Assembly: GCA_018398585.1 (NCBI GenBank) | Contig: JAGTTD010000011.1 | Span: 15,615,346 to 15,679,345, forward strand | DNA length: 64,000 bases | Direction of reading: 5' to 3' | Source: Simmondsia chinensis | Taxonomy: Eukaryota; Streptophyta; Magnoliopsida; Caryophyllales; Simmondsiaceae | Shown: positions 1 through 64,000 of the stretch, one piece after another | Layout: each line of letters starts with the position of its first letter | Position numbering within the stretch: the stretch's first letter is position 1 | Position numbers and translations under genes: made by a program | Notes under the pieces: generated by a model | The model's database searches: none | What the model was told of the DNA's origin: nothing | What the model saw: only the letters and a program-made list of their open reading frames with translations

Positions 1-353
1 ACATTAAATTGGGGCTTAGGTAATGAATTAGTCTAAGGGCATAACTCATCTTATCACTCTAGGTGTAGCACAGATTATCTCAATAGCATGACTAAAGTTG
101 TTTTTTCGCACCTAATTTCATGTTAAACATAGATTAATACTTAAGTTAGGACTTAGGGTAATGAACTAGTCCAAGAGCATAACCCAATTTATCACTCTAG
201 GTGTACCATAAATTATCTCAATAGCACTAACAAATTCCTTTATTACCTTTAATTTAGTATTAATTTGTATAAAAATTGTGCTCAGGGTTAGGTACAACCT
301 CAATCTTGACCACTCCTGAAGAACATGTGATACTGCAGTTTAGGCTACAAGTC

Positions 354-852
354 TGTTACGCTTGGGATTGAACCACAAGCGTAAACTAAGTAAAATGGGG
401 ATAGATTGAGAATATGAGATGAGAAAGAAGTGAAATTGAGATGAGAAAGTAGAGAATTTAGAGTTAAGATGAGATAAGAAGGGAAAGGAGATGAGAAAAT
501 AGAGAGAGTTAGATGAGAGAGAGAATATTGATCTCAATTGAGATAATTTGTTGATACTTTTGATTGAATGATCTGAAATGTACAAGAGATTACTACTTAT
601 AGGCAAGATCAAGCATGCTAATACAATGTATCTAGACTTACTCAAGCTAACCAAAATATCTACTAACTAAAGCTAATGCTCAACAACGCAGCTTATTACA
701 CTTTAACTAAGACCATACAAAGCAGCTAAGGGGGCTAACAACCGCAATTAACAGTACAATGCTCAGCAGCCAGCAATAGATTCAGCAGCAACAACACAGC
801 TACAGAACAGCAACCGGATATCCTAGATACTTTCCAAGCTCGGGTCATAACA
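354..852 (-). repeat. 3' LTR of the TR-GAG-like element
   Basis: This 499-bp direct repeat matches 3605-4103 closely, with scattered substitutions. It is rich in 'gagatgagaa' purine repeats in the half next to the outer border. In element orientation it follows the polypurine tract. Confidence 0.75.
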
Positions 853-866
853 TTCCCTCCCCCTTG
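853..866 (-). other. Polypurine tract
   Basis: The minus strand reads CAAGGGGGAGGGAA directly before the LTR start TGTTATGACC. This is the usual plus-strand priming site of plant LTR retrotransposons and sets the element's direction. Confidence 0.75.
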
Positions 867-953
867 AAAACATTCTTGTCCTCAAGAATGAAAGAGAGTG
901 AGACTTTGAAATCACTTCTTGATGTAGAGGTAGAAATTGAAGGTGGTGAATTT

Positions 954-1925
954 CTAGCTGAACTGTAAATGAAAGAAATTCTCTGCTTGTAATAAACTTG
1001 TAGCTGGACTGGGAAATGCAGCTGAGGAGACCTTATTACTGTAGTACAACTTGGTGAACAACTCACAAATATCCTCCCAATAGCATAGCTTCATGATAGA
1101 GACCCTATTAATCAAAACTCCACTCAAATAAAGCAACAGATCATCCCGATCTTGCCGATCGGCATGCCGATAGTGCATATTAGCTACTAGAATTGGATCT
1201 TGAGGACTAGCACCAGCTTTTTGAAGTTGAACTTGAGGATTAGCCGACACATTCATGCGCAACTTCATCTTTTCCTTCATGAGATCATAAGACTTGTTCA
1301 AATACATTTCATTTGGCCTGAGAAGTAAAAATTCAGGAGGCCTTCCATGATATTCCAAGATTGGCTTCTCCTTCATTCTCACTTCCTTGCTTGAATTGCA
1401 TTTCTTGAGATGTAAATGAAGGATCAAACTAACATCTCTACCTTGCTGCGTTAGAAGTTTAACACACATCTTCCTCATATTAAGTACTTCAATGTGTACT
1501 ACTAACTGCCTTGCTGTAATTTCCAGAGATTCTAAATCGTGCCCAACATTTCCTACATCCAAAATCTCATTACATGGTAAGGCATTAGTGTCTTGAGCTG
1601 AACAATCTAGTGCAGCAGCGTCCAAATCAACATCTGTAACTTGCTGATCATGTTGGCAAAACACACTACATTGAAGATCCTAAGAGTTTGGCTCCTCCAA
1701 TTCTTCTACTGCGGCCTTCAAAACCACCCCTGGAATTTGATTTTGAGGCATGCCTTCATTTGATTGAAGAGGGACTTGAGGACTAACATTTACATTAGCC
1801 ATTTGAGATCCTTCTTCAACCCCTCGCTTCAATTTCGGCCTTGTCAACTTCTTTTTGCCCCTAAAATCTTTCAACGCTTCACTTAGATGATTTCTCTTCG
1901 ATTTACTCTTTGCCTTCCTAATCAT
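954..1925 (-). pseudogene. Orphan ORF of the TR-GAG-like element (two segments in one frame, broken by one stop)
   Basis: Two open segments (1680-1925, 81 codons; 954-1664, 236 codons) share a frame and are separated by a single TAG, so they were probably one protein of over 300 residues. The first part is strongly basic (RKAKSKSKRNH, RGKKKLTRPKLKRG), like a nuclear or nucleic-acid-binding tail. The second has the phrase HGRPPEFLLL and a leucine-rich middle. A related RPPE phrase occurs in the fragment at 45827-46300. Upstream, in another frame, lies an acidic stretch (around 1960-2060). I recognise no gag, protease, RT, RNase H or integrase motif and no known domain. Its place between the gag-like start and the polypurine tract suggests cargo, or a replaced pol region. 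Confidence 0.5.
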
Positions 1926-2002
1926 TCTTTTGACATGTGAATCATATTTTCATTCCAGATACATGTCATATTGTGCCTCAACGTCATCAAGATACTCTAA
2001 CT

Positions 2003-2509
2003 CTAGCAAAGAATCCTCATAAGAATCATCTTGTTCAAATTCAAATTCTTCTGACCTGTGTTCATTAATTTTGGCATTGTCGTGGTCAATTCATCCTCAA
2101 CAACAATCGTTTCTATTACAGCTTCCTCTTTGTACACAACCTCGAGCTCTTGCGGTAGAACCACTTCAGTAGGTGGAGTAGTCTGGCTAGCATGCTTACT
2201 AATTTCATTAACCAATGATTCACCTTGCTTGTCAACCGGAGCCTACAAATTCACAAGCTTTGCTTCTTTATGCTGCAAACGAACTTCTTTGCTCGAAGAT
2301 CCTTCCAGATATAACCGCTGCATTTTTATCATTTTCTGAATGTTGTCACTCTGTTGTTCAAACGAAATGTTTTGATTCTGTTGATCAAAAAGCTTGTCAT
2401 ATAAGTCCCGAAGGTCATCAAGAGTAGGATACTGAGGTCCGACTGCAACATTTGCACCAGCTCCCGAACGAGTCCTCACTCCATCAGTCATATTTGCGAT
2501 GAACAACAA
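2003..2509 (-). pseudogene. Gag-like N-terminus of the TR-GAG-like element
   Basis: Two segments in the same frame (2243-2509 and 2003-2215) are separated by one stop. The start MTDGVRTRSGAG is nearly the same as MIEGVRTRSGAG at the start of gag in the full gypsy element (51735 downward). This ties the non-autonomous element to that lineage. A Gln/Asn-rich helix-forming stretch follows (YDKLFDQQNQNISFEQQ), then an acidic Val/Glu-rich stretch. No CCHC knuckle is seen. A frameshift near 2000 breaks continuity with the orphan ORF. Confidence 0.55.
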
Positions 2510-3590
2510 ACCTTCGATCTGGAATCAGATCAGTTCGCAGAAGACGAGTTCGAAAATCAAAGAAGAATGAAACTTGTTTCGCAACTCCGCAACAACCAAT
2601 TGCTTAATGAAGTTCTACTCTCTCGCTCGCAAAACAATCCACTGCTATCGATTCCACAATCGTCACGGATTACAAACCTAATATGTAGATTTTCGCTCAC
2701 CGAGAGTTCGAACAAACCCTAACTTCGAACAATTTCTGACAACGGTGTTTTCTTGATTAATTCAGACTGAGAATCTGAAATAGGTTCGATTTCTATCTAT
2801 AGTGATAATTTTAACACACGAAACACAACAATCTTCAAGAACAAAATCAGATTTCAACACCTTCGATGCTAAGTTAGCTTGTCAGAATTTGGCCGTTCGT
2901 TGTCAGAATTTCGACTAAGCAAATCTCGACTCAATAACACCTAATTCTTAAGAATTAAACTTAGATTCTGATGAACTCTCACCACTTCTATGCTTATCAA
3001 AACAAACCAGCCACAAAATGCAGATTCGAATCGAATTTGACCTGGTAGTCAAAAAGCAGTTACCTCAAATTTCATTTCTGATTTGTAGAATCTAAATAAT
3101 CCTCGATTCAGCTGATTTCTGATCTTTTGATGATGATCAAGTGCAATGTGGATTAGTTAGCTAACTTTTACTTCTTCTTTAACCGATTGGATGAATATTT
3201 GATCAAGATCAATATTGTTCAGCACAGAACTTGAGCAACTGATACTTGCTTCAGCACACAAATTCCGCAACTAATGTTTGATCCGATTCAACCAGAAGCA
3301 ACTTTGATGTTGACTGAAATCAACAAATACTGATCAAATAAACTTTTATTAATGTAACTCCATCAATTATGTCCCAACCGAAGCAATTCCCAGGCAATGC
3401 ACAGGTTATGAATGCTACCTATAGCAGTAACCGCTAATTCTCACCTTCAAAATTCAGAATTTAATTTCTGACCACAAAAACTGAACTAAATTTGTATCAC
3501 AATTGTTTTTATTGATTAATTGCAACGTAATCAATCAGATTTTGTATTTTTTTTTTTCGGATATGAGCTTGATTCGGAAGCCAAATCAAG
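2510..3590 (-). other. Non-coding leader of the TR-GAG-like element
   Basis: About 1.1 kb between the primer-binding site and the gag-like start. It is AT-rich and has no ORF or repeat that I can recognise. A long untranslated leader is common in non-autonomous LTR elements. Confidence 0.5.
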
Positions 3591-3602
3591 GCTCTGGTAC
3601 CA
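3591..3602 (-). other. Primer-binding site, initiator tRNA-Met type
   Basis: The minus strand reads TGGTACCAGAGC two bases inside the LTR. This is one mismatch from TGGTATCAGAGC, the complement of the 3' end of plant initiator tRNA-Met. Confidence 0.8.
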
Positions 3603-3604
3603 AT

Positions 3605-4103
3605 TGTTACGCTCGGGATTGAACCACAAGTGTAAACTAAGTAAAATGAGGATAGATTGAGAATATGAGATGAGAAAGAAGTGAAATTGAGATGAGAAAG
3701 TACAGAATTCAGAGTTAAGATGAGATAAGAAGGAAAAAGAGATGAGAAAATAGAGAGAGTTAGATGAGAGAAAGAATATTGATCTCAATTGAGATAATTT
3801 GTTGATACTTTTGATTGAATGATCTGAAATGTACAAGAGATTACTACTTATAGGCAAGATCAAGCATGCTAATACAATGTATCTGGACTTACTCAAGCTA
3901 ACCAAAATATCTACTAACTAAAGCTAATGCTCAACAACGCAGCTTATTACACTTTAACTAAGACAATACAAAGCAGCTAAGGGGGCTAACAACCGCACTT
4001 AACAGTACAATTCTCAGCAGCCAGCAACAGATTCAGCAGCAACAACACAGCCACAGAACAACAACCGGATATCCTAGATACTTTCCAAGCTCAGGTCATA
4101 AAA
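3605..4103 (-). repeat. 5' LTR of the TR-GAG-like element
   Basis: This 499-bp partner of 354-852 has the promoter LTR position in element orientation, immediately upstream of the primer-binding site. Its outer terminus is mutated from CA to AA. Confidence 0.75.
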
Positions 4104-5060
4104 GGCAACACACATATTAAATTGGAAATCAAAGCAAAGCTACAAGCATACAATAAAAAAACGTATCTAAAAATGTAAAAATCCCCATAAGGGTGCAAAA
4201 CTAGTATAACAAAAGTCATTATCGCAAATAAAACATAAATCCAGCAGGACGGCTACCCGTCCTTCACCCATAAACTACGAGCCTATACCTTCATAGGAGT
4301 TATTACAAATCACGAATTCAAAAGAGAAAAGGGAAAGAAAACTCATGGATTGATGAACTCTCTTGATCAGTGTTAATTTGACTCTTGCTTTAATTCCCTG
4401 TACTCCAACCGCTTGTGCTCCGGTCTTCGTGAGAATCGGGTCTCTCTTGGTAGCTTAGGGAAGGAGGAGAAGTGAATGGAGAACAAAGAGTAGAAACAAT
4501 GAGACCCCCCCCCCCCCCCCCTCTCTTCCCCCCTCCCCTTTATATAGAGGAGGCGTGCCGCACACCGCGTTGATGTCAATCAATCCGTGTTTTCCCAATT
4601 TACATAGTTAACTTAAAATGTGCGTAACTTTTGATCATTAAATTACAGGCTAAATTATATATGAAATTGAAGCTCTTGAAGAGATCTACGTGATCAAAAT
4701 GGTATCGTAAGTGGGATTGGATATTATTGGGCCATTAATGCTTTTCCCTTAACCATTTGCTCGTTTTAAGCTTAACTGATTACCAAAAATGCTTGGCCGA
4801 TTGATCTGCGCACCCAAGTGAAGACTTTTCTCAACTGAATAGTGACCTGATGGCTCCTTTTTTTTCACACGTGGTCCGGGTTTCTCAATGTAGTCTTCAA
4901 ATCTGTCCATTTTAGCTCGTTCTTACTACTTTTCAAGATGTCCTTGCTTTAGCACACATCGAGAATAAACATACAAAGATTATACCATAATGAACGTATA
5001 ATAGCCGCAAATATTATAGGAATGGGGCATAAAAGATATAAAATAAGGTTCATTTCAAAC

Positions 5061-6287
5061 TAGCTGAAACTAGAAAGAATTCAATCAGGCATGTGGTTAT
5101 GTAAAGTTAGTTATGAATCATACTTCTGAACGCATATGAGAAAGAAGTCAAGAAGGAAAATTCACATGCAATGCGATTACAATTTTTTCCTATGTTTCTT
5201 ACTTCAAACCTTTCACATCTAAAAAGTATAGCATGAATAATTAAAGGAATAAATAACTCTAACAAATTACCCCTAAACATTAGAAATATCAAATCTTTTC
5301 CTTCTTTCCTTTTACCCTAGGACATTAATTTCACTCACTTTTTTTCTTTTTTCTTTTTTTATTTTTTATCAAAGTAACTACGGTTAGGTGTGTCTTTCTA
5401 AGACCCATGTAGCGAGTTTTCAGTAGGTGACTCCCGATCTAGTTGGCTCAAGGCACTGAGTGAAGAGCACACCTCGAATCTAATTACTCGAGTCATAGAA
5501 ATTCACAACCTAAGCCGTTACTAGCACATATCTTAAAAGAATATATCACTCATATTAGGAATTTGTGCTTCTTAGGTGGACTTACAGATGTTGGCTCTTC
5601 TTAAGCTTTTCCCATTGCTCCTGTAGCGAGCTTTTGGCCCGTAGCTCCCAATCCACTTGGCTTAAGGTAAACACCCCAGTGGGTTTTACTTGCTTGAGGC
5701 ACGGGGGTTATAAGAACCAACTATTTACGAGTACGTACCTGATTGCAACAGACATTGTTACCCTTCTTTTTTATATTCTCAACAATGCATTTAAAGAAAG
5801 AAATAGAGTAGTGATTTCAACATTAATTTATTAAAGAATTCCTAATTACTGTAACTACTCTTACTAATACATTTTAATGTGTAAGGTCTGTCAAAAGATT
5901 GAAAGTGAAAGAAGTAAACCTTGAGTATAAAAATAGCAAATTCAACAGTAGATTTAGGAATAACCTTATTGCATAGAAATTTTAATTCTTGAAACTTTTC
6001 AAATTTGAACTAAATATAATTCACATCAATTCATAGCTAAGCAGCTAAAAATTCAGCTAATCTAAAATAAATTATGCTAAAAGGACAAGACAAACATAAA
6101 AATATCAGACTACTCATGCCATCCCCAAACCCAAACATTGCATTGTCCTCAATGCAAAGTAAACAAAATAAACAAAGGCAAGGAAAGGAAAGAGATAATC
6201 CGAGTAGTAAGGTACGTTGATTAAACAAAGTGGCTATGCTTTGCGAAGTTGAGGACATTCGAGAAAGGGCATTAGAAGAAACATAGC
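5061..6287 (-). other. Element X interior, left part; no gene
   Basis: About 1.2 kb of non-coding repeat DNA between LTR-A and the copia insertion. It holds two related segments (about 5400-5470 and 5620-5690) with the phrase 'gtagcgagttttcag' / 'gtagcgagcttttgg' followed by 'ctcccgatct..ttggctcaagg' or a variant. This phrase is familiar from plant gypsy-type non-coding repeats. The stretch 'cattgtcctcaatgca' near 6140 is likewise typical of such elements. The short open frames here have no recognisable domain. Confidence 0.45.
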
Positions 6288-6772
6288 TGTTAGTTTTACG
6301 CCTCAAATTCCTAAATTCTAAGTGGAGGCAAGTCGAGAGTCCGCCAATCGATCGGCAAAAGAGCCCAATCGATCGAGAATGTTACATAAATCGATCCCGC
6401 CTGCAGAGAGCTCACCGATCAATCGGGACCCTCCGATCAATCGGGAGCCGTGTTTTCACGCGGGTATAAATAGAGACGTAGGTTTACGTCAAAAAGTATC
6501 CAATTTCTTTTGAGAGATTTTCCCATGTGGCGCTGCACCAAATAAAAGAGAGAGAGAGAGAGAGAGAAAATGAGTGATTGTAAATTTTCTTTTTTCGATT
6601 CAATAATAAAAGCTCCAATCTTCGCCCGTGGTTTTCCCCCCTCTCGATTGTAGAGGGGTTTCCATGTAAATTGCTGTGTTCTTATGTCTGATTCTCTTTA
6701 GTCTATTTTACTTCTTAATTGTTGTGGTATTTGATTCTAATTCAGTACTTGGGATTTTAGCTTTTCCGCACA
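6288..6772 (+). repeat. 5' LTR of the copia element
   Basis: The LTR starts TGTTAG and ends CCGCACA. U3 carries four near-palindromic copies of CCGATCRATCGG or close variants upstream of a TATA box (gggtataaatagag, about 6462-6475). A GA-microsatellite and 'ttcaataataaaagc' (possible poly(A) signal) follow. A 19-bp stretch at 6476-6494 is absent from the 3' LTR. Confidence 0.9.
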
Positions 6773-6775
6773 AAT

Positions 6776-6788
6776 TGGTATCAGAGCC
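6776..6788 (+). other. Primer-binding site, initiator tRNA-Met type
   Basis: The sequence TGGTATCAGAGCC lies three bases after the 5' LTR and matches the complement of the 3' end of plant initiator tRNA-Met. Confidence 0.9.
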
Positions 6789-6809
6789 CTTGTTGTTCGA
6801 GTTGGTTTA

Positions 6810-9800
6810 ATGACATCGGCAATCAAATATGAGGTAGAGAAGTTCGGAGGTCAAGAAAGCTTTAGTTTGTGGAAAGTCTGTGTTAAAGGACTCCTGACCT
6901 AGAATGGCTTGAAGAAAGCACTGGATGGAAAAGAGAAGAAACCGGATAACATGACAGAGGCTCAGTGGGAATAATTGGATGATAAGGCTCTCATAGCGAT
7001 ACAGATGTGTTTAGCAAATGATGTACTGACAGAAGTCTTGGAGATGAAAACCACTAAGGAGTTGTGGGAGAAGTTGCAAGAGATGTTTTGCCACAAATCG
7101 GTCTCCAATAAACTCGCAGTAAAGCGCTGGTTATTCATGTTTTGTATGACGGAAGGTACATTGCTTAAAAACCATCTTAGTGAATTTAATTCTATAATTC
7201 AAAAATTAAAAGAATTGGATGACACCCATAAGGACAAAGATCAGGCCATGATATTGTTGTGTTCACTCTCTAATTCTTACAAAGGCTTTGTAGAAAGCAT
7301 GATATTTGGTGGTAGGCGAACTATCACAGTTGATGAAATTAAAAGAAATCTAGTAAGTAAAGAAAGAGTTGATAGAGAATTATTTGACTCTGGGAATAAC
7401 TCTGGTAATGGGTTGTTTGTGAAAGGTAGGACTGAGACTAGAAGGTCTGAAGGTGGAAAGAAGTTTAAGTCTAAATCTAGACATAAGAACCTGTTGTGTA
7501 ACTTTGGTCACAAGAAGGGGCACATAAAGAAAAACTATTATAGGCTTAAGAATAAGCAGAAAGATGATAACAGGAATGACCATAAGTCCGCTGAAGCCAG
7601 TGTAGTTGAAGATGAGGAAGATGCTGATGTCCTACTAGTAACCGAGTCACAGACCAGGTCCAGAGATAAGTGGATCGTGGATTTGGATTGTTCTTACCAT
7701 GTTTGTCCTAACAAAGACTGGTTCGCCACTTATAAGTCAATTCAGGGCTGGGTAGCCTTAATGGGCAACGATGTTGTGTGTAAGGTGATGAGTATTGGAC
7801 CAATTCGTGTGAAGATGTTTGATGGCACTATCAGGACACTTAGCGACATGAGACACGTTCCAAATTTGAAAAAGAACCTTATCTCTCTAGGTACCCTTAA
7901 GTCCAATGGGTACAGGTACACAGCTGAAGGTGGAGCTATAAGGGTCAGTAAAGGTGCATTGATTGTAATGAAGGGTAGAAGGATAGGAACCTTGTATGAG
8001 CTTGTAAGTTCTACCATGACAGGGTTAGTGGCTGTTTCTACATCGTCTATGACCAAGGTTGTTAGAATTGGGATTCTACCTAGGATCGTTAGGGGTTTAT
8101 AGAATCGGACTCGTAGGATCGAATCGAAAATCGTAAGATTCTACTTTTAAGGCATAAAATCAATCTTGAACCTTCACCCATCAGTTTAACCTTTTTGAAA
8201 AGTTAGTTCTTTGACATAGTATTAGAGTCTTATTAATCCAGATATAGTTCAAATACCAATAACCTCCACTTTTAATATTAAATAATTTAAGCACGTGATA
8301 TAAGGTTATAACTTAAAATTAAGCTTAATTTAAGTTTCTTCAGAATATATAAACATTTAATTTTTCTTTTACTTCAAGTTAAAAAAGTATGTTCATTTAT
8401 AATATATGTATGAAGTTTTTACTTTTTAACTTTTTATGTATGTATGGTTGGATCGAGGCAGGATCAGTAGAATCGTAAAATCGTATTATGATCCTATCTA
8501 TTAGTTTTGTCTAATATCAATGGATCGTAAGATTCTACGAAATTAAGATTCTACTTAGGATCTGGATCGATCGATGATTGTGGGATCGTAGAATCGTGAG
8601 ATTCTAAGATCCGGATCGGGAGTTTAATAACCATGTCTATGACAGATACACAGATCACTAAGATGTGGCACATGATATTGGGCCATATGAGTGATAAGGG
8701 GCTGTCAGAGTTGAGTAAGAGGGGTCTGTTATGTGGTCAGTCAACTGGACTGGTGGATTTTTGTGAGCACTCTGTATATGCGAAGCAGAAGAGAGTCAGC
8801 TTCAAGCAGGCAGTGCATCAGACTGAAGGAAAGTTGGACTATATACATTCAGATTTGTGAGGACCTTCCAGAGTCGCTCCCAAAGGAGGTTCCGGGTACT
8901 TACTAACGTTAATTGATGATTATTCACGCAAAGTTTGGGTCTATTTTCTTAAGCAGAAAAATGAAGTCTATGAAGTCTTCAAGAATTGGAAGACATTGCT
9001 TGAAAAATAGACAAGGAAGCTGATAAAGAGGTTGAGGACAAATAATGGTCTTAAGTTTGTTGAGGGTGATTTCCTCAAATTCTGTGAGAACCAAGGCATT
9101 GTCAGACACAGGACTTGTACAGGTTGACCTCAACAGAACGGAATGACAGAAAGAATGAATAGGACATTACTGGAGAAGGCTCGGTGTATTCTTTCAAATG
9201 CAGGACTAGGGAGAGAATGGTGGGCAGAGGCAGTTAACATGGCTTATTATCTAGTGAATCGATCTCCTCATTCATCGCTTTAGTTGAAGATTCCAGAAGA
9301 GGTATGGTCTGGTTCTCCTGCTAATTATTCTTATTTGAAGATATTTGGTTGTTCTGCTTATGCTTATGTTAATGATGGAAAGCTAGAGGCTAGGGCCAAG
9401 AAGTGTATCTTTCTTGGTTATACGTCAGGTGTGAAGGGATATCGTTTATAGGATCCAAAATCTCATAAATTTCTGACTAGTAGAGATGTTACATTCGATG
9501 AGTCTGCTCTGCTACATCCACCACACACGCCCTCTTTAGTTCGTGAATCAGTTCAGGCGCAGAAGCTTGATGACAGTCAGATACAGTCAGAAAGTTCAGA
9601 TCAGCAGCAGGTAGTTCAGTTTGAAAGTATGCAAGCACCTCCAATACAGGTTTCTGATGAGATTGATGAAACAGAAACAGGTCAACAAGTCGAGCAGCAT
9701 ACAATTGCAGGTGGTAGGCAGAGAAGACAGATTAGGCCGCCACAAAGATATGGGTATGAGGAGATGATAGCCTATGCCCTTATTACAGCTGAAACAGTGG

Positions 9801-11370
9801 AAGACAGTGAACCGTCTTTATATTCAGAGATCGTATCGAGATCTGACTCAGATAAGTGGCTTATGGCCATGCATGAAGAGATGGAGTCTTTGAAGAAGAA
9901 CCAGACTTGGCAGCTAGTCAAGCCTCAAACAAGAAAAAGAGTCATTGGGTGCAAATGGGTCTTCAAATGAAAAAAGGCATTCTTGGAGTGGAAGATGCAA
10001 GGTACAAGGCTCGGTTAGTAGCTAAAGGCTACAGTCAGGTACACGGTGTTGATTTTCATGATATTTTTTTACATGTTGTTAGACATTGTTCCATATGAGC
10101 GATACTTGCTTTAGTAGCTATGCATGATTTAGAACTTGAGCAGTTAGATGTGAAAACTGCATTTTTGCATGGTGAGGTAGAGGAGAGTGTTTACATGCAT
10201 CAGCTTGAAGGCCTCATTGTTGAGGGTAAGGAAGATCATGTTTGTTTATTGAAAAGATATTTGTATGGTTTGAGGCAATCACCAAGACAGTGGTATAAAA
10301 GATTTGATGAGTTTATGATTAGTCATGGGTTCTTCAGAAGTAAGTATGACAGTTGTGTGTACTTCAGGAAGACATATTCAGGTTCTTTTGTTTATCTTCT
10401 GTTATATGTTGATGATATGTTAATTGCAGCTAAGGACATGACAGATATTGATGATTTGAAAACAATGTTGAAAAGCGAGTTCGAGATGAAGGACTTAGGA
10501 GCAACTAAGAAGAATCTTGGCATGAAAATCAGTAGAAACCGAAAAGCAGGAAAGTTGTACTTGTCTTAGGAGAAGTACATTGAGAAGGTTCTGGACCTAC
10601 TTCACATGAAGGATGCTAAACCAGTTAGCACTCCCTTACCAGCTCATTTCAGGCTTTCAGCATTGGATTCGCCTCAGACTGAGGAGGATGTCAGGTACAT
10701 ATCACAGGTCCCTTACTCTAGTGCTGTTGGTAGTATTATGTATGCTATGGTATGTACATGTCCAGATATTGCTTATGCTATGAGCAAAGTGAGTAGATAC
10801 ATGGCGAATCCAGGAAAGGAGCATTGGCACGCTATCAAATGGATTCTCAAGTACTTACGTGGCATTGCTAATGTTTGTTTGGAATTTGGGAAAAGTAAAT
10901 GCTGTTTAGTAGGGTATGTTGACTCAGACTATGGTGGAGACCTCGATAAGAGGAAATCTATATCCGGTTATGTGTTTTGTTTGGGAGACAGTGCTATCAG
11001 TTGGAGAGCTTGTCTACAATTAGTTACTACATAGTCGACTACCGAGGCCAAGTATATGGTAGTTACAGAAGCATTTAAAGAAGCTGAGTGGTTGAGATGT
11101 TTGATTAGTGAGATCAGTGTTCAGGGTACTGTTGGAGTTTACTGTGATAACCAGTCAGCAATTCACCTAGCTAAAGATCAGATGACGCATCATGACAGAA
11201 CGAAGCATATTGGTCAAGCATCATTTTATTAGAGATCTGATTGATGAGCGGAAGGTGGAGTAAAAAGAAGATTGGTACTGAAGATAATCCAGCAGATATG
11301 TTCACTAAAGTTCTTCCTGACAGGATCGAATTTAGTTGGACTTACAGTTTCAGTTTGTTAACCCTGGCGT
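6810..11370 (+). pseudogene. Copia gag-pol polyprotein remnant
   Basis: Translation from ATG 6810 gives, in order: UBN2-type gag (to about 7480); a damaged CCHC knuckle near 7497 (second Cys to Phe, last Cys to Tyr); and a damaged protease motif WIVDLDCS where WIVDSGCS is expected. Then come the GAG-pre-integrase block (MWHMILGHMS, 8662 onward), integrase (8860-9480, with PQQNGMTERMN), RT (about 9850-10570, with intact YVDDM near 10408) and RNase H (about 10915-11240, with the EAKY and DNQSAIHLAKD blocks). More than ten in-frame stops are present, most explained by CAG to TAG, CGA to TGA or TGG to TAG/TGA. The MITE at 8054-8634 splits the gene between protease and integrase. It is clearly a dead polyprotein. 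The exact copia lineage is not assigned. Confidence 0.92.
8054..8634. mobile_element. Mutator-like MITE inside the copia pol gene
   Basis: The copia reading frame is interrupted for exactly 581 bp. The 9-bp sequence GTCTATGAC stands on both sides (8045-8053 and 8635-8643), and removing one copy plus the insert restores the frame. Nine-base duplications are the hallmark of Mutator-type transposition. The termini are imperfect inverted repeats (GGTTGTTAGAATTGGGATTC versus GGTTATTAAACTCCCGATCC read from the other end), with repeated GGATCGTAGAATCG-like blocks inside both ends. It encodes nothing, so it must have been moved by a transposase from elsewhere. Confidence 0.8.
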
Positions 11371-11437
11371 GGGGGTGTTATTGGAGAAAGTGGAGATATT
11401 TTATTTTAGTGATCGAATTTGAGTCAAGGTGGAGATT

Positions 11438-11897
11438 TGTTAGGTCTATGCCTCAAATTCCTAAATTCTAAGTAGAGGCAAGTCGAGAGTCCGCCGATCA
11501 ATCGGTAGAAGATCCCGATCGACAGGGAATGTTATGTAAATCGATCCCGCCTGCAAAGAGCTCACCGATCGATCGGGACCCTCCGATCGATCGGAAGCCG
11601 TGTTTTCACGCGGGTATAAATAGAGAGTATCCAATTTCTTTTGAGAGATTTTCCCTTGCGGCGCCTCACCAAATAAAAGAGAGAGAAAGAGAAAAGGAGT
11701 GATTGTAATTCTTCTCTTTTCGATTCAATAATAAAAGCTCCAATCTTCGTCCGTGGTTTTCTCCCCTCTCAATTGTAGAGGGGTCTCCACGTAAATTGTG
11801 TGTTCTTGTGCTTGATTCTCTTTAGTCTATTTTACTTCTTGATTGTCGTGGGTGTTTGATTTGAATTCAGTACTTGGGATTTCTTCTTTTCCACATA
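11438..11897 (+). repeat. 3' LTR of the copia element
   Basis: This 460-bp partner of 6288-6772 begins TGTTAGG and ends CCACATA, then TSD ATAGC. It carries the CCGATCGATCGG cluster in cleaner form, the TATA box 'tataaatagag' and the GA repeat. Confidence 0.9.
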
Positions 11898-11902
11898 ATA
11901 GC

Positions 11903-12494
11903 TATAAAATAAGACAAATGAAGACGAACTGACCAAGCAAACTTGTTAAAATTATTAGGAAAAATTCACACTTTAAGTGCTAAGTACAACAGAGAAACAA
12001 AGCAATCAATTAGGTGGAAAAAACAAAGAGTCCTAAAAAGTAAAGGGATATGAATCCAAAAGAAAAGAACTATACTATGAAACTAAAAAAAGGGATGGGC
12101 TGCCTCTTAGAAGCACTAAGTTTAATGTCTTCAGCTAGATATGATATAAAGCTACCGGTCAACAAAAATCCGAGGCGATGTCCTTTAAATTAGTCATGTC
12201 AAGCTCATGAGGACGGTACCCTAACCCAATAGCGTAAGGCCAGTGGCAAAATTATTTAACAAATAAATAAATGAATAAAAAAATGAAAAAAATTATTTAA
12301 TAAATAAATAAATAATAAAAACATAAAAGTAAAAAAAATAAGAAAAAAAATAAGTTTTTAAAAATAATAAAAAATAAAAAATACTCAAGAATAAAAGATT
12401 GACTTTAAAAAGAAAAAAATCAAACCAAACAAAAACTTTGATAAGTACTGATTCAAACTTTGACTACCGATTCCCGGTAACGATTTCAAGAACT
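11903..12494 (-). other. Element X interior, right part, with degenerate tRNA-Asp primer-binding site
   Basis: This continues X's interior after the copia insertion. The phrase 'gggctgcctcttagaagc' near 12100 resembles a widespread plant gypsy leader phrase. An A/T low-complexity block fills 12250-12430. Just before LTR-B, 'ttcccggtaacgatttcaa' (12471-12489) looks like a decayed copy of the 3' end of tRNA-Asp (…CCCCGGCAACGGCGCCA). That would be the minus-strand primer-binding site, making LTR-B the 5' LTR. No gene is seen. Confidence 0.45.
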
Positions 12495-13835
12495 TGATGT
12501 AGTTTTAAAAGTGTTCTAAAACTGTGTACTCGTAAGCGTATGAGTTCGCTGTAGCTAAGTCGAGTATACGGGTATCGTATCCTCATGGAATTAGTATAAA
12601 GTTCAGTTTAGTGTTTATCGAGTCGTTAAAATTGAGTTTTTCTTTTTGGAGAGAGAGTGAATTACTAAATTAACATAATTAAAGCAATAAATAAAAGTTT
12701 TCAATCAATCAAGAGTAACGAATTCGGGGTAGCCTAACTCAGATTCCATCATTATATTTTACCACGACAATGACTTTAGGGACTTAGACTACAAACTCTA
12801 AGCTTGGGTTAACACTTAAATTAGGGCTTAAAGTAATGAAACAGTTTTAGGGCACAATCCATCTTATCACTCTAGGTGTGGTATGTCTTATCTCAATATA
12901 TAGCACTACTTAATTTCTTTCTCACTCCTAATTTAATATTAATTTATGTAAAAGATTGTGTTCATGGTTGGGTATAACCTCAACTCTAGCCACTCGTGAA
13001 AACCTGTTGTACTATGGTCCATGTTACAAGAATAAGGTGAAACAAAAAATAAATTGAAAATCTAGCTATGGCTACAAGCACATAAACAGACAACTAATCT
13101 CAATAAAAATTTCCCCATAGGAGTGCGAAAATAGAATAACACAAGTCATTATCGAACGTAAAATATAAATTCGGGATCCGGATGGCTTCTCGTTTTTCAC
13201 CCCTAAACTAGCAGTCTACTCTTCCATAGGAGTTTTTCCAATCAAAAATTGAAAAGAAAAAGAGAAAGAAAAACTCATGGATGTAAACTCCCACGACTGA
13301 CATAGATGTGACTTTGGCTTTAATCCCCTGGTACTCCGACCGCTTGAGCTTCAGCCTTTGTGAGAATTCATATCTCTCTTGGTGACTCGAGGAAGGAGAA
13401 AGAAGTGAAAATTGGCAAAAAGTGTGAAAAAAAATCGCCTCCCCTATAATTACGTGCACTCTGCATGTTGGCCGATCGACTGGCCAATTGATTGGTCGGC
13501 CAATTAATCGACCTTTTACAGAACCAAAGTTCTTAGTTCCGTATTGTATTGATTGATCGGCCACCTACAGTGGCCAATTATAAGCCTAACATTGCTTGAT
13601 TTCAAAATCGAATCTTGACCCAATGAGTCTTTGTTTTTCACACGTGGTCGGGTTTCTTAGTGTATTATTCGACTTTGTCCATTTAAGCTTGTTTTTCACC
13701 GTTTTCCAAGATATCCTTGTTCCGCTGTGGTCCAAGCCTAAGTACATGTAAATTATGCAACGCCACACGTGTAATAGCCGAAAAATATCATATGAATGTA
13801 TTATAAAGCGTATAAAATACAAGGAGCATCGCACA
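12495..13835 (-). repeat. Element X, right LTR (copy B)
   Basis: About 1.34 kb starting TGATGTAGTTTTAAAA. It contains a signature block 'gtgtactcgtaagcgtatga' (from about 12525) and 'gggtatcgtatcc'. The second half aligns to 4104-5060 and part of the first half to 1-348. Related truncated copies occur at 17850-18105 and 59449-59610. Several CCAATTGATTGGT / GGCCGATCGACTGGCC near-palindromes lie at 13470-13570. The right border is estimated from where similarity to copy A ends. Confidence 0.55.
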
Positions 13836-14589
13836 CCTTATGACTGTTTCCGTCAACTCCATTAGTTTAAGTTTTACGTATTAGGCTTCATTTGATCAAA
13901 ACGTTGTGTTTAGGTGTTATTTAATTCAGTAATATTCATTATGACCTTAATTAAAGTAAACTAAAAAAAATCAATTTAAATTTAAATTAATGAATTTAAA
14001 ATTAAAAAAAAAGAAAACAAAAATTTGAGAATTTTTAAAAAAATTGGAAAACTAAATTTAACAATATTATTAAATTGTCAAACTTTTGGCAAAAAAACTA
14101 ATTTCTATAAGTTGTTTTTCAAATTTTTAATTTCGTACATTTTAAAAAATTTAAATTTATTAGTGTAATTTTAAAATTATTTTAAGCAAAAAAAATTATG
14201 TTTTATCTTATAATTTTTATAAAAATTTTAAAAATATTTTTTTATCTTCTAAGTTTATAATGTCATGACTATAATTAATCTAAATAATTATTTTTTATAA
14301 ATATATAAAACCCTCTTATTTATTATGAAAAATAAAACTCCTACTTTTGTCGTTTAATAAGAGGAAGGATAATTTTATCATTTGATATATTATTTAACGG
14401 AAGCTGTTTGTAAGTTTTTTACAAATATAAGATACTTTTCTGTAAATAAAAAAAAAAAAATTAGAGATAATTTTATAGAATCGCATCTTATAAAAAATTT
14501 TCCTTAATTACATGTCATGGGGATCCCTCCCCAAAATTTTCCGCTCATATCCAATTTGGTCCAATGGTTGAACTTCAAAGTAGACCACC
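13836..14589. other. AT-rich intergenic DNA upstream of the kinase gene
   Basis: About 750 bp, strongly A/T rich, with homopolymer runs and 'ataaatatataaaacc' near 14297. I see no gene or recognisable TE. It is the likely promoter-side region of the IREH1-like gene, but no single element can be assigned with confidence. Confidence 0.5.
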
Positions 14590-14713
14590 TACGCGCTCTC
14601 TCTCTCTCTCGCTATCTCTCTCTCCACGTCAGTTCCAGTCCACCAAATTTGCTCAACTGCTCTTCCTCACCTCAACTCCTTAAACCCTAAATTTTCTCCA
14701 AATTTCGTACGAA
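14590..14713 (+). promoter_or_regulatory. Pyrimidine-rich 5' leader of the kinase gene
   Basis: A CT-microsatellite ('ctctctctctctctcgctatc') is followed by a C/T-rich tract and 'aaaccctaaattttctcc' up to ATG 14714. CT-rich tracts and the 'aaaccctaa' motif are frequent near plant transcription starts and in 5' UTRs. 'cacgtcag' at about 14625 is a possible ACGT-core site. The transcription start itself cannot be placed. Confidence 0.45.
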
Positions 14714-15392
14714 ATGGTGTTCAAAGGCAGATTTTTCTCCTCCAAAAAATCCGATAGCTCCAGCCCCGACGGATCTAACAGTCCCCGATCCTTGCGCTTC
14801 GGCTCCCCTGGCAGATCTGATAAGAAGAAAGGAAAATCGGACAAGGATGATCGGCTCCACCAGATCAGTAATCTCAGCCCAACATCAACAGCTTCCAAGG
14901 ATAATTCCAAGCAAAAAGCAACAAAGAAGAAGGATGCTGCTGCTGTTTCAAGTAGTTGTAGAGGCAAGGACACTCCAATCGGCGGTGGTTCAAATACAAC
15001 GGCAAAGCCGAGCTCCAAGATCGAGGCAGCCCCGTCATCTGTGTCGCCAATTTTAGCCTCATCGTTAGGGTTAAACAAGATAAAGACAAGATCTGGGCCG
15101 CTGCCCCAAGAGAGCTTCCTTGGCTTCCGGCATGAGAAAGGGGTGGGCCTGGGCTCCAGCAACCTGTCCAGGCCTGCTGCCGTCAGCAGCAGTGGCAGTG
15201 GGGACAGTGGTTATGGGTCTTCCGGTAGCGGGGCAAGGTGCTGTGAAAAGAAGGAAACGGGATGGTTGGATAATGTCGCGGAGAGTGGGAGTAATTCAGA
15301 TTCCATGTCGCCGGGAAGTGGGCCATCGATGGACCAGAGCCCGAACATGCCCAGGGTGGTGCAGGCCCGCTCTAGGCTATCATCTGAAGCAG
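14714..15392 (+). CDS. IREH1: Kinase exon 1: Ser/Lys-rich N-terminal region (residues 1-226)
   Basis: The ATG at 14714 is the first in frame and begins [20 protein letters not shown], the family start. The exon is a low-complexity Ser/Pro/Gly/Lys region with many SP sites, likely disordered and phosphorylated. It ends GAAGCAG|GTATGT in phase 1. It is GC-richer than its surroundings, as first exons of plant genes often are. Confidence 0.92.
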
Positions 15393-18300
15393 GTATGTCT
15401 CCCTTTTGGGGAATCGGAAATGTCATTTTTGAAATCAAGATTGAAGTTAGTAGATAGGATGTTCGATTTTCTAAACAAGATATATCGTATATATCCATAT
15501 GTGATGATAGTTTTTTTTGCTAGGGAATTCGTTATATTCTCTTTATTGCGAATTGTACTTTTGGTGCTAGAATTGTCATACTTCAAAATCGAGATTGATG
15601 TTATTGACGTTGATATAAGCCCCAAAACAAGCATTCCACAGCAGTGGGACAACAACCACAACAAGCCCAGTGCCTCAAAGAGGCTCCAGTTGAGGCAAGG
15701 TTTGGGGAGAGTGAACTGTATGCAGCCTTACCCCTAAAGGGTGCTACCTCGTAGGGAGACTGTTTCTGAAGGCCCCCTAACTTTGAAAAGTAAAGGCTAA
15801 TAAAATCCAATTCAAATAAGCAGTACTAGACATGCAAGTAACAATACGGCTGTAAAATAGCAAACCTGCAAGCCTAAGGGCGCTGTGAACTAGCATCGGT
15901 GTGCTCCTCTCTCCTACCAGCTGTGTCGACCGCATGTATTTTTAATTGCCACTTAACTCTATCTAAGGCCATCTCCTCATTAAGATTTAGGTGGGTAAGG
16001 TCTTGTCTAATTGTCTCTATTCAACTTTTTTTTGGTTTGATCTACCTCTCTGGTAGTGTGTATTATATAGTTCACATTTTCTAGCAGGGGCGGTAGTCAC
16101 ATTTTCTAGCAGGGGCGGTAGTCGCTCTCCTCTCCCTAACATGTCCAAACCATCGCGGACGTCACTCCCTAAACTTGTCTTCAATTGGAGCCACGCCTAA
16201 TTTGCTTTTTATAATGTCATTTCTGATCTAGTTCTTCCTAGTATGTCCACACATTCACTGCAAAATCTTCATTTTCGCCGCCTTCAACTTCTGTGTATGG
16301 TGCCGTTTAACTAGCCAACATTCAACACTGTATAACATAGCCAGTTTTACTACTGTCTTGCAGTGTTTTCCCTTCAACTTTAGAGGTAACTTTTTATCGC
16401 ATTGTATCACTAAGTCATCTTTCACTTATGCCATCCCACTTTAGTCCAATTGTTGACATCCTCATCAGCTCCGCCATCTTGCTGCACTGTGGAGCCCGAA
16501 TATATGAAACATTCTTCTTTCTGTATGCATTTTGTCTTTACATGCTCTGCGCTTGGTTTGGTTGTGGTACAAAACTTAAATTCCATATACTCAGTTTTTG
16601 ATCTACGGACCGAAAGCTTTTCGATTCTAAGGAACTTATCCAAAGTTCTAGCTTCTCATTCGTCCCTTTTCTTGACTTGCCCGTCAGTACTATATCATGT
16701 GCAAAAAGCATAGACCGCGACACATGCCCTTGGATGTGCCTAGTGAGCTCGTCCAAAACCAGAATAAACAGGAAAGGGCTCAAGGTTGATCCTTGATGTA
16801 ACCTAACTGTAATTGGGAAAACATCGTTCTCCCCTTCCACTGTACGCACATTGGTTGATGTGTCCTCATACATGTCTTTAATGACTTGAATATATGACAT
16901 GGGGATGCCTTTCTTATCCAAAACCCTCCATAGTACCTATCATGGCATTCTGTCGTACGCCTTCTCCAAACCAATGAAGATTGATTGGTTTTGGGATGGA
17001 ACCTCCTTTGGTGTCTATCATTGGTATCAGAGCCATCGGTCTTGTGTTGTGGATTGCTGGTCATAAGGGAGGCTGATGTCATTCCCCGGTTTTATGAGGC
17101 TCGACGTCACACATTAATTTATGGGGGCCAATGTTTGACGTGTCGCAAAGTCGATTGCCACCATAAATAACATCACGTCTGGTGTCTCAAGTGGTGATGC
17201 TAGTATTATAGTGTTAGCTCGGGACAAGAGGGACTCTAGTGCAAAGCTATGTCTATTGCGAAGTGGTGATATCGAAATTGCAGTGTTTGCCTAGGACTAG
17301 ATATATAAGTGCAAAGCTAGTCCGTAAGGTGTGGATGGTGATGTTAGAATTGTAGTGTTTGTTAGGGACTAGTATCTAGTGTAATGCCAACTCGGGAGGA
17401 CGCGAGATGCAGAGAGTGGTGGATAGATAAAGCCAATAAAGGCATCCCACATTGGTGGGGGGATGACAAAAGCATCGTTATATATACCAATGGAGCTGTT
17501 CCACCCATTGCCCATTAGTTTGATGATGGAACCTTCTTTGGTGTCTATCAAGCATAGTGGATAATGAATTTTCTAACAAGATAAACTGTATACATCTTTT
17601 GTGATGATAGTTTCTTGTGCAAGGGACTCCATTAAATTATCTTGATTAGCTACCTGTAATATTGGTGCTCGGATTTTCATTTTAAAAATCAAGATTGTAG
17701 TGGCTACTATAGTGGATGATTAATTTTCTATGCGAGATATATATTATATATTTAACCACTTATGGATATAGAATTTTGGGTGAAGCAATTATTTGAATTC
17801 TTTAAGTGGGTGTTCTAGTTATCGGTGCCAGAAACTTGGGGTTATACATTGATGTGGTTTTAATGTAAGTTTATAATCGTGTACTCGTAAGCGTATGAGC
17901 AAGTCGTAGCTGTGGCGGGTATGCGGGTGTCGTATCCACAGGGAATCAGTATAAAGTTGGATTTAGTGATTATCGAGCAGTTAAAATCAGGGTTTCTGTG
18001 GAAAATGAGTGGTTAACTAAATTAGAGGAATTAAACAGTAAATTAACTTGTCAATCGATCAAAGCTAATTTAGGGTATGAATTTAGGTTAGCCTAACTCG
18101 AATTGCTTTGTTTGGGAGTGTAATCTTAGGGATCCTGCCCTTGAGAATGGCCACTTCACTTGGTCTGTCTTAGGTAGTAGGATGGTGGCTAGTCGTATTG
18201 ATCGTTTTTTGTGTACGGTTGAGTGGGAAGATCTCTTCCCTAATCCCAGCCAGAAAACTTTAGCTAGGCCCACCTCTGATAATATTCCGCTTGTCCTAGA

Positions 18301-21300
18301 GTCGAATCAAGTTTCCTAGGGTCCATCTCCATTTCGTTTTGAGAACATGTGGCTTTCACATCATGATTTTCTCAATCAAGTAAGAGCGTGGTGGACTAAG
18401 ACTGAGTGTCAAGTTCAAGGGTGGGTTGGTTTTGTCTCATGGGTAAGCTTTGGTTCATTAAAGAGCGCTTGAGGGAGTGGAATAGGTCTGTTTTTGGAGA
18501 CACAAGGATTAGGCTTAAGGAGTTACTTTCGGAGATTGATTTGATAGACCAGTTGCAGGGTGGGGGTCCTCTACCTGAAGATCTCTCTTGAAAGAAATTG
18601 GACCTACAAAAAGAGTATATGGAGGTTCTATGAGGGAAGAGGTTAGATGCCGTCAGAATGTCAAGTCTCAATGGGTCAAGGAAGGGGACACTAAGTTTTT
18701 TCACTGTGTTGTGTCAGGTAGGATGAGACGTAATTTCATTAGGGAGTTAGAATTGGAGAATGGAGAGGTTGTTACCAATCCGAGTCTTATGGCTCATGAA
18801 ATTACCTTTTTCTTTATTTGCAGAGGAAATTAATTGTAGACCTTTGATTGATGGAATTGAGTGGTGTCCTATTTCTGAGTCTCAGAGGGCTTGGCTAGAG
18901 AGGCCGTTTGAAGAAGATGAGGTGCACTTCTTTCTATAATGTAACTGAAAGTTGTTGATGTCGTACACTTCTTTCTACAATGAAAGTTGTTGGCTTTGAA
19001 ACTATGAAAGAAATGTACAAAGATGATCCCGACTTTGGTTAGATATGGAAGAATACTTTAGAAGGTCCATATCGAGTCTTTCACAGAAAAATGGTCTCTT
19101 ATTCAAAAGCAATCAATCGTCATTCCCGAGGTCATCGTAGAATCTCATGTTATAGGATTAGGTGGTCACTTTGGAAGAGGCAAGACTGTATATCTTGTTA
19201 ACGAGGTTTTTTATTCGCCTAGGATCGAGAGCATTTTGTAATCCGTATCAAGAGATGCCATGCTTGCCAAGTTTCAAAGATTTAAAAAAAAAAAATTTTT
19301 TTTGGACTTTGCATGTTAATAATAGTTCCACGAGCCCCCTGTGAAAATGCAATCATGAAATTTACATTAGGATTACCAAGAACTTAAGGCAACAAAGATT
19401 GTGATCGTTTTTGTTAATAGATATTAAAAAATGACACATTTTATACAATGCCTTAACGTATGATGCTTTCATTGCCCTTGATTTGTACTTCAAGGAAATG
19501 GTACACCTTACCTTAGATTGAGGTGTTAAGTTTTTGAGTCACTTTTTGCAAGTACTTTGGTTTACAATGGGTACAAAATTGCAACTTAGCAGCACTTGCC
19601 ACCCCTGAAGTTGTGAATAAGAGCATGGGAAATCTTCTGCAAAGGTTAGCTGGCAAACATGTCTATTAGTGGGATCTAGTGTTGGGTCGAGTTCAGTTCG
19701 TTTACTCCAATTCTATTAGTCAAACTATTGAACAATGTCCCTTTGAAGTTGTTTATGGGAAGTGGTTTTTAAGTCCTTTAGACCGTGGCACCTCTACCCA
19801 CTTTTGTCAATTTAGCATTGATGAAGAGGAGAGAGCAAAAAGAGATCAAGCAACTTCATGAAGAAACGACAAAATGGAAAGTTTCAAAAGCAAGTTAACA
19901 AGCATAGCAAATACACAAAGGTTCAATGAAGGGGATCTGGTTTGGGTTCATTTAAGGGATTGTTTCCCTGCTAAAACACATGGTAAGCTTTCCTCTCGAG
20001 TTGGTAGTTCTTTTCATGTGTTTGAGCGTATAAATGACAATGTGTATGAGATTGGGCTTCCTGGAGATTATGGAGTTTCTGCTACCTTCAATGTTATTGA
20101 TCTTTACTGTATTATGAAGATAAAGATGAAGATGCTCAATACTTGATATTGAGTCATTCTCCAAGCTGAGGAGTATGACATGTAGTGTTCATCAAGTTTG
20201 GCTCAAGCCTAATTAGGTTGTTTTAATCGAGGCCAATTTAAGTAGCTTAGTTTTGTTAATCCAAGTTCTACAACAACTCCATATTGTAGAGTCCTAATGC
20301 TTTTCGGATTTGTTTCATTAGTTTATCCTTGTCCTTATTTGTAGTTTTTAGTTTATCTTTATCCTGATTGATAATGATTTATTATTGATTGATGAAGTTG
20401 AGTCATTAATTAACTACAAATACGCCCTTTGGGTGACGCTTATAGATGGTTCTCTATTTAATTGGGAATTATCAATAAACTGAGCATTGCTCGTTTTCTT
20501 ATCTTTGTGTGCCTCATGATTTCTTCTATTTCTTGGCCTAGCCTGCCACGGTGGTGAATTTCGCATCGCTGTAGTGTGTTTTCTAACGTCGCTTCAATAC
20601 CCTATCAATCACCCAAGTGGGATTTTTATTCACTTTGGTAAAACCCTATATGTCTAATCTCACTATAGTAAAATACTTACATTTCTATGTCATGAATTAG
20701 GATGCCAAAGCCAACATAACACGGTTTAAACGTCTTTTTCAATGCTATTTTGCTGGGAACCATGAGAGACATATGGTGGCTGGGGATAAGGTCAATTGGA
20801 CACTGAATGGGGTTAGGTGGTTTCTTTTTAAGGCTGTGAACTATTGGTTAGACTCCAAAAAGGGTGTAAGTGACGTGTATAAACTAACTAAAGCAAGAAG
20901 GATTGGAGAATTGAAAGAAGTGAAATGCATCAAGGTTGCATATCTAAAGGTCCTCGCGAGCAATAAAAATGATAAGGTGAGGTGGAGTTATTTTGCAAGT
21001 TGAATGAGAATGACAATGTTTGAATAGCTTGACTCAATATACAGGGATGCCTCAAATAAATTCTTGCATGTTGGATATAATGGAGAAATGCTTTTAGGAT
21101 TGTGTCATCCTGGGATCATGTTTAAACTCAACAGAAATATTCCAGAGGATGATGGTTAGACCAATTATGCTTTGTGGTTTTGAATGTTGAAGAATCAAAG
21201 TGATCAGGTAGAAATGAATGCGTACAAAAAAGCTAAGCTTGCACCTATTCAGAATGGGATGTGTAATGAGTTTCAGATTGTTTGGGCATGTGAAGCAGAT

Positions 21301-24300
21301 AATTATGATGCCTCTAAAGAATTGGTAACTGATGAGAAATAGCAAAGTCAAAAGTGTAAAAGGATAGAGACCTGGGATGAGGCGGACTAGGTTACATAAA
21401 AAGATCTTGTTCCACTTGTGCTTATTGAAAATATAATTCATTATAGAACACTATTTTTTTCTGTTGCAAAAATGTGATATCAATCACCCATTAACAACAT
21501 ACTAGCAGGATTTTAGAATTATTTTAAGCTGAGTTGCATTCTTGATAAGGTTCAATGGATGTTGTATGGGAGATGGTTTTCTTGTGGAAAAGGAAATTGT
21601 GTGCAATGTTTCGACTATTTGGAAGGAGTAGTTTAATATTTAGGAATGATTTTTTTTGAATTAAAATACTGCCTTGGTAAGTGGATCCATCTTATTCAAC
21701 AACCCATGGTTTCCACTTCCCTGGAGCAGCTTAAAATTTGCTGACTCTGCAATCATTTCTTTTGCTGCACCTTTTGTGGCAAACAGATATCTGACTTCCT
21801 GATATTTGTTGTACATTCTTATTTGTAAGAGCACCTTGTAAAGGGTTCTTCTTTTCCAAAAAGATTAACGACTTGTTTGGTGGTGCATGTCCAGTTCCTT
21901 GTTTCTTCACTTACAATCTTCAGATTATTAAGGGCCTTTTGGTGGGCCCCAAAATTCTGAAACATCATCTTGGTATCCCATACATGTTAAGCTTAAAGAA
22001 CTATTTGCAGATTCTGGCAAGTTACCAGGATGCAGTTGAATACCAATTCTGTTGTGTGCGTGTTGATGCTGAGGTTGTTCACGGGTTTACATGCTTATCC
22101 ACAAGTTGCTTATCATCCTTTTTTCATGCTTACAATAACTATTATTATCACTGATTACTTTGTTGGTTGGGATGCTGGTCATGCACGTGTCTTGAGGTCT
22201 CAGCACAATACGATGAAAGTTGTAAGAAGTGTTTTATTGGGTTTTTTTTTTTTTTTTTGGTTGGTTGGGGGGAGGGAATCAATTGGAGGAGATAACTCTT
22301 ATGCTAATTTTGTTGTAGTCTTGGGCTAGTAGCTTTTTCTTGTCACATTCCAACTTCGACCACATGTCAATTAATTTGTGGGTGAAACTGGTTTTCTTCT
22401 CTGCTGGTTTTCATATTTTCATTCAAGCAGGACAATCAAATACTTCGTGGGGGCAGACTGCAGGGCTAAGAAGTCCGGATGCCTCTACTCCAGAAGGCCA
22501 GGTTATATCTTCTCCCCATAGGCTGAGTTTCATAAGTTTCTTATTGAATAAGTACATATTCCTTTCCTTATTTCGTAATATCAATTGATTTTAGGCATCT
22601 TACGATTGTGAAACTCCAAAGGAATCTGAATCTCCTCGTTTCCAAGCTATTCTTCGTGTTACGAGTGGACCTAGGAAGAGATTTCCAGCAGATATAAAAA
22701 GTTTCTCCCATGAGTTGAATTCCAAAGGTGTACGGCCTTATCCGTTTTGGAAACCTCGAGGCTTAAATAACTTGGAGGTAAGTATTATATTATTTCGCGG
22801 AACCTTATTTTTGTGGCCCATACTGAAAATTGAGCTTTTCTTATTTAAAATTTCGATGTTACTCTTCAATTTTTCCTTAGATTTCCATTCACATTTTATC
22901 CAATTGCATGAAGTCTCCATTTAGTAGTTGCCATGATTGTGTTTTGGCTTTGTATTTGCGAGCTCGGTTTCTTATTTCTGTATTTCTGTAGATAAGGTTG
23001 ACATGATCAGATGCAAGTTAAATTTATTCTACAAGTTCACTTTTTGCTTCTCAAGAATATTTTTAGGGTGGGATTGAAAATGGATGGAATTAAGGTTTCA
23101 GAAAAAGAAAGAAGAAAAACCAACAGTATTTAGTTTCCGTAAAAAAAGAACTAACATTGAAAGTTTTAGAGATGACCTTACTCTAGTGGCCTTTGGAAGG
23201 ACCCCCATTTTCTGTTTTCTCCTCCTTTTTTTCCTCGTTTACATCAGCTGCTTGTATTTGTTAATTTGTTCTTTGTTTCACTATAAACTTGTTACGTGCA
23301 GGAGGTTTTGGCAATGATTAAGACAAAATTTGATAAAGCCAAGGAAGAAGTGGATTCAGATTTAGCCATCTTCGCAGCTGATCTTGTTGGCATTTTGGAA
23401 AAAAATGCAGAAACTCATCCTGAATGGCAGGAAAAAATTGAGGACTTATTGATCTTGGCTCGAAGTTGTGCTATGACATCACCTAGTGAGTTTTGGCTCC
23501 AGTGTGAAGGCATAGTTCAAGACTTGGATGATAGGCGTCAGGAGCTGCCACCGGGTATGCTTAAACAGCTTCATACTCGAATGCTGTTCATTCTGACTAG
23601 GTGTACTAGATTGTTGCAGTTCCACAAGGAAAGTGGGTTTGCCGAGGATGTACCTCTGCCTCATCTGCGCCAATCAAGGGTTCTTCAGTCTGCAGAAAAC
23701 AGGATTTCTTCTGGAATGGGAAGAGATGAGAAAAGTTCTGCTCCTGCAAAGAGCTCAAGGGGAGGAGCAACACAAAAATCTTACAGTCAAGAACAGCGTG
23801 GTCATGTTGTACATCCTGGAAGTGTTTTTACTCCTTCAGCTGTTGAAACTGTGAAGAACTTGGAATCTCCTTCTAGTAGAAATCGAATTACATCTTGGAA
23901 AAAACTCCCATCTCCAGCTGACAGAAGCAGAACAGAGGCTTCCTATGCAGTTCAGTGTGACAGTGAATTGGAGAGTTTGAAGCTTTTAAATGACAGTGAG
24001 GCTACTTCCTATGTGGATCAGGTTATATGTAAGGAATCCGAGCTTCCTTCACCGAAGGAATCACTTGGACATTCTTCTTCCTCTTCCAAGCACCATAAGA
24101 AACCTTTGTGGGTTTATGGGGGAGATCAGCCGACTATTTCAGATGAGAGTTCTATAATTTGTCGCATTTGCGAGGAAGAAGTTCCCACTTTGCAGGTGGA
24201 AGATCATTCTAGAATATGTGCTATTGCTGATAGATGCGATCAAAAGGGCTTGGGGGTCAATGAGCGTCTGTTGAGGATTGCTGAAACTTTAGAGAAGATG

Positions 24301-27300
24301 ATGGAGTCTTTCTCGCATAAGGATTTTCAACAGGCAACAGGGAGCCCTGATGCCACTAAAGTGTCAAATTCAAGCGTCACTGAAGAATCGGACATGTTTT
24401 CTCCAAAACTGAGTGACTGGTCCCGCAGGGGTTCAGAGGACATGCTAGACTGTTTCCCTGAGGCAGATAATGCTGTATTCATGGATGACCTTAAAGGTTT
24501 GTCATCAATGACTTGTAAGACTCGTTTTGGTCCAAAATCCGATCAAGGAATGACGACATCATCTGCTGGAAGCATGACTCCTAGGTCCCCCATACTGACA
24601 CCACGAACCAGCCAGGTGGACTTGCTTTTGGCTGGTAAAGGTACTTACTCCGAACAAGAGGATCATCCGCAGGTAATAAGTCTTATTTTCTCTTGGGGCT
24701 TTGTGAATATATGCTTAGCTCTTAGTATTAGTGATATTGGATTTCAATGTAACTCTTGTATTATAACATCTAATCTTCTCTATGTGTGACCGTTTATGCT
24801 CTTTCAGACTATGCTTTGAAGTGCCTATTCTCTGAGGGACGTATATTGCTTGTCACTATCGGGGAGTGTTACATGAGTTTCCTAATTGGGAACTACTAGT
24901 TAAGTGATAGTTAAGGGAACCATATTTTCATATCTTATTCTGAAGAAGCATAATTCTTAATGCGGCATGCTAGATGCTGTGAAGGTGACGGAGATATTAG
25001 TGACATGATCCAACATTGTGGTAATGAAGTACTATCCTTCCAGGATAATGGTTCGTTAGAAGCACTACCATATTATAGAATGCCTTTTTGTTAATATGAA
25101 GTTATCCAGTCTTGTAAACGACTGAACTTGCAGAAGATAAGTTTTTTCAGGTGCAATTGAAATGGTGATTATGAGAGAGAGGAAGTGGAAGAAGAAGAGG
25201 GTATAAGCACTTCGAGGCTTAGTGAAAAGAATTACTTATGATTGCAGTTACTTACTTCCTAGCAGTGCTCCCCTTTGAGCTCTGCAGTGGCTAATCTCCC
25301 TCAAACCTGCAGGAGCTTAGTTCCCATAAAGCACTGGGCTAGCCCCTAGGTTTCCCTCAAGTAACATTGGCAACTAGAGTAATAATAAAGTGGAGGCCCT
25401 CCAATGTGGATAAATGTTTGTGTTGTAACCTTAGATAAGGTATGCCTTTGAGCAGAGTTGTGTGCTGTAATATCTTGAGTGGTTTCCAAATTCTAGTAAG
25501 ATGCAATATGGCATGATGGTACGTCATCACAATGATTTTTAAGTTTTAGATAGATTGTGCCATATCATGGGTTAAGGTAGAAGGTAGTTCCTATAGGTTT
25601 TGCTTGTCAGCACTTGGTTCCATTGTGCCATAGCTATTAATTTTTATTTATTTATTTATTTTTGGCAACCGTAGCTATTGCTGAAGGCAAGAACATTGAG
25701 TAATATTGTTTATTGTGCTATCCGAGGACTTTGAACATACGCCTCTTTAGAATTGACACCCTTGATAATTTAGGAAACAAAGGCATCTTTCCTTTGCACA
25801 TGCTGATTTATTTTAGGATGTCTGATTAAAGTAGATGGTGAACCGCCCCACCTCCCTTTTTGTCGTAAATTTCTTTCTTATCAGAAACAATTTTGAATGG
25901 TGCAGATGGCTGAACTTGCAGATATCGCTCGGTGTGCGGCAAATTCTCCACTAGATGAGGATCGCTCTTTGCACTATTTGCTAACATGTCTTGAAGATTT
26001 GAAAGTTATCATTAACCGTCGGAAATTTGACGCACTGACAGTGGAGACTTTTGGGGTACGCATAGAAAAGTTGATTCGGTGAGTATGCATTGCTGTATTG
26101 CTCAACATTTAAACCTGTGGAGTAATTACTGACGCGCCCAACCTTTATTTCGGCTGCGATGATGAGAATTCAGCTTCTTACAGCCAGCATTTTTTCATTA
26201 TGATTATTGTGAGCTTTACCATTGCTATATCATATGATTATGCTTTGTTCATTTTTCAGGGAGAAGTACTTACAACTATGCGATATGGTTGATAATGACA
26301 AAGTTGATCTTTCAAGTACGGTTATAGATGAAGATGCTCCTCTGGAAGATGATGTAGTCCGTAGCCTACGAACCAGTCCAATCCACAGGGACCGTACAAC
26401 CATAGATGACTTCGAGATAATAAAACCTATAAGTCGCGGGGCATTTGGCCGGGTTTTCTTGGCTAAGAAACGGACAACAGGAGATCTTTTTGCTATAAAG
26501 GTACTGACGTAGAACATAAGCAAGTTTAGATTTATTAAGTTCATTAGACACACAAGCAGTTGTTCTTTCGGAATCCACCAAAAGAATTCCCGAAACTCGG
26601 GAAAATAACAGACCCTCAGGTTCTGCCTCTTAGAACAACCTAAGGTCCCTATTTATAGAGGTAGGAAATGTAAACAAAATCAATTTGAATAGGAATAGAA
26701 AAACTAAACTGAAAGAAAATTTAATTAAAATAAAAGATAATTCTAAATAATCTTAATTTAATATAAACTCAATAAATTATAAAGGATAAACTAATATCTA
26801 AAGAATTTAAAAGTTACAAATATACTTAATGCATCATACCGACTTCAACTGGTTCCTGCTCTATCTACTTTCTGAGTGAATGATTCTGCACTTGGAGTAA
26901 ATATTCTGTGCTATTATTGCTAATCAACGATGTTACTTGATTGAAATTTACTTAAAGATTACAGCTTTTTTGTTGATCTGTAGTGTGAGTGGCAGTTCAT
27001 GAAGGAGCTTCCTTTCAGATTAATAATTTGACTGATTCTGCTAATAATGCTTTATTGATAGCACCAGCAACTAATCCTTCACTTTGCAGTGGAACTTCTA
27101 AAAACATGGGAAAATTGGCGGAAGCTAACTAATGTTTTGCATGACATCAAATTGTCATAAGGGAAATGTGATGTAGCATGGATGAAGAGGATTAATGATT
27201 ATAAAAGATCTTTTATTTTATTAGATTTGGATTGGTTAATTGATAGGATTAGCTTAGAATATATCTTTTTGGCCAATATGATATTTAAGTTCTTATTTGT

Positions 27301-30300
27301 TGTTTTTATTTAGAGAAGTAGTTTCTTAGTTTATTTCATATTTATCTTAATAGTTTTCAATTAGGTTTAGAATTTATCTTATCTAATATCCTTTTAGGAT
27401 TTAACTTTCTATAAATAGAGTTTTGTAATTCATTATTTGGAAGTTTTGATAAATAAAAATTGAATTGTGTTTTTGATTAGCAAGTTGTGCTGCATCAAAA
27501 TGTTTTGCATCTTCTTGTCTGCTGACTGAACAAATCTAATTTATTTGTACCCCAGTGGCGTCCATATTCTGAGTTTGCTTTGACATCAGATTGTCATTAG
27601 ACGAATGTTGTGCATCTTCTTTTCTTATGTCCTTACCTTAAATGAAGTCTTGAATGCTTTCCATCCTAGGTGATGTTTAGTATGGAATTAAAAATAGAGG
27701 TCTGAACATTAATACTGTAATCGTTACAAGGATAATGTTAACGTGTTAAAAGTTTTTACAATGCAGCAATTACCCTTGTTGGGTTACAAGGGCTAAAAAA
27801 ATGTTTTTGAAAATTGTTGAACTCCATAAAACCACCGCTGTCTTTTCTCTCTCTCTCTCTCTCTCTTTTTTTTTTTTTTGATAATTGTCGAGTAAAGCTC
27901 GGGAAACAAAACACGGTGTCCCAAAAAAGGACCCGAAGGAAAGAAATAGAGAAGAAAAACACACCACTGTCTTCTCTGTCCCTCCCTTTCCATCTTGGCA
28001 ACAGCCTCTCTGAAAATTTGAATGCCATAGATCCAGGTTTCTTTTCAATTATGCTCGCTCTCCTTTGTGCTCTGATGTGGCTGTTGGTGTTTCCAGCATT
28101 CTCTGTAGTAGGTCGAAGGTTTCAGGCCTTCTTGTGCAGCACTAACTGTTGTACTTGAGCTTCCTTCATTCTCTCGGACAGTCCCGGGTGTATGGGTGTC
28201 GAGCGACGTTCTTGGGAATTTGCTGGCATTCTCTGCTGTGGCCGGAGATGTTTGATGTTCTAGTCCGCCGAGAATTTCTGATGCACCGTGAATGGTTGCA
28301 CTAGTTTCCCTAGTACAATGCAACCATTACCCTTGTTTGGTTACTAAGGTTATAAAAGTGTTTTTGAAAATTGTTGAACCATCAGTGTCCTCTCTCTCTC
28401 CCCTCCCTTTCCATCTCGGCTACAACCCCTCTGAAAATTTGACCAGTAGATCTAGAAAGAAGATCAACAGTGGCTTGCATAGATGTAGGTTTCATTTCAA
28501 TTACCTTTCAAACGTTCGCGCTCTTTTGTGCTCCAATTTGGCAGGTGGTGTTTTCTGGCATTATCTGGTGGTAGGTCGAAGGTTTCAGGCCTTCTCGTGG
28601 GGCACTGATTGGTGTCCTTGAGCGTCCTTCATGCTCTCGGACATTCATGGATGTTTGGGAGTTGACCTACATTCTTGGGAATTCGCTTGCATACTCTGCT
28701 GTGGCTGGCAACGATGTTTGATGTGAGTCCGCAGAGAATTTCTGGTGCACCATGAATGGTTGCCCCCCCTCCAAGTTGGTTTTGTGTTGCACCTGTTTAC
28801 CCCCTTAGCAACTCTCCATTTTGTTTGGCTGTTATGGGGCAATGGTTAAGGGGGGTAACCTCTTAACCCCCTTTGCACCCAACCAAACATATACCCTTAA
28901 TGTGTATTTCTTATGGTTATTTAGTCTTAATCAAGTTTTCCTTCCTAATTACACAGTGATCTCTGTAATGCACAGCCTTTTACCCTTACTTTACTTTTTG
29001 GTGACTGCAAGATTATGTCTTTGGTTTTTGGCATTGACAATTGACTTGTTTGTCTTGTTTAGGGATCTTTATCCCTTTTGAAGTGGTAAGGAAGTTGAAA
29101 GTGTAAGAAATTGTTTCTTGTTTGTGGTTAAAATCTCAGGCTGCATCCAGTGAGCAATAATGTGGAACTTTGTTCTGTTATCCTTTTCCTCTTTTCTTAA
29201 TCTCTTTCAATTCCCTCTCTTTAGGGCATTGTCATCGAACTTTTTTGCCTGTATTTGCAACAAAAGAAATCAACCTATATTTGTTTTGTTTTATTTTATT
29301 TTAGTCTTTTAGATAATTGAGCTTTTAATCATTTAAATTGAAATCTTCCAATATTCTATGTGTTAGGCAGCTGAAGTAACTCAACATTCATCCTGCAAAG
29401 AGGAGAGAGAGGAAAAGGAAAAAAAGGAAGGGGGGGGGGGGGGGGGGGGGGATACAAAAGCTATAACGTTACTTGGTCTGGGTGCTCCTTTATTATTATC
29501 TTTTGAGTTGCCATAGGATTTATTTTACTTAAACATTTACCGTGTATGCAGGTGCTCAAAAAGGCAGATATGATTCGTAAGAATGCTGTTGAAAGTATTC
29601 TTGCAGAGCGTGATATTTTAATCTCTGTCCGCAACCCTTTTGTGGTGAGCAGGTCTTGCTATTGCAATGTATTTGCATGGTTATCAAATGATTATATCCT
29701 TCTAACATCAATCCCATTTCTGTCAGGTCCGATTCTTTTATTCATTCACTTGTCGTGAAAACTTGTACTTAGTTATGGAATATTTGAATGGTGGAGATCT
29801 ATATTCATTGTTGAGAAATCTAGGCTGCTTAGATGAAGATGTTGCCCGAGTGTATATAGCAGAAGTTGTGAGTGTTCAATTCTTCTGTCCTTTATCCTTT
29901 CTGCTTTGCTGTTGTCTTCAGTTGATGTAGTAGCTTCACAATCTTGAGGGATATTGAAATGAAGTTGATATGTTTGCAGGTGCTTGCTTTGGAATATTTG
30001 CATACTCTACATGTAGTTCATCGAGATCTGAAGCCAGATAATCTGTTGATTGCTCATGATGGTCACATCAAAGTAATGAATTTGATTACTTTTATGTTAC
30101 ACCATTAACGTATACCTTGATTAGGGCCTGGATTCGGTGGTTTTGTCTGTGCTATGCTGCGATTGTGCAGTGGTTGTTTGCTGTAGTTGTTAGGTATTTG
30201 ATGACCAGACAACTATAGAAAATTTTCTTTAGAATCTTTCTTTCAAAAGTGGAGAGTTACAAAGATGCCTTCTCCAATGCAAAATTTTTGAGGAAGCCAT

Positions 30301-33300
30301 AGTTGGTAGTTAGCAACGCATCCCTTTTCCCTCTCATTCAAGACACCTTTTCCCAGAAACCTTGCTTCCCATTGCCAATCCTTTGCCAGTCTCCTTGTCT
30401 TTCTTCCGTCCCATTCTTTTATCCACCATTTTTTATGCTCCACATAATAGTTGCATTGCGCAAGAGGTGTATGAGGAGAGGTGAGGGGATGGGGAGGGCT
30501 GGTAAGAGAAGGGAGGGGGTTAGTGAAGGGTTTGAGAGGCTAGGGAGAAAAGGAGGGGTACTTGTTGGTTCTGGGTGCAGTAAAAATAGGCATTTCTGGC
30601 AGTGGGATAGGTTTGGGGGATAGAGGAAGAGTGGGGAAGGGGATTAGAGGGATATTTGCAAAATCTGGTCTCCTCCTGATCTTTGAAGTTTTTGGTTTGC
30701 AACCAGAATGGATTTCTTTGAAAAAGCGTGTTTAGGCAAACATTGCAAGCCAATCTTGTTGCCTTCATTTCGTAGAGGGGATGCTATGTGGTGGGGTCCA
30801 TGGAATTAAATCACAGTTCACAATCATGGTCGTGGTATTGCGGACCTTTCTGGACGTATTACACAATTTGGTACCGCGATTGTATGATGAAGCGGTTAGC
30901 TCAATATCTATTATGCAACATAATACCTTGATGCCATGATCGAGTTCACCACATGCACTAAAATGAATCTGAAGTATTATAGAAGATGAACTTGCCCTTT
31001 GTTTCATGTACGATCAGTGCTTCTTGTGTATGTTCGGGGAGAGTAGGCTGGGATTGAGTTGCTGCAAGGAGTGATAGAGGGCTTTATGCAATAAGAGCTT
31101 CGATTTTTCTCATCTCTCATTTACTAAATGGATGAATTGAGAAAGTCCTTATTTTTCCATTCCACAAAGTGTTGGGGCAATGTCCTGATTTCTTTCTGTT
31201 TTCCTGGTGGTGAGTGAGGATTTGATCCTTTGAGATACAAGTTGAAAACAGAACTAGAAAAAACATGCGTGTGTTATATCCTAAACGAGCAAGGAAATTT
31301 CATAATTAGCCATCTTAGAGATATTGCGATAGCATTGGTTAGTTTTTTAATGTTGAACGAGATACTTGGGAAATTGGTCAAGTTTCCTGATACTTCCCGA
31401 ACAACCTTCCCAGAAAAGGAAGGACGAAAGTCAATATTTTATCAGATTTGTTAAAAGATTGTTTTTCTTTCCCTTCCTTGACCAGTTGACAGATTTTGGG
31501 CTCTCAAAAGTTGGTCTCATCAACAGCACGGATGATTTATCTGGTCCAGGAGTGAGTGGGGCGTCACTCTATGAAGATCAACCTCAATTATCGGCTTCAG
31601 AGAAGCAGCAGGAAAGAAGGAAGAAGCGTTCTGCTGTTGGTACACCTGACTATTTGGCGCCTGAGATACTTTTGGGAACAGGACATGGTTTGTTGCTTCC
31701 ACTTTCAGTTTTATTCTACTTAGATTCTTGTTGCAACTGATTAGCTACTGAAAGCTGAAGGAGCAGTAAGCTATATGTTTAATTCATTGCTGCATCTTTT
31801 AAGCATGGAATTAAATCACGCTCAGTGTTCACATTGTGGTTGCGCAAGTGGAGTGTTGTAGATATTACATAGTGAGTTGCAGTATCTTGTTGCGTCTTTT
31901 AAGGATATACTTTATCAAGAACGCAACCAAAGAGGGTACCAACATGCCGTCACCTGATCCAATTAGAACTCCGAAGTTAAGCGTGCTTGGGTGAGAGTAG
32001 TACTAGGATGGGTGACCTCCTGGGAAGTCCTCACCCTCAGGTTGGGGGCACTCGGAAACAGCCTTGCTTCGGGGGTAATACCCTGAAGGGGGAAGGCTGC
32101 GTACATCCGCGCCCGCCCCCCCCTTCCCCCCCCCCCCCGCGACCCTGCTTAGGCGGGAGCCCTTAGGGCACTGGTATGTTGCTTTTAGTCTATCAAGAAC
32201 GCATTTAATCTTTTTGTTTGTGGAAAATAAAGAACCATATAATCATTAATTTTTTATCCTTCTTGATATTTTTAAACATGTAAATGCATTTATTCATACA
32301 TTTTGATGAATGCGTTTTGGAGGCCATTATGAAGGTACTATTACGTTACAACCAATTGTAATGGGTAGCTAAGAACCAATTACATGATCTTGGGTATTCA
32401 GCTTCACTTAACCAAATTTGATCTACGCTTCTGTTACCATCCTACAACTGGTCTGATCATGAAAGTATGTTTTTTTTTTCAGGTGCAACTGCTGATTGGT
32501 GGTCTGTTGGTATTATTTTATTTGAACTGTTTGTTGGCATACCACCTTTTAATGCAGAACATCCTCAGGTTACTATTAGTTTCTTACTACTATTTGGTTG
32601 GTGCACTGTTGTCATACATCTTCATTAGCTTTTGCTTTGCTTTGGGAAGAAATCCTTTAAACTTTGAGGTTTTCTACTTATAATATTGAGAAACTGTGGA
32701 TTTGTTAACCTTAAGGTCACAACTATACTCATCGAGAGGGTGAGGTTTTATCGGTACCCCAATCAAGAAGCTTTGTATTATCTTTGTTTTGTGAAAATAG
32801 GGCAATCACGCCTGAATTCAGAGTTGAAGACAATCATTTAATTATATGGGATAAATTGTTGTCATCTAAGTTCCTAATGTTCAAAAAGTTCCTACATCCT
32901 TGCAGTCATGATGACGTAGCTGACAAATTTTCATTGTAGTTTTAAAATGCTTTCATTGCGTGCTATATACCGTTGAAGTCAAGCTTGAATTAATTTGATT
33001 AAGAAATAAAAAGAATAACAATGGTGGTCTTCTAATTGTTTTATCATCTGTTGTCCAGATAATATTCGACAACATTCTCAACCGGAATATCCCTTGGCCT
33101 CAGGTGCCTGAGGAAATGAGCCCAGAAGCACAGGATCTGATTGACAAGTAAGCGATGTGTATCATATTCCTGAAAAAGTTTGACGCATGGCAGACTTGGG
33201 TCTGATTTGATCATGTGCATAGTTTTCTGTAATCTCAGTGATGGGCTGAATAAATTTCTTGTATTTATGTGTAAGAACCCAATGTCTGTTACGATTCTGA

Positions 33301-36300
33301 AAAGATCAAGTAGATTGGTATCTTAGGATGTCATGTTATAATTATGTCATATCTTTTTGTCAGCTTATTACCATACATAGGTAAAATATCATCCTTTGAA
33401 ACAGAATTTAGCATTTCAAAAATAGTTTTGTGTTTGAAATGTGCATTGAACTTATGGAAAATGAAAGTCAATCAATAATTGAATCATCTGGATAAGAAAG
33501 AACATCTTTGGCATGTTAATTCATTTTTCTGACCAACTTCTCGAATTCTATGTTTGTAGGCGAGATTTTTCGTGTTGGACTCAATTTTCTTGGTCTTTCC
33601 TACTAGAGTCTTTTAAAGAGCAAAAAGTTAGAACTAGATTTTATGGTTAGGTCTTAGTATTAGAGAAAATTTTATTTTCTTAACGTTTAATAATATATTT
33701 TTCTAGTATCTTGAAGTTTTGAAGTACTTTTGAAATACTCTAAACTTTGGTATGTTTTTATTTTCAAGTACCCTCAGCACAATGGTGTTAGAGGTCTTTT
33801 AATTTTTGCTGAGATGGAACCAAAAAAAAAAAGAAACAAACTTATAAAATTATTTAGCTATGGCAGAAATGTCACTTTATATTTTAAAAATTATAAGAAC
33901 TGAAAAATATTCAATATGATTTAAAAAATTGAAAATAAAAAAAAAAAAATCAAACCCCCTCCCACCACTGTTACCATAGCAGCCAATCACCGCTGCTGGT
34001 GCCCCCCGCCCCCCACACCATCACCATCCTCTCTATCCTTCCCGCCATGCCGTCATTGGCCTCCCCCATGTTGTCGCGGCCACCTGAGCCCACAGACACG
34101 CAGTCCCCAACCCCTTCCAACCCCATACACCGTTGCTGGCATTCCCAGCCCCCCCGTGCTGTAACCTGGTGTCTTTTTTTTGTTTTTTTTTTTTCCTTCT
34201 TTTGTTTGGGGTGGCGTAATGGCTTGGAGGACAGCAATGAGGGTTGAGGAATTTCGGCAATGGCCTCGCACATTCTGTTCTTGCTAGTCTATCTACACCA
34301 ACAGTTTAACAATCCTTTAATATTTCCCTCTTTTACTGTATTTGTACCAAATGAGGCACATTGTGGTTCATGGTTGCATTATTGTCATGCCTCTTTTACT
34401 GTTTTTGTACCAAGGTGCCAAATTGTGGTGCACCGTTGTGTTATTATCATGGAGCCAAATTTACAATAAGTCATGATGACTGTTTTGTTTTTTGTTTGTT
34501 TTTTGGGTGGATAGAAGTTGTTGTTAAGTTTTATTTTTGCATAGAAACTTGAATGGAGGAGTCATTTGTGTTTGTATTGTTTGACGGTCATATAATATCT
34601 ATAAACATGTAGTCAACAAACTACAATATATATGCATTACGATGGTTGTTACAAAAGTAGTGTTTTGTAATAGTCGATTGCATAACGTTTAGCTTGAAAC
34701 ACGTTACATAACTTAATGACCTTTAATGATTCCATGGTCTTGTACCTATTGGTCCCAAAAGATATACAAACACTTCTCCATTTCATCCTTTGTGCCCTAG
34801 TGTCCAGTTTGACATCATCTACTTAATTTGTTAAATTTGCATTCCAGAAATTCAGTCTAAGACATGCAGTGAGACATGATCTGTTGAATTTATGTAGTGA
34901 GCCCTGCATACAATAAAGAACTTTGAGATCACCTGCTTAATTTGTTAAACTTTGTTGATCTTTTTTGTCCATGCCAGAGACACTGGCACTCTAATATGAA
35001 AATAAACTGTCGCATTTTTTAAGTTCCTTTGGATCCTAGCAATCCTTTCATTCTTCAGAAAAGCCAAGTGAATATAAAGTACTATGCTTCTGTGCATAAT
35101 TAACTCAAATCTCTATACTGCTTAGTATTACTATTGTTGGATAAGGGCACTTGGATGCTAGTATGACACTTAGATACTTCAAATTAGACAAAAAGATAGA
35201 GAAATATGAGAAAATAGTCAAGTTTGATCTTTGGACCCATGCCCCCTTTTGACTCACAGACCTAAGTCTAGGCAACATATAGCTTGTTTCTTGGAAGTGC
35301 TATCTTTACCTCTCTTTTCAGTTGGACTTTTTCATGGTTGGAGGCTCAGAGGTGCATGGTCTTAAACCATAATATCATCGAATTTTGTCTCTCCTCCATC
35401 ATTTGCTTTTGTTTGTATTGATTCCAGGTTACTGACAGAAGATCCCACTCTGAGACTTGGAGCTAGAGGAGCATCAGAGGTGATAATGTGTTGTATTATA
35501 GGTTCCAAATTTCAACATTTCATTGACTATCATGCGGGGGCATTTCACAGCCCACGTATTCAATAAAGTGAGGCGAATATTTTCATACAGGTGAAACAGC
35601 ATCCATTTTTTAGAGATATCAATTGGGACACTCTGGCTAGACAGAAGGTCTGAACGTTATGTTGGTTGCAATACCTTGTGCTCATTTATCTGGTATATTT
35701 CCCATGCCTGATCCTTGTAACATTACAGGCTGCATTTGTTCCTGCCTCTGAAAGTGCCTATGATACCAGTTACTTCACTAGTCGGTACTCGTGGAATCAT
35801 TCAGATGACCATGTTGCAGCTAGTGAGTTTGAAGACTCCAGTGATGATGGCACTGCAAGTGGCAGCAGTAGCTGTCTTAGTAATAGACAAGATGAACAAG
35901 TATGGTTTCTGATTGAAAGTCTCTTCAAGGAAATGCTTGCGAGAAATTACTACATTTTTATCTCTTTTTTTTTAAAGTGATATATGGGAAATGGAGAATT
36001 GGAGAACACTTGGAAAACACAGAAAGGCTATCTTATTTATTTTCAGTACAAAAGAGGAGAAAATGGGAGAACGTGTTTTCTTGGAATATTTGGAGAAGTG
36101 CGCCTTTTACTTCTTGGAAAATATGGCTTTCAGAAAATTTTACAGGGAACTGGAAGAATTCTCAAAACCGATATACCTATAGTTTTCATTGTTGGTTTTG
36201 CATTTTCCTATTTTTGAGTACAAGCACTTGTCTGACTTCTATGGGATGATCATGGTTGTCAGGGAGATGAATGTGGTGGTCTAGCTGAGTTTGAATCTGG

Positions 36301-38126
36301 CTCATCTGCTACTTACGCCTTCAGTAACTTCTCCTTTAAGGTAATTCTCTACTTAATCTGAGGCCAGCATCACTCTCTTATTCTCTAATGCAAAATAATG
36401 CGGACATGTCTTTCATCTTTGTATGTCTTTAATTTATTAACATAATATGTTTGTGGGATTATCAAGATATGTACTTCTCTCACACAACCACATACTACGT
36501 ATGCTACCAGATCTCCGGCTCTGAATCCTTGTGTGGTTTTTCTGGTCAGTTGTAGCAGTAAAAACAGACTTGCTACTTACCACAAAAAAAAAAAAAAAAA
36601 AAAAAAAGGGTAAAAACAGACTTGCTGCTTCCTTTATCTTCAGTGTTTATTTAGATATAGCCAGTTGGAGTTCATGTTATGCTGATGGCCACGGCTTTGA
36701 TTATTGCATGTGCCACTTGTTTATGAAAGTTTTAACTGTGGAATCAAATGACGACATCTATGTTATGTAGCACGTGCTACTCAACAGATTTTATGTTACT
36801 CATTGTGCTACGTGATTCCATGATGTGCTATGTAATGTTCACCACACTCCACTTCTATGACTCCGCGATTTGATTTCATGCTTCCAATCATCAATACCTT
36901 TTTGGTTGTCGCATAGTTGTACAAAGGGGGAGTAGGAGCGGAAATGGAAGCGGGAACAAGGGAGCGGGCAGTCATAGAAGTTTCCATGGTTGGGAGCGTG
37001 GACGGAGCGTTATATTACTATATAATAGATATATAAGAAAAATTAATGAAATGTCATCAATTGAGCAGTTAAAGCATAAATATGAAAACAAAGTCAATAT
37101 TAAGCAATAACCAAAAAAAAAAAAAGAGCACCGCAATGAATATGAAAAAAAACACATCGACTCCAAAATGTCCACACTATTCAATCATTCTTTAAACCGA
37201 ATGCTATAATTAGCTAACAAATCATTTAATAAGTATGTTCTTATCAAAATGATTCCAGATTGTTTGAATCATATTTCCGTTAAGTTTGATATGCGTACGA
37301 ATCTTTTGAATCATATTTCCGTTAAGTTTGATATGCGTGGGAAACACGAATCTGACTTCAAAACGCCAAATCATGTTTTGGAAGTGTGAAACGTTAGCAT
37401 TTCCAGAGTTTCCTGCAACTATGGGTTGTCGCACTTGGCTTGGCTTCAATTCTCGATTAAATTTTTTACCTTGGTTTCTGTGGTTTTTTTTTTTTTTTGT
37501 TGTCCCTAGGAAAGGACTAAACTGAGAATCTGAGATAGTGGTTTTAGGTAGGAAATGAGAAGGTAAGATCTTGATTTGAGTAACCTTAGGGCTTCATTTG
37601 GTTCAAAGGAAAACATTTTCCTCCTCAAAAACTGTTTTCTATCAGAATATTTTTGAATTAAAGTCGAGTTTTTCATCAAAATTTTCTTTGATCTAGGTGA
37701 ACAAAAACCATCCAACTGTATAATTCTATTGGGACGGGGAATTGACCTGTTTAAGGTTGAGGCAGGATGAAGATCTGAAATTATATCTTCCCCTATTATG
37801 AGAAAAATTCAACTTCAAATGCAGGCAAATGATCTCTTCTTAGGTTGTTTTTGCTATTTGTTCATTAAACAAATAAAAAAGATGGATGTTATGTAATGGA
37901 TATCATAAACCCTGCAAAATGCAGCTATGATGTAGAACCATGCTAGTGCTTTAAGTATGTTGTTAGTCCATGAACACTGCTTTCTTTACTTTTGTAAGTT
38001 GCAGCAGTTACCTAACTTTCCTGCGTCTGTGCGCATCATCAGAACCTCTCCCAGCTCGCATCAATCAACTATGATTTGTTGAGCAAGGGGTGGAAAGAAG
38101 ATCCTTCACAAAATCCCAAAATCTGA
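14714..38126 (+). CDS. IREH1: IRE/IREH1-family AGC Ser/Thr protein kinase, 17 exons, intact
   Basis: Joined exons: 14714-15392, 22431-22501, 22595-22777, 23302-24672, 25906-26078, 26260-26500, 29552-29644, 29727-29867, 29980-30072, 31486-31687, 32483-32568, 33059-33147, 35428-35479, 35591-35647, 35729-35899, 36263-36340, 38043-38126. Total 3864 bp including stop, 1287 residues, all GT-AG, phases consistent. Order: Ser-rich basic N-terminus; conserved plant domain (about 225-420); Cys/His finger (about 598-617); helical region (769-870); AGC kinase domain from about 876 with P-loop SRGAFGRVF, Lys 906, HRDLKPDN (Asp 1000), DFGLSK (Asp 1018), [10 protein letters not shown]-terminal tail. The start [14 protein letters not shown] and the near-1300 length fit Arabidopsis IREH1 as I remember it. 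IRE family members act in root-hair and root-skew growth and microtubule-linked control; function here is inferred from family. Gene size is inflated by TEs in introns 1, 6, 10 and 16. Confidence 0.93.
15620..15790 (-). mobile_element. Au-type SINE remnant in intron 1
   Basis: On the minus strand the body contains GGGGTAAGGCTGCATACA, a cytosine-rich stretch and the terminal TTGTTGTGGTTGTTG. This matches the 3' half of the Au / angiosperm SINE class, which ends in TTG repeats. Related copies lie at 32030-32190 (+) and 60032-60225 (-). The 5' head and its border, possibly up to about 15900, are unclear. Confidence 0.65.
16073..16122. repeat. 25-bp tandem duplication
   Basis: The 25-bp unit beginning 'cacattttctagcagggg' and ending 'cggtagt' is present twice, back to back and identical, at the 3' edge of the LINE remnant. 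It is probably a local slippage duplication. Confidence 0.85.
16125..16990 (-). pseudogene. RTE-type LINE reverse transcriptase remnant, antisense in intron 1
   Basis: Minus-strand translation in shifting frames gives, in order, [62 protein letters not shown] (catalytic FADD changed to FAHD), [13 protein letters not shown], and near 16170-16350 a C-terminal block ending [10 protein letters not shown]. This order and the wording fit plant RTE-class LINEs. Several frameshifts and stops make it dead. It is 5'-truncated and opposite to the host gene. Confidence 0.85.
16998..17551 (+). mobile_element. TRIM-like LTR element fragment with tRNA-Met primer-binding site
   Basis: A short direct repeat 'tggaacctcctttggtgtct' (16998 onward) recurs as 'tggaaccttctttggtgtct' near 17527. 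The first copy is followed at once by TGGTATCAGAGCC (about 17026-17038), the initiator tRNA-Met site. This looks like the end of a 5' LTR, a 400-bp non-coding interior, and a 3' LTR with 'gcatcccacattggtggg' and 'tatatata'. The 5' LTR is truncated by the LINE junction. It is small and non-coding, so TRIM-like, but the LTR starts are not defined. Confidence 0.4.
17850..18105 (-). repeat. Truncated element-X-family LTR in intron 1
   Basis: It begins TGATGTGGTTTTAAT and carries 'gtgtactcgtaagcgtatga', 'gtcgtagctgtggcggg' and 'gtgtcgtatccacaggg', matching LTR-B from 12495. A decayed primer-binding-like stretch 'atcggtgccagaaacttg' (about 17821) precedes it. It stops after about 250 bp where L1 sequence begins. 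Confidence 0.6.
18110..18940 (+). pseudogene. L1-type LINE ORF2 remnant (endonuclease end and linker)
   Basis: Plus-strand translation in changing frames gives [19 protein letters not shown], then [20 protein letters not shown] and [10 protein letters not shown] (end of the apurinic-like endonuclease). After these come [16 protein letters not shown] and the linker [20 protein letters not shown]. This is the standard plant L1 order before the RT domain. Stops and frameshifts are present and the RT itself is missing, cut near 18940. Confidence 0.82.
18985..20175 (+). pseudogene. Ty3/gypsy pol remnant in intron 1 (integrase to C-terminus)
   Basis: Decayed frames give a histidine/cysteine integrase start near 19160-19270 ([12 protein letters not shown]). 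They continue through integrase core pieces (LQLSSTCHP near 19580) to the gypsy C-terminal block [20 protein letters not shown] followed by [20 protein letters not shown] (19922-20110). Many stops and small deletions are present. It lies in the sense direction of the kinase gene. Confidence 0.75.
20176..20607 (+). repeat. Probable 3' LTR of the intron-1 gypsy remnant
   Basis: It begins TGACATGTAG after a purine-rich 'aagctgaggag' and can be ended at CCCTATCA (20607). It contains 'aactacaaatacgccc' (TATA-like) and 'caataaactgagc' (poly(A) signal-like). There is no second LTR or TSD to prove the borders. Confidence 0.4.
20700..21440 (+). pseudogene. Second RTE-type LINE remnant in intron 1
   Basis: The frame at 20773-21003 reads [20 protein letters not shown] followed by [15 protein letters not shown], which resembles the linker before RT in plant RTE LINEs. 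After a jump, 21145-21350 gives [11 protein letters not shown] and [16 protein letters not shown], the C-terminal block. The RT core is deleted. Orientation is the same as the host gene. Confidence 0.7.
21441..22430. other. End of intron 1, nothing recognised
   Basis: About 1 kb of unique-looking AT-rich intron DNA with a T run at 22240-22258. The small open frames show no domain. The acceptor 'ttcaagcag' closes the intron at 22430. Confidence 0.5.
22431..22777 (+). CDS. IREH1: Kinase exons 2-3 (residues 227-311)
   Basis: Exon 2 is 22431-22501 and exon 3 is 22595-22777. They encode a short linker, then the conserved block [18 protein letters not shown] followed by [18 protein letters not shown], a plant-specific IRE-family region of unknown fold ahead of the kinase. 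Exon 2 follows a 7-kb intron filled with TE remnants. Acceptors 'caagcag' and 'ttttag' and donors 'gttata' and 'gtaagt' support the borders. Confidence 0.9.
23302..24672 (+). CDS. IREH1: Kinase exon 4: conserved helical domain and Cys/His finger (residues 312-768)
   Basis: This 1371-bp exon is uninterrupted. It begins with the helical block [20 protein letters not shown], then ILARSCAM and [20 protein letters not shown], all highly conserved in IRE homologues. A Ser-rich stretch follows, then the finger [22 protein letters not shown] with C598, C601, H613 and C617 as probable metal ligands (about nt 24160-24220). A second Ser/Pro-rich stretch includes [17 protein letters not shown], a cluster of proline-directed phosphosites. 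It ends CCGCAG|GTAATA. Confidence 0.93.
24673..25905. other. Intron 4, nothing recognised
   Basis: 1.2 kb intron between exons 4 and 5. Only a short TTTA repeat (about 25638-25662) stands out. I see no TE border or coding frame. Confidence 0.5.
25906..26500 (+). CDS. IREH1: Kinase exons 5-6: pre-kinase helix and P-loop (residues 769-906)
   Basis: Exon 5 (25906-26078) encodes [19 protein letters not shown] and the helix [17 protein letters not shown], which continues into exon 6 (26260-26500). Exon 6 opens the kinase domain at about residue 876 ([18 protein letters not shown]) and ends on the catalytic lysine (FAIK, Lys 906). The junction codon CG|G is split. Confidence 0.92.
26501..27168. 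other. First part of intron 6: possible old LTR-like block
   Basis: Around 26550-26870 the minus strand carries a TATA-like 'cctctataaataggg' and AT-rich flanks, as an LTR might. I cannot find paired ends or a TSD, so it stays unassigned. No gene is present. Confidence 0.3.
27169..27497 (+). mobile_element. Solo LTR in intron 6
   Basis: 329 bp with terminal inverted ends TGATGTAGCA...TGCTGCATCA, flanked by the 5-bp direct repeat AAATG (27164-27168 and 27498-27502). It contains a TATA box 'ctataaatagag' near 27411 and a poly(A)-signal-like 'gataaataaaaattg' near 27450. These are the hallmarks of an LTR left by recombination of a full element. It is in the sense direction of the kinase gene. 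Confidence 0.8.
27757..28790. repeat. Diverged tandem duplication of about 0.5 kb in intron 6
   Basis: Unit 1 (about 27757-28305) and unit 2 (about 28306-28790) align along their length. Each starts with 'gca..attacccttgtt' and 'gtgtttttgaaaattgttg', has a CT-microsatellite region, 'ggtcgaaggtttcaggcctt', and ends near 'gagaatttctg.tgcacc'. They differ by many substitutions and a poly-T insert in unit 1. The open frames in them are not conserved between units, so no gene is inferred. Confidence 0.7.
28791..29551. other. End of intron 6 with a long G run
   Basis: Non-coding. It holds a GA-rich stretch followed by an uninterrupted run of about 20 G at 29430-29451, then ordinary intron sequence to the exon 7 acceptor. 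Nothing else is recognised. Confidence 0.5.
29552..30072 (+). CDS. IREH1: Kinase exons 7-9: N-lobe helix C to catalytic loop (residues 907-1015)
   Basis: Exon 7 (29552-29644) reads [20 protein letters not shown], with Glu in helix C. Exon 8 (29727-29867) holds the hinge [15 protein letters not shown]. Exon 9 (29980-30072) holds [11 protein letters not shown], with the catalytic Asp at residue 1000. All lengths are multiples of three. Confidence 0.92.
30073..31485. other. Intron 9, nothing recognised
   Basis: 1.4 kb of intron. A purine-rich 'gggagggctggtaagagaag' stretch lies near 30490, but I find no TE ends and no coding domain. Confidence 0.45.
31486..33147 (+). CDS. IREH1: Kinase exons 10-12: DFG, long activation segment, C-lobe (residues 1016-1141)
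   Basis: Exon 10 (31486-31687) starts [17 protein letters not shown]. Between DFG and GTPDYLAPE it carries a long activation-segment insert of about 40 residues, rich in Ser, Gln, Lys and Arg ([18 protein letters not shown]). Such inserts are typical of the IRE branch of AGC kinases. Exon 11 (32483-32568) has [20 protein letters not shown]. Exon 12 (33059-33147) continues the C-lobe. The 5S-headed SINE lies between exons 10 and 11. Confidence 0.92.
31926..32190 (+). mobile_element. 5S-rRNA-headed SINE with Au-type body, in intron 10
   Basis: The first about 100 bp (31933-32030) closely match the 3' five-sixths of plant 5S rRNA. They include box A (AGTTAAGCGTGCTT), the intermediate element (AGAGTAGTACTAGGATGGG) and box C (GATGGGTGACCTCCTGGG). 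Directly after 'aagtcctc' an Au-type SINE body follows on the same strand (CCTCAGGTTGGGGGC ... GGGGGAAGGCTGCGTACAT ... GCACTGG). The whole unit is flanked by a perfect 13-bp duplication TATCAAGAACGCA (31913-31925 and 32191-32203). So head and body inserted together as one retroposon. The 5S promoter elements look largely intact. The C-rich tract (32104-32139) is expanded. Confidence 0.8.
31933..32030 (+). pseudogene. 5S rRNA-derived segment (SINE head)
   Basis: About 98 bp of 5S-like sequence. The 5' 35-40 bases are diverged and the 3' end stops at 'aagtcctc', lacking the closing stem. It is therefore not a functional 5S rRNA gene. The internal Pol III promoter elements are the best-preserved part. 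Confidence 0.85.
33148..35427. other. Intron 12, nothing recognised
   Basis: 2.3 kb intron. A C-rich low-complexity island (about 33955-34160) stands out against the AT-rich background and gives spurious open frames on both strands. A 'tttttttgtttttttttttcc' tract follows. I see no TE termini or domains. Confidence 0.45.
35428..38126 (+). CDS. IREH1: Kinase exons 13-17: end of kinase domain and C-terminal tail (residues 1142-1287)
   Basis: Exon 13 (35428-35479) reads [17 protein letters not shown]. Exon 14 (35591-35647) has the AGC-typical [12 protein letters not shown]. Exon 15 (35729-35899) has [11 protein letters not shown] and an acidic Ser-rich stretch. Exon 16 (36263-36340) ends YAFSNFSFK, a hydrophobic-motif-like FSNFSF. 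Exon 17 (38043-38126) ends with stop TGA 38124-38126. Confidence 0.91.
36558..36626 (+). mobile_element. Minimal poly(A) retroposon in intron 16
   Basis: A 17-bp direct repeat GTAAAAACAGACTTGCT (36558-36574 and 36610-36626) flanks only 'acttaccac', a run of 24 A and 'gg'. This is what an extremely 5'-truncated LINE- or SINE-driven insertion leaves: TSD, a few bases of body, a tail, TSD. Confidence 0.6.
37263..37338. repeat. Two 34-bp direct repeats, period 42
   Basis: The 34-bp sequence starting 'tttgaatcatatttccg' and ending 'atatgcgt' occurs at 37263-37296 and again at 37305-37338, separated by 8 bp. It is a local duplication in intron 16. Confidence 0.8.
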
Positions 38127-39056
38127 CAATTGGATCCTACAATGACACTGGATGAAGAATGTGGCAAACTGAAGACTGATTATTTTCCTGCTGTTCATAC
38201 AAACCTGTAAATGTATATCCTTGTTCCTCATCTTGTGACTCCATTTATACTTTAGAGGTGTTTGCAGTTTCAAACCAGAACCAAACAGCAAAGATCTAAA
38301 CATAAAGCTATTTCGTTCTGAAAACCAAGTGAAGGTCCAACTATCCAAAAGTATTTGGCCTAGTCGGGATTTAGTTGATGCCAACATTTTTAGTACTTCG
38401 AAAATGTTTCTCAGTCAATTGCTGGTCCAGTCCAGTTTTAGGTAAATAACCTGTTTTGATCCACGTTTTTTAGCGTGAACCGACTGAGCATGTTTTCTCT
38501 TCTGCAGAAACAGAAGCGAAGCAAGGGGATGCGGTCTCATCTGTTATACAGCTTAATTCAAAACATGAGGTGCCAATTTTACGACTGAAATATTTTGTTT
38601 GTTTTACTGGATGAATGTCACGTGTATTTAAATTTAGTTTAAGCACCATATAAGTATTCGGATGCATGTAATAAGCAGTCACTAAGTTATGGGGTGATAA
38701 TGTTAAATGTGGTCCCTCATAATTTAGTGGGTTCTTTATTAAATGCGTGTTGGATACTGAAATTAGATTCAAAGTGGAGGATAGCGCAACATTCCTCTAC
38801 TGCTTGTACTCTGTTGTTTTCAGTGCCTTTGCAATGGTAGCCATGTCCCCCAGTTCTGATTTCCATTTTCATCTTGTAACGCCTGAACAACCATCCCCCA
38901 TTAAAAAAAGGAGTTATTTGCTCCTGCAGTCCATAAATTGGTTTCATATCCTTTTATTATTCGAAAATCGTGTCATACTTGGCCGAGTTGAATTGCTCCC
39001 TCATCTAGTGACAAACTATACGTGTATTCTTTTTTATTTGGTCAGTTTGATCACTG
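38127..39056 (+). other. 3' UTR and downstream DNA of the kinase gene
   Basis: No canonical AATAAA is visible soon after the stop, so the poly(A) site is not placed. Near 38505 'cttctgcag' is followed by a short open stretch (TEAKQGDAVSSVIQLNSKHE) that could be a downstream exon or chance. No TE is recognised. Confidence 0.4.
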
Positions 39057-40618
39057 TGTAACGCCCCCAAATCATATACCGAGTAGGCTTAAGTCAATAA
39101 GGGCGCTATGCGGCCGTATTATAATAAACTCCATCATCATAGTTCGAAGCCCGAAAACATTTGATTCATAATTCCTCAAATTTCCCTAAAGGTTCCCATA
39201 CGTATATGAAACCAAATCCAAATACCTTATCATCCACAATTTAAAATTGATAGTACGAAAGGTCAAATTACAATTTCTCAAATAATTCATAATATCCAGC
39301 TATAAAATTTATGTAATACTTAAACTACGAAAATTAAACTAATTCTCGGAATAGGAAGCCGTTCTATCTTCCTTGTCCTCCAAGAATTTACCATGAGCTA
39401 CTAATTTGGAAAGTAAAGGAATTAGGTGAGCAAATAACATGCTCAGTAAGTACACTACACACCGTACTTGGATCAGGCATATTATTTAAAACGGATTAAA
39501 GTCCAACGAGAATAAGTAAAATCAATTTATCTTTAAAGTTTCATATTAAGAAGCACAAATCATCAGTTTATACTTTAATTTATTTCGTAAGAGCTCTTGG
39601 TAAAACTTGCAGACGAAATGGAGACTACAGCTGGTATTATTCCCGCGACTGGGTCACAGATCGATATTTTTTCACATTCAAACTGATTCTAAGTCGATAG
39701 ACCCAACAGGGTCAACGTAGTATCTGTCAGCTTAGAAGAATTGGCAGACAAATCGGAGACTACGTGCTGGTATTATTCTTGCGACAGGGTTACAGATCGA
39801 CTTTCACATTTTTCATATTCTTTCGTCGATAGACCCTTAAGGGTCACGTAGTTATCTATGAGCTCTTCCTATAAAAACCTTTCAATTCAAATAACAAGTT
39901 CACAATAATTTCTTTTACATTATCATAAGTACATATTCCAGTATCAAATTATCGTATAAATCAATATAATTCAGATCATAAGAGTAGAAATCATACAATC
40001 AATTAAACATATATGCCCAAACATACTTTGACAAACTAATAAAACATTAAAAATATAAGTCTCACAAATCAAATCATGTAAAGAAATTTTTCATATTTCA
40101 TAAACAAGTAGGGGAAGTGGTATACTTACGTTCACTATCTTCTAATGTAATATTCGGACTCCTATATTATGAATTTAGCTTCGAAAATCTATCAAGAGAG
40201 ACGAATTGAAATTGATAATTGATGAGATAGAGAGTGCGTGAGAGAGGCACGTGAAGAGGAGAGATTGGAAGAGAGGAGGAGAAGACGAGGGTTTAAACAT
40301 TCTTCATCCCTTATATATATAACTATATAACCCTAGTATACGTGGGGCCCTTATTTTAAATTAGTCCATTATTTTATTTTTAGCCCAGTCAAAATATTAG
40401 TCAGTTCTAATTGTATTACAAAACTACCCAATTTAATTAGACTAGTTTCACATATTATAATCCCTAGTCCAATTTAATTACCCGAGTTTCACATATTATA
40501 ATATCTAGTCCAATTTAAGTAGATTAGGTTTCACATATTATAATGCCTAGTCTAATTTAATTAATCATGTTTTAGATATTATAATACATAGTCTAATTTA
40601 TTTAGATTGGGTATTACA
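39057..40618. repeat. LTR-like block (probable solo LTR), 1.56 kb, with internal tandem repeats
   Basis: It starts TGTAACGCCCCCAAATC and ends GATTGGGTATTACA, giving paired termini TGTAA...TTACA typical of a plant LTR. The flanking pentamers CACTG and CTATG match only at three of five bases, so the TSD is doubtful. Inside are two copies of an about 140-bp unit with 'gcagac.aaat.ggagacta' (39600-39870). Four or five copies of an about 58-bp unit with 'ctagtccaatttaa' and 'cacatattataat' follow (40430-40610). No coding region is seen. Confidence 0.5.
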
Positions 40619-41173
40619 CTATGATTAGTTAAAAATAATTATACTCATGTCTAAACTTATTCATATTTTGTACTTTGAAATTATCACCTTTAACTCCCGA
40701 GTTATTCGCTTAGATCCGATCCTTTACATGTGCTATGTTTCCTGTTGCTCCTGTGAATAATGTGATGCCCCAAATCTAATAGGCTCACTTGAAACTTACA
40801 AGGCATAAACATAACAGAAGTAATGAAATTTTCAGCTTTCGTTGAACTGTCATTAATTTTATATATATAATGGTTTTTGCTATAACTAATATACGAAGCT
40901 TAAAAAGAAAACTAGATGTATTCATTTTCGAAAAAGGAAAAGAACCATGTCCCTTTAGTACAAAACATCTAAATTTATGTATATTTATATAGTGCTTCAT
41001 TGGTCCACCTTCAAGTAGTATATGAAGACATTTTAAGAAAACACAAAATGAGCGAGCTAGAAGACTTAGTTAGAAAATCATCACTAATCATAGAATCACT
41101 TTAACTATAGTATTTGAAAATCAAAATTGATTGTATTGTCTTGCTTAAGATAACTCATCCTTGGCATGAATTC
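40619..41173. other. AT-rich DNA between repeats, nothing recognised
   Basis: 555 bp. 'gtgatgccccaaatctaata' near 40760 resembles the start of the LTR-like block at 39057, so this may be part of a related repeat. No gene is present. Confidence 0.35.
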
Positions 41174-41538
41174 TGTAATGATTCAAGGTATCCTTGAATC
41201 AAAACCTAGGAGAGAGATTGAGGATTGAGAATTGAGAATAAAGATAGGGATAAAGATAAAGAGAATTAGAAGGAAGAAGCGATACTATTTCATTACTATT
41301 TCATTGGATGATTGATCAAGAAGCAACAACTTCCCTTAAATGCTTACATTGGCGGGAAAGATCTAGAATCTTCTAACTAACCCACACTAACCGACTTTCC
41401 CTCCACTACTAAGCTGGTACAACATTTTAGTAAGTAATACAATGCAATACTAGAGTACAAACACAACATAACGATGCAAAATGCTAAACAACAATTAGAA
41501 CTCTTACAAAACATATCTAAACATAACAATTCATGACA
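41174..41538 (-). repeat. 3' LTR of gypsy element 2
   Basis: 365 bp from TGTAATGATTC to CATGACA, followed by the minus-strand polypurine stretch CCGGGGAGTA and by the end of pol. It carries purine repeats like the other gypsy LTRs here. The 5' LTR is not in the window. Confidence 0.55.
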
Positions 41539-41579
41539 ATACTCCCCGGTTGAAGAAAGGATTCTTGTCTCAAGAATCA

Positions 41580-43370
41580 AACTCAGGGAACTGACTCTTG
41601 AGAAACCTAAAGTCTTCCCAGGTTGCTGCAATCTGTCCCAAATTTGTCCATTCTACCAGCACTTGCTCAACTCTCTATCCCTTCTATTGTATTGTTCTTG
41701 AACCCAAGATTGCAACTGGTTCCTGGAGAATCATTCCACTTGAACTTGCTAAGGGAGGCTGGCTGGAGCATTTGGTGTCATCCTTGATATGCTTCTTCAA
41801 GAGTGACACATGGAAAATAGGATGAATGAAAGCTTCAGGGGGCAATTCTAACTTGTATGCCACTACTCCAATCTTCTGTAAGATCTTGTAAGGCCCAAAA
41901 TACCGTGCGATGAGCTTGACATTCTTGCGTATTGCAACTGATGATTGTCTATAAGGTTGCAATTTTAAGTAAACCATATCCCCTACCTCGAAGGACTTTT
42001 TAAAATCTCTTTTTGTCAGCAAAAAACTTCATCCTCGCTTGAGCTAGCTGCAAGTTATCCTTCAATTGCTGAGTTCGATATGGGCTGCCTCAATCTATTT
42101 TATTTGATAAGGACATGCTATTCACAAGCACATTTTGGAAGGAATTGTTTAGATTGTTGGGATCAGCATTAACCTTGAGTTCTACTTACCATCCTCAAAC
42201 AAAAGGGCAGACTGAGAGGTTGAATCAGAGTGTAGAGCAATACTTGCGCATCATGTCCTTCAACAATCCCAAGCTGTGGTGCAAATGGCTGTCATTAGAT
42301 GAGCATTGGTATAATACTCATGCTCATTCTTCTCATGGCACCAATCCTTTCAAGGCCTTATATGGATATGATCCTCCTTATCCTATTCTGCCTCAAGTTA
42401 GCTCCACTCATGTTAGTGAGGTGGAGGAAGTTATCAAGCAAAGGAAGCAGAGTTTGTAAATGTTATCTAATAAGGATTTGGTAAGTCCTTCAGCAGATAT
42501 GGGATGATTGAGGGCTATAAAATGCCCATACTTGGTGAAATGACCAATGACCACCCAAATGATATCTTTCCCTTCAGATTTCGGCAGCCTCTCTATGAAA
42601 TCCATGCTGATTTGTTGCGAAGCTCCCTGTGGTACATGTAGAGGTTGCAATAAACCAGGATAAGGAGTGAGATTAGTCTTAGTGGTTTGGCACACTTCAC
42701 AGGTTTGCACACATGCTATCACATCTTTCTTCATCCCATGGCAGAAGAAATGCTGCTTAATTCTTTGATAAGATCCCTCAATGCCTGAATGTCCACCTAG
42801 TGCTGAAGAATGAAAGCCAATATGATTTGTTTCCTCAAATCAGAGGTAGCTCCAATGTAAACCTTCCCTTTTATCCTCAAGATGCCATTCAACAAGGTTA
42901 CTTCTGAACCATTCCCCGTTGCTGCTGGACCTTGAACACTCAAGGATGTTATTTGATCTTGAGCAAATGAATCTTGCTCATATGACTTGTAAATTTCCTT
43001 CATCCACTCAGGAACTACAATTGTGACAGCTGAACAAGACCCTTCTTCCACTCCTTCTTGCCTTCTGGATAAGGCATATGCAGCAACATTTTCTTTCCCC
43101 CTTCTATGCTCAAAGGTATAGTTCAAACCCAACATTTTTATCAAGCCATTCTTCTATACCCTTGTGGATATCTTATGTTCCGGAAAATATTTTAGGCTTC
43201 GATGGTCTGTTTTGATCACAAAGTGGTGTTCCTCTAGGTATTGTCTCCACTTTTCCACGGCTAAGAGTATGGCTAAGTACTCCTCCTCATATTGGACAGA
43301 CTCAAGTGCCTTGGGCTGAGAGACTGGCTTAAGTAGGCAATTGGCCTGCCTTGCTGAGATAGAACTGTTG
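41580..43370 (-). pseudogene. Gypsy element 2 pol, 3' part: RNase H end, integrase, C-terminus
   Basis: Minus-strand reading from right to left gives the end of RNase H (EEEYLAILLAVEKWRQYL and TDHRSLKYF, 43154-43370). The RNase H/integrase linker (42797-43144) has GKENVAAYALSRRQ, then the integrase zinc region and first catalytic block follow (42440-42734: QTCEVCQTTK, SMDFIERLP). A segment in inverted orientation is at 42080-42453. The C-terminal block (41684-42022) has [20 protein letters not shown] and [12 protein letters not shown]. It is chromovirus-like in wording. Stops and frameshifts are present. The gene is cut at 43376 by the copia insertion and resumes at 56992. Confidence 0.88.
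42080..42453 (+). pseudogene. Inverted integrase segment within gypsy element 2
   Basis: About 375 bp reads as gypsy integrase only on the plus strand (GLPQSILFDKDMLFTSTFW, STYHPQTKGQTERLNQSVEQ, up to VEEVIKQRKQ). The flanking pol on both sides reads only on the minus strand. The missing piece of the minus-strand protein is exactly this segment, and flanking and inverted parts are complementary with little or no loss. So a local inversion happened after insertion. Confidence 0.85.
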
Positions 43371-43375
43371 GGAAA

Positions 43376-45263
43376 AAGATATGAATTTTGGTTGAAAAAT
43401 AAACTCTGATGCCGACTATTGGGTTCACAGTTTTCAACTATGGTCACAACAATAGGCACCTATTAGAGCACTTAGAGTAGGAGACTCTTCTCTCTACCTA
43501 AGCCCTCAGTCGGAGAGTCATGCATCGTGACTCTAAATCCTTTGCCCTAATACAGGTTGTTGGGATGAATTTTAAAAATTCTCCCTACTTTCCTAAAGTT
43601 AACGCAGCGGAACAGGTTTAGAATTTCGTAACTCTAAATCTAGGGTTGATTTAAAATTCTTAATTTTAAATCTACTGACTTAAATTCATAATTTAAATCA
43701 ACAGATCTAAATTCTTAATTTAGATCTATAGGCCTTTTACTCTAATACATTCATAACAAAACATAAACTTAAACATGTATAATAACGAATACTGTAAATA
43801 AATAGAAAAGTGAAACTCAAAGAAGAAGGAAAGAAGAACATACCTGAAATTGCTTCAATAAAAAAGAAAACCAAAAAAATCGAGACCCCGCGATCTTCTA
43901 CGCAATGACCTTGAACTGCCCGGAGGGTGGGCTCCGAAAAATATTAAACTCAGGAAAGAAAAATTTCAACGGAAATTTTTTGCTCCAATTAGATCTCCGA
44001 AACAATTTCAGAAACCCTACAGAAATATTTCAACTTGAATGCCAAACCTTGGAATAAGCACCTCTATTTATAGAAGTATTCCAGAGCGAAAAATCCAATT
44101 TTAATGGACGTGGGATTGCCCAGTTAAAATCAAAACGCGTAGTTTTATTTAAAAAGCAATTAAAACGCTACGTTTCAACCCCAAGTCAAACGCGTCCGTG
44201 GTCCACCAGCGCCGTGACACATGTCATCGCTATCCATGGTGGACGTCCCAGCGCGCCTTCTGATTCGATTCACGCGGATAGCGAGCTGTGTTGTTTTTTT
44301 TTGTATTTTTTTTTTAATTTGCTTTGTTTTTCACGTGTAAAAATTCATCCTATTAATTTTAATTTTTCAAAATTATTTTATTTTATAATTTTAAAATTTT
44401 TTATTCATCTCATAAATAATGTTTGGCAAAATTAGCTTTACCCATCTTATGGATAAATAATTCATCTCATGAATTCTTTAATATTTTTTCAATGACAATA
44501 AAATACAGAGGCTTGCGCAGGGACCTCAGGGACAATTTAAATCTTGCTCCAAATGGGTTAAATTAAACCATCTCATGATATTAATTTAATTACCATTTAA
44601 TGGGACTTAATTCCACTAAATAAATCTCACTGCACTCCAGACTTAAATTATTTATTCGATATCTCCCTAATAAACTGTATTGATGATAACAAACCCTCCA
44701 CTAGATGTCCATGACAAAGGATAAATATAACCACTACCATTATCCTTTTCACAGCTTCTCCATTAGTTACCGACTCGCCCTTCACTGAATAATTCATTTG
44801 TACTTGAACATATTCACAGTATAAATTCTAAATGTCAAACACTTGGAATACTTTGGCCAAAGTTTCGAAACTATTCAAATATTTGCGAATCAACTAAGGG
44901 GACATCTATATCTCATAAGAGACTGTAGATTCCCTATTGAATACCTGATCCTTGTCACACTTCACGTCGCTACCCAGTGTACGTGGAATTCAGTCATTCT
45001 TTTAGACCTTACTTATAGTACACCAAAGTAACTAACGCTCCATGCACAAGTCCAGAATACCCTTAGGATTTAGAGTCGTCGTTCAAACAGTACAACGTGA
45101 ATCACTTATCTCCGATAGTAGTCTAGAAATAACTAATCCACATGGTCCAACTCAGTGTGTCAATCTTATAAAACACACTAACGTAACACTTTTCGATCTC
45201 TATCCACATGACCAAGACAAGTCATCTAAAGTGTCACGTTATAGTCTTAACATACAAGTGGTC
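43376..45263 (-). repeat. Truncated left LTR of the long-LTR copia
   Basis: It aligns with 54867-56709 over its whole length with small indels (for example, an extra 70-bp stretch near 44510). Similarity ends at 'cttaacatacaagtggt', where the 45264 element starts. Non-coding. Confidence 0.8.
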
Positions 45264-46686
45264 TGTTAAGGTTTCAAAGATTGCTCTTGAGCCTTAACCT
45301 TGGTTGGGATAGAGAGAGTATGAGATGAGAAGAGAATATAGAGTTTAGATGAGATAAGAAGGGAAAGGAGATGAGAAGTAGAGAGAAATATCAAAAGATA
45401 TCAATTCATTCATCAAAGTTATGAGATTACAAGCTAGAACCTCCTATTTATACTACTTATATGATATGATCTAATACAATGAATCTAGCCATATCCTAGT
45501 AACCGACTTAAGCAAGGAAACTTCTAGAACATTTAGAAAATATCTCTAATTAACTAACACTAACTCACTCTAAGATATTTTGGCGCCAAGAGCAAATTAA
45601 CCCAGCACCTGCCACTACCGAACATTTACTGCAGGATTACAATGCAGGGGTAAATGCACTTATTTAAACTAGCAGCTAATGGAACTAATACTAACAATGC
45701 ACCACACTTAACTAAGACCATTACAATGTACAATCAGCCCCTTAGCAGCACACACCAGCTAACAGCAGCAGCAAAGCAGCAGGACAGCAACACAGCCGCC
45801 ACGAGTTCATGCCTCTGATTCTCGGATCATAACATTCCCTTCCCCTTGAGAACATTCTTGTCCTCAAGAATAGAAGAGAGTTGTAACAATGAAGAACCCA
45901 ATTGCATATGAAAAGATAGCTGAAGTGATGAATTCTTGCTGAAATCAGCAGCTGGATGCAAAAGACTAAAGCAGTTCAACCTGAATTGTCTGCAGCACAT
46001 TGTATGTAGTTTATCTCGATACCATAATTCAGGAGGTCTTCCCTGATCAAACCAAACGTCAACAACACACCCACAGCTCCTCATAATGCAGTTAACACAG
46101 CTCAAAACCCTGTCTTGCTGCTGAGAATCATCCCACGCATCAGAACTTCGGAATTTCAGCTTGTAGAATGCTGCACAACAGATTTTGTATGTCATTAGCC
46201 ACACAAAAATGCATTTGAAGTCCTTTAACACCTCGGGAGGCCTTCCAAACTCAAACCAAAAGAACCCAACATCAAAAATCTGCTTGTAGGCATTTCCCAT
46301 TGCAGCTCACACAGCCCCAAATCTTGATCATGGCAACCAAACACATTAAAATCCAATAAGAGTGCAGCTGCCAATCTTTCATCTTGGATCTTATCCAGAA
46401 TTTGTATTGCTCACACATCCACATACTAAACCAACTCATAACATGCTCCACAAATTCTTGATTGCTTCCCAATTGCACATAATTTGTTGCAGAACCCAGA
46501 ATTTCAGCAATGCAAACCCGGTGCAACTCATAATGACAGATTTCAGCTCAATTTATGTCCAAATGGAAGCTCATTGATGCGAACAAGTTATTACATCTTC
46601 CCAAAATCATGATGACACCAATCACATTCCCTCTGAGCATCTCCTTTACTGCTGTCAATGAAAGAATTAGAACTCTCCCAAAATTC
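45264..46686 (-). mobile_element. 3' end of a second non-autonomous gypsy derivative
   Basis: A 571-bp LTR (45264-45834; TGTTAAGG...GATCATAACA) adjoins a minus-strand polypurine stretch (GTTCTCAAGGGGAAGGGAA) and a coding remnant ending SSILEDKNVLKGKGML. The same tail (FILEDKNVFKGEGML) ends the coding part of the 354-4103 element. LTR structure and outer purine repeats are also alike, so both belong to one superfamily. The 5' part is missing: at 46687 the sequence switches to the LTR of gypsy element 1. Confidence 0.6.
45827..46526 (-). pseudogene. Unknown ORF fragments of the second non-autonomous element
   Basis: Two overlapping minus-strand frames (45827-46300 and 46272-46526). The first has repeated phrases FGRPPEVLKDF and QGRPPELWYRD with several Cys residues. 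The RPPE phrase also occurs in the orphan ORF at 954-1664. The second is Met/Trp-rich and may be chance. No known domain is recognised. Confidence 0.35.
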
Positions 46687-46752
46687 CCACTAGACCAACC
46701 GACCTCCTAAGGCGCCAAAAATGACCCAACTAACTTTTGAATACATGATATC

Positions 46753-49667
46753 TCAACAATGAAGACTATACCCAAGACTACAACCAAAAATTACAATCAA
46801 AACTAACGATTCGTAACATTCCCTCCCTCTTGAGAAACTTCTTGTCCTCAAGGAGTAAAATTTGGGAATTGGCTCTTCAAGAAATTGCAATTTTCCCGAG
46901 TCACAAAGCTCTTGTTCAAGTTGCTCCGATTCACCAACACTTCCTACATTGCACCACTTCCCACCTGTAGCTTTTCCGGGCCTTGACCGCAACTGGCAGC
47001 AGTAGCAGCATCCCATTAGACTCTGCTTCAGGTGGCTCCCGAGCAACTTTAGTCCCCTTTTTGACCTGCTTTTTAAGTAGAGAGACATGGAACACCGGGT
47101 GAACGTATGAATGTGAAGGTAAGTCAAGCTTGTATGCAACATTGCCAATTTTCTCCAAGATTTTGTATGGACCAAAGAAACGGGCACTTAGCTTGACATT
47201 TCGCCTGACAGCCAAAGAAGACTGTCTATACGGTTGTAATTTAAGGTAGACCATGGCTCCAACTTCATAGCTTTTGTCTACCCTCTTTTTGTCTGCATAA
47301 AATTTCATTCGTGCCCGAGCTTGTTGTAGATTATCTTTAAGCACTTGCACAATCTGCTTTCTCTGCTGCACTAAATCACCTACTGCTGAATCAGGAACTC
47401 CCGGTTGTTGCAGCAACATTGGAGAAGAAGGAGGATAGCCATACAAGGCTTGGAAAAGGTGAAGTGCTAATGGATGCATGAAAGTGAGTGTCGAACCAAT
47501 ATTCCGCTAAAGAAAGCCAATGATTCCACTCTCTAGGCCGTAAGAAAACCATGCTCCGAAGGTATTGCTCCACACATTGGTTCACACATTCGGTTTGGCC
47601 ATCCGTTTGAGGATGATAAGAGGAACTAAGTGCCAACGTTGTACCCATCAATTTGAACAACTCCCTCCAAAATGTACTTGTGAAAATCTTGTCACGATCT
47701 GACACAATGGATTGAGGCAATCCATGTAATTTATAAATGTTGTCAAGGAAGATCCTTGCCAATTTTTCAGCAGTAACAGGTCGAGCAAGAGCAATGAAAT
47801 GGCTATATTTGGTGAAACGATCCACTACCACCCATATAACTTCCTTGCCTTTAGAACTTGGCAACCCCTCAATGAAATCCATGCTAATGTTGATCCATGC
47901 TCCCTCCGGAATAGGAAGGGGTTGAAGGAGACCCTTGTAACGATGATCTCCCAACTTGGTTTGTTGACAAACCTCACAAGCTTTAACATAATCACTCACT
48001 TCCTTTTTCAAGCTTGGCCAACTAAAATAAGCCTTGACCCTTTGATAAGTGCCTTCTATACCGGCATGACCACCCCAAGCTGCATCATGAAAAGCTTGTA
48101 TAATATGATTTCTCAAACTAGTAGCAGATCCCACATACAGCTTGCCATGAACTCTGATCAGGCCCCTCTGCACTGAAATGCCAGCTTCCCGGTTGATCTT
48201 TTCTGCACCATTCACAAGGGCAGTAGCAACACATTCTTGGGCAAAAGGATCACTCTCATGTGTCTTATAAATCTCTTCCATCCATGAAGGAATCACCACG
48301 GTAGTAGCACTGCAGTACCCAACTTTAGTATCCTCAAACTTCCTAGACAAAGCATCGGCTGTAGCATTTTCTTTGCCCTTTCTATACTCAATGTCATAAT
48401 CAAGACCAAGCATCTTCATAAGGCCCTTCTTTTGAATTCTCGTCACAATCTTTTGCTCAAGGAGATACTTGAGGCTTTGGTGATCCGTTCGAATGATGAA
48501 CTTGTGACCATCCAAGTAATGCCTCCATTTTTCAACGACTAAATGAATTGCTAAATATTCTTTCTCATAAGTCGACATAGCTTGATGCTTGGGACTAAGA
48601 GCTTGACTCAAGTAAGCAATAGGCCTTCCATGTTGAGAAAGAACAGCCCCAATACCTGAGCCGCTTGCATCTGTCTCCAAAACAACGCTCTCGATAAAGT
48701 TTGGCATTACCAACACTGGTGCAGCACACATTGCGTACTTAAGAGCTTCAAATGCAGCCTGAGACCACTCATTCCATGTAAATGCATCCTTCTTCAAGAG
48801 TTCTGTTAAAGGTTTGGCAATAGAACCATATCCTTTGATGAATTTTCTATAATACCCGGTCAATCCCAAAAAACCTATCAATTGCTTCAAGGTGATTGGA
48901 ATTGAGCAATCTTGCATTGCTTGGATCTTAGTAGGATCGGTGGACACTCCTTCTTGAGAGATGATATGGCCCAAATACTCAAGCTTTGTCTGAGCAAACG
49001 AACACTTGGACAACTTTACAAAGAACTTGTGTTGCCGCATCACCACAAAGACTTGTCTAAGGTGAGTGAGGTGATCTTCATAAGTGGAACTATAAATTAG
49101 TATGTCATCGAAGAAAACGAGCACTGATCTTCTCAAGAAGGGCTTGAAAACATCATTCATTGCCGCTTGAAAAGTGGCTGGAGCATTTGTTAGACCGAAA
49201 GGCATAACAACAAACTCGAAATGCCCATGATGAGTCTGAAAAGTAGTCTTATATATATCCGGCTCAAGAACTCTGATTTGATGATACCCCTGTCTCAAAT
49301 CAAGTTTAGAAAAGAAGCATGCTCCATATAACTCGTCGAGCAAATCATCTATGACGGGGATGGGAAACTTATCCTTCACTATTAAGGCATTTAATTGTCG
49401 ATAATCAATGCACATTCTAGCCGAGCCATCTTTCTTCTTCACAAGGATCACAGGTGAAGCAAAAGGACTATGGCTTGGTCTAATGAAACTCATGTGAAGT
49501 AATTCCTTAACTTGTCTTTCAATTTCTGTCTTTTGGCCATGAGCATATCGGTATGGCTTAATCTTGACTGGATCAGCATTTGCACGAAGAGGAATGGCAT
49601 GGTCCACACTCCTTTGAGGAGGGAGACTCTTAGGTTGCTCAAAAATGTCCTCAAACTTTTCCACCAA
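46753..49667 (-). pseudogene. Gypsy element 1 pol: RT, RNase H, integrase
   Basis: The main frame is 47391-49667 (758 codons). RT motifs: CIDYRQLNA, FSKLDLRQGYHQIRV, MPFGLTNAPATFQ, VFFDDILIYS. RNase H: LETDASGSGIGAVLSQ and TDHQSLKYL. Integrase: zinc region HAGIEGTYQRVKAYFSWP to ACEVCQQTK, then catalytic blocks SMDFIEGLP, IVSDRDKIFTSTFW and DGQTECVNQ. A frameshift near 47455 moves the C-terminus to 46931-47479 ([38 protein letters not shown]). A second shift moves the last residues to another frame, with a chromodomain-like end. Apart from these two shifts the polyprotein is well kept, suggesting a fairly recent insertion. Confidence 0.9.
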
Positions 49668-49670
49668 GGC

Positions 49671-50819
49671 CTATACATTTGGCTGGATGTCTTGCTGCAG
49701 CTCAACAGAGGAGATCATAAGCAATTGCCCGAGCCATTGTATTGCTTTCTTCTTGATTCGACCTTGTAAACGTTTACCATTAATCAACTTGAGCTGTGCT
49801 TCCTCTGATATGCCTTGCAAGGATACTTTGGTGCCATGAACCTCAAATGCCACGATCATTTTATCAAAATCAAATACAACCGGATTGAAGGTTCTCATCC
49901 AATCCACACCTAGCACCATATCGCAACCTCCCAAGGGAAGAACTCTAAAATCAAAAGTGAATTGATGATCTTGCATAGACCATGGGAATGCTAGGCACTT
50001 GTTTTGAGTTGTTAGGGAGTTGCCATCAGCCACCATCACCGCCAATGGATGAGTCTTTGTCACTTCATGCCTTACTTTCTTTATCAACTTTGGATCAACA
50101 AAACTATGTGTACTCCCACTATCAATAAGAACAATGATAGAGTTTTTTCCAGCCTTGCCTCTGATTTTGATGGTATTATGAGCTCCACTACCGGTCAATG
50201 CCTTCATTGATATCTCAACTTCATCATCTGTCATCTCATCAGGTGAAGAAAGACCATCACTTTCATTTTCAGCCTCTGAATCTTCACTGCTAGAAACAAC
50301 ACCAGCTCGGGAACCTCTTGCATACATTAATGCCTGAGACCTGCACCTATGTCCAGGCCGATATGGTTGATTACAATGAAAGCATAGCCTCACCGAGCTC
50401 CTATCAACAGCACGCTTAAAACCAGAACTAGAACTGCTCTTTTGCTGTGGCCTGTACTTACTGCCATGCTGCTTGTTCTTGTCACTTGTTTGAAGTTGAG
50501 TAGCTTCAATCAATTTTGCCTTGTTGTAAGCACTCGATAATGTCTTGGGACCAATGGCTTTCACCATATTCTTGATCCTTGGCTTCAATCCACTCACAAA
50601 ACATGAGACATAATAGGATTCTGCATCATCCGGAGCAATGGCTAGAACTGACAGCAAATTAGCTCGTAAGTTCTCAAATCTGATCATATACTCTCTTACG
50701 GTTGAGGTTTGGGACAACTTGTTAAAGCTATCCACAACATTAGTTGACTCATCTTCTCCATAACGTTCACACATTTCTTTTACGAATTGGCTCCAAGAAA
50801 TATTTGGTTTGCTCTTCAA
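49671..50819 (-). pseudogene. Gypsy element 1 gag (C-terminal part) and protease
   Basis: 382 codons: gag core (SWSQFVKEMCERYGEDE, REYMIRFENLRANLLS), zinc knuckle LCFHCNQPYRPGHRCRS, acidic stretch, and protease with the active site LIDSGSTHSFVDPKLIKK. One TAG separates it from the pol frame just downstream (VALVEKF...). This may be a single mutation or a natural readthrough site. Upstream, 50820-50943 has several stops and a frameshift in what should be gag. Confidence 0.88.
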
Positions 50820-50943
50820 TAAACTATAATACCATACCTCATGATCACCATGTAAATGTATTGCGGCTAGCTGGAGCTTTTCATCTTCAGGTATGTTATA
50901 ATATAGAAAATACCGGTCACAATCTTCTTAGCCATTATTCAGG

Positions 50944-51735
50944 TTATATACCATCAAAAGGATCAATCTCCACTCGTGGCTGCTTGTAAGTACCACTCCT
51001 GCCACCAAATGAATTATCATTACTCACTGATCTATGCTGGAAATGTCGATTAGGAGGTCTATCAAGATGCTCGAGCTCATCAACTGCAATTCTGTGATGC
51101 AAAACAGAATTCTGTTGCTTTGAATTGTAATCTACATTCGAGCCATCTGATTTGAAATGAACTTGTCCTAAGGCCCGATCCTGATTTTCTATAGTAATTT
51201 CAGTTTGTGAAGGTTGATTCTCAGCTGATCTAATGTGAATTGAAGGTCCTAGATTAGGTTGCAACATTGGAGATTTGCCTCGAGTCCTGCACAAACCTTC
51301 AGTTCTGTTGACATAAACTTGCTGTTGATCCACTTCAACCGGATGAAAGACCTGACTAGCTGGCTTAAGGATTGCGCTAACACTGGATTCTCCTTGCTTA
51401 TTAACCCGATCCTGCAATTGTCCAAGCTTCACCTCAATTTGTTGTAGCCGATCTTCCTTATTCGCATCTTTTTCCAACAACAATGTCAAAATTCGATCTA
51501 TCTTTTGATCGAGCTTATCTACATTGCTAAGGCAATCACTGATGTCTTGAAGATGAGAAATTGTGAGGAACTGAGGTTCATTTGTAGCATTTACACCAGC
51601 TTCAACAGTGAGAGATGCATCAGCACCTACAACTGCAGCAGCATAAGTATCCGGACCAGGTGCATTTGCTCCTCCAGCTCCGGATCTAGTTCTAACACCT
51701 TCGATCATGTTTTTCTTTGATTTTTCCAGCCTCAA
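50944..51735 (-). pseudogene. Gypsy element 1 gag N-terminus
   Basis: 263 codons starting MRLEKSKKNMIEGVRTRSGAGG, with a coiled-coil-like DQKIDRILTLLLEKDANKED and EDRLQQIEVKLGQLQDRV. It ends RVEIDPFDGI just before the conserved gag core, where stops break the frame. The VRTRSGAG start matches the non-autonomous element at 2509. Confidence 0.8.
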
Positions 51736-51759
51736 TCAATCAATTGATTGCTTGAACCA

Positions 51760-51771
51760 GCTCTGATACCA
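51760..51771 (-). other. Primer-binding site of gypsy element 1
   Basis: The minus strand reads TGGTATCAGAGC, two bases inside the 5' LTR: an exact initiator tRNA-Met match. Confidence 0.85.
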
Positions 51772-51773
51772 AT

Positions 51774-52175
51774 TGTTAGCTTCCAATTAGAAATTGAAAG
51801 ACTAACCTTGTAGAAGAAAGAGTTGAGATGAGAAGAGAAGTGAAAGGGGATGAGAAATAGAGAAGGAGATGAGAAGAGAGAGAGAAATTCCAAAGGAAAT
51901 TCTGAATTCTATTCATTGAATGCTTAAATTACATGCTTAGAGCTTATTTATACAAAATTAGAAACATTGAACCTAACCAACCAACTCTAACTGACTCAAA
52001 TGAAATCTGGCGCCAAAATGCAGATAGCCGCCAGATTTGACTGCCACTAGACCAACCGACCTCCTAAGGCGCCAAAAACGACCCAACTAACTTTTGAATA
52101 CATGATATCTCAACAATGAAGACAATACCCAAGACTACAACCAAAAATTACAATCAAAACTAACGATTCGTAACA
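51774..52175 (-). repeat. 5' LTR of gypsy element 1
   Basis: 402 bp from TGTTAGC to GTAACA. Its last 132 bp recur at 46687-46818 with only a few differences, as expected of a young element. Confidence 0.85.
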
Positions 52176-54866
52176 CGTTGGTGCCATGTGTAGGCAATAT
52201 CCCTTTCAAGGTGTTTTCTTTTAAAAGATTGAACAAGTGAACTTACGTTAGATTCATTTAAACAATTACCATAGTTTTGATAAGGAAATAACATGAATAA
52301 ATAATTTATTTCTCATATTAAAATTTTCATTATCAATACCAATTGAATAACAATTATTCATAAAACGAGATACAAAAATCAAACTCCTGTGTAGAGTAGT
52401 TACAAATAAACAATCTTTTAAAACAAAGCTCTATTACTAAAGTTTAAACTAACATCTCCTACACTTAAGACCATTATTATTGTATTGTCCCTAACCATCA
52501 GGTACAACACCCATCGTGCAGCCTTTAGCCTAGCCCGAACTCCTGTAACATATTACAGATATGGTCAATTGAACCTGAGTCCACCCACCAGGAAACTGGT
52601 GAACTCTCAAGTGCGCATGACTCAACTAAGTGAGATATCAATATACCTTCACCAGATGGCTTAGCAGTCTTTGTAGGAAGAGTAGCTATGTACTTAGTGT
52701 AGTTTCTCCTCCAGTGGCCTAGTTTTCTTGCAAAATAAACACTTCTTTTGCCGACTTCCTTATGGATTTGGTTGCTACAATAGTAACTTTACCCTTTCCT
52801 TTTTTTGTAGTAGGTCCCTTGTGAGTAGTGAGTAAGTCTAACTTATTTTTTCAAGGCAAAGTAATTTGGTCCCGTGAGTACATTATTTATTCCAAATCAA
52901 GTGAAGTTCACCAGTCGTATCCATATTAAAAACACTATAAATGTAAATAATCGTATAACTACCTTATATGAGTCATGTATAATGCATTGATATATATATT
53001 CTTTTAATTTAGCATACATAATAAACCAGATATCCACCAAATTGTACTATCATACATACAATGATGACCCAAACACACCACTCCTTACTCCCCGGCAGCG
53101 GGGTCGCACGAAGCTAGTTCAGGTGAGAACTATTCTCAATTAACCTGTTTTCTTATAACTCTTACTAAACATGATTAACTCACCACTTTACCTTAGTCTC
53201 TAACATGATACAACAGAGCTCCTCGGGGAGGCTAATGCATTATGCTAGTCAAGTGTAAACCATCACCTAAACCTCCGTACAAATACACGAAATACTCCAC
53301 GGCAGCGTGGTTGCATCGCTTCTTTGCACTTTGGTTTATCCTACAAGAAGTCTAACCCTGTAATCTGCAAACCGACATTCTCCGCAGGGAGGTCTATCGA
53401 TCTACTATACTGCTAGACTGGTAATGGAGATCGTGAGATTACAACAATTGAAACCTCACTCCCACTTGATTTTTATAACCAGTGGTTTTTAATTAACTTG
53501 CATTTACAACCTGAATTATCTCATAATCCCCTTTAGAATCACATTCTAAAATTAACTAAAATTAATTAATTAATTTATTTATAATACTATCATTTTACAG
53601 TATAGATTATCTCATAATCTTACATTAGAATCTCATTCTAAAATTCAATCAATAAAATTAATTAATTAATTTTAATTAAAATAATACCAACATTTAATTT
53701 AGATTATCACATAATCTAATTTTTAAAATCCTATTCTAAAATTAAATTAAAATAATTTCAGTTGAAATCAATAGCGATTTTGGGCTTAGACTATCCCATA
53801 GTCTATTTTAGAATCTTATTCTTAAAAAAAAAAAAACAAACTTTAGACTATCTCATAGTCTATTTTAGAATCTTATTCTAAAATAATATCAAATAACTTT
53901 TATTTAAAATAACACTGATTTACAGCTTAGATTGTCTCATAATTTAATTTAGAATCTCATTCTAAAAGAAAATTAATTAATAAAATAATTAATTTATAAT
54001 TATTATGTAAATCAGTACTGATGTCTACACATCCCAAAAGTAGAAATTAAAAAAAAAATTAAACCTTTTTTTATTTAATTGCTGACATCATACGTCAGAC
54101 GCTGACGTCAGCTGTCAGCAGCAGGCACTGATGTCAGCGTCTGCTAACAATTTTTTTTTAAAATTTTAAAATTAAAATATTTAATTTTAAAATAAATTGA
54201 ATCTAATTAGATTAAATCAATTTATCTGATTTCGTATAAAATAATTAAATCCAATCTCATTAGTTCAACTTTATCCAATTTTATAAAAATTAATTGAATC
54301 TAATCTAATTAGATCAAAGTTATCCATTATTAAAAATATTTGAATCTAATCTTATTAGATCACTTTTGTCCGATTTCGTAAATCATGATAGATAACGTAC
54401 AATCTCATTATACGAACAACATAATCGCAAATTTGTGGGTCGTTTCGAATTAACAATTTATTCATCAACGATTTAAATAATTTAAATCGTTACTGTAAAT
54501 AACCTAGTTAACTATTGAATCTTTTAACCGATTTAAACCATTTAAATCAATACTTTAAATAACCTAGTTAACTGTTAACTCTTTTAACCGATTTAAACAA
54601 TTTAAATCGATACTTCAAAATATTCTAATTAACCATTAATTACTTTAATGATTTAAACAATTTCAATCACTAATTCAAACAATCATGTGAATTAACTGTT
54701 AATTCTTTATTGATTTAAACAATTTAAATCCAACCGTCAAATTAAACTAACTCTCCTTCTTAATAAAATCTTTATTTTAATAAATCGCCAATCTATTTAT
54801 TTTCGATCTTATTATACTTAGTTATGGACATTATGAATATAATCAGAGGCTGGCTCTGATACTAAT
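52176..54866 (-). other. Interior remnant of the long-LTR copia
   Basis: On the minus strand, 52500-52850 gives a copia-like zinc knuckle remnant (RKLGHWRRNYTKY, near 52715) and SWWVDSGSIDH (near 52590), the start of the protease. Everything beyond protease is gone. 52900-54850 is an AT-rich leader with degenerate tandem units: about 70-bp units containing 'ccgatttaaacaatttaaat' (54460-54740), and repeated 'tctcataatct.attttagaatct' blocks (53510-53960). No intact gene is present. Confidence 0.6.
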
Positions 54867-56991
54867 TGTAGGAAAAAAGATATGAATTTTGGTTGAAAAA
54901 TAAACTCTGATGCCGACTATTGGGTTCACAGTTCTTAATTATGGTCACAACAATAGACACCTATTAGAGTACTTAGAGTAGGAGACTTTTCTCTCTACCT
55001 AAGCCCCCGGTCGAATAGTCACGCTTCGTGACACCTCACGAGCAAGAGTTCCCGGGAACAGGTTTTTCTCTATAAACCCTTTGCCCTATACCGGTTGTTG
55101 GGATAAATTTTAAAAATTCTCCCTACTTTCATAAAAGTTAACGCAGCGGAACAGGTTTAGAATTCAAAACTCTAAACCTAGGGTCGATTTAAAATTCTTA
55201 ATTTTAAATCTACTGACTTAAGTTCATAATTTAAATCAACAAATCTAAATTCTTAATTTAGATCTACAGGCCTTTCACTCTAATACATTCATAATAATAC
55301 ATAAACTTAAACAAGTATAATAACGAATACTGTAAATAAATACAAAAGTGATACTAAAAGAAGAAGGAAAGAAGAACATACCTGAAATTGCTCCAATACA
55401 AAAGAAAACCAAGAAAATCGAGACCCTGCAATCTTCTACGCAATGACCTCGAACTGCCAGAAGGGTTGGCTCCAAAAAATATTAAACTCAGGAAAGAAAT
55501 ATTTCAGCGAAATTTTTTTCTCCAATTAGATCTCCGGAACAATTTTAGAAACCCTAAAGAAATATTTCAACTTGAATGCTAAACCTCGGAATAAGCACCT
55601 TTATTTATAGAAGTATTTCGGAGTGAAAAATCCAATTTTAATCGATGTGGGATTGCCCAGTTAAAATCAAAACGCGTCGTTTTATTTAAAATGCGATTAA
55701 AATGTTGAGTTTCAATCCCAGGTCAAACGCATCCGTGGTCCACCAGTGTCGTGACACGTGTCATCGCGTGATTCTTCCCTGCGTGGGGACGCGGATATCC
55801 ATGGTGGATGTCCCAGCGCGCGACAGATTTAGTTCACGCGGGTCGCAAGCTATGCAGTTTTTTTTTTTTTTTTTTACTTTGTTTCCCACATGTAAAAATT
55901 CATCCAATTTAATTTTAATTTTTCAAAATTATTTTATTTTATAACTTTTAAATTTTTTATTCATCTCATAAATAATGTTTGGCAAAATTAACGTTACCCA
56001 TCTTATGGATAAATAATTCATCTCATGATATTAATTTAATTGCCATTTAATGAGACTTAATTCCACTAAATAAATCTCACTGCACTCTATACTTAAATTA
56101 TTTATTCGATATCTCCCTAATAGACTATAATGATGACAACAACCCCTCCACTAGATGTCCATGACAAAGGATAAATATAACCACTACCATTATTCTTTTC
56201 ACAGCTTCTCCATTAGTTACCGACTCGCTTTTCACTGAATAATTCATTTGTACTTGAACATATTCACAGTATAAATTCTAAATGTCAAACACTTGGAATA
56301 CTTTGGCCAAAGTTTCGGAACTATTCAAATATTTGCGAATCAACTAAGGGGACATCTGTATCTCATAAGAGACTGTAGATTCCCTATTGAGTACTTGATC
56401 ATTGTCACACTTCACGTCGCTACCCAGTGTACGTGGGATTTCAGTCATTCGTTTAGACCTTACTTATAGTACACCAAAGTAACTAACGCTCCATGCACAA
56501 GTCCAGAATACCCTCAGGATTTAGAGTCGTCGTTCAAACAGTACAATGTGAATCACTTATCTGCGATAGTAGTCTAGAAATAAGTAATCCACATGGTCCA
56601 ACTCAGTGTGTCAATCTTATTAAACACACTAACCTAACACTTTTGGATCTCCATCCACATGACCAAGACAAGTCATCTAAAGTGTCACGTTATAGTCTTA
56701 ACATACAAGTGGTGCAAACTTATCTTCGACTACGAGTCTTTCAAAAACAATCCATACCATTTGTTCCAAGTCTATCTGTGACTTAGTCTCATAAACCACT
56801 TAGAACAAACATGTAAATTGTAGTATGATGACTACACCCATCTCATGGATGTCTCCCAAAAGAAAATCACATGCAGTATAAATGCTTACATACGCAAATT
56901 TAACTAGGAAACGACTGAAACTTCAATTTTATTTATTAATTAATTTAATATATCCAGAATAAATTTGGATTTCAGGACACTGTTCCTAACT
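54867..56991 (-). repeat. 5' LTR of the long-LTR copia (2.1 kb)
   Basis: It begins TGTAGGAAAAAAG next to the primer-binding site (minus-strand TAGTATCAGAGC, 54853-54864) and ends at the TSD AGAAC. It is the full-length partner of 43376-45263. Short open frames inside are not coding. Confidence 0.8.
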
Positions 56992-57300
56992 AGAACTGCC
57001 CTAACCCCTTGGCTGCACGCATCAATCTTAATCACAAACGACTCTCGAAAGTCAGGCATCCTTAATACAGGAGCAGTACACAAAGCAAGCTTCAAGTTCT
57101 CAAAGGATTCTTGAGATATTGGGGACCTAGTAAAGGCCTCCTTCTTAAGCAAGGCATTCAAGGGTTTAGCAATCACTCCATACCCTTGAATAAATTTCTT
57201 GTAATACCCAGTTAGTCCCAAAAAACCTCTTAATTGTTTAACAGAAGTGGGTGTAGGCCACTGTTTCATAGCTTGAATCTTAGATGCATCAGTGGCCAGG
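56992..57300 (-). pseudogene. Gypsy element 2 pol, 5' part: RT end and RNase H start
   Basis: Minus strand: ASKIQAMKQWPTPTSVKQLRG, GLTGYYKKFIQGYGVIAKPL, then APVLRMPDFRESFVIKIDAC up to the copia insertion. It joins in frame to 43370 across the insertion. Beyond 57300 similarity stops, so most of RT and gag are lost. Confidence 0.88.
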
Positions 57301-58485
57301 TATTCTCAAACAAATCGTTTAGAGAATGCAACCATTTTCTTCCTATCGGTTTAGTTTTACGCTGCATACATGGTAATATCTGAAACATAAAACAACCGTG
57401 CTTAGGAACACTTCCTAATGTTAAGTTAGTCAGCCAACTTCACCAATGTATTTAACACGGCTTACTATTCCATAACAATTATAAATCCACAAAATTGGAT
57501 ATATTGCTTATTTCGCAAACCAACAAAGATAAAACTAGAATTTTTTCTTTCCCAGCAAAGTTTTAAAATCTCTAGTTATTATGTGTTCCAACAACATTTT
57601 TCTTTCGAAGTTCACGCAATTTGCTAAAATGTCATTTTCATGCATTAGACACCTTTATCAACTCAGCTCAATCATCTAGGATTTTCAGGGAAATCAAACA
57701 TTTAATAAGAAAAATGAATAAATCAACCATTTAATTAGAAATATGTATAAAACAAAATAAAGGCTAGAACGAAGTTTAATTGCAAGAGATTGATGATTAT
57801 TTACTTGCTTTTTTGTAATTACTCTTGTTGGGATATTTTTCCACATTTACTTATAACTTGTTCTTCTTCCTCCTTTGGGCTGTGTTTAGAGCAACCATGG
57901 CTCAAAATACAAACACTTGACTCCTAATTATAGTTGAGGGTCTTCAATGCTATAAATTCAAAGAGGAGAAAACCTAGCTTTATGGGTTTTGTGCCACCTC
58001 ATGTTTGGTGTCTTTCACCCTTCATGGGGCTTGACACCACCTACTTGCTTGCCAGCTCTTGCCACCATATGCAAACTGGTTTGATGGGTGGCTGACTCCC
58101 CCTATTTGGGTGTTGCCACCACATGCTTTAGACGCCATCTCATGCTTACTTCAAGTGTTTTCGATGTCACCTCGTGCTTACGGAGCCACCTCTTGCTAAT
58201 TAACTTACGTCGAGCACCACATCATGCTTAAAATGTCACCTCATGCTAATTCACCTATTTTGGATGCCTTCTCGTACTTAAAATGTCACCTCATGCTAAT
58301 TCACCAACTTTCGACGGCATCTTATGCTTAAAATTCCACCTCATTCAAATTAAGCTACTTTGGGCTTCATCTTGTGCTTAGAGTGCCACTTTGTGCTAAA
58401 ATGTTACCTTGTGCTTACTATTTAGAACTTGTGTGGTTTCCATAATTTCCTTTAACCTAATTACTAAAAATTGGGTCTTACATTT
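57301..58485 (-). repeat. Probable 3' LTR of gypsy element 3
   Basis: The minus strand starts TGTAAGACCCAATTTTTAG at about 58485, next to the end of pol. Within it, 58080-58440 is made of degenerate about 55-bp units containing 'gtcacctcatgctaattcacc'-like phrases. The far LTR end is not defined. Confidence 0.45.
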
Positions 58486-58489
58486 TTTT

Positions 58490-59440
58490 TCACCCTAATG
58501 TGTTTCATCCACGAAACAAAATATCTATTCTTATAGAAGTATTTTGACTAAGGAAGCATAAAATTTCCTATTATGAGTACACATATATACCTTTTCCAAA
58601 GAGGTCAGGGTACTGCTATTTTAGTCCGAGTGATGCTTCCATTGCACTTTTACCATTCAAATTGTTAGGTTTCTTAAGGGCTTTTCCTTTGTTTCAAAAA
58701 TTTTCAAAAGAAACTCCTGATATATCATATCTTCATCTATCATAATGGGTTGTCGTTTGATTAAATTTGTGACATCATTAATATATTTTCATTACATGGA
58801 AACATTAAAGACTTCATGAAGTTGCAACAAAAAGGGAAGTAAAACGATTCTATAAGCCACATCCCCAATTTTTTTTCTAAAATCTCACAGCGATCAATAT
58901 ATCTTGGGTTTAATTTGTTGCGCTTTCATATTATGATTACCCCTTTTGTTAGAGAAACCTTTAGAACTTCATTGACTCCCACTTGGAATTCAAGGGCTCT
59001 TCGTCTTTTATTGGCATAACTTCAATGTCTATTTTGTGGAGCATTTAATCTTTAACGAATAGTTTTCACTTTGATAGTATGCTGTAAGATTTCTGTACAA
59101 CATTCCTATTTCCTTGCTTCCTTTTGCTAATATGATTCACGGTGATCGACACTTTCCCCATAGAGAGTTTTGTGAGGCACCGTCTTGATGCTAATTTGTT
59201 AACTATTGTTGTAAGCAAACTCCACCAATGACAAGTCATCATCCCAACTTCCCTTCTGATCTAAAACACAAGCTCTTAACATATCTTCAAGTACTTGAAT
59301 TACCCTGTCACTTTGGCCATTAGTTTTGGGATGACAGATGCGCTAAAGTTCAACTTTGTCCCCATTGCCTTATGTAATTGCCCACAGCGTCTTGAAAGGA
59401 AATCATGAGTCACGATCAAACATAATATATTACTCCGTTT
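58490..59440 (-). pseudogene. Gypsy element 3 pol remnant (integrase end, chromovirus/Tekay-like)
   Basis: The decayed minus-strand frame gives [11 protein letters not shown] and a damaged version of the HPQTDGQ region near 59330-59400. It continues with a WDDYL-type region, then RRRALEFQVG and VLKVSLTKGV near 58920-59000, and HEVFNVSM with KVQWKHHS near 58630-58830. The order and wording fit the integrase C-terminus and chromodomain end of Tekay-type chromoviruses. Many stops are present. Confidence 0.7.
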
Positions 59441-59448
59441 AACCTCAT

Positions 59449-59610
59449 TGATGTGGTTTTAATATGTGTTAAAAACTGTGCACTCGCAAGCGTACGATCA
59501 AGTCGTAGCTGTGGCGGGTATACGCGTGTCTTATTTGAAGGGAATCAGTGTAAAATTCGTTTTAATTGATGTGAGTAGTTAAAATTTGAGTTCTGGTTGA
59601 GAAGATGACT
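59449..59610 (-). repeat. Truncated element-X-family LTR leading into the minisatellite
   Basis: It begins TGATGTGGTTTTAATATG and carries 'ctgtgcactcgcaagcgta', 'agtcgtagctgtggcggg' and 'gggaatcagtg'. After about 150 bp it passes into the tandem array without a clear border. Confidence 0.6.
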
Positions 59611-60031
59611 AAATTAGTCAAAATCACTACTCAATTTCTAAAAATCACCTAATTAGACAAAATCATCACTAAATTATTCAAATTCACTTAATTACTCAAA
59701 ATCACTACTTCAAATCACCTAATTACTCAAAATCACCCTTCATTTGCTCAAAATAACCTATTTACTAAAAATCACCATTCAATCACTCAAAGTCACCTAA
59801 TTACTCAAAATCCCCATTCAATTAGTCAAAATCAGCACTCAATTACTCAAATTCATCTAATTACTTAAAATCACAACTCACTTACTCTAGGTCACAGATT
59901 TACTCAAAATAACATTCAATTACTATAAATAACCTAATTACTAAAAGTCACCATTCAATTACTTAAAATCACTTAATTACTCCAAATAACCTAATGACTG
60001 AAAAATACTATTTAATTACATAAAATCACCT

Positions 60032-60225
60032 ATAACAACAACAATCCCAGTGCCTCAAGGGCTCCCGCAAAAGCAGGGTCGGGGGGGGGGGGGGGGGGGG
60101 TAGATGTACGCAGCCTTCCCCCTTCAGAGTGTCAACCTGAAGAGAGGCTGTTTCCGAGGACCCCCAACCTGAGAGGTAAGTCTTCATCGCCTCATGGAGA
60201 CTTCTGAGCAATGAGCTGTGAGCAA
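60032..60225 (-). mobile_element. Au-type SINE inside the minisatellite
   Basis: The minus strand carries CTCTCAGGTTGGGGGTCC, GGGGGAAGGCTGCGTACAT, a long C run (60080-60100 as G on plus), GACCCTGC, GCACTGGGATTG and terminal TTGTTGTTAT. This is the same body as at 32030-32190. Its 5' head (GCTCATTGCTCAGAAG...) is not clearly 5S-like. The TSD cannot be read because both flanks are satellite. Confidence 0.75.
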
Positions 60226-60459
60226 CATTCAATTACTCAGAATCACCTAATTACACAAAATTACCATTTAGTTACTTAAATTCACCTAATTACTCAAAAT
60301 TATCACTCACTTATCTAAATCACCGAACTACTCAAGATCAACATTCAACTACTCCAAACAACCTAATTACTAAAAATAACCATTCAATAACTAAAAATCA
60401 AGTAATTATTCAAAATCACCACTCACTTAGTCCAAATCACTTAATTACTCAACTACAAA

Positions 60460-61080
60460 AGGGGCTTTTTTTATTTATTTTATTTTTTACTAAAACCGCT
60501 TACACTTTAGGTCCGATTTAGAAAAAAAACCACCTAACTTTTCTAATTTTTCATGTTCATACCCAAAATTTTTAAAAATTTTCAAGATCACACCTAATTC
60601 TAATATCGTTAAATTTCTGTTAAAATAAATAGGAAATGACTAAACTACCCACAATAAAACCTTTTTTTGTTTTTGTTTTTAATGAATTAAAAATTCACTT
60701 TTTTTTTGTTTGAAATAATTAGAATTTTCCCATGACTCATAGCTAAACTTGAAATTTTTAATTATCTTTTCAACTTAATTTTTTATTTTTATCACTTTTT
60801 TCTTCAGTGTTTAAAAATTTTTGTTTAATAATTGGGATTTTTCAATGAATTATAAATAATTTTTCAAATAAAAAATACTTATAAATATTTTTGTGGCAAA
60901 AGGCTATAGCAGTGCGCCAAACCTTTAACAATTTTACAATTTCAGAGGTCAAGGATAATTTCATTTGTAAAATACATTACTTAATATAATATAATTAAAT
61001 TAAATTAAACTTGGTGTTTGCATGCATTTATACCCCTAAATGTGGCGTTTTATTTGACCAAAAGTAGAAAACCCTTACAA
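60460..61080. mobile_element. AT-rich insertion in the minisatellite, unclassified
   Basis: About 620 bp of non-satellite DNA with the array continuing on both sides, so it is an insertion. It has long A/T runs, 'atacccctaaatgtggcg' near the right end and 'ctacaaaaggggc' at the left. Terminal inverted repeats are weak. A MITE is possible. Confidence 0.4.
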
Positions 61081-62150
61081 AAAATCATCATTCAATTGCT
61101 CAAAATCACCTAATCACACAAAATAATCACTCAATCAATCATGCACCTAATAATTCAAAATTATCACTTACTGACTTCAAGTCATCTATTTACAAAAAAA
61201 TCACCATTAATTTATTCAAAATCACCAAATTACACAAAATCACCATTCAGTTACTCAAAGTTACCTAATTACACAAAATCACCACTCAATTATTCCGAAT
61301 AAACTAATTACTCAAAATCATCACTCACTTACTCCAAATTACCATATTACTTAAAATCACCATTCAAATACACAAAATTTCGTAATTACTCCAAATCACT
61401 ACTCAGTTAATCAAATTCACTAAATTACTCAAAATCATCACTCACTTACTCCAGATCACCATTCAATTACTCAAAATAACCTAACTGCTTAAGAACACCA
61501 TTCAATTACTAAACATCATCTGATTACTCAAATCACCAACCACTTATTCCAAATGATCTATTTACTAAAAATCACCATTCAATTATTCAAAATAACCTAA
61601 TTACTAAAAATCACCATTTGTTACTCAAATTCACCTAATTACTTAAAATCACCAGACAATTACTACAAACCATTTAATTACTCAAAATTACCATTCAATC
61701 ACTCAAAATAACCTAATTACTAAAAATCATATTTTTAATTACTCAAAATCAGCAGCCACTTACTCCAAATCACTTAATTACTGAAAATCATCATTCAATT
61801 ACTGAATTAGTTACTCAAATTCACCTAATTACTCAAAATCATCACTCACCTACTCCTAGCACCTAATTATACAAAATACCCGCTGAATAATTCAAAATAA
61901 CTTAATTACTGAAAGTCACCATTCAATTACTAGATATCACCACTCACTTATTCCAAATCACCAAGTTACTCAAAATCACTCACTTCAAATCACCTAATTA
62001 CACAAAATCACCATCAATTACTAAAAATCTTGTAAACACTAAATGTAACCAATCACTTACTCAAAATCATCACTCTTCCACTTCAAATAACCGAATTACT
62101 CAAAATCACTATTCAATTACTCGAAATAACCTAATAACTAAAAGTCACCA

Positions 62151-64000
62151 ATTTTTACACCCCAAATTCGAGGGAGTTGAGGTGACACCGTTTGGAGATA
62201 AAAGGACACGTGTTTGCCGCGTAGGGCCATGCTCGAGGCATACTTGGCCTTTAAAAATAGAGATAACAGTGTCTTGAGCCGAATTGCCTTATGAGTTAAA
62301 AACCCTTTAAAAGATAGCAGCCTCTCAAGATGGTCGATAGGGTCAAGGGGGCTGAAGCTCGAGAGACTTCCCAGAACTTTGCAAGAAAAGCAGTTCTCAG
62401 ACTCAAGGTAGTTATTTGGGGTGCATATCAAGAAATGTGGGCTTCAAGCATATCCAAATGGATGTGGGGCATCTGGAAGCGTCTTAAGTGAAATAGACGA
62501 ATGTGGGGCATTTAGAAGAAGCTCAGCATGTGTTTCTAGAGCACAATCATTACCAATTCAGCGCAGGAAAGAACAGTTGAGGCCGAAGAGCAGATATGCT
62601 AAGATTTTAGGATGTAGCAGTTATTTCATACTTATATAAATAAGAGGCACCACTGTCGTTGTAAAGTGTCCAGCATCACCATACAAGACCTCTTCAAGTT
62701 TTCTTTACATCAAACTTATGCTTTTATCATAGGAGTAGTGTAACATAGTCTAGCTTAGCGTAGCATAGCTTGTACTTGTTTTGCTTTCTTCAAGGCAATA
62801 CAATCTTTAGATTTTAGGTATGAACTCACTGTTTTAATCTATTCCCAAAATCAATGAGTTGAGATTTAAGCGATTAGTTTAAGGCTTTGATAGCCATGCC
62901 CCAAGCATGATTTGCGTTGGTCTTAACACTGGTGTCACTGCATGATGTGTCAGATGAATTTAGGTTTAAGTCATTTTTTAAGGGCTTTGACGGCCAAGGC
63001 TTGACCTTGAATGTGTTGTTCCTAATCTAGTGACGTAAATACGGTTCCCTCCTCCTAAATCTTCTCAAACTCTAACTCATTTGAGTTATTACAAGTCAAG
63101 GATGCTAGGCTTAAAAACCTATTTGACTTGGGCTGGTAAGTGGACTATTGAGCTTTTGAGTTTTTATTCATCCCAGTTCTTAGCTTTGAATTGTACAAGG
63201 TAAGGTGTCTGTGAACTCAGCTTCGTCACCCCAATTGCCACTTGAGCCAAGTCCATATCCATTTACTTTCTATCAGCCATTAAATTGTAAAACATTAAAT
63301 ATATATAAATAAAGTCTCCTTAATTGGAGCAAGTGTAGAATCCACGTGCGGTTCATAAATTAGGCTCACTCTCGAGTCGTTGCGAGTCCCATTTATGCAT
63401 GTTTGTTTGGTACTTATAGGGACCACATACACACTAAAAAGAAAAATAGAGCAAACAAACCTTTTGGCAACCACAATTGGAGACATTATACAAGACTTTA
63501 TAGTCTTTAATCCTATCGTGAATTATCATAACAAGTCTCTGAACATTCACCAATGGTCAGAATTAGGGGAGCCAATGCTCTCAAGATTGAGGAACCTGAA
63601 GGGTTGCCACCACTCGAGCACCTCTCAGAACAAAGTCCTGTATTGCTAGGGGATGAAACTAGTCACAACCATGATAACAAAAGCGGAGGTAATGAGGACA
63701 TCCCAGAAGGTGAATGTATGAGGCTTGATGGCTTCTCGAAAGAGATTTATGGCCATGCTTAAACGCCATATGGAAGTCGCTGACCAAAGGCTTGAGCAAG
63801 CTCTAATAAAGGCTCAAGAAAAATAGCATGCAAAGACAGAGTGCATGCCCGCGTAAAAACATAGCCGCCTTAAGGACAATTGTCAATGACATTGGGACTT
63901 CAATGAAAGAAAGGCTACATAAAGAAACTAAGAGAGTCTTGGTTGAGATGAACATAACCTTATCCTCTACTCCTAGCCTTATAGCTAGAGGTGTGGCAAG
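62151..64000 (+). other. Unclassified retroelement-like leader and partial ORF, runs off the window
   Basis: A TATA box 'cttatataaataagaggc' near 62631 is followed by a transcribed-LTR-like stretch with 'aaggcaatacaatctttag' (about 62795). A long leader follows, then an ATG-initiated open stretch (63553-63762, 69 codons: MVRIRGANALKIEEPEGLPP). In another frame near 63727 a charged helix reads MAMLKRHMEVADQRLEQALI. This layout suggests a 5' LTR, leader and start of gag, but no diagnostic motif is visible before the window ends. The family is unknown. Confidence 0.3.

Follow-up and report, generated by a model that had tools for sequence, protein, structure and literature searches.

The Element in the Kinase Intron

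The window, a stretch of 64 kb from the jojoba genome, contains at 31926-32190 (+) a SINE of 265 bp with a perfect target-site duplication of 13 bp on either side (Table 1). The two copies of TATCAAGAACGCA are identical at 13/13 positions, and no other 13-bp direct repeat with this spacing is present in the 64 kb, so that the duplication proposed in the original prediction is found as described. The element lies in sense within an intron (31688-32482, limits by our own reading) of a gene encoding an IREH1-like kinase, which also agrees with the setting proposed earlier. When the hand-joined IREH1-like protein was placed in a tree with 29 others, it grouped with the sampled Caryophyllales with a support of 1.0 and no nearer placement.

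The 5' part of the element is derived from 5S rRNA. Rfam model RF00001 matches the window at 31926-32043 (+) over model positions 1-120 with 69.9 bits, and no second 5S match was found in the window using Rfam, also at E<=0.1. The first base of the element is 5S base +1, and the register is gapless against both generic plant 5S and the 5S genes of the host. A 5S head had been predicted with a length of about 100 bp; the head and its strand stand, while the length is corrected to 107 nt, since the window copy passes from 5S base 107 to the SINE body at 32032/32033. The generic plant 5S sequence used as reference is assumed, as are the limits of box A (5S 50-64), the intermediate element (67-72) and box C (80-97). 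The middle part of this reference agrees with a 41-nt probe given in the relevant passage of PMC11121585. Compared to the reference, box A and box C of the window copy have no mismatches and the intermediate element has one (C67T), in agreement with the good preservation of the boxes claimed earlier. At positions 81 and 95 of the box C region, the window copy has retained G and C instead of the A and T of the host genes, and it has T at position 79.

Table 1. Features of the window that relate to the 5S-headed SINE
Feature	Position	Strand	Evidence or remark
Older headless body copy	15655..15777 (about)	-	47/133 aligned bases differ
TTTT, 12 nt 5' of a duplication starting TA	31897..31900	+	sequence; possible RTE-type insertion signature as described in part of PMC13295347
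Left target-site duplication, TATCAAGAACGCA	31913..31925	.	perfect match to 32191-32203
5S rRNA-derived head, 5S bases 1-107	31926..32032	+	Rfam RF00001, 69.9 bits; gapless register with plant and host 5S
Box A region, 5S 50-64 (assumed limits)	31975..31989	+	0 mismatches to generic plant 5S
Intermediate element, 5S 67-72 (assumed limits)	31992..31997	+	one change, C67T
Box C region, 5S 80-97 (assumed limits)	32005..32022	+	0 mismatches to generic plant 5S
SINE body, with C-rich tract at about 32108-32139	32033..32177	+	common to other subfamily A copies and two headless window copies
3' tail, GTTGCTTTTAGTC, with T4 stretch	32178..32190	+	sequence
Right target-site duplication	32191..32203	.	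perfect match to 31913-31925
Headless body copy within tandem-repeat region	60033..60173	-	27/144 aligned bases differ

The body is itself a repeat, since two headless copies of it are present within the window. No predicted protein was found to span the 5S/SINE junction, the seven matches each covering the 5S part alone, and neither the junction nor the body was found at any place in the viral and genome contig collections. One further viral scan returned three viral contigs, sharing just short stretches of 17-19 bases.

A Dispersed SINE Family

The original prediction left open whether the element belongs to a family or is a one-off chimera, and proposed a genome search with 31926-32190. This search of the host's own genome, 831 Mb in 35 contigs, gave 6,257 first-look candidates, and scoring of the best 40 returned at least 41 matches: the window element, 39 near-full-length places and one partial match. 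Among these best-scoring places, the 39 other copies have the same head and junction at 85-90% identity and are found on many contigs. An Rfam 5S match was obtained for 20/20 further copies submitted, out of the 39 fetched. Using a strict test, clear target-site duplications of 10-22 bp were found in 24/40 copies, the window's included, and all of them are different; the shuffled controls gave 0/120. The remaining 16/40 copies lack a clear duplication.

A template switch onto 5S RNA that took place just once, at this locus, would have given a chimera and no family, as the single 5S-headed copy in the 64-kb window might suggest. This is ruled out by the 39 other near-full-length copies that share the junction and have many different duplications, and it retains virtually no probability; of the two outcomes left open, it is thus the family that holds. 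Nor is there anything to favor a 5S pseudogene that happens to adjoin a SINE. One duplication encloses both parts and the junction recurs elsewhere with other duplications, so that head and body have moved as a unit, as was claimed, and the reading as neighbouring repeats is refuted, its probability being negligible. The window element belongs to a SINE family: the copies are short, non-coding and dispersed with variable duplications, and the head is derived from a Pol III-transcribed RNA, identified as 5S by Rfam.

The abundance was estimated from twenty 10-kb stretches taken at the fixed position 5.00 Mb of 20 of the 35 contigs, a small and non-random sample. These 200 kb contain eight 5S-headed copies, one of them without its 5' part and one cut at the end of a stretch. 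Rfam at its curated threshold found seven of the eight independently and no other 5S in the sample. The density of about 40 per Mb corresponds to about 33,000 copies genome-wide, a rough figure with a Poisson 95% range of 14,000-66,000.

At one place a partial copy of subfamily A (L041; query 1-139; G000:C13:1510430-1510568) lies just 5' of a near-full copy at 1510592-1510840 in the same orientation. In the sample and the window, headless body copies are about as numerous as headed ones (L053, L060, L067, L057, and L068; 60033-60173 and 15655-15777). Upstream of the headless copy at 60173, similarity to 5S was not above that of shuffles (p about 0.6), and no tRNA match was found. Several headless copies (L053 and L060) have ATGCTT-rich sequence upstream, which may represent a different head or the 3' region of a LINE.

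Subfamilies

At least three subfamilies can be distinguished: A, to which the window element belongs, and B and C, which came from the 200-kb sample. Of 252 aligned bases, 17 distinguish the window copy from the A consensus, and six of these are among the first 106. A search with a B copy (L055:7150-7425) gave 39 other copies and a fragment among the best 40 of 8,096 candidates, and a search with a C copy (L063:1105-1366) gave 39 other copies among the best 40 of 9,259; the places are again spread over many contigs. The first-look candidate numbers (6,257; 8,096; 9,259) are loose and surely overlap. For B and C the query copy and 20 of the 39 others were examined, and duplications were found in 14/21 B copies (controls 1/63) and 15/21 C copies (controls 0/63), leaving 7/21 and 6/21 without a clear one. 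The copies examined are those most similar to each query, and the subfamily structure and the rates thus give a biased picture.

The bodies of A, B, and C are closely similar. Bases 1-25, the junction and the tail set B apart from the other two. From the 3' end of 5S, B has retained GTGTTGC, and its tail is (TTG)n; the tails of A and C are T-rich and not (TTG)n. In the C consensus, 5S continues to base 119 and is directly followed by TCAGGTTGGGGG. Judged from the sequences, this junction of a complete 5S (1-119) to the body is probably the ancestral one, of which A would have lost about 8 nt. The A bodies have a long C-rich tract of about 30 bases in the consensus (32108-32139 in the window), whereas the B and C consensus have only about seven C.

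Relationship to the 5S Genes of the Host

The 5S genes of the host are found in two arrays on contig C8, near 4.69 and 6.41 Mb (L091-L094 and L115). The first gave 24 complete-gene readings from four overlapping loci, about 11 units, of which 20/24 are identical, and the second has five genes. Both arrays differ from the generic sequence by A3G, C39T, G81A, C95T, and T116C. The G81A and C95T changes fall in the normally conserved box C region. The arrays also differ from each other, for example by T12C in one and A24T and T106C in the other.

The heads share several of the host-type substitutions. T39 is present in 38/40 A, 21/21 B, and 20/21 C copies, and all 21 C copies have A81 like the host, whereas G81 prevails in A (36/40) and B (20/21). 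The 3' end of 5S in C, GCACCCC, is the host's own. C95, which is T in the host arrays, is on the other hand kept in most heads (A 38/40, B 17/21, C 20/21). As the host-type substitutions are present and C95T mostly absent, the donor was probably the 5S of the host lineage at a time when C95T had not yet been fixed.

A Cassandra retrotransposon, a 5S pseudogene or a similar element containing 5S might have supplied the head instead of 5S RNA itself. According to the passages on its structure in PMC10853983, the Cassandra element of plants has a conserved core of the 5S promoter, bases 1-40 of the heads are strongly altered, and C79, which neither host array has, is found in most heads (A 31/40, B 18/21, C 19/21). 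Against such a donor, the heads begin at 5S +1, 5S is complete at its 3' end in C, where it reaches base 119 and ends in CACCCC as in the host, and the core shared by Cassandra elements is about 70 bp and never at the LTR end in the same passages of PMC10853983. An origin of this kind is therefore unlikely.

It is somewhat easier to imagine, but still doubtful, that 5S was captured more than once and that B is a fusion independent of A and C. B is unlike the other two in its first 25 bases, its junction and its tail, and its A24T, which is also found in the second host array, makes a separate capture possible. The close similarity of the three bodies and the C79 common to the heads of all three, which both host arrays lack, argue for one capture.

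Conservation of the Promoter Region

The changes in the heads are unevenly distributed. When the window head is aligned to generic plant 5S, 19 mismatches fall in bases 1-40 and a single one in 41-106. This contrast was reached by 0/20,000 permutations, and by 1/20,000 when bases 1-10 are left out. Alignment to the species' own 5S, which had also been proposed, gave 19 mismatches in 1-40 and three in 41-106 (positions 67, 81, and 95). Between the A consensus and host 5S, mismatches are present at 15/40 positions in 1-40 and 3/66 in 41-106 (p=2e-5). Two of these three are the positions changed in the host genes (81 and 95), and compared to generic plant 5S there is 1/66 mismatches in 41-106. 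C has 13 mismatches to host 5S in 1-40 and two in 41-119. The element has a 5S-derived 5' end containing box A, the intermediate element and box C.

Copies of A diverge from their consensus at 4.4% of cells in 41-106, compared to 7.6% for 1-40 and 6.7% for the body, and the corresponding values within B are 4.5, 6.7, and 6.4%; these rates are only indicative, because the copies were picked by similarity to the query. Repeated promoter-dependent amplification is expected to conserve 41-106, where the promoter lies, and a nearly unchanged 41-106 next to a heavily altered 1-40 fits a lineage maintained by its Pol III promoter.

Proposed Origin and Retroposition

It is very probable that the element is a subfamily A copy of a large SINE family whose head comes from host-lineage 5S, and it would spread by the following cycle. 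Pol III with TFIIIA and TFIIIC would use the internal type 1 promoter in the head and start at element base 1, corresponding to 5S +1. The reverse transcriptase of an RTE-clade LINE would take the SINE RNA by its body and tail, and target-primed reverse transcription at a new site would then duplicate about 10-22 bp. The founder of the family was probably made by a LINE reverse transcriptase that was copying a body RNA and jumped onto a complete 5S RNA at the 3' end of the latter, so that 5S(1-119) became joined to the body. C would have kept this founding junction, and A would afterwards have lost about 8 nt.

An RTE-type insertion signature is described in part of PMC13295347: the duplication starts with TA and is preceded, at a distance of about one helical turn, by a T-run. 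In the A and B copies with duplications, the only ones used here, TTT is found at -18 to -7 in 25/38, compared to 12/38 for a distant interval (p=0.0055), the intervals having been chosen after that paper. The signature is partial, since only 12/38 of these duplications start with TA. (TTG)n is listed as a tail type for plant RTE LINEs and for the TS SINE in the relevant part of PMC3747384. The T-runs 5' of the duplications together with the (TTG)n tails of B suggest an RTE-clade LINE as helper, while the T-rich tails of A and C speak against it.

Predicted Folding of the Head

The isolated A head (1-120) has a predicted 5S-like fold in which helix I is formed by new bases: CCAA and GAGGG pair with TTGG and CCCTC across the junction, and in B GGGTT pairs with AACCC. 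The pairing between 5' strand and junction in A is predicted at -13.0 kcal/mol, compared to -13.1 kcal/mol for true helix I, and is reached by 29/5000 shuffles. In B the pairing is weak, being reached by 345/5000.

By analogy to the probable use of SRP9/14 by Alu, the head might be a 5S mimic that binds TFIIIA or uL18 (RPL5) and is carried to ribosomes making the LINE protein. For the consensus RNAs in full length, the closed form is predicted to be worse than the minimum-energy fold by 6.1 (A) and 1.9 (B) kcal/mol, and the window element folds no more stably than shuffles (z -0.75). The 5S mimic is therefore a bold possibility only, and an improbable one.

Relationship to Other Mobile Elements

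The 5S-headed SINEs found in the open-access literature are from vertebrates, insects and a fungus, and comprise fish SINE3, AmnSINE1, lepidopteran HaSE3, springhare Ped-1 and Aspergillus 5S SINEs. Like the jojoba family, they have a 5S head with type 1 boxes and a LINE-related body (PMC3747384; PMC10886601), and for Ped-1 the partner listed in PMC3747384 is BovB, of the RTE clade. SINE3-type elements are animal or fungal, whereas here the plant lineage's own 5S is found on a SINE body of the plant type. In part of PMC10886601, SINE3 is reported to have arisen several times, and likeness to it thus implies no common descent. Judged from their likeness to host 5S, with which they share lineage-specific substitutions, the heads point to a birth separate from animal SINE3.

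The family is a 5S-headed SINE, a kind known outside plants, and what is new is the plant body, the host-lineage 5S donor and the abundance. The body and 3' end presumably resemble the TS and Au plant SINEs and the Angio-SINE superfamily. The likeness extends to the tails, (TTG)n as in TS and T-rich as in Au, as far as these are listed in PMC3747384. Known plant SINEs are tRNA-derived according to the section on their origin in a 2022 review (PMC9033089), whereas the jojoba element has a 5S head. In plants, the element on record with a captured 5S promoter is instead the TRIM Cassandra, which has box A, intermediate element and box C in the part of PMC10853983 that describes it. Cassandra is, however, an LTR element with 5S inside its LTRs, while here 5S is the 5' end of the element and the insertion looks LINE-type. 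No plant 5S-headed SINE was found among the matches listed in the open-access literature. In the plant tool AnnoSINE, candidates nearly identical to Rfam small RNAs are treated as possibly ncRNA and not as SINEs, according to the relevant passage of PMC8825457, and 5S-headed families could therefore be overlooked.

A 5S-headed family of such abundance would demonstrate that the LINE machinery of plants is able to spread RNAs made from a type 1 Pol III promoter, and that the plant's own 5S RNA is able to found a successful SINE family. It makes it possible to test whether TFIIIA drives a plant SINE, when the capture took place relative to the box C changes of the host, and how plant SINEs exchange their heads without losing the 3' ends.

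Other Contents of the Window

The headless SINE copy on the minus strand near the end of the window is inserted in a tandem array (about 59600-62100) of short, related GTGATTTTGAGTAATT-like units. Judged by eye, the open frames at 6975-11034 (+) and 47391-50927 (-) resemble polyproteins of the Ty1/copia and Ty3/gypsy types.
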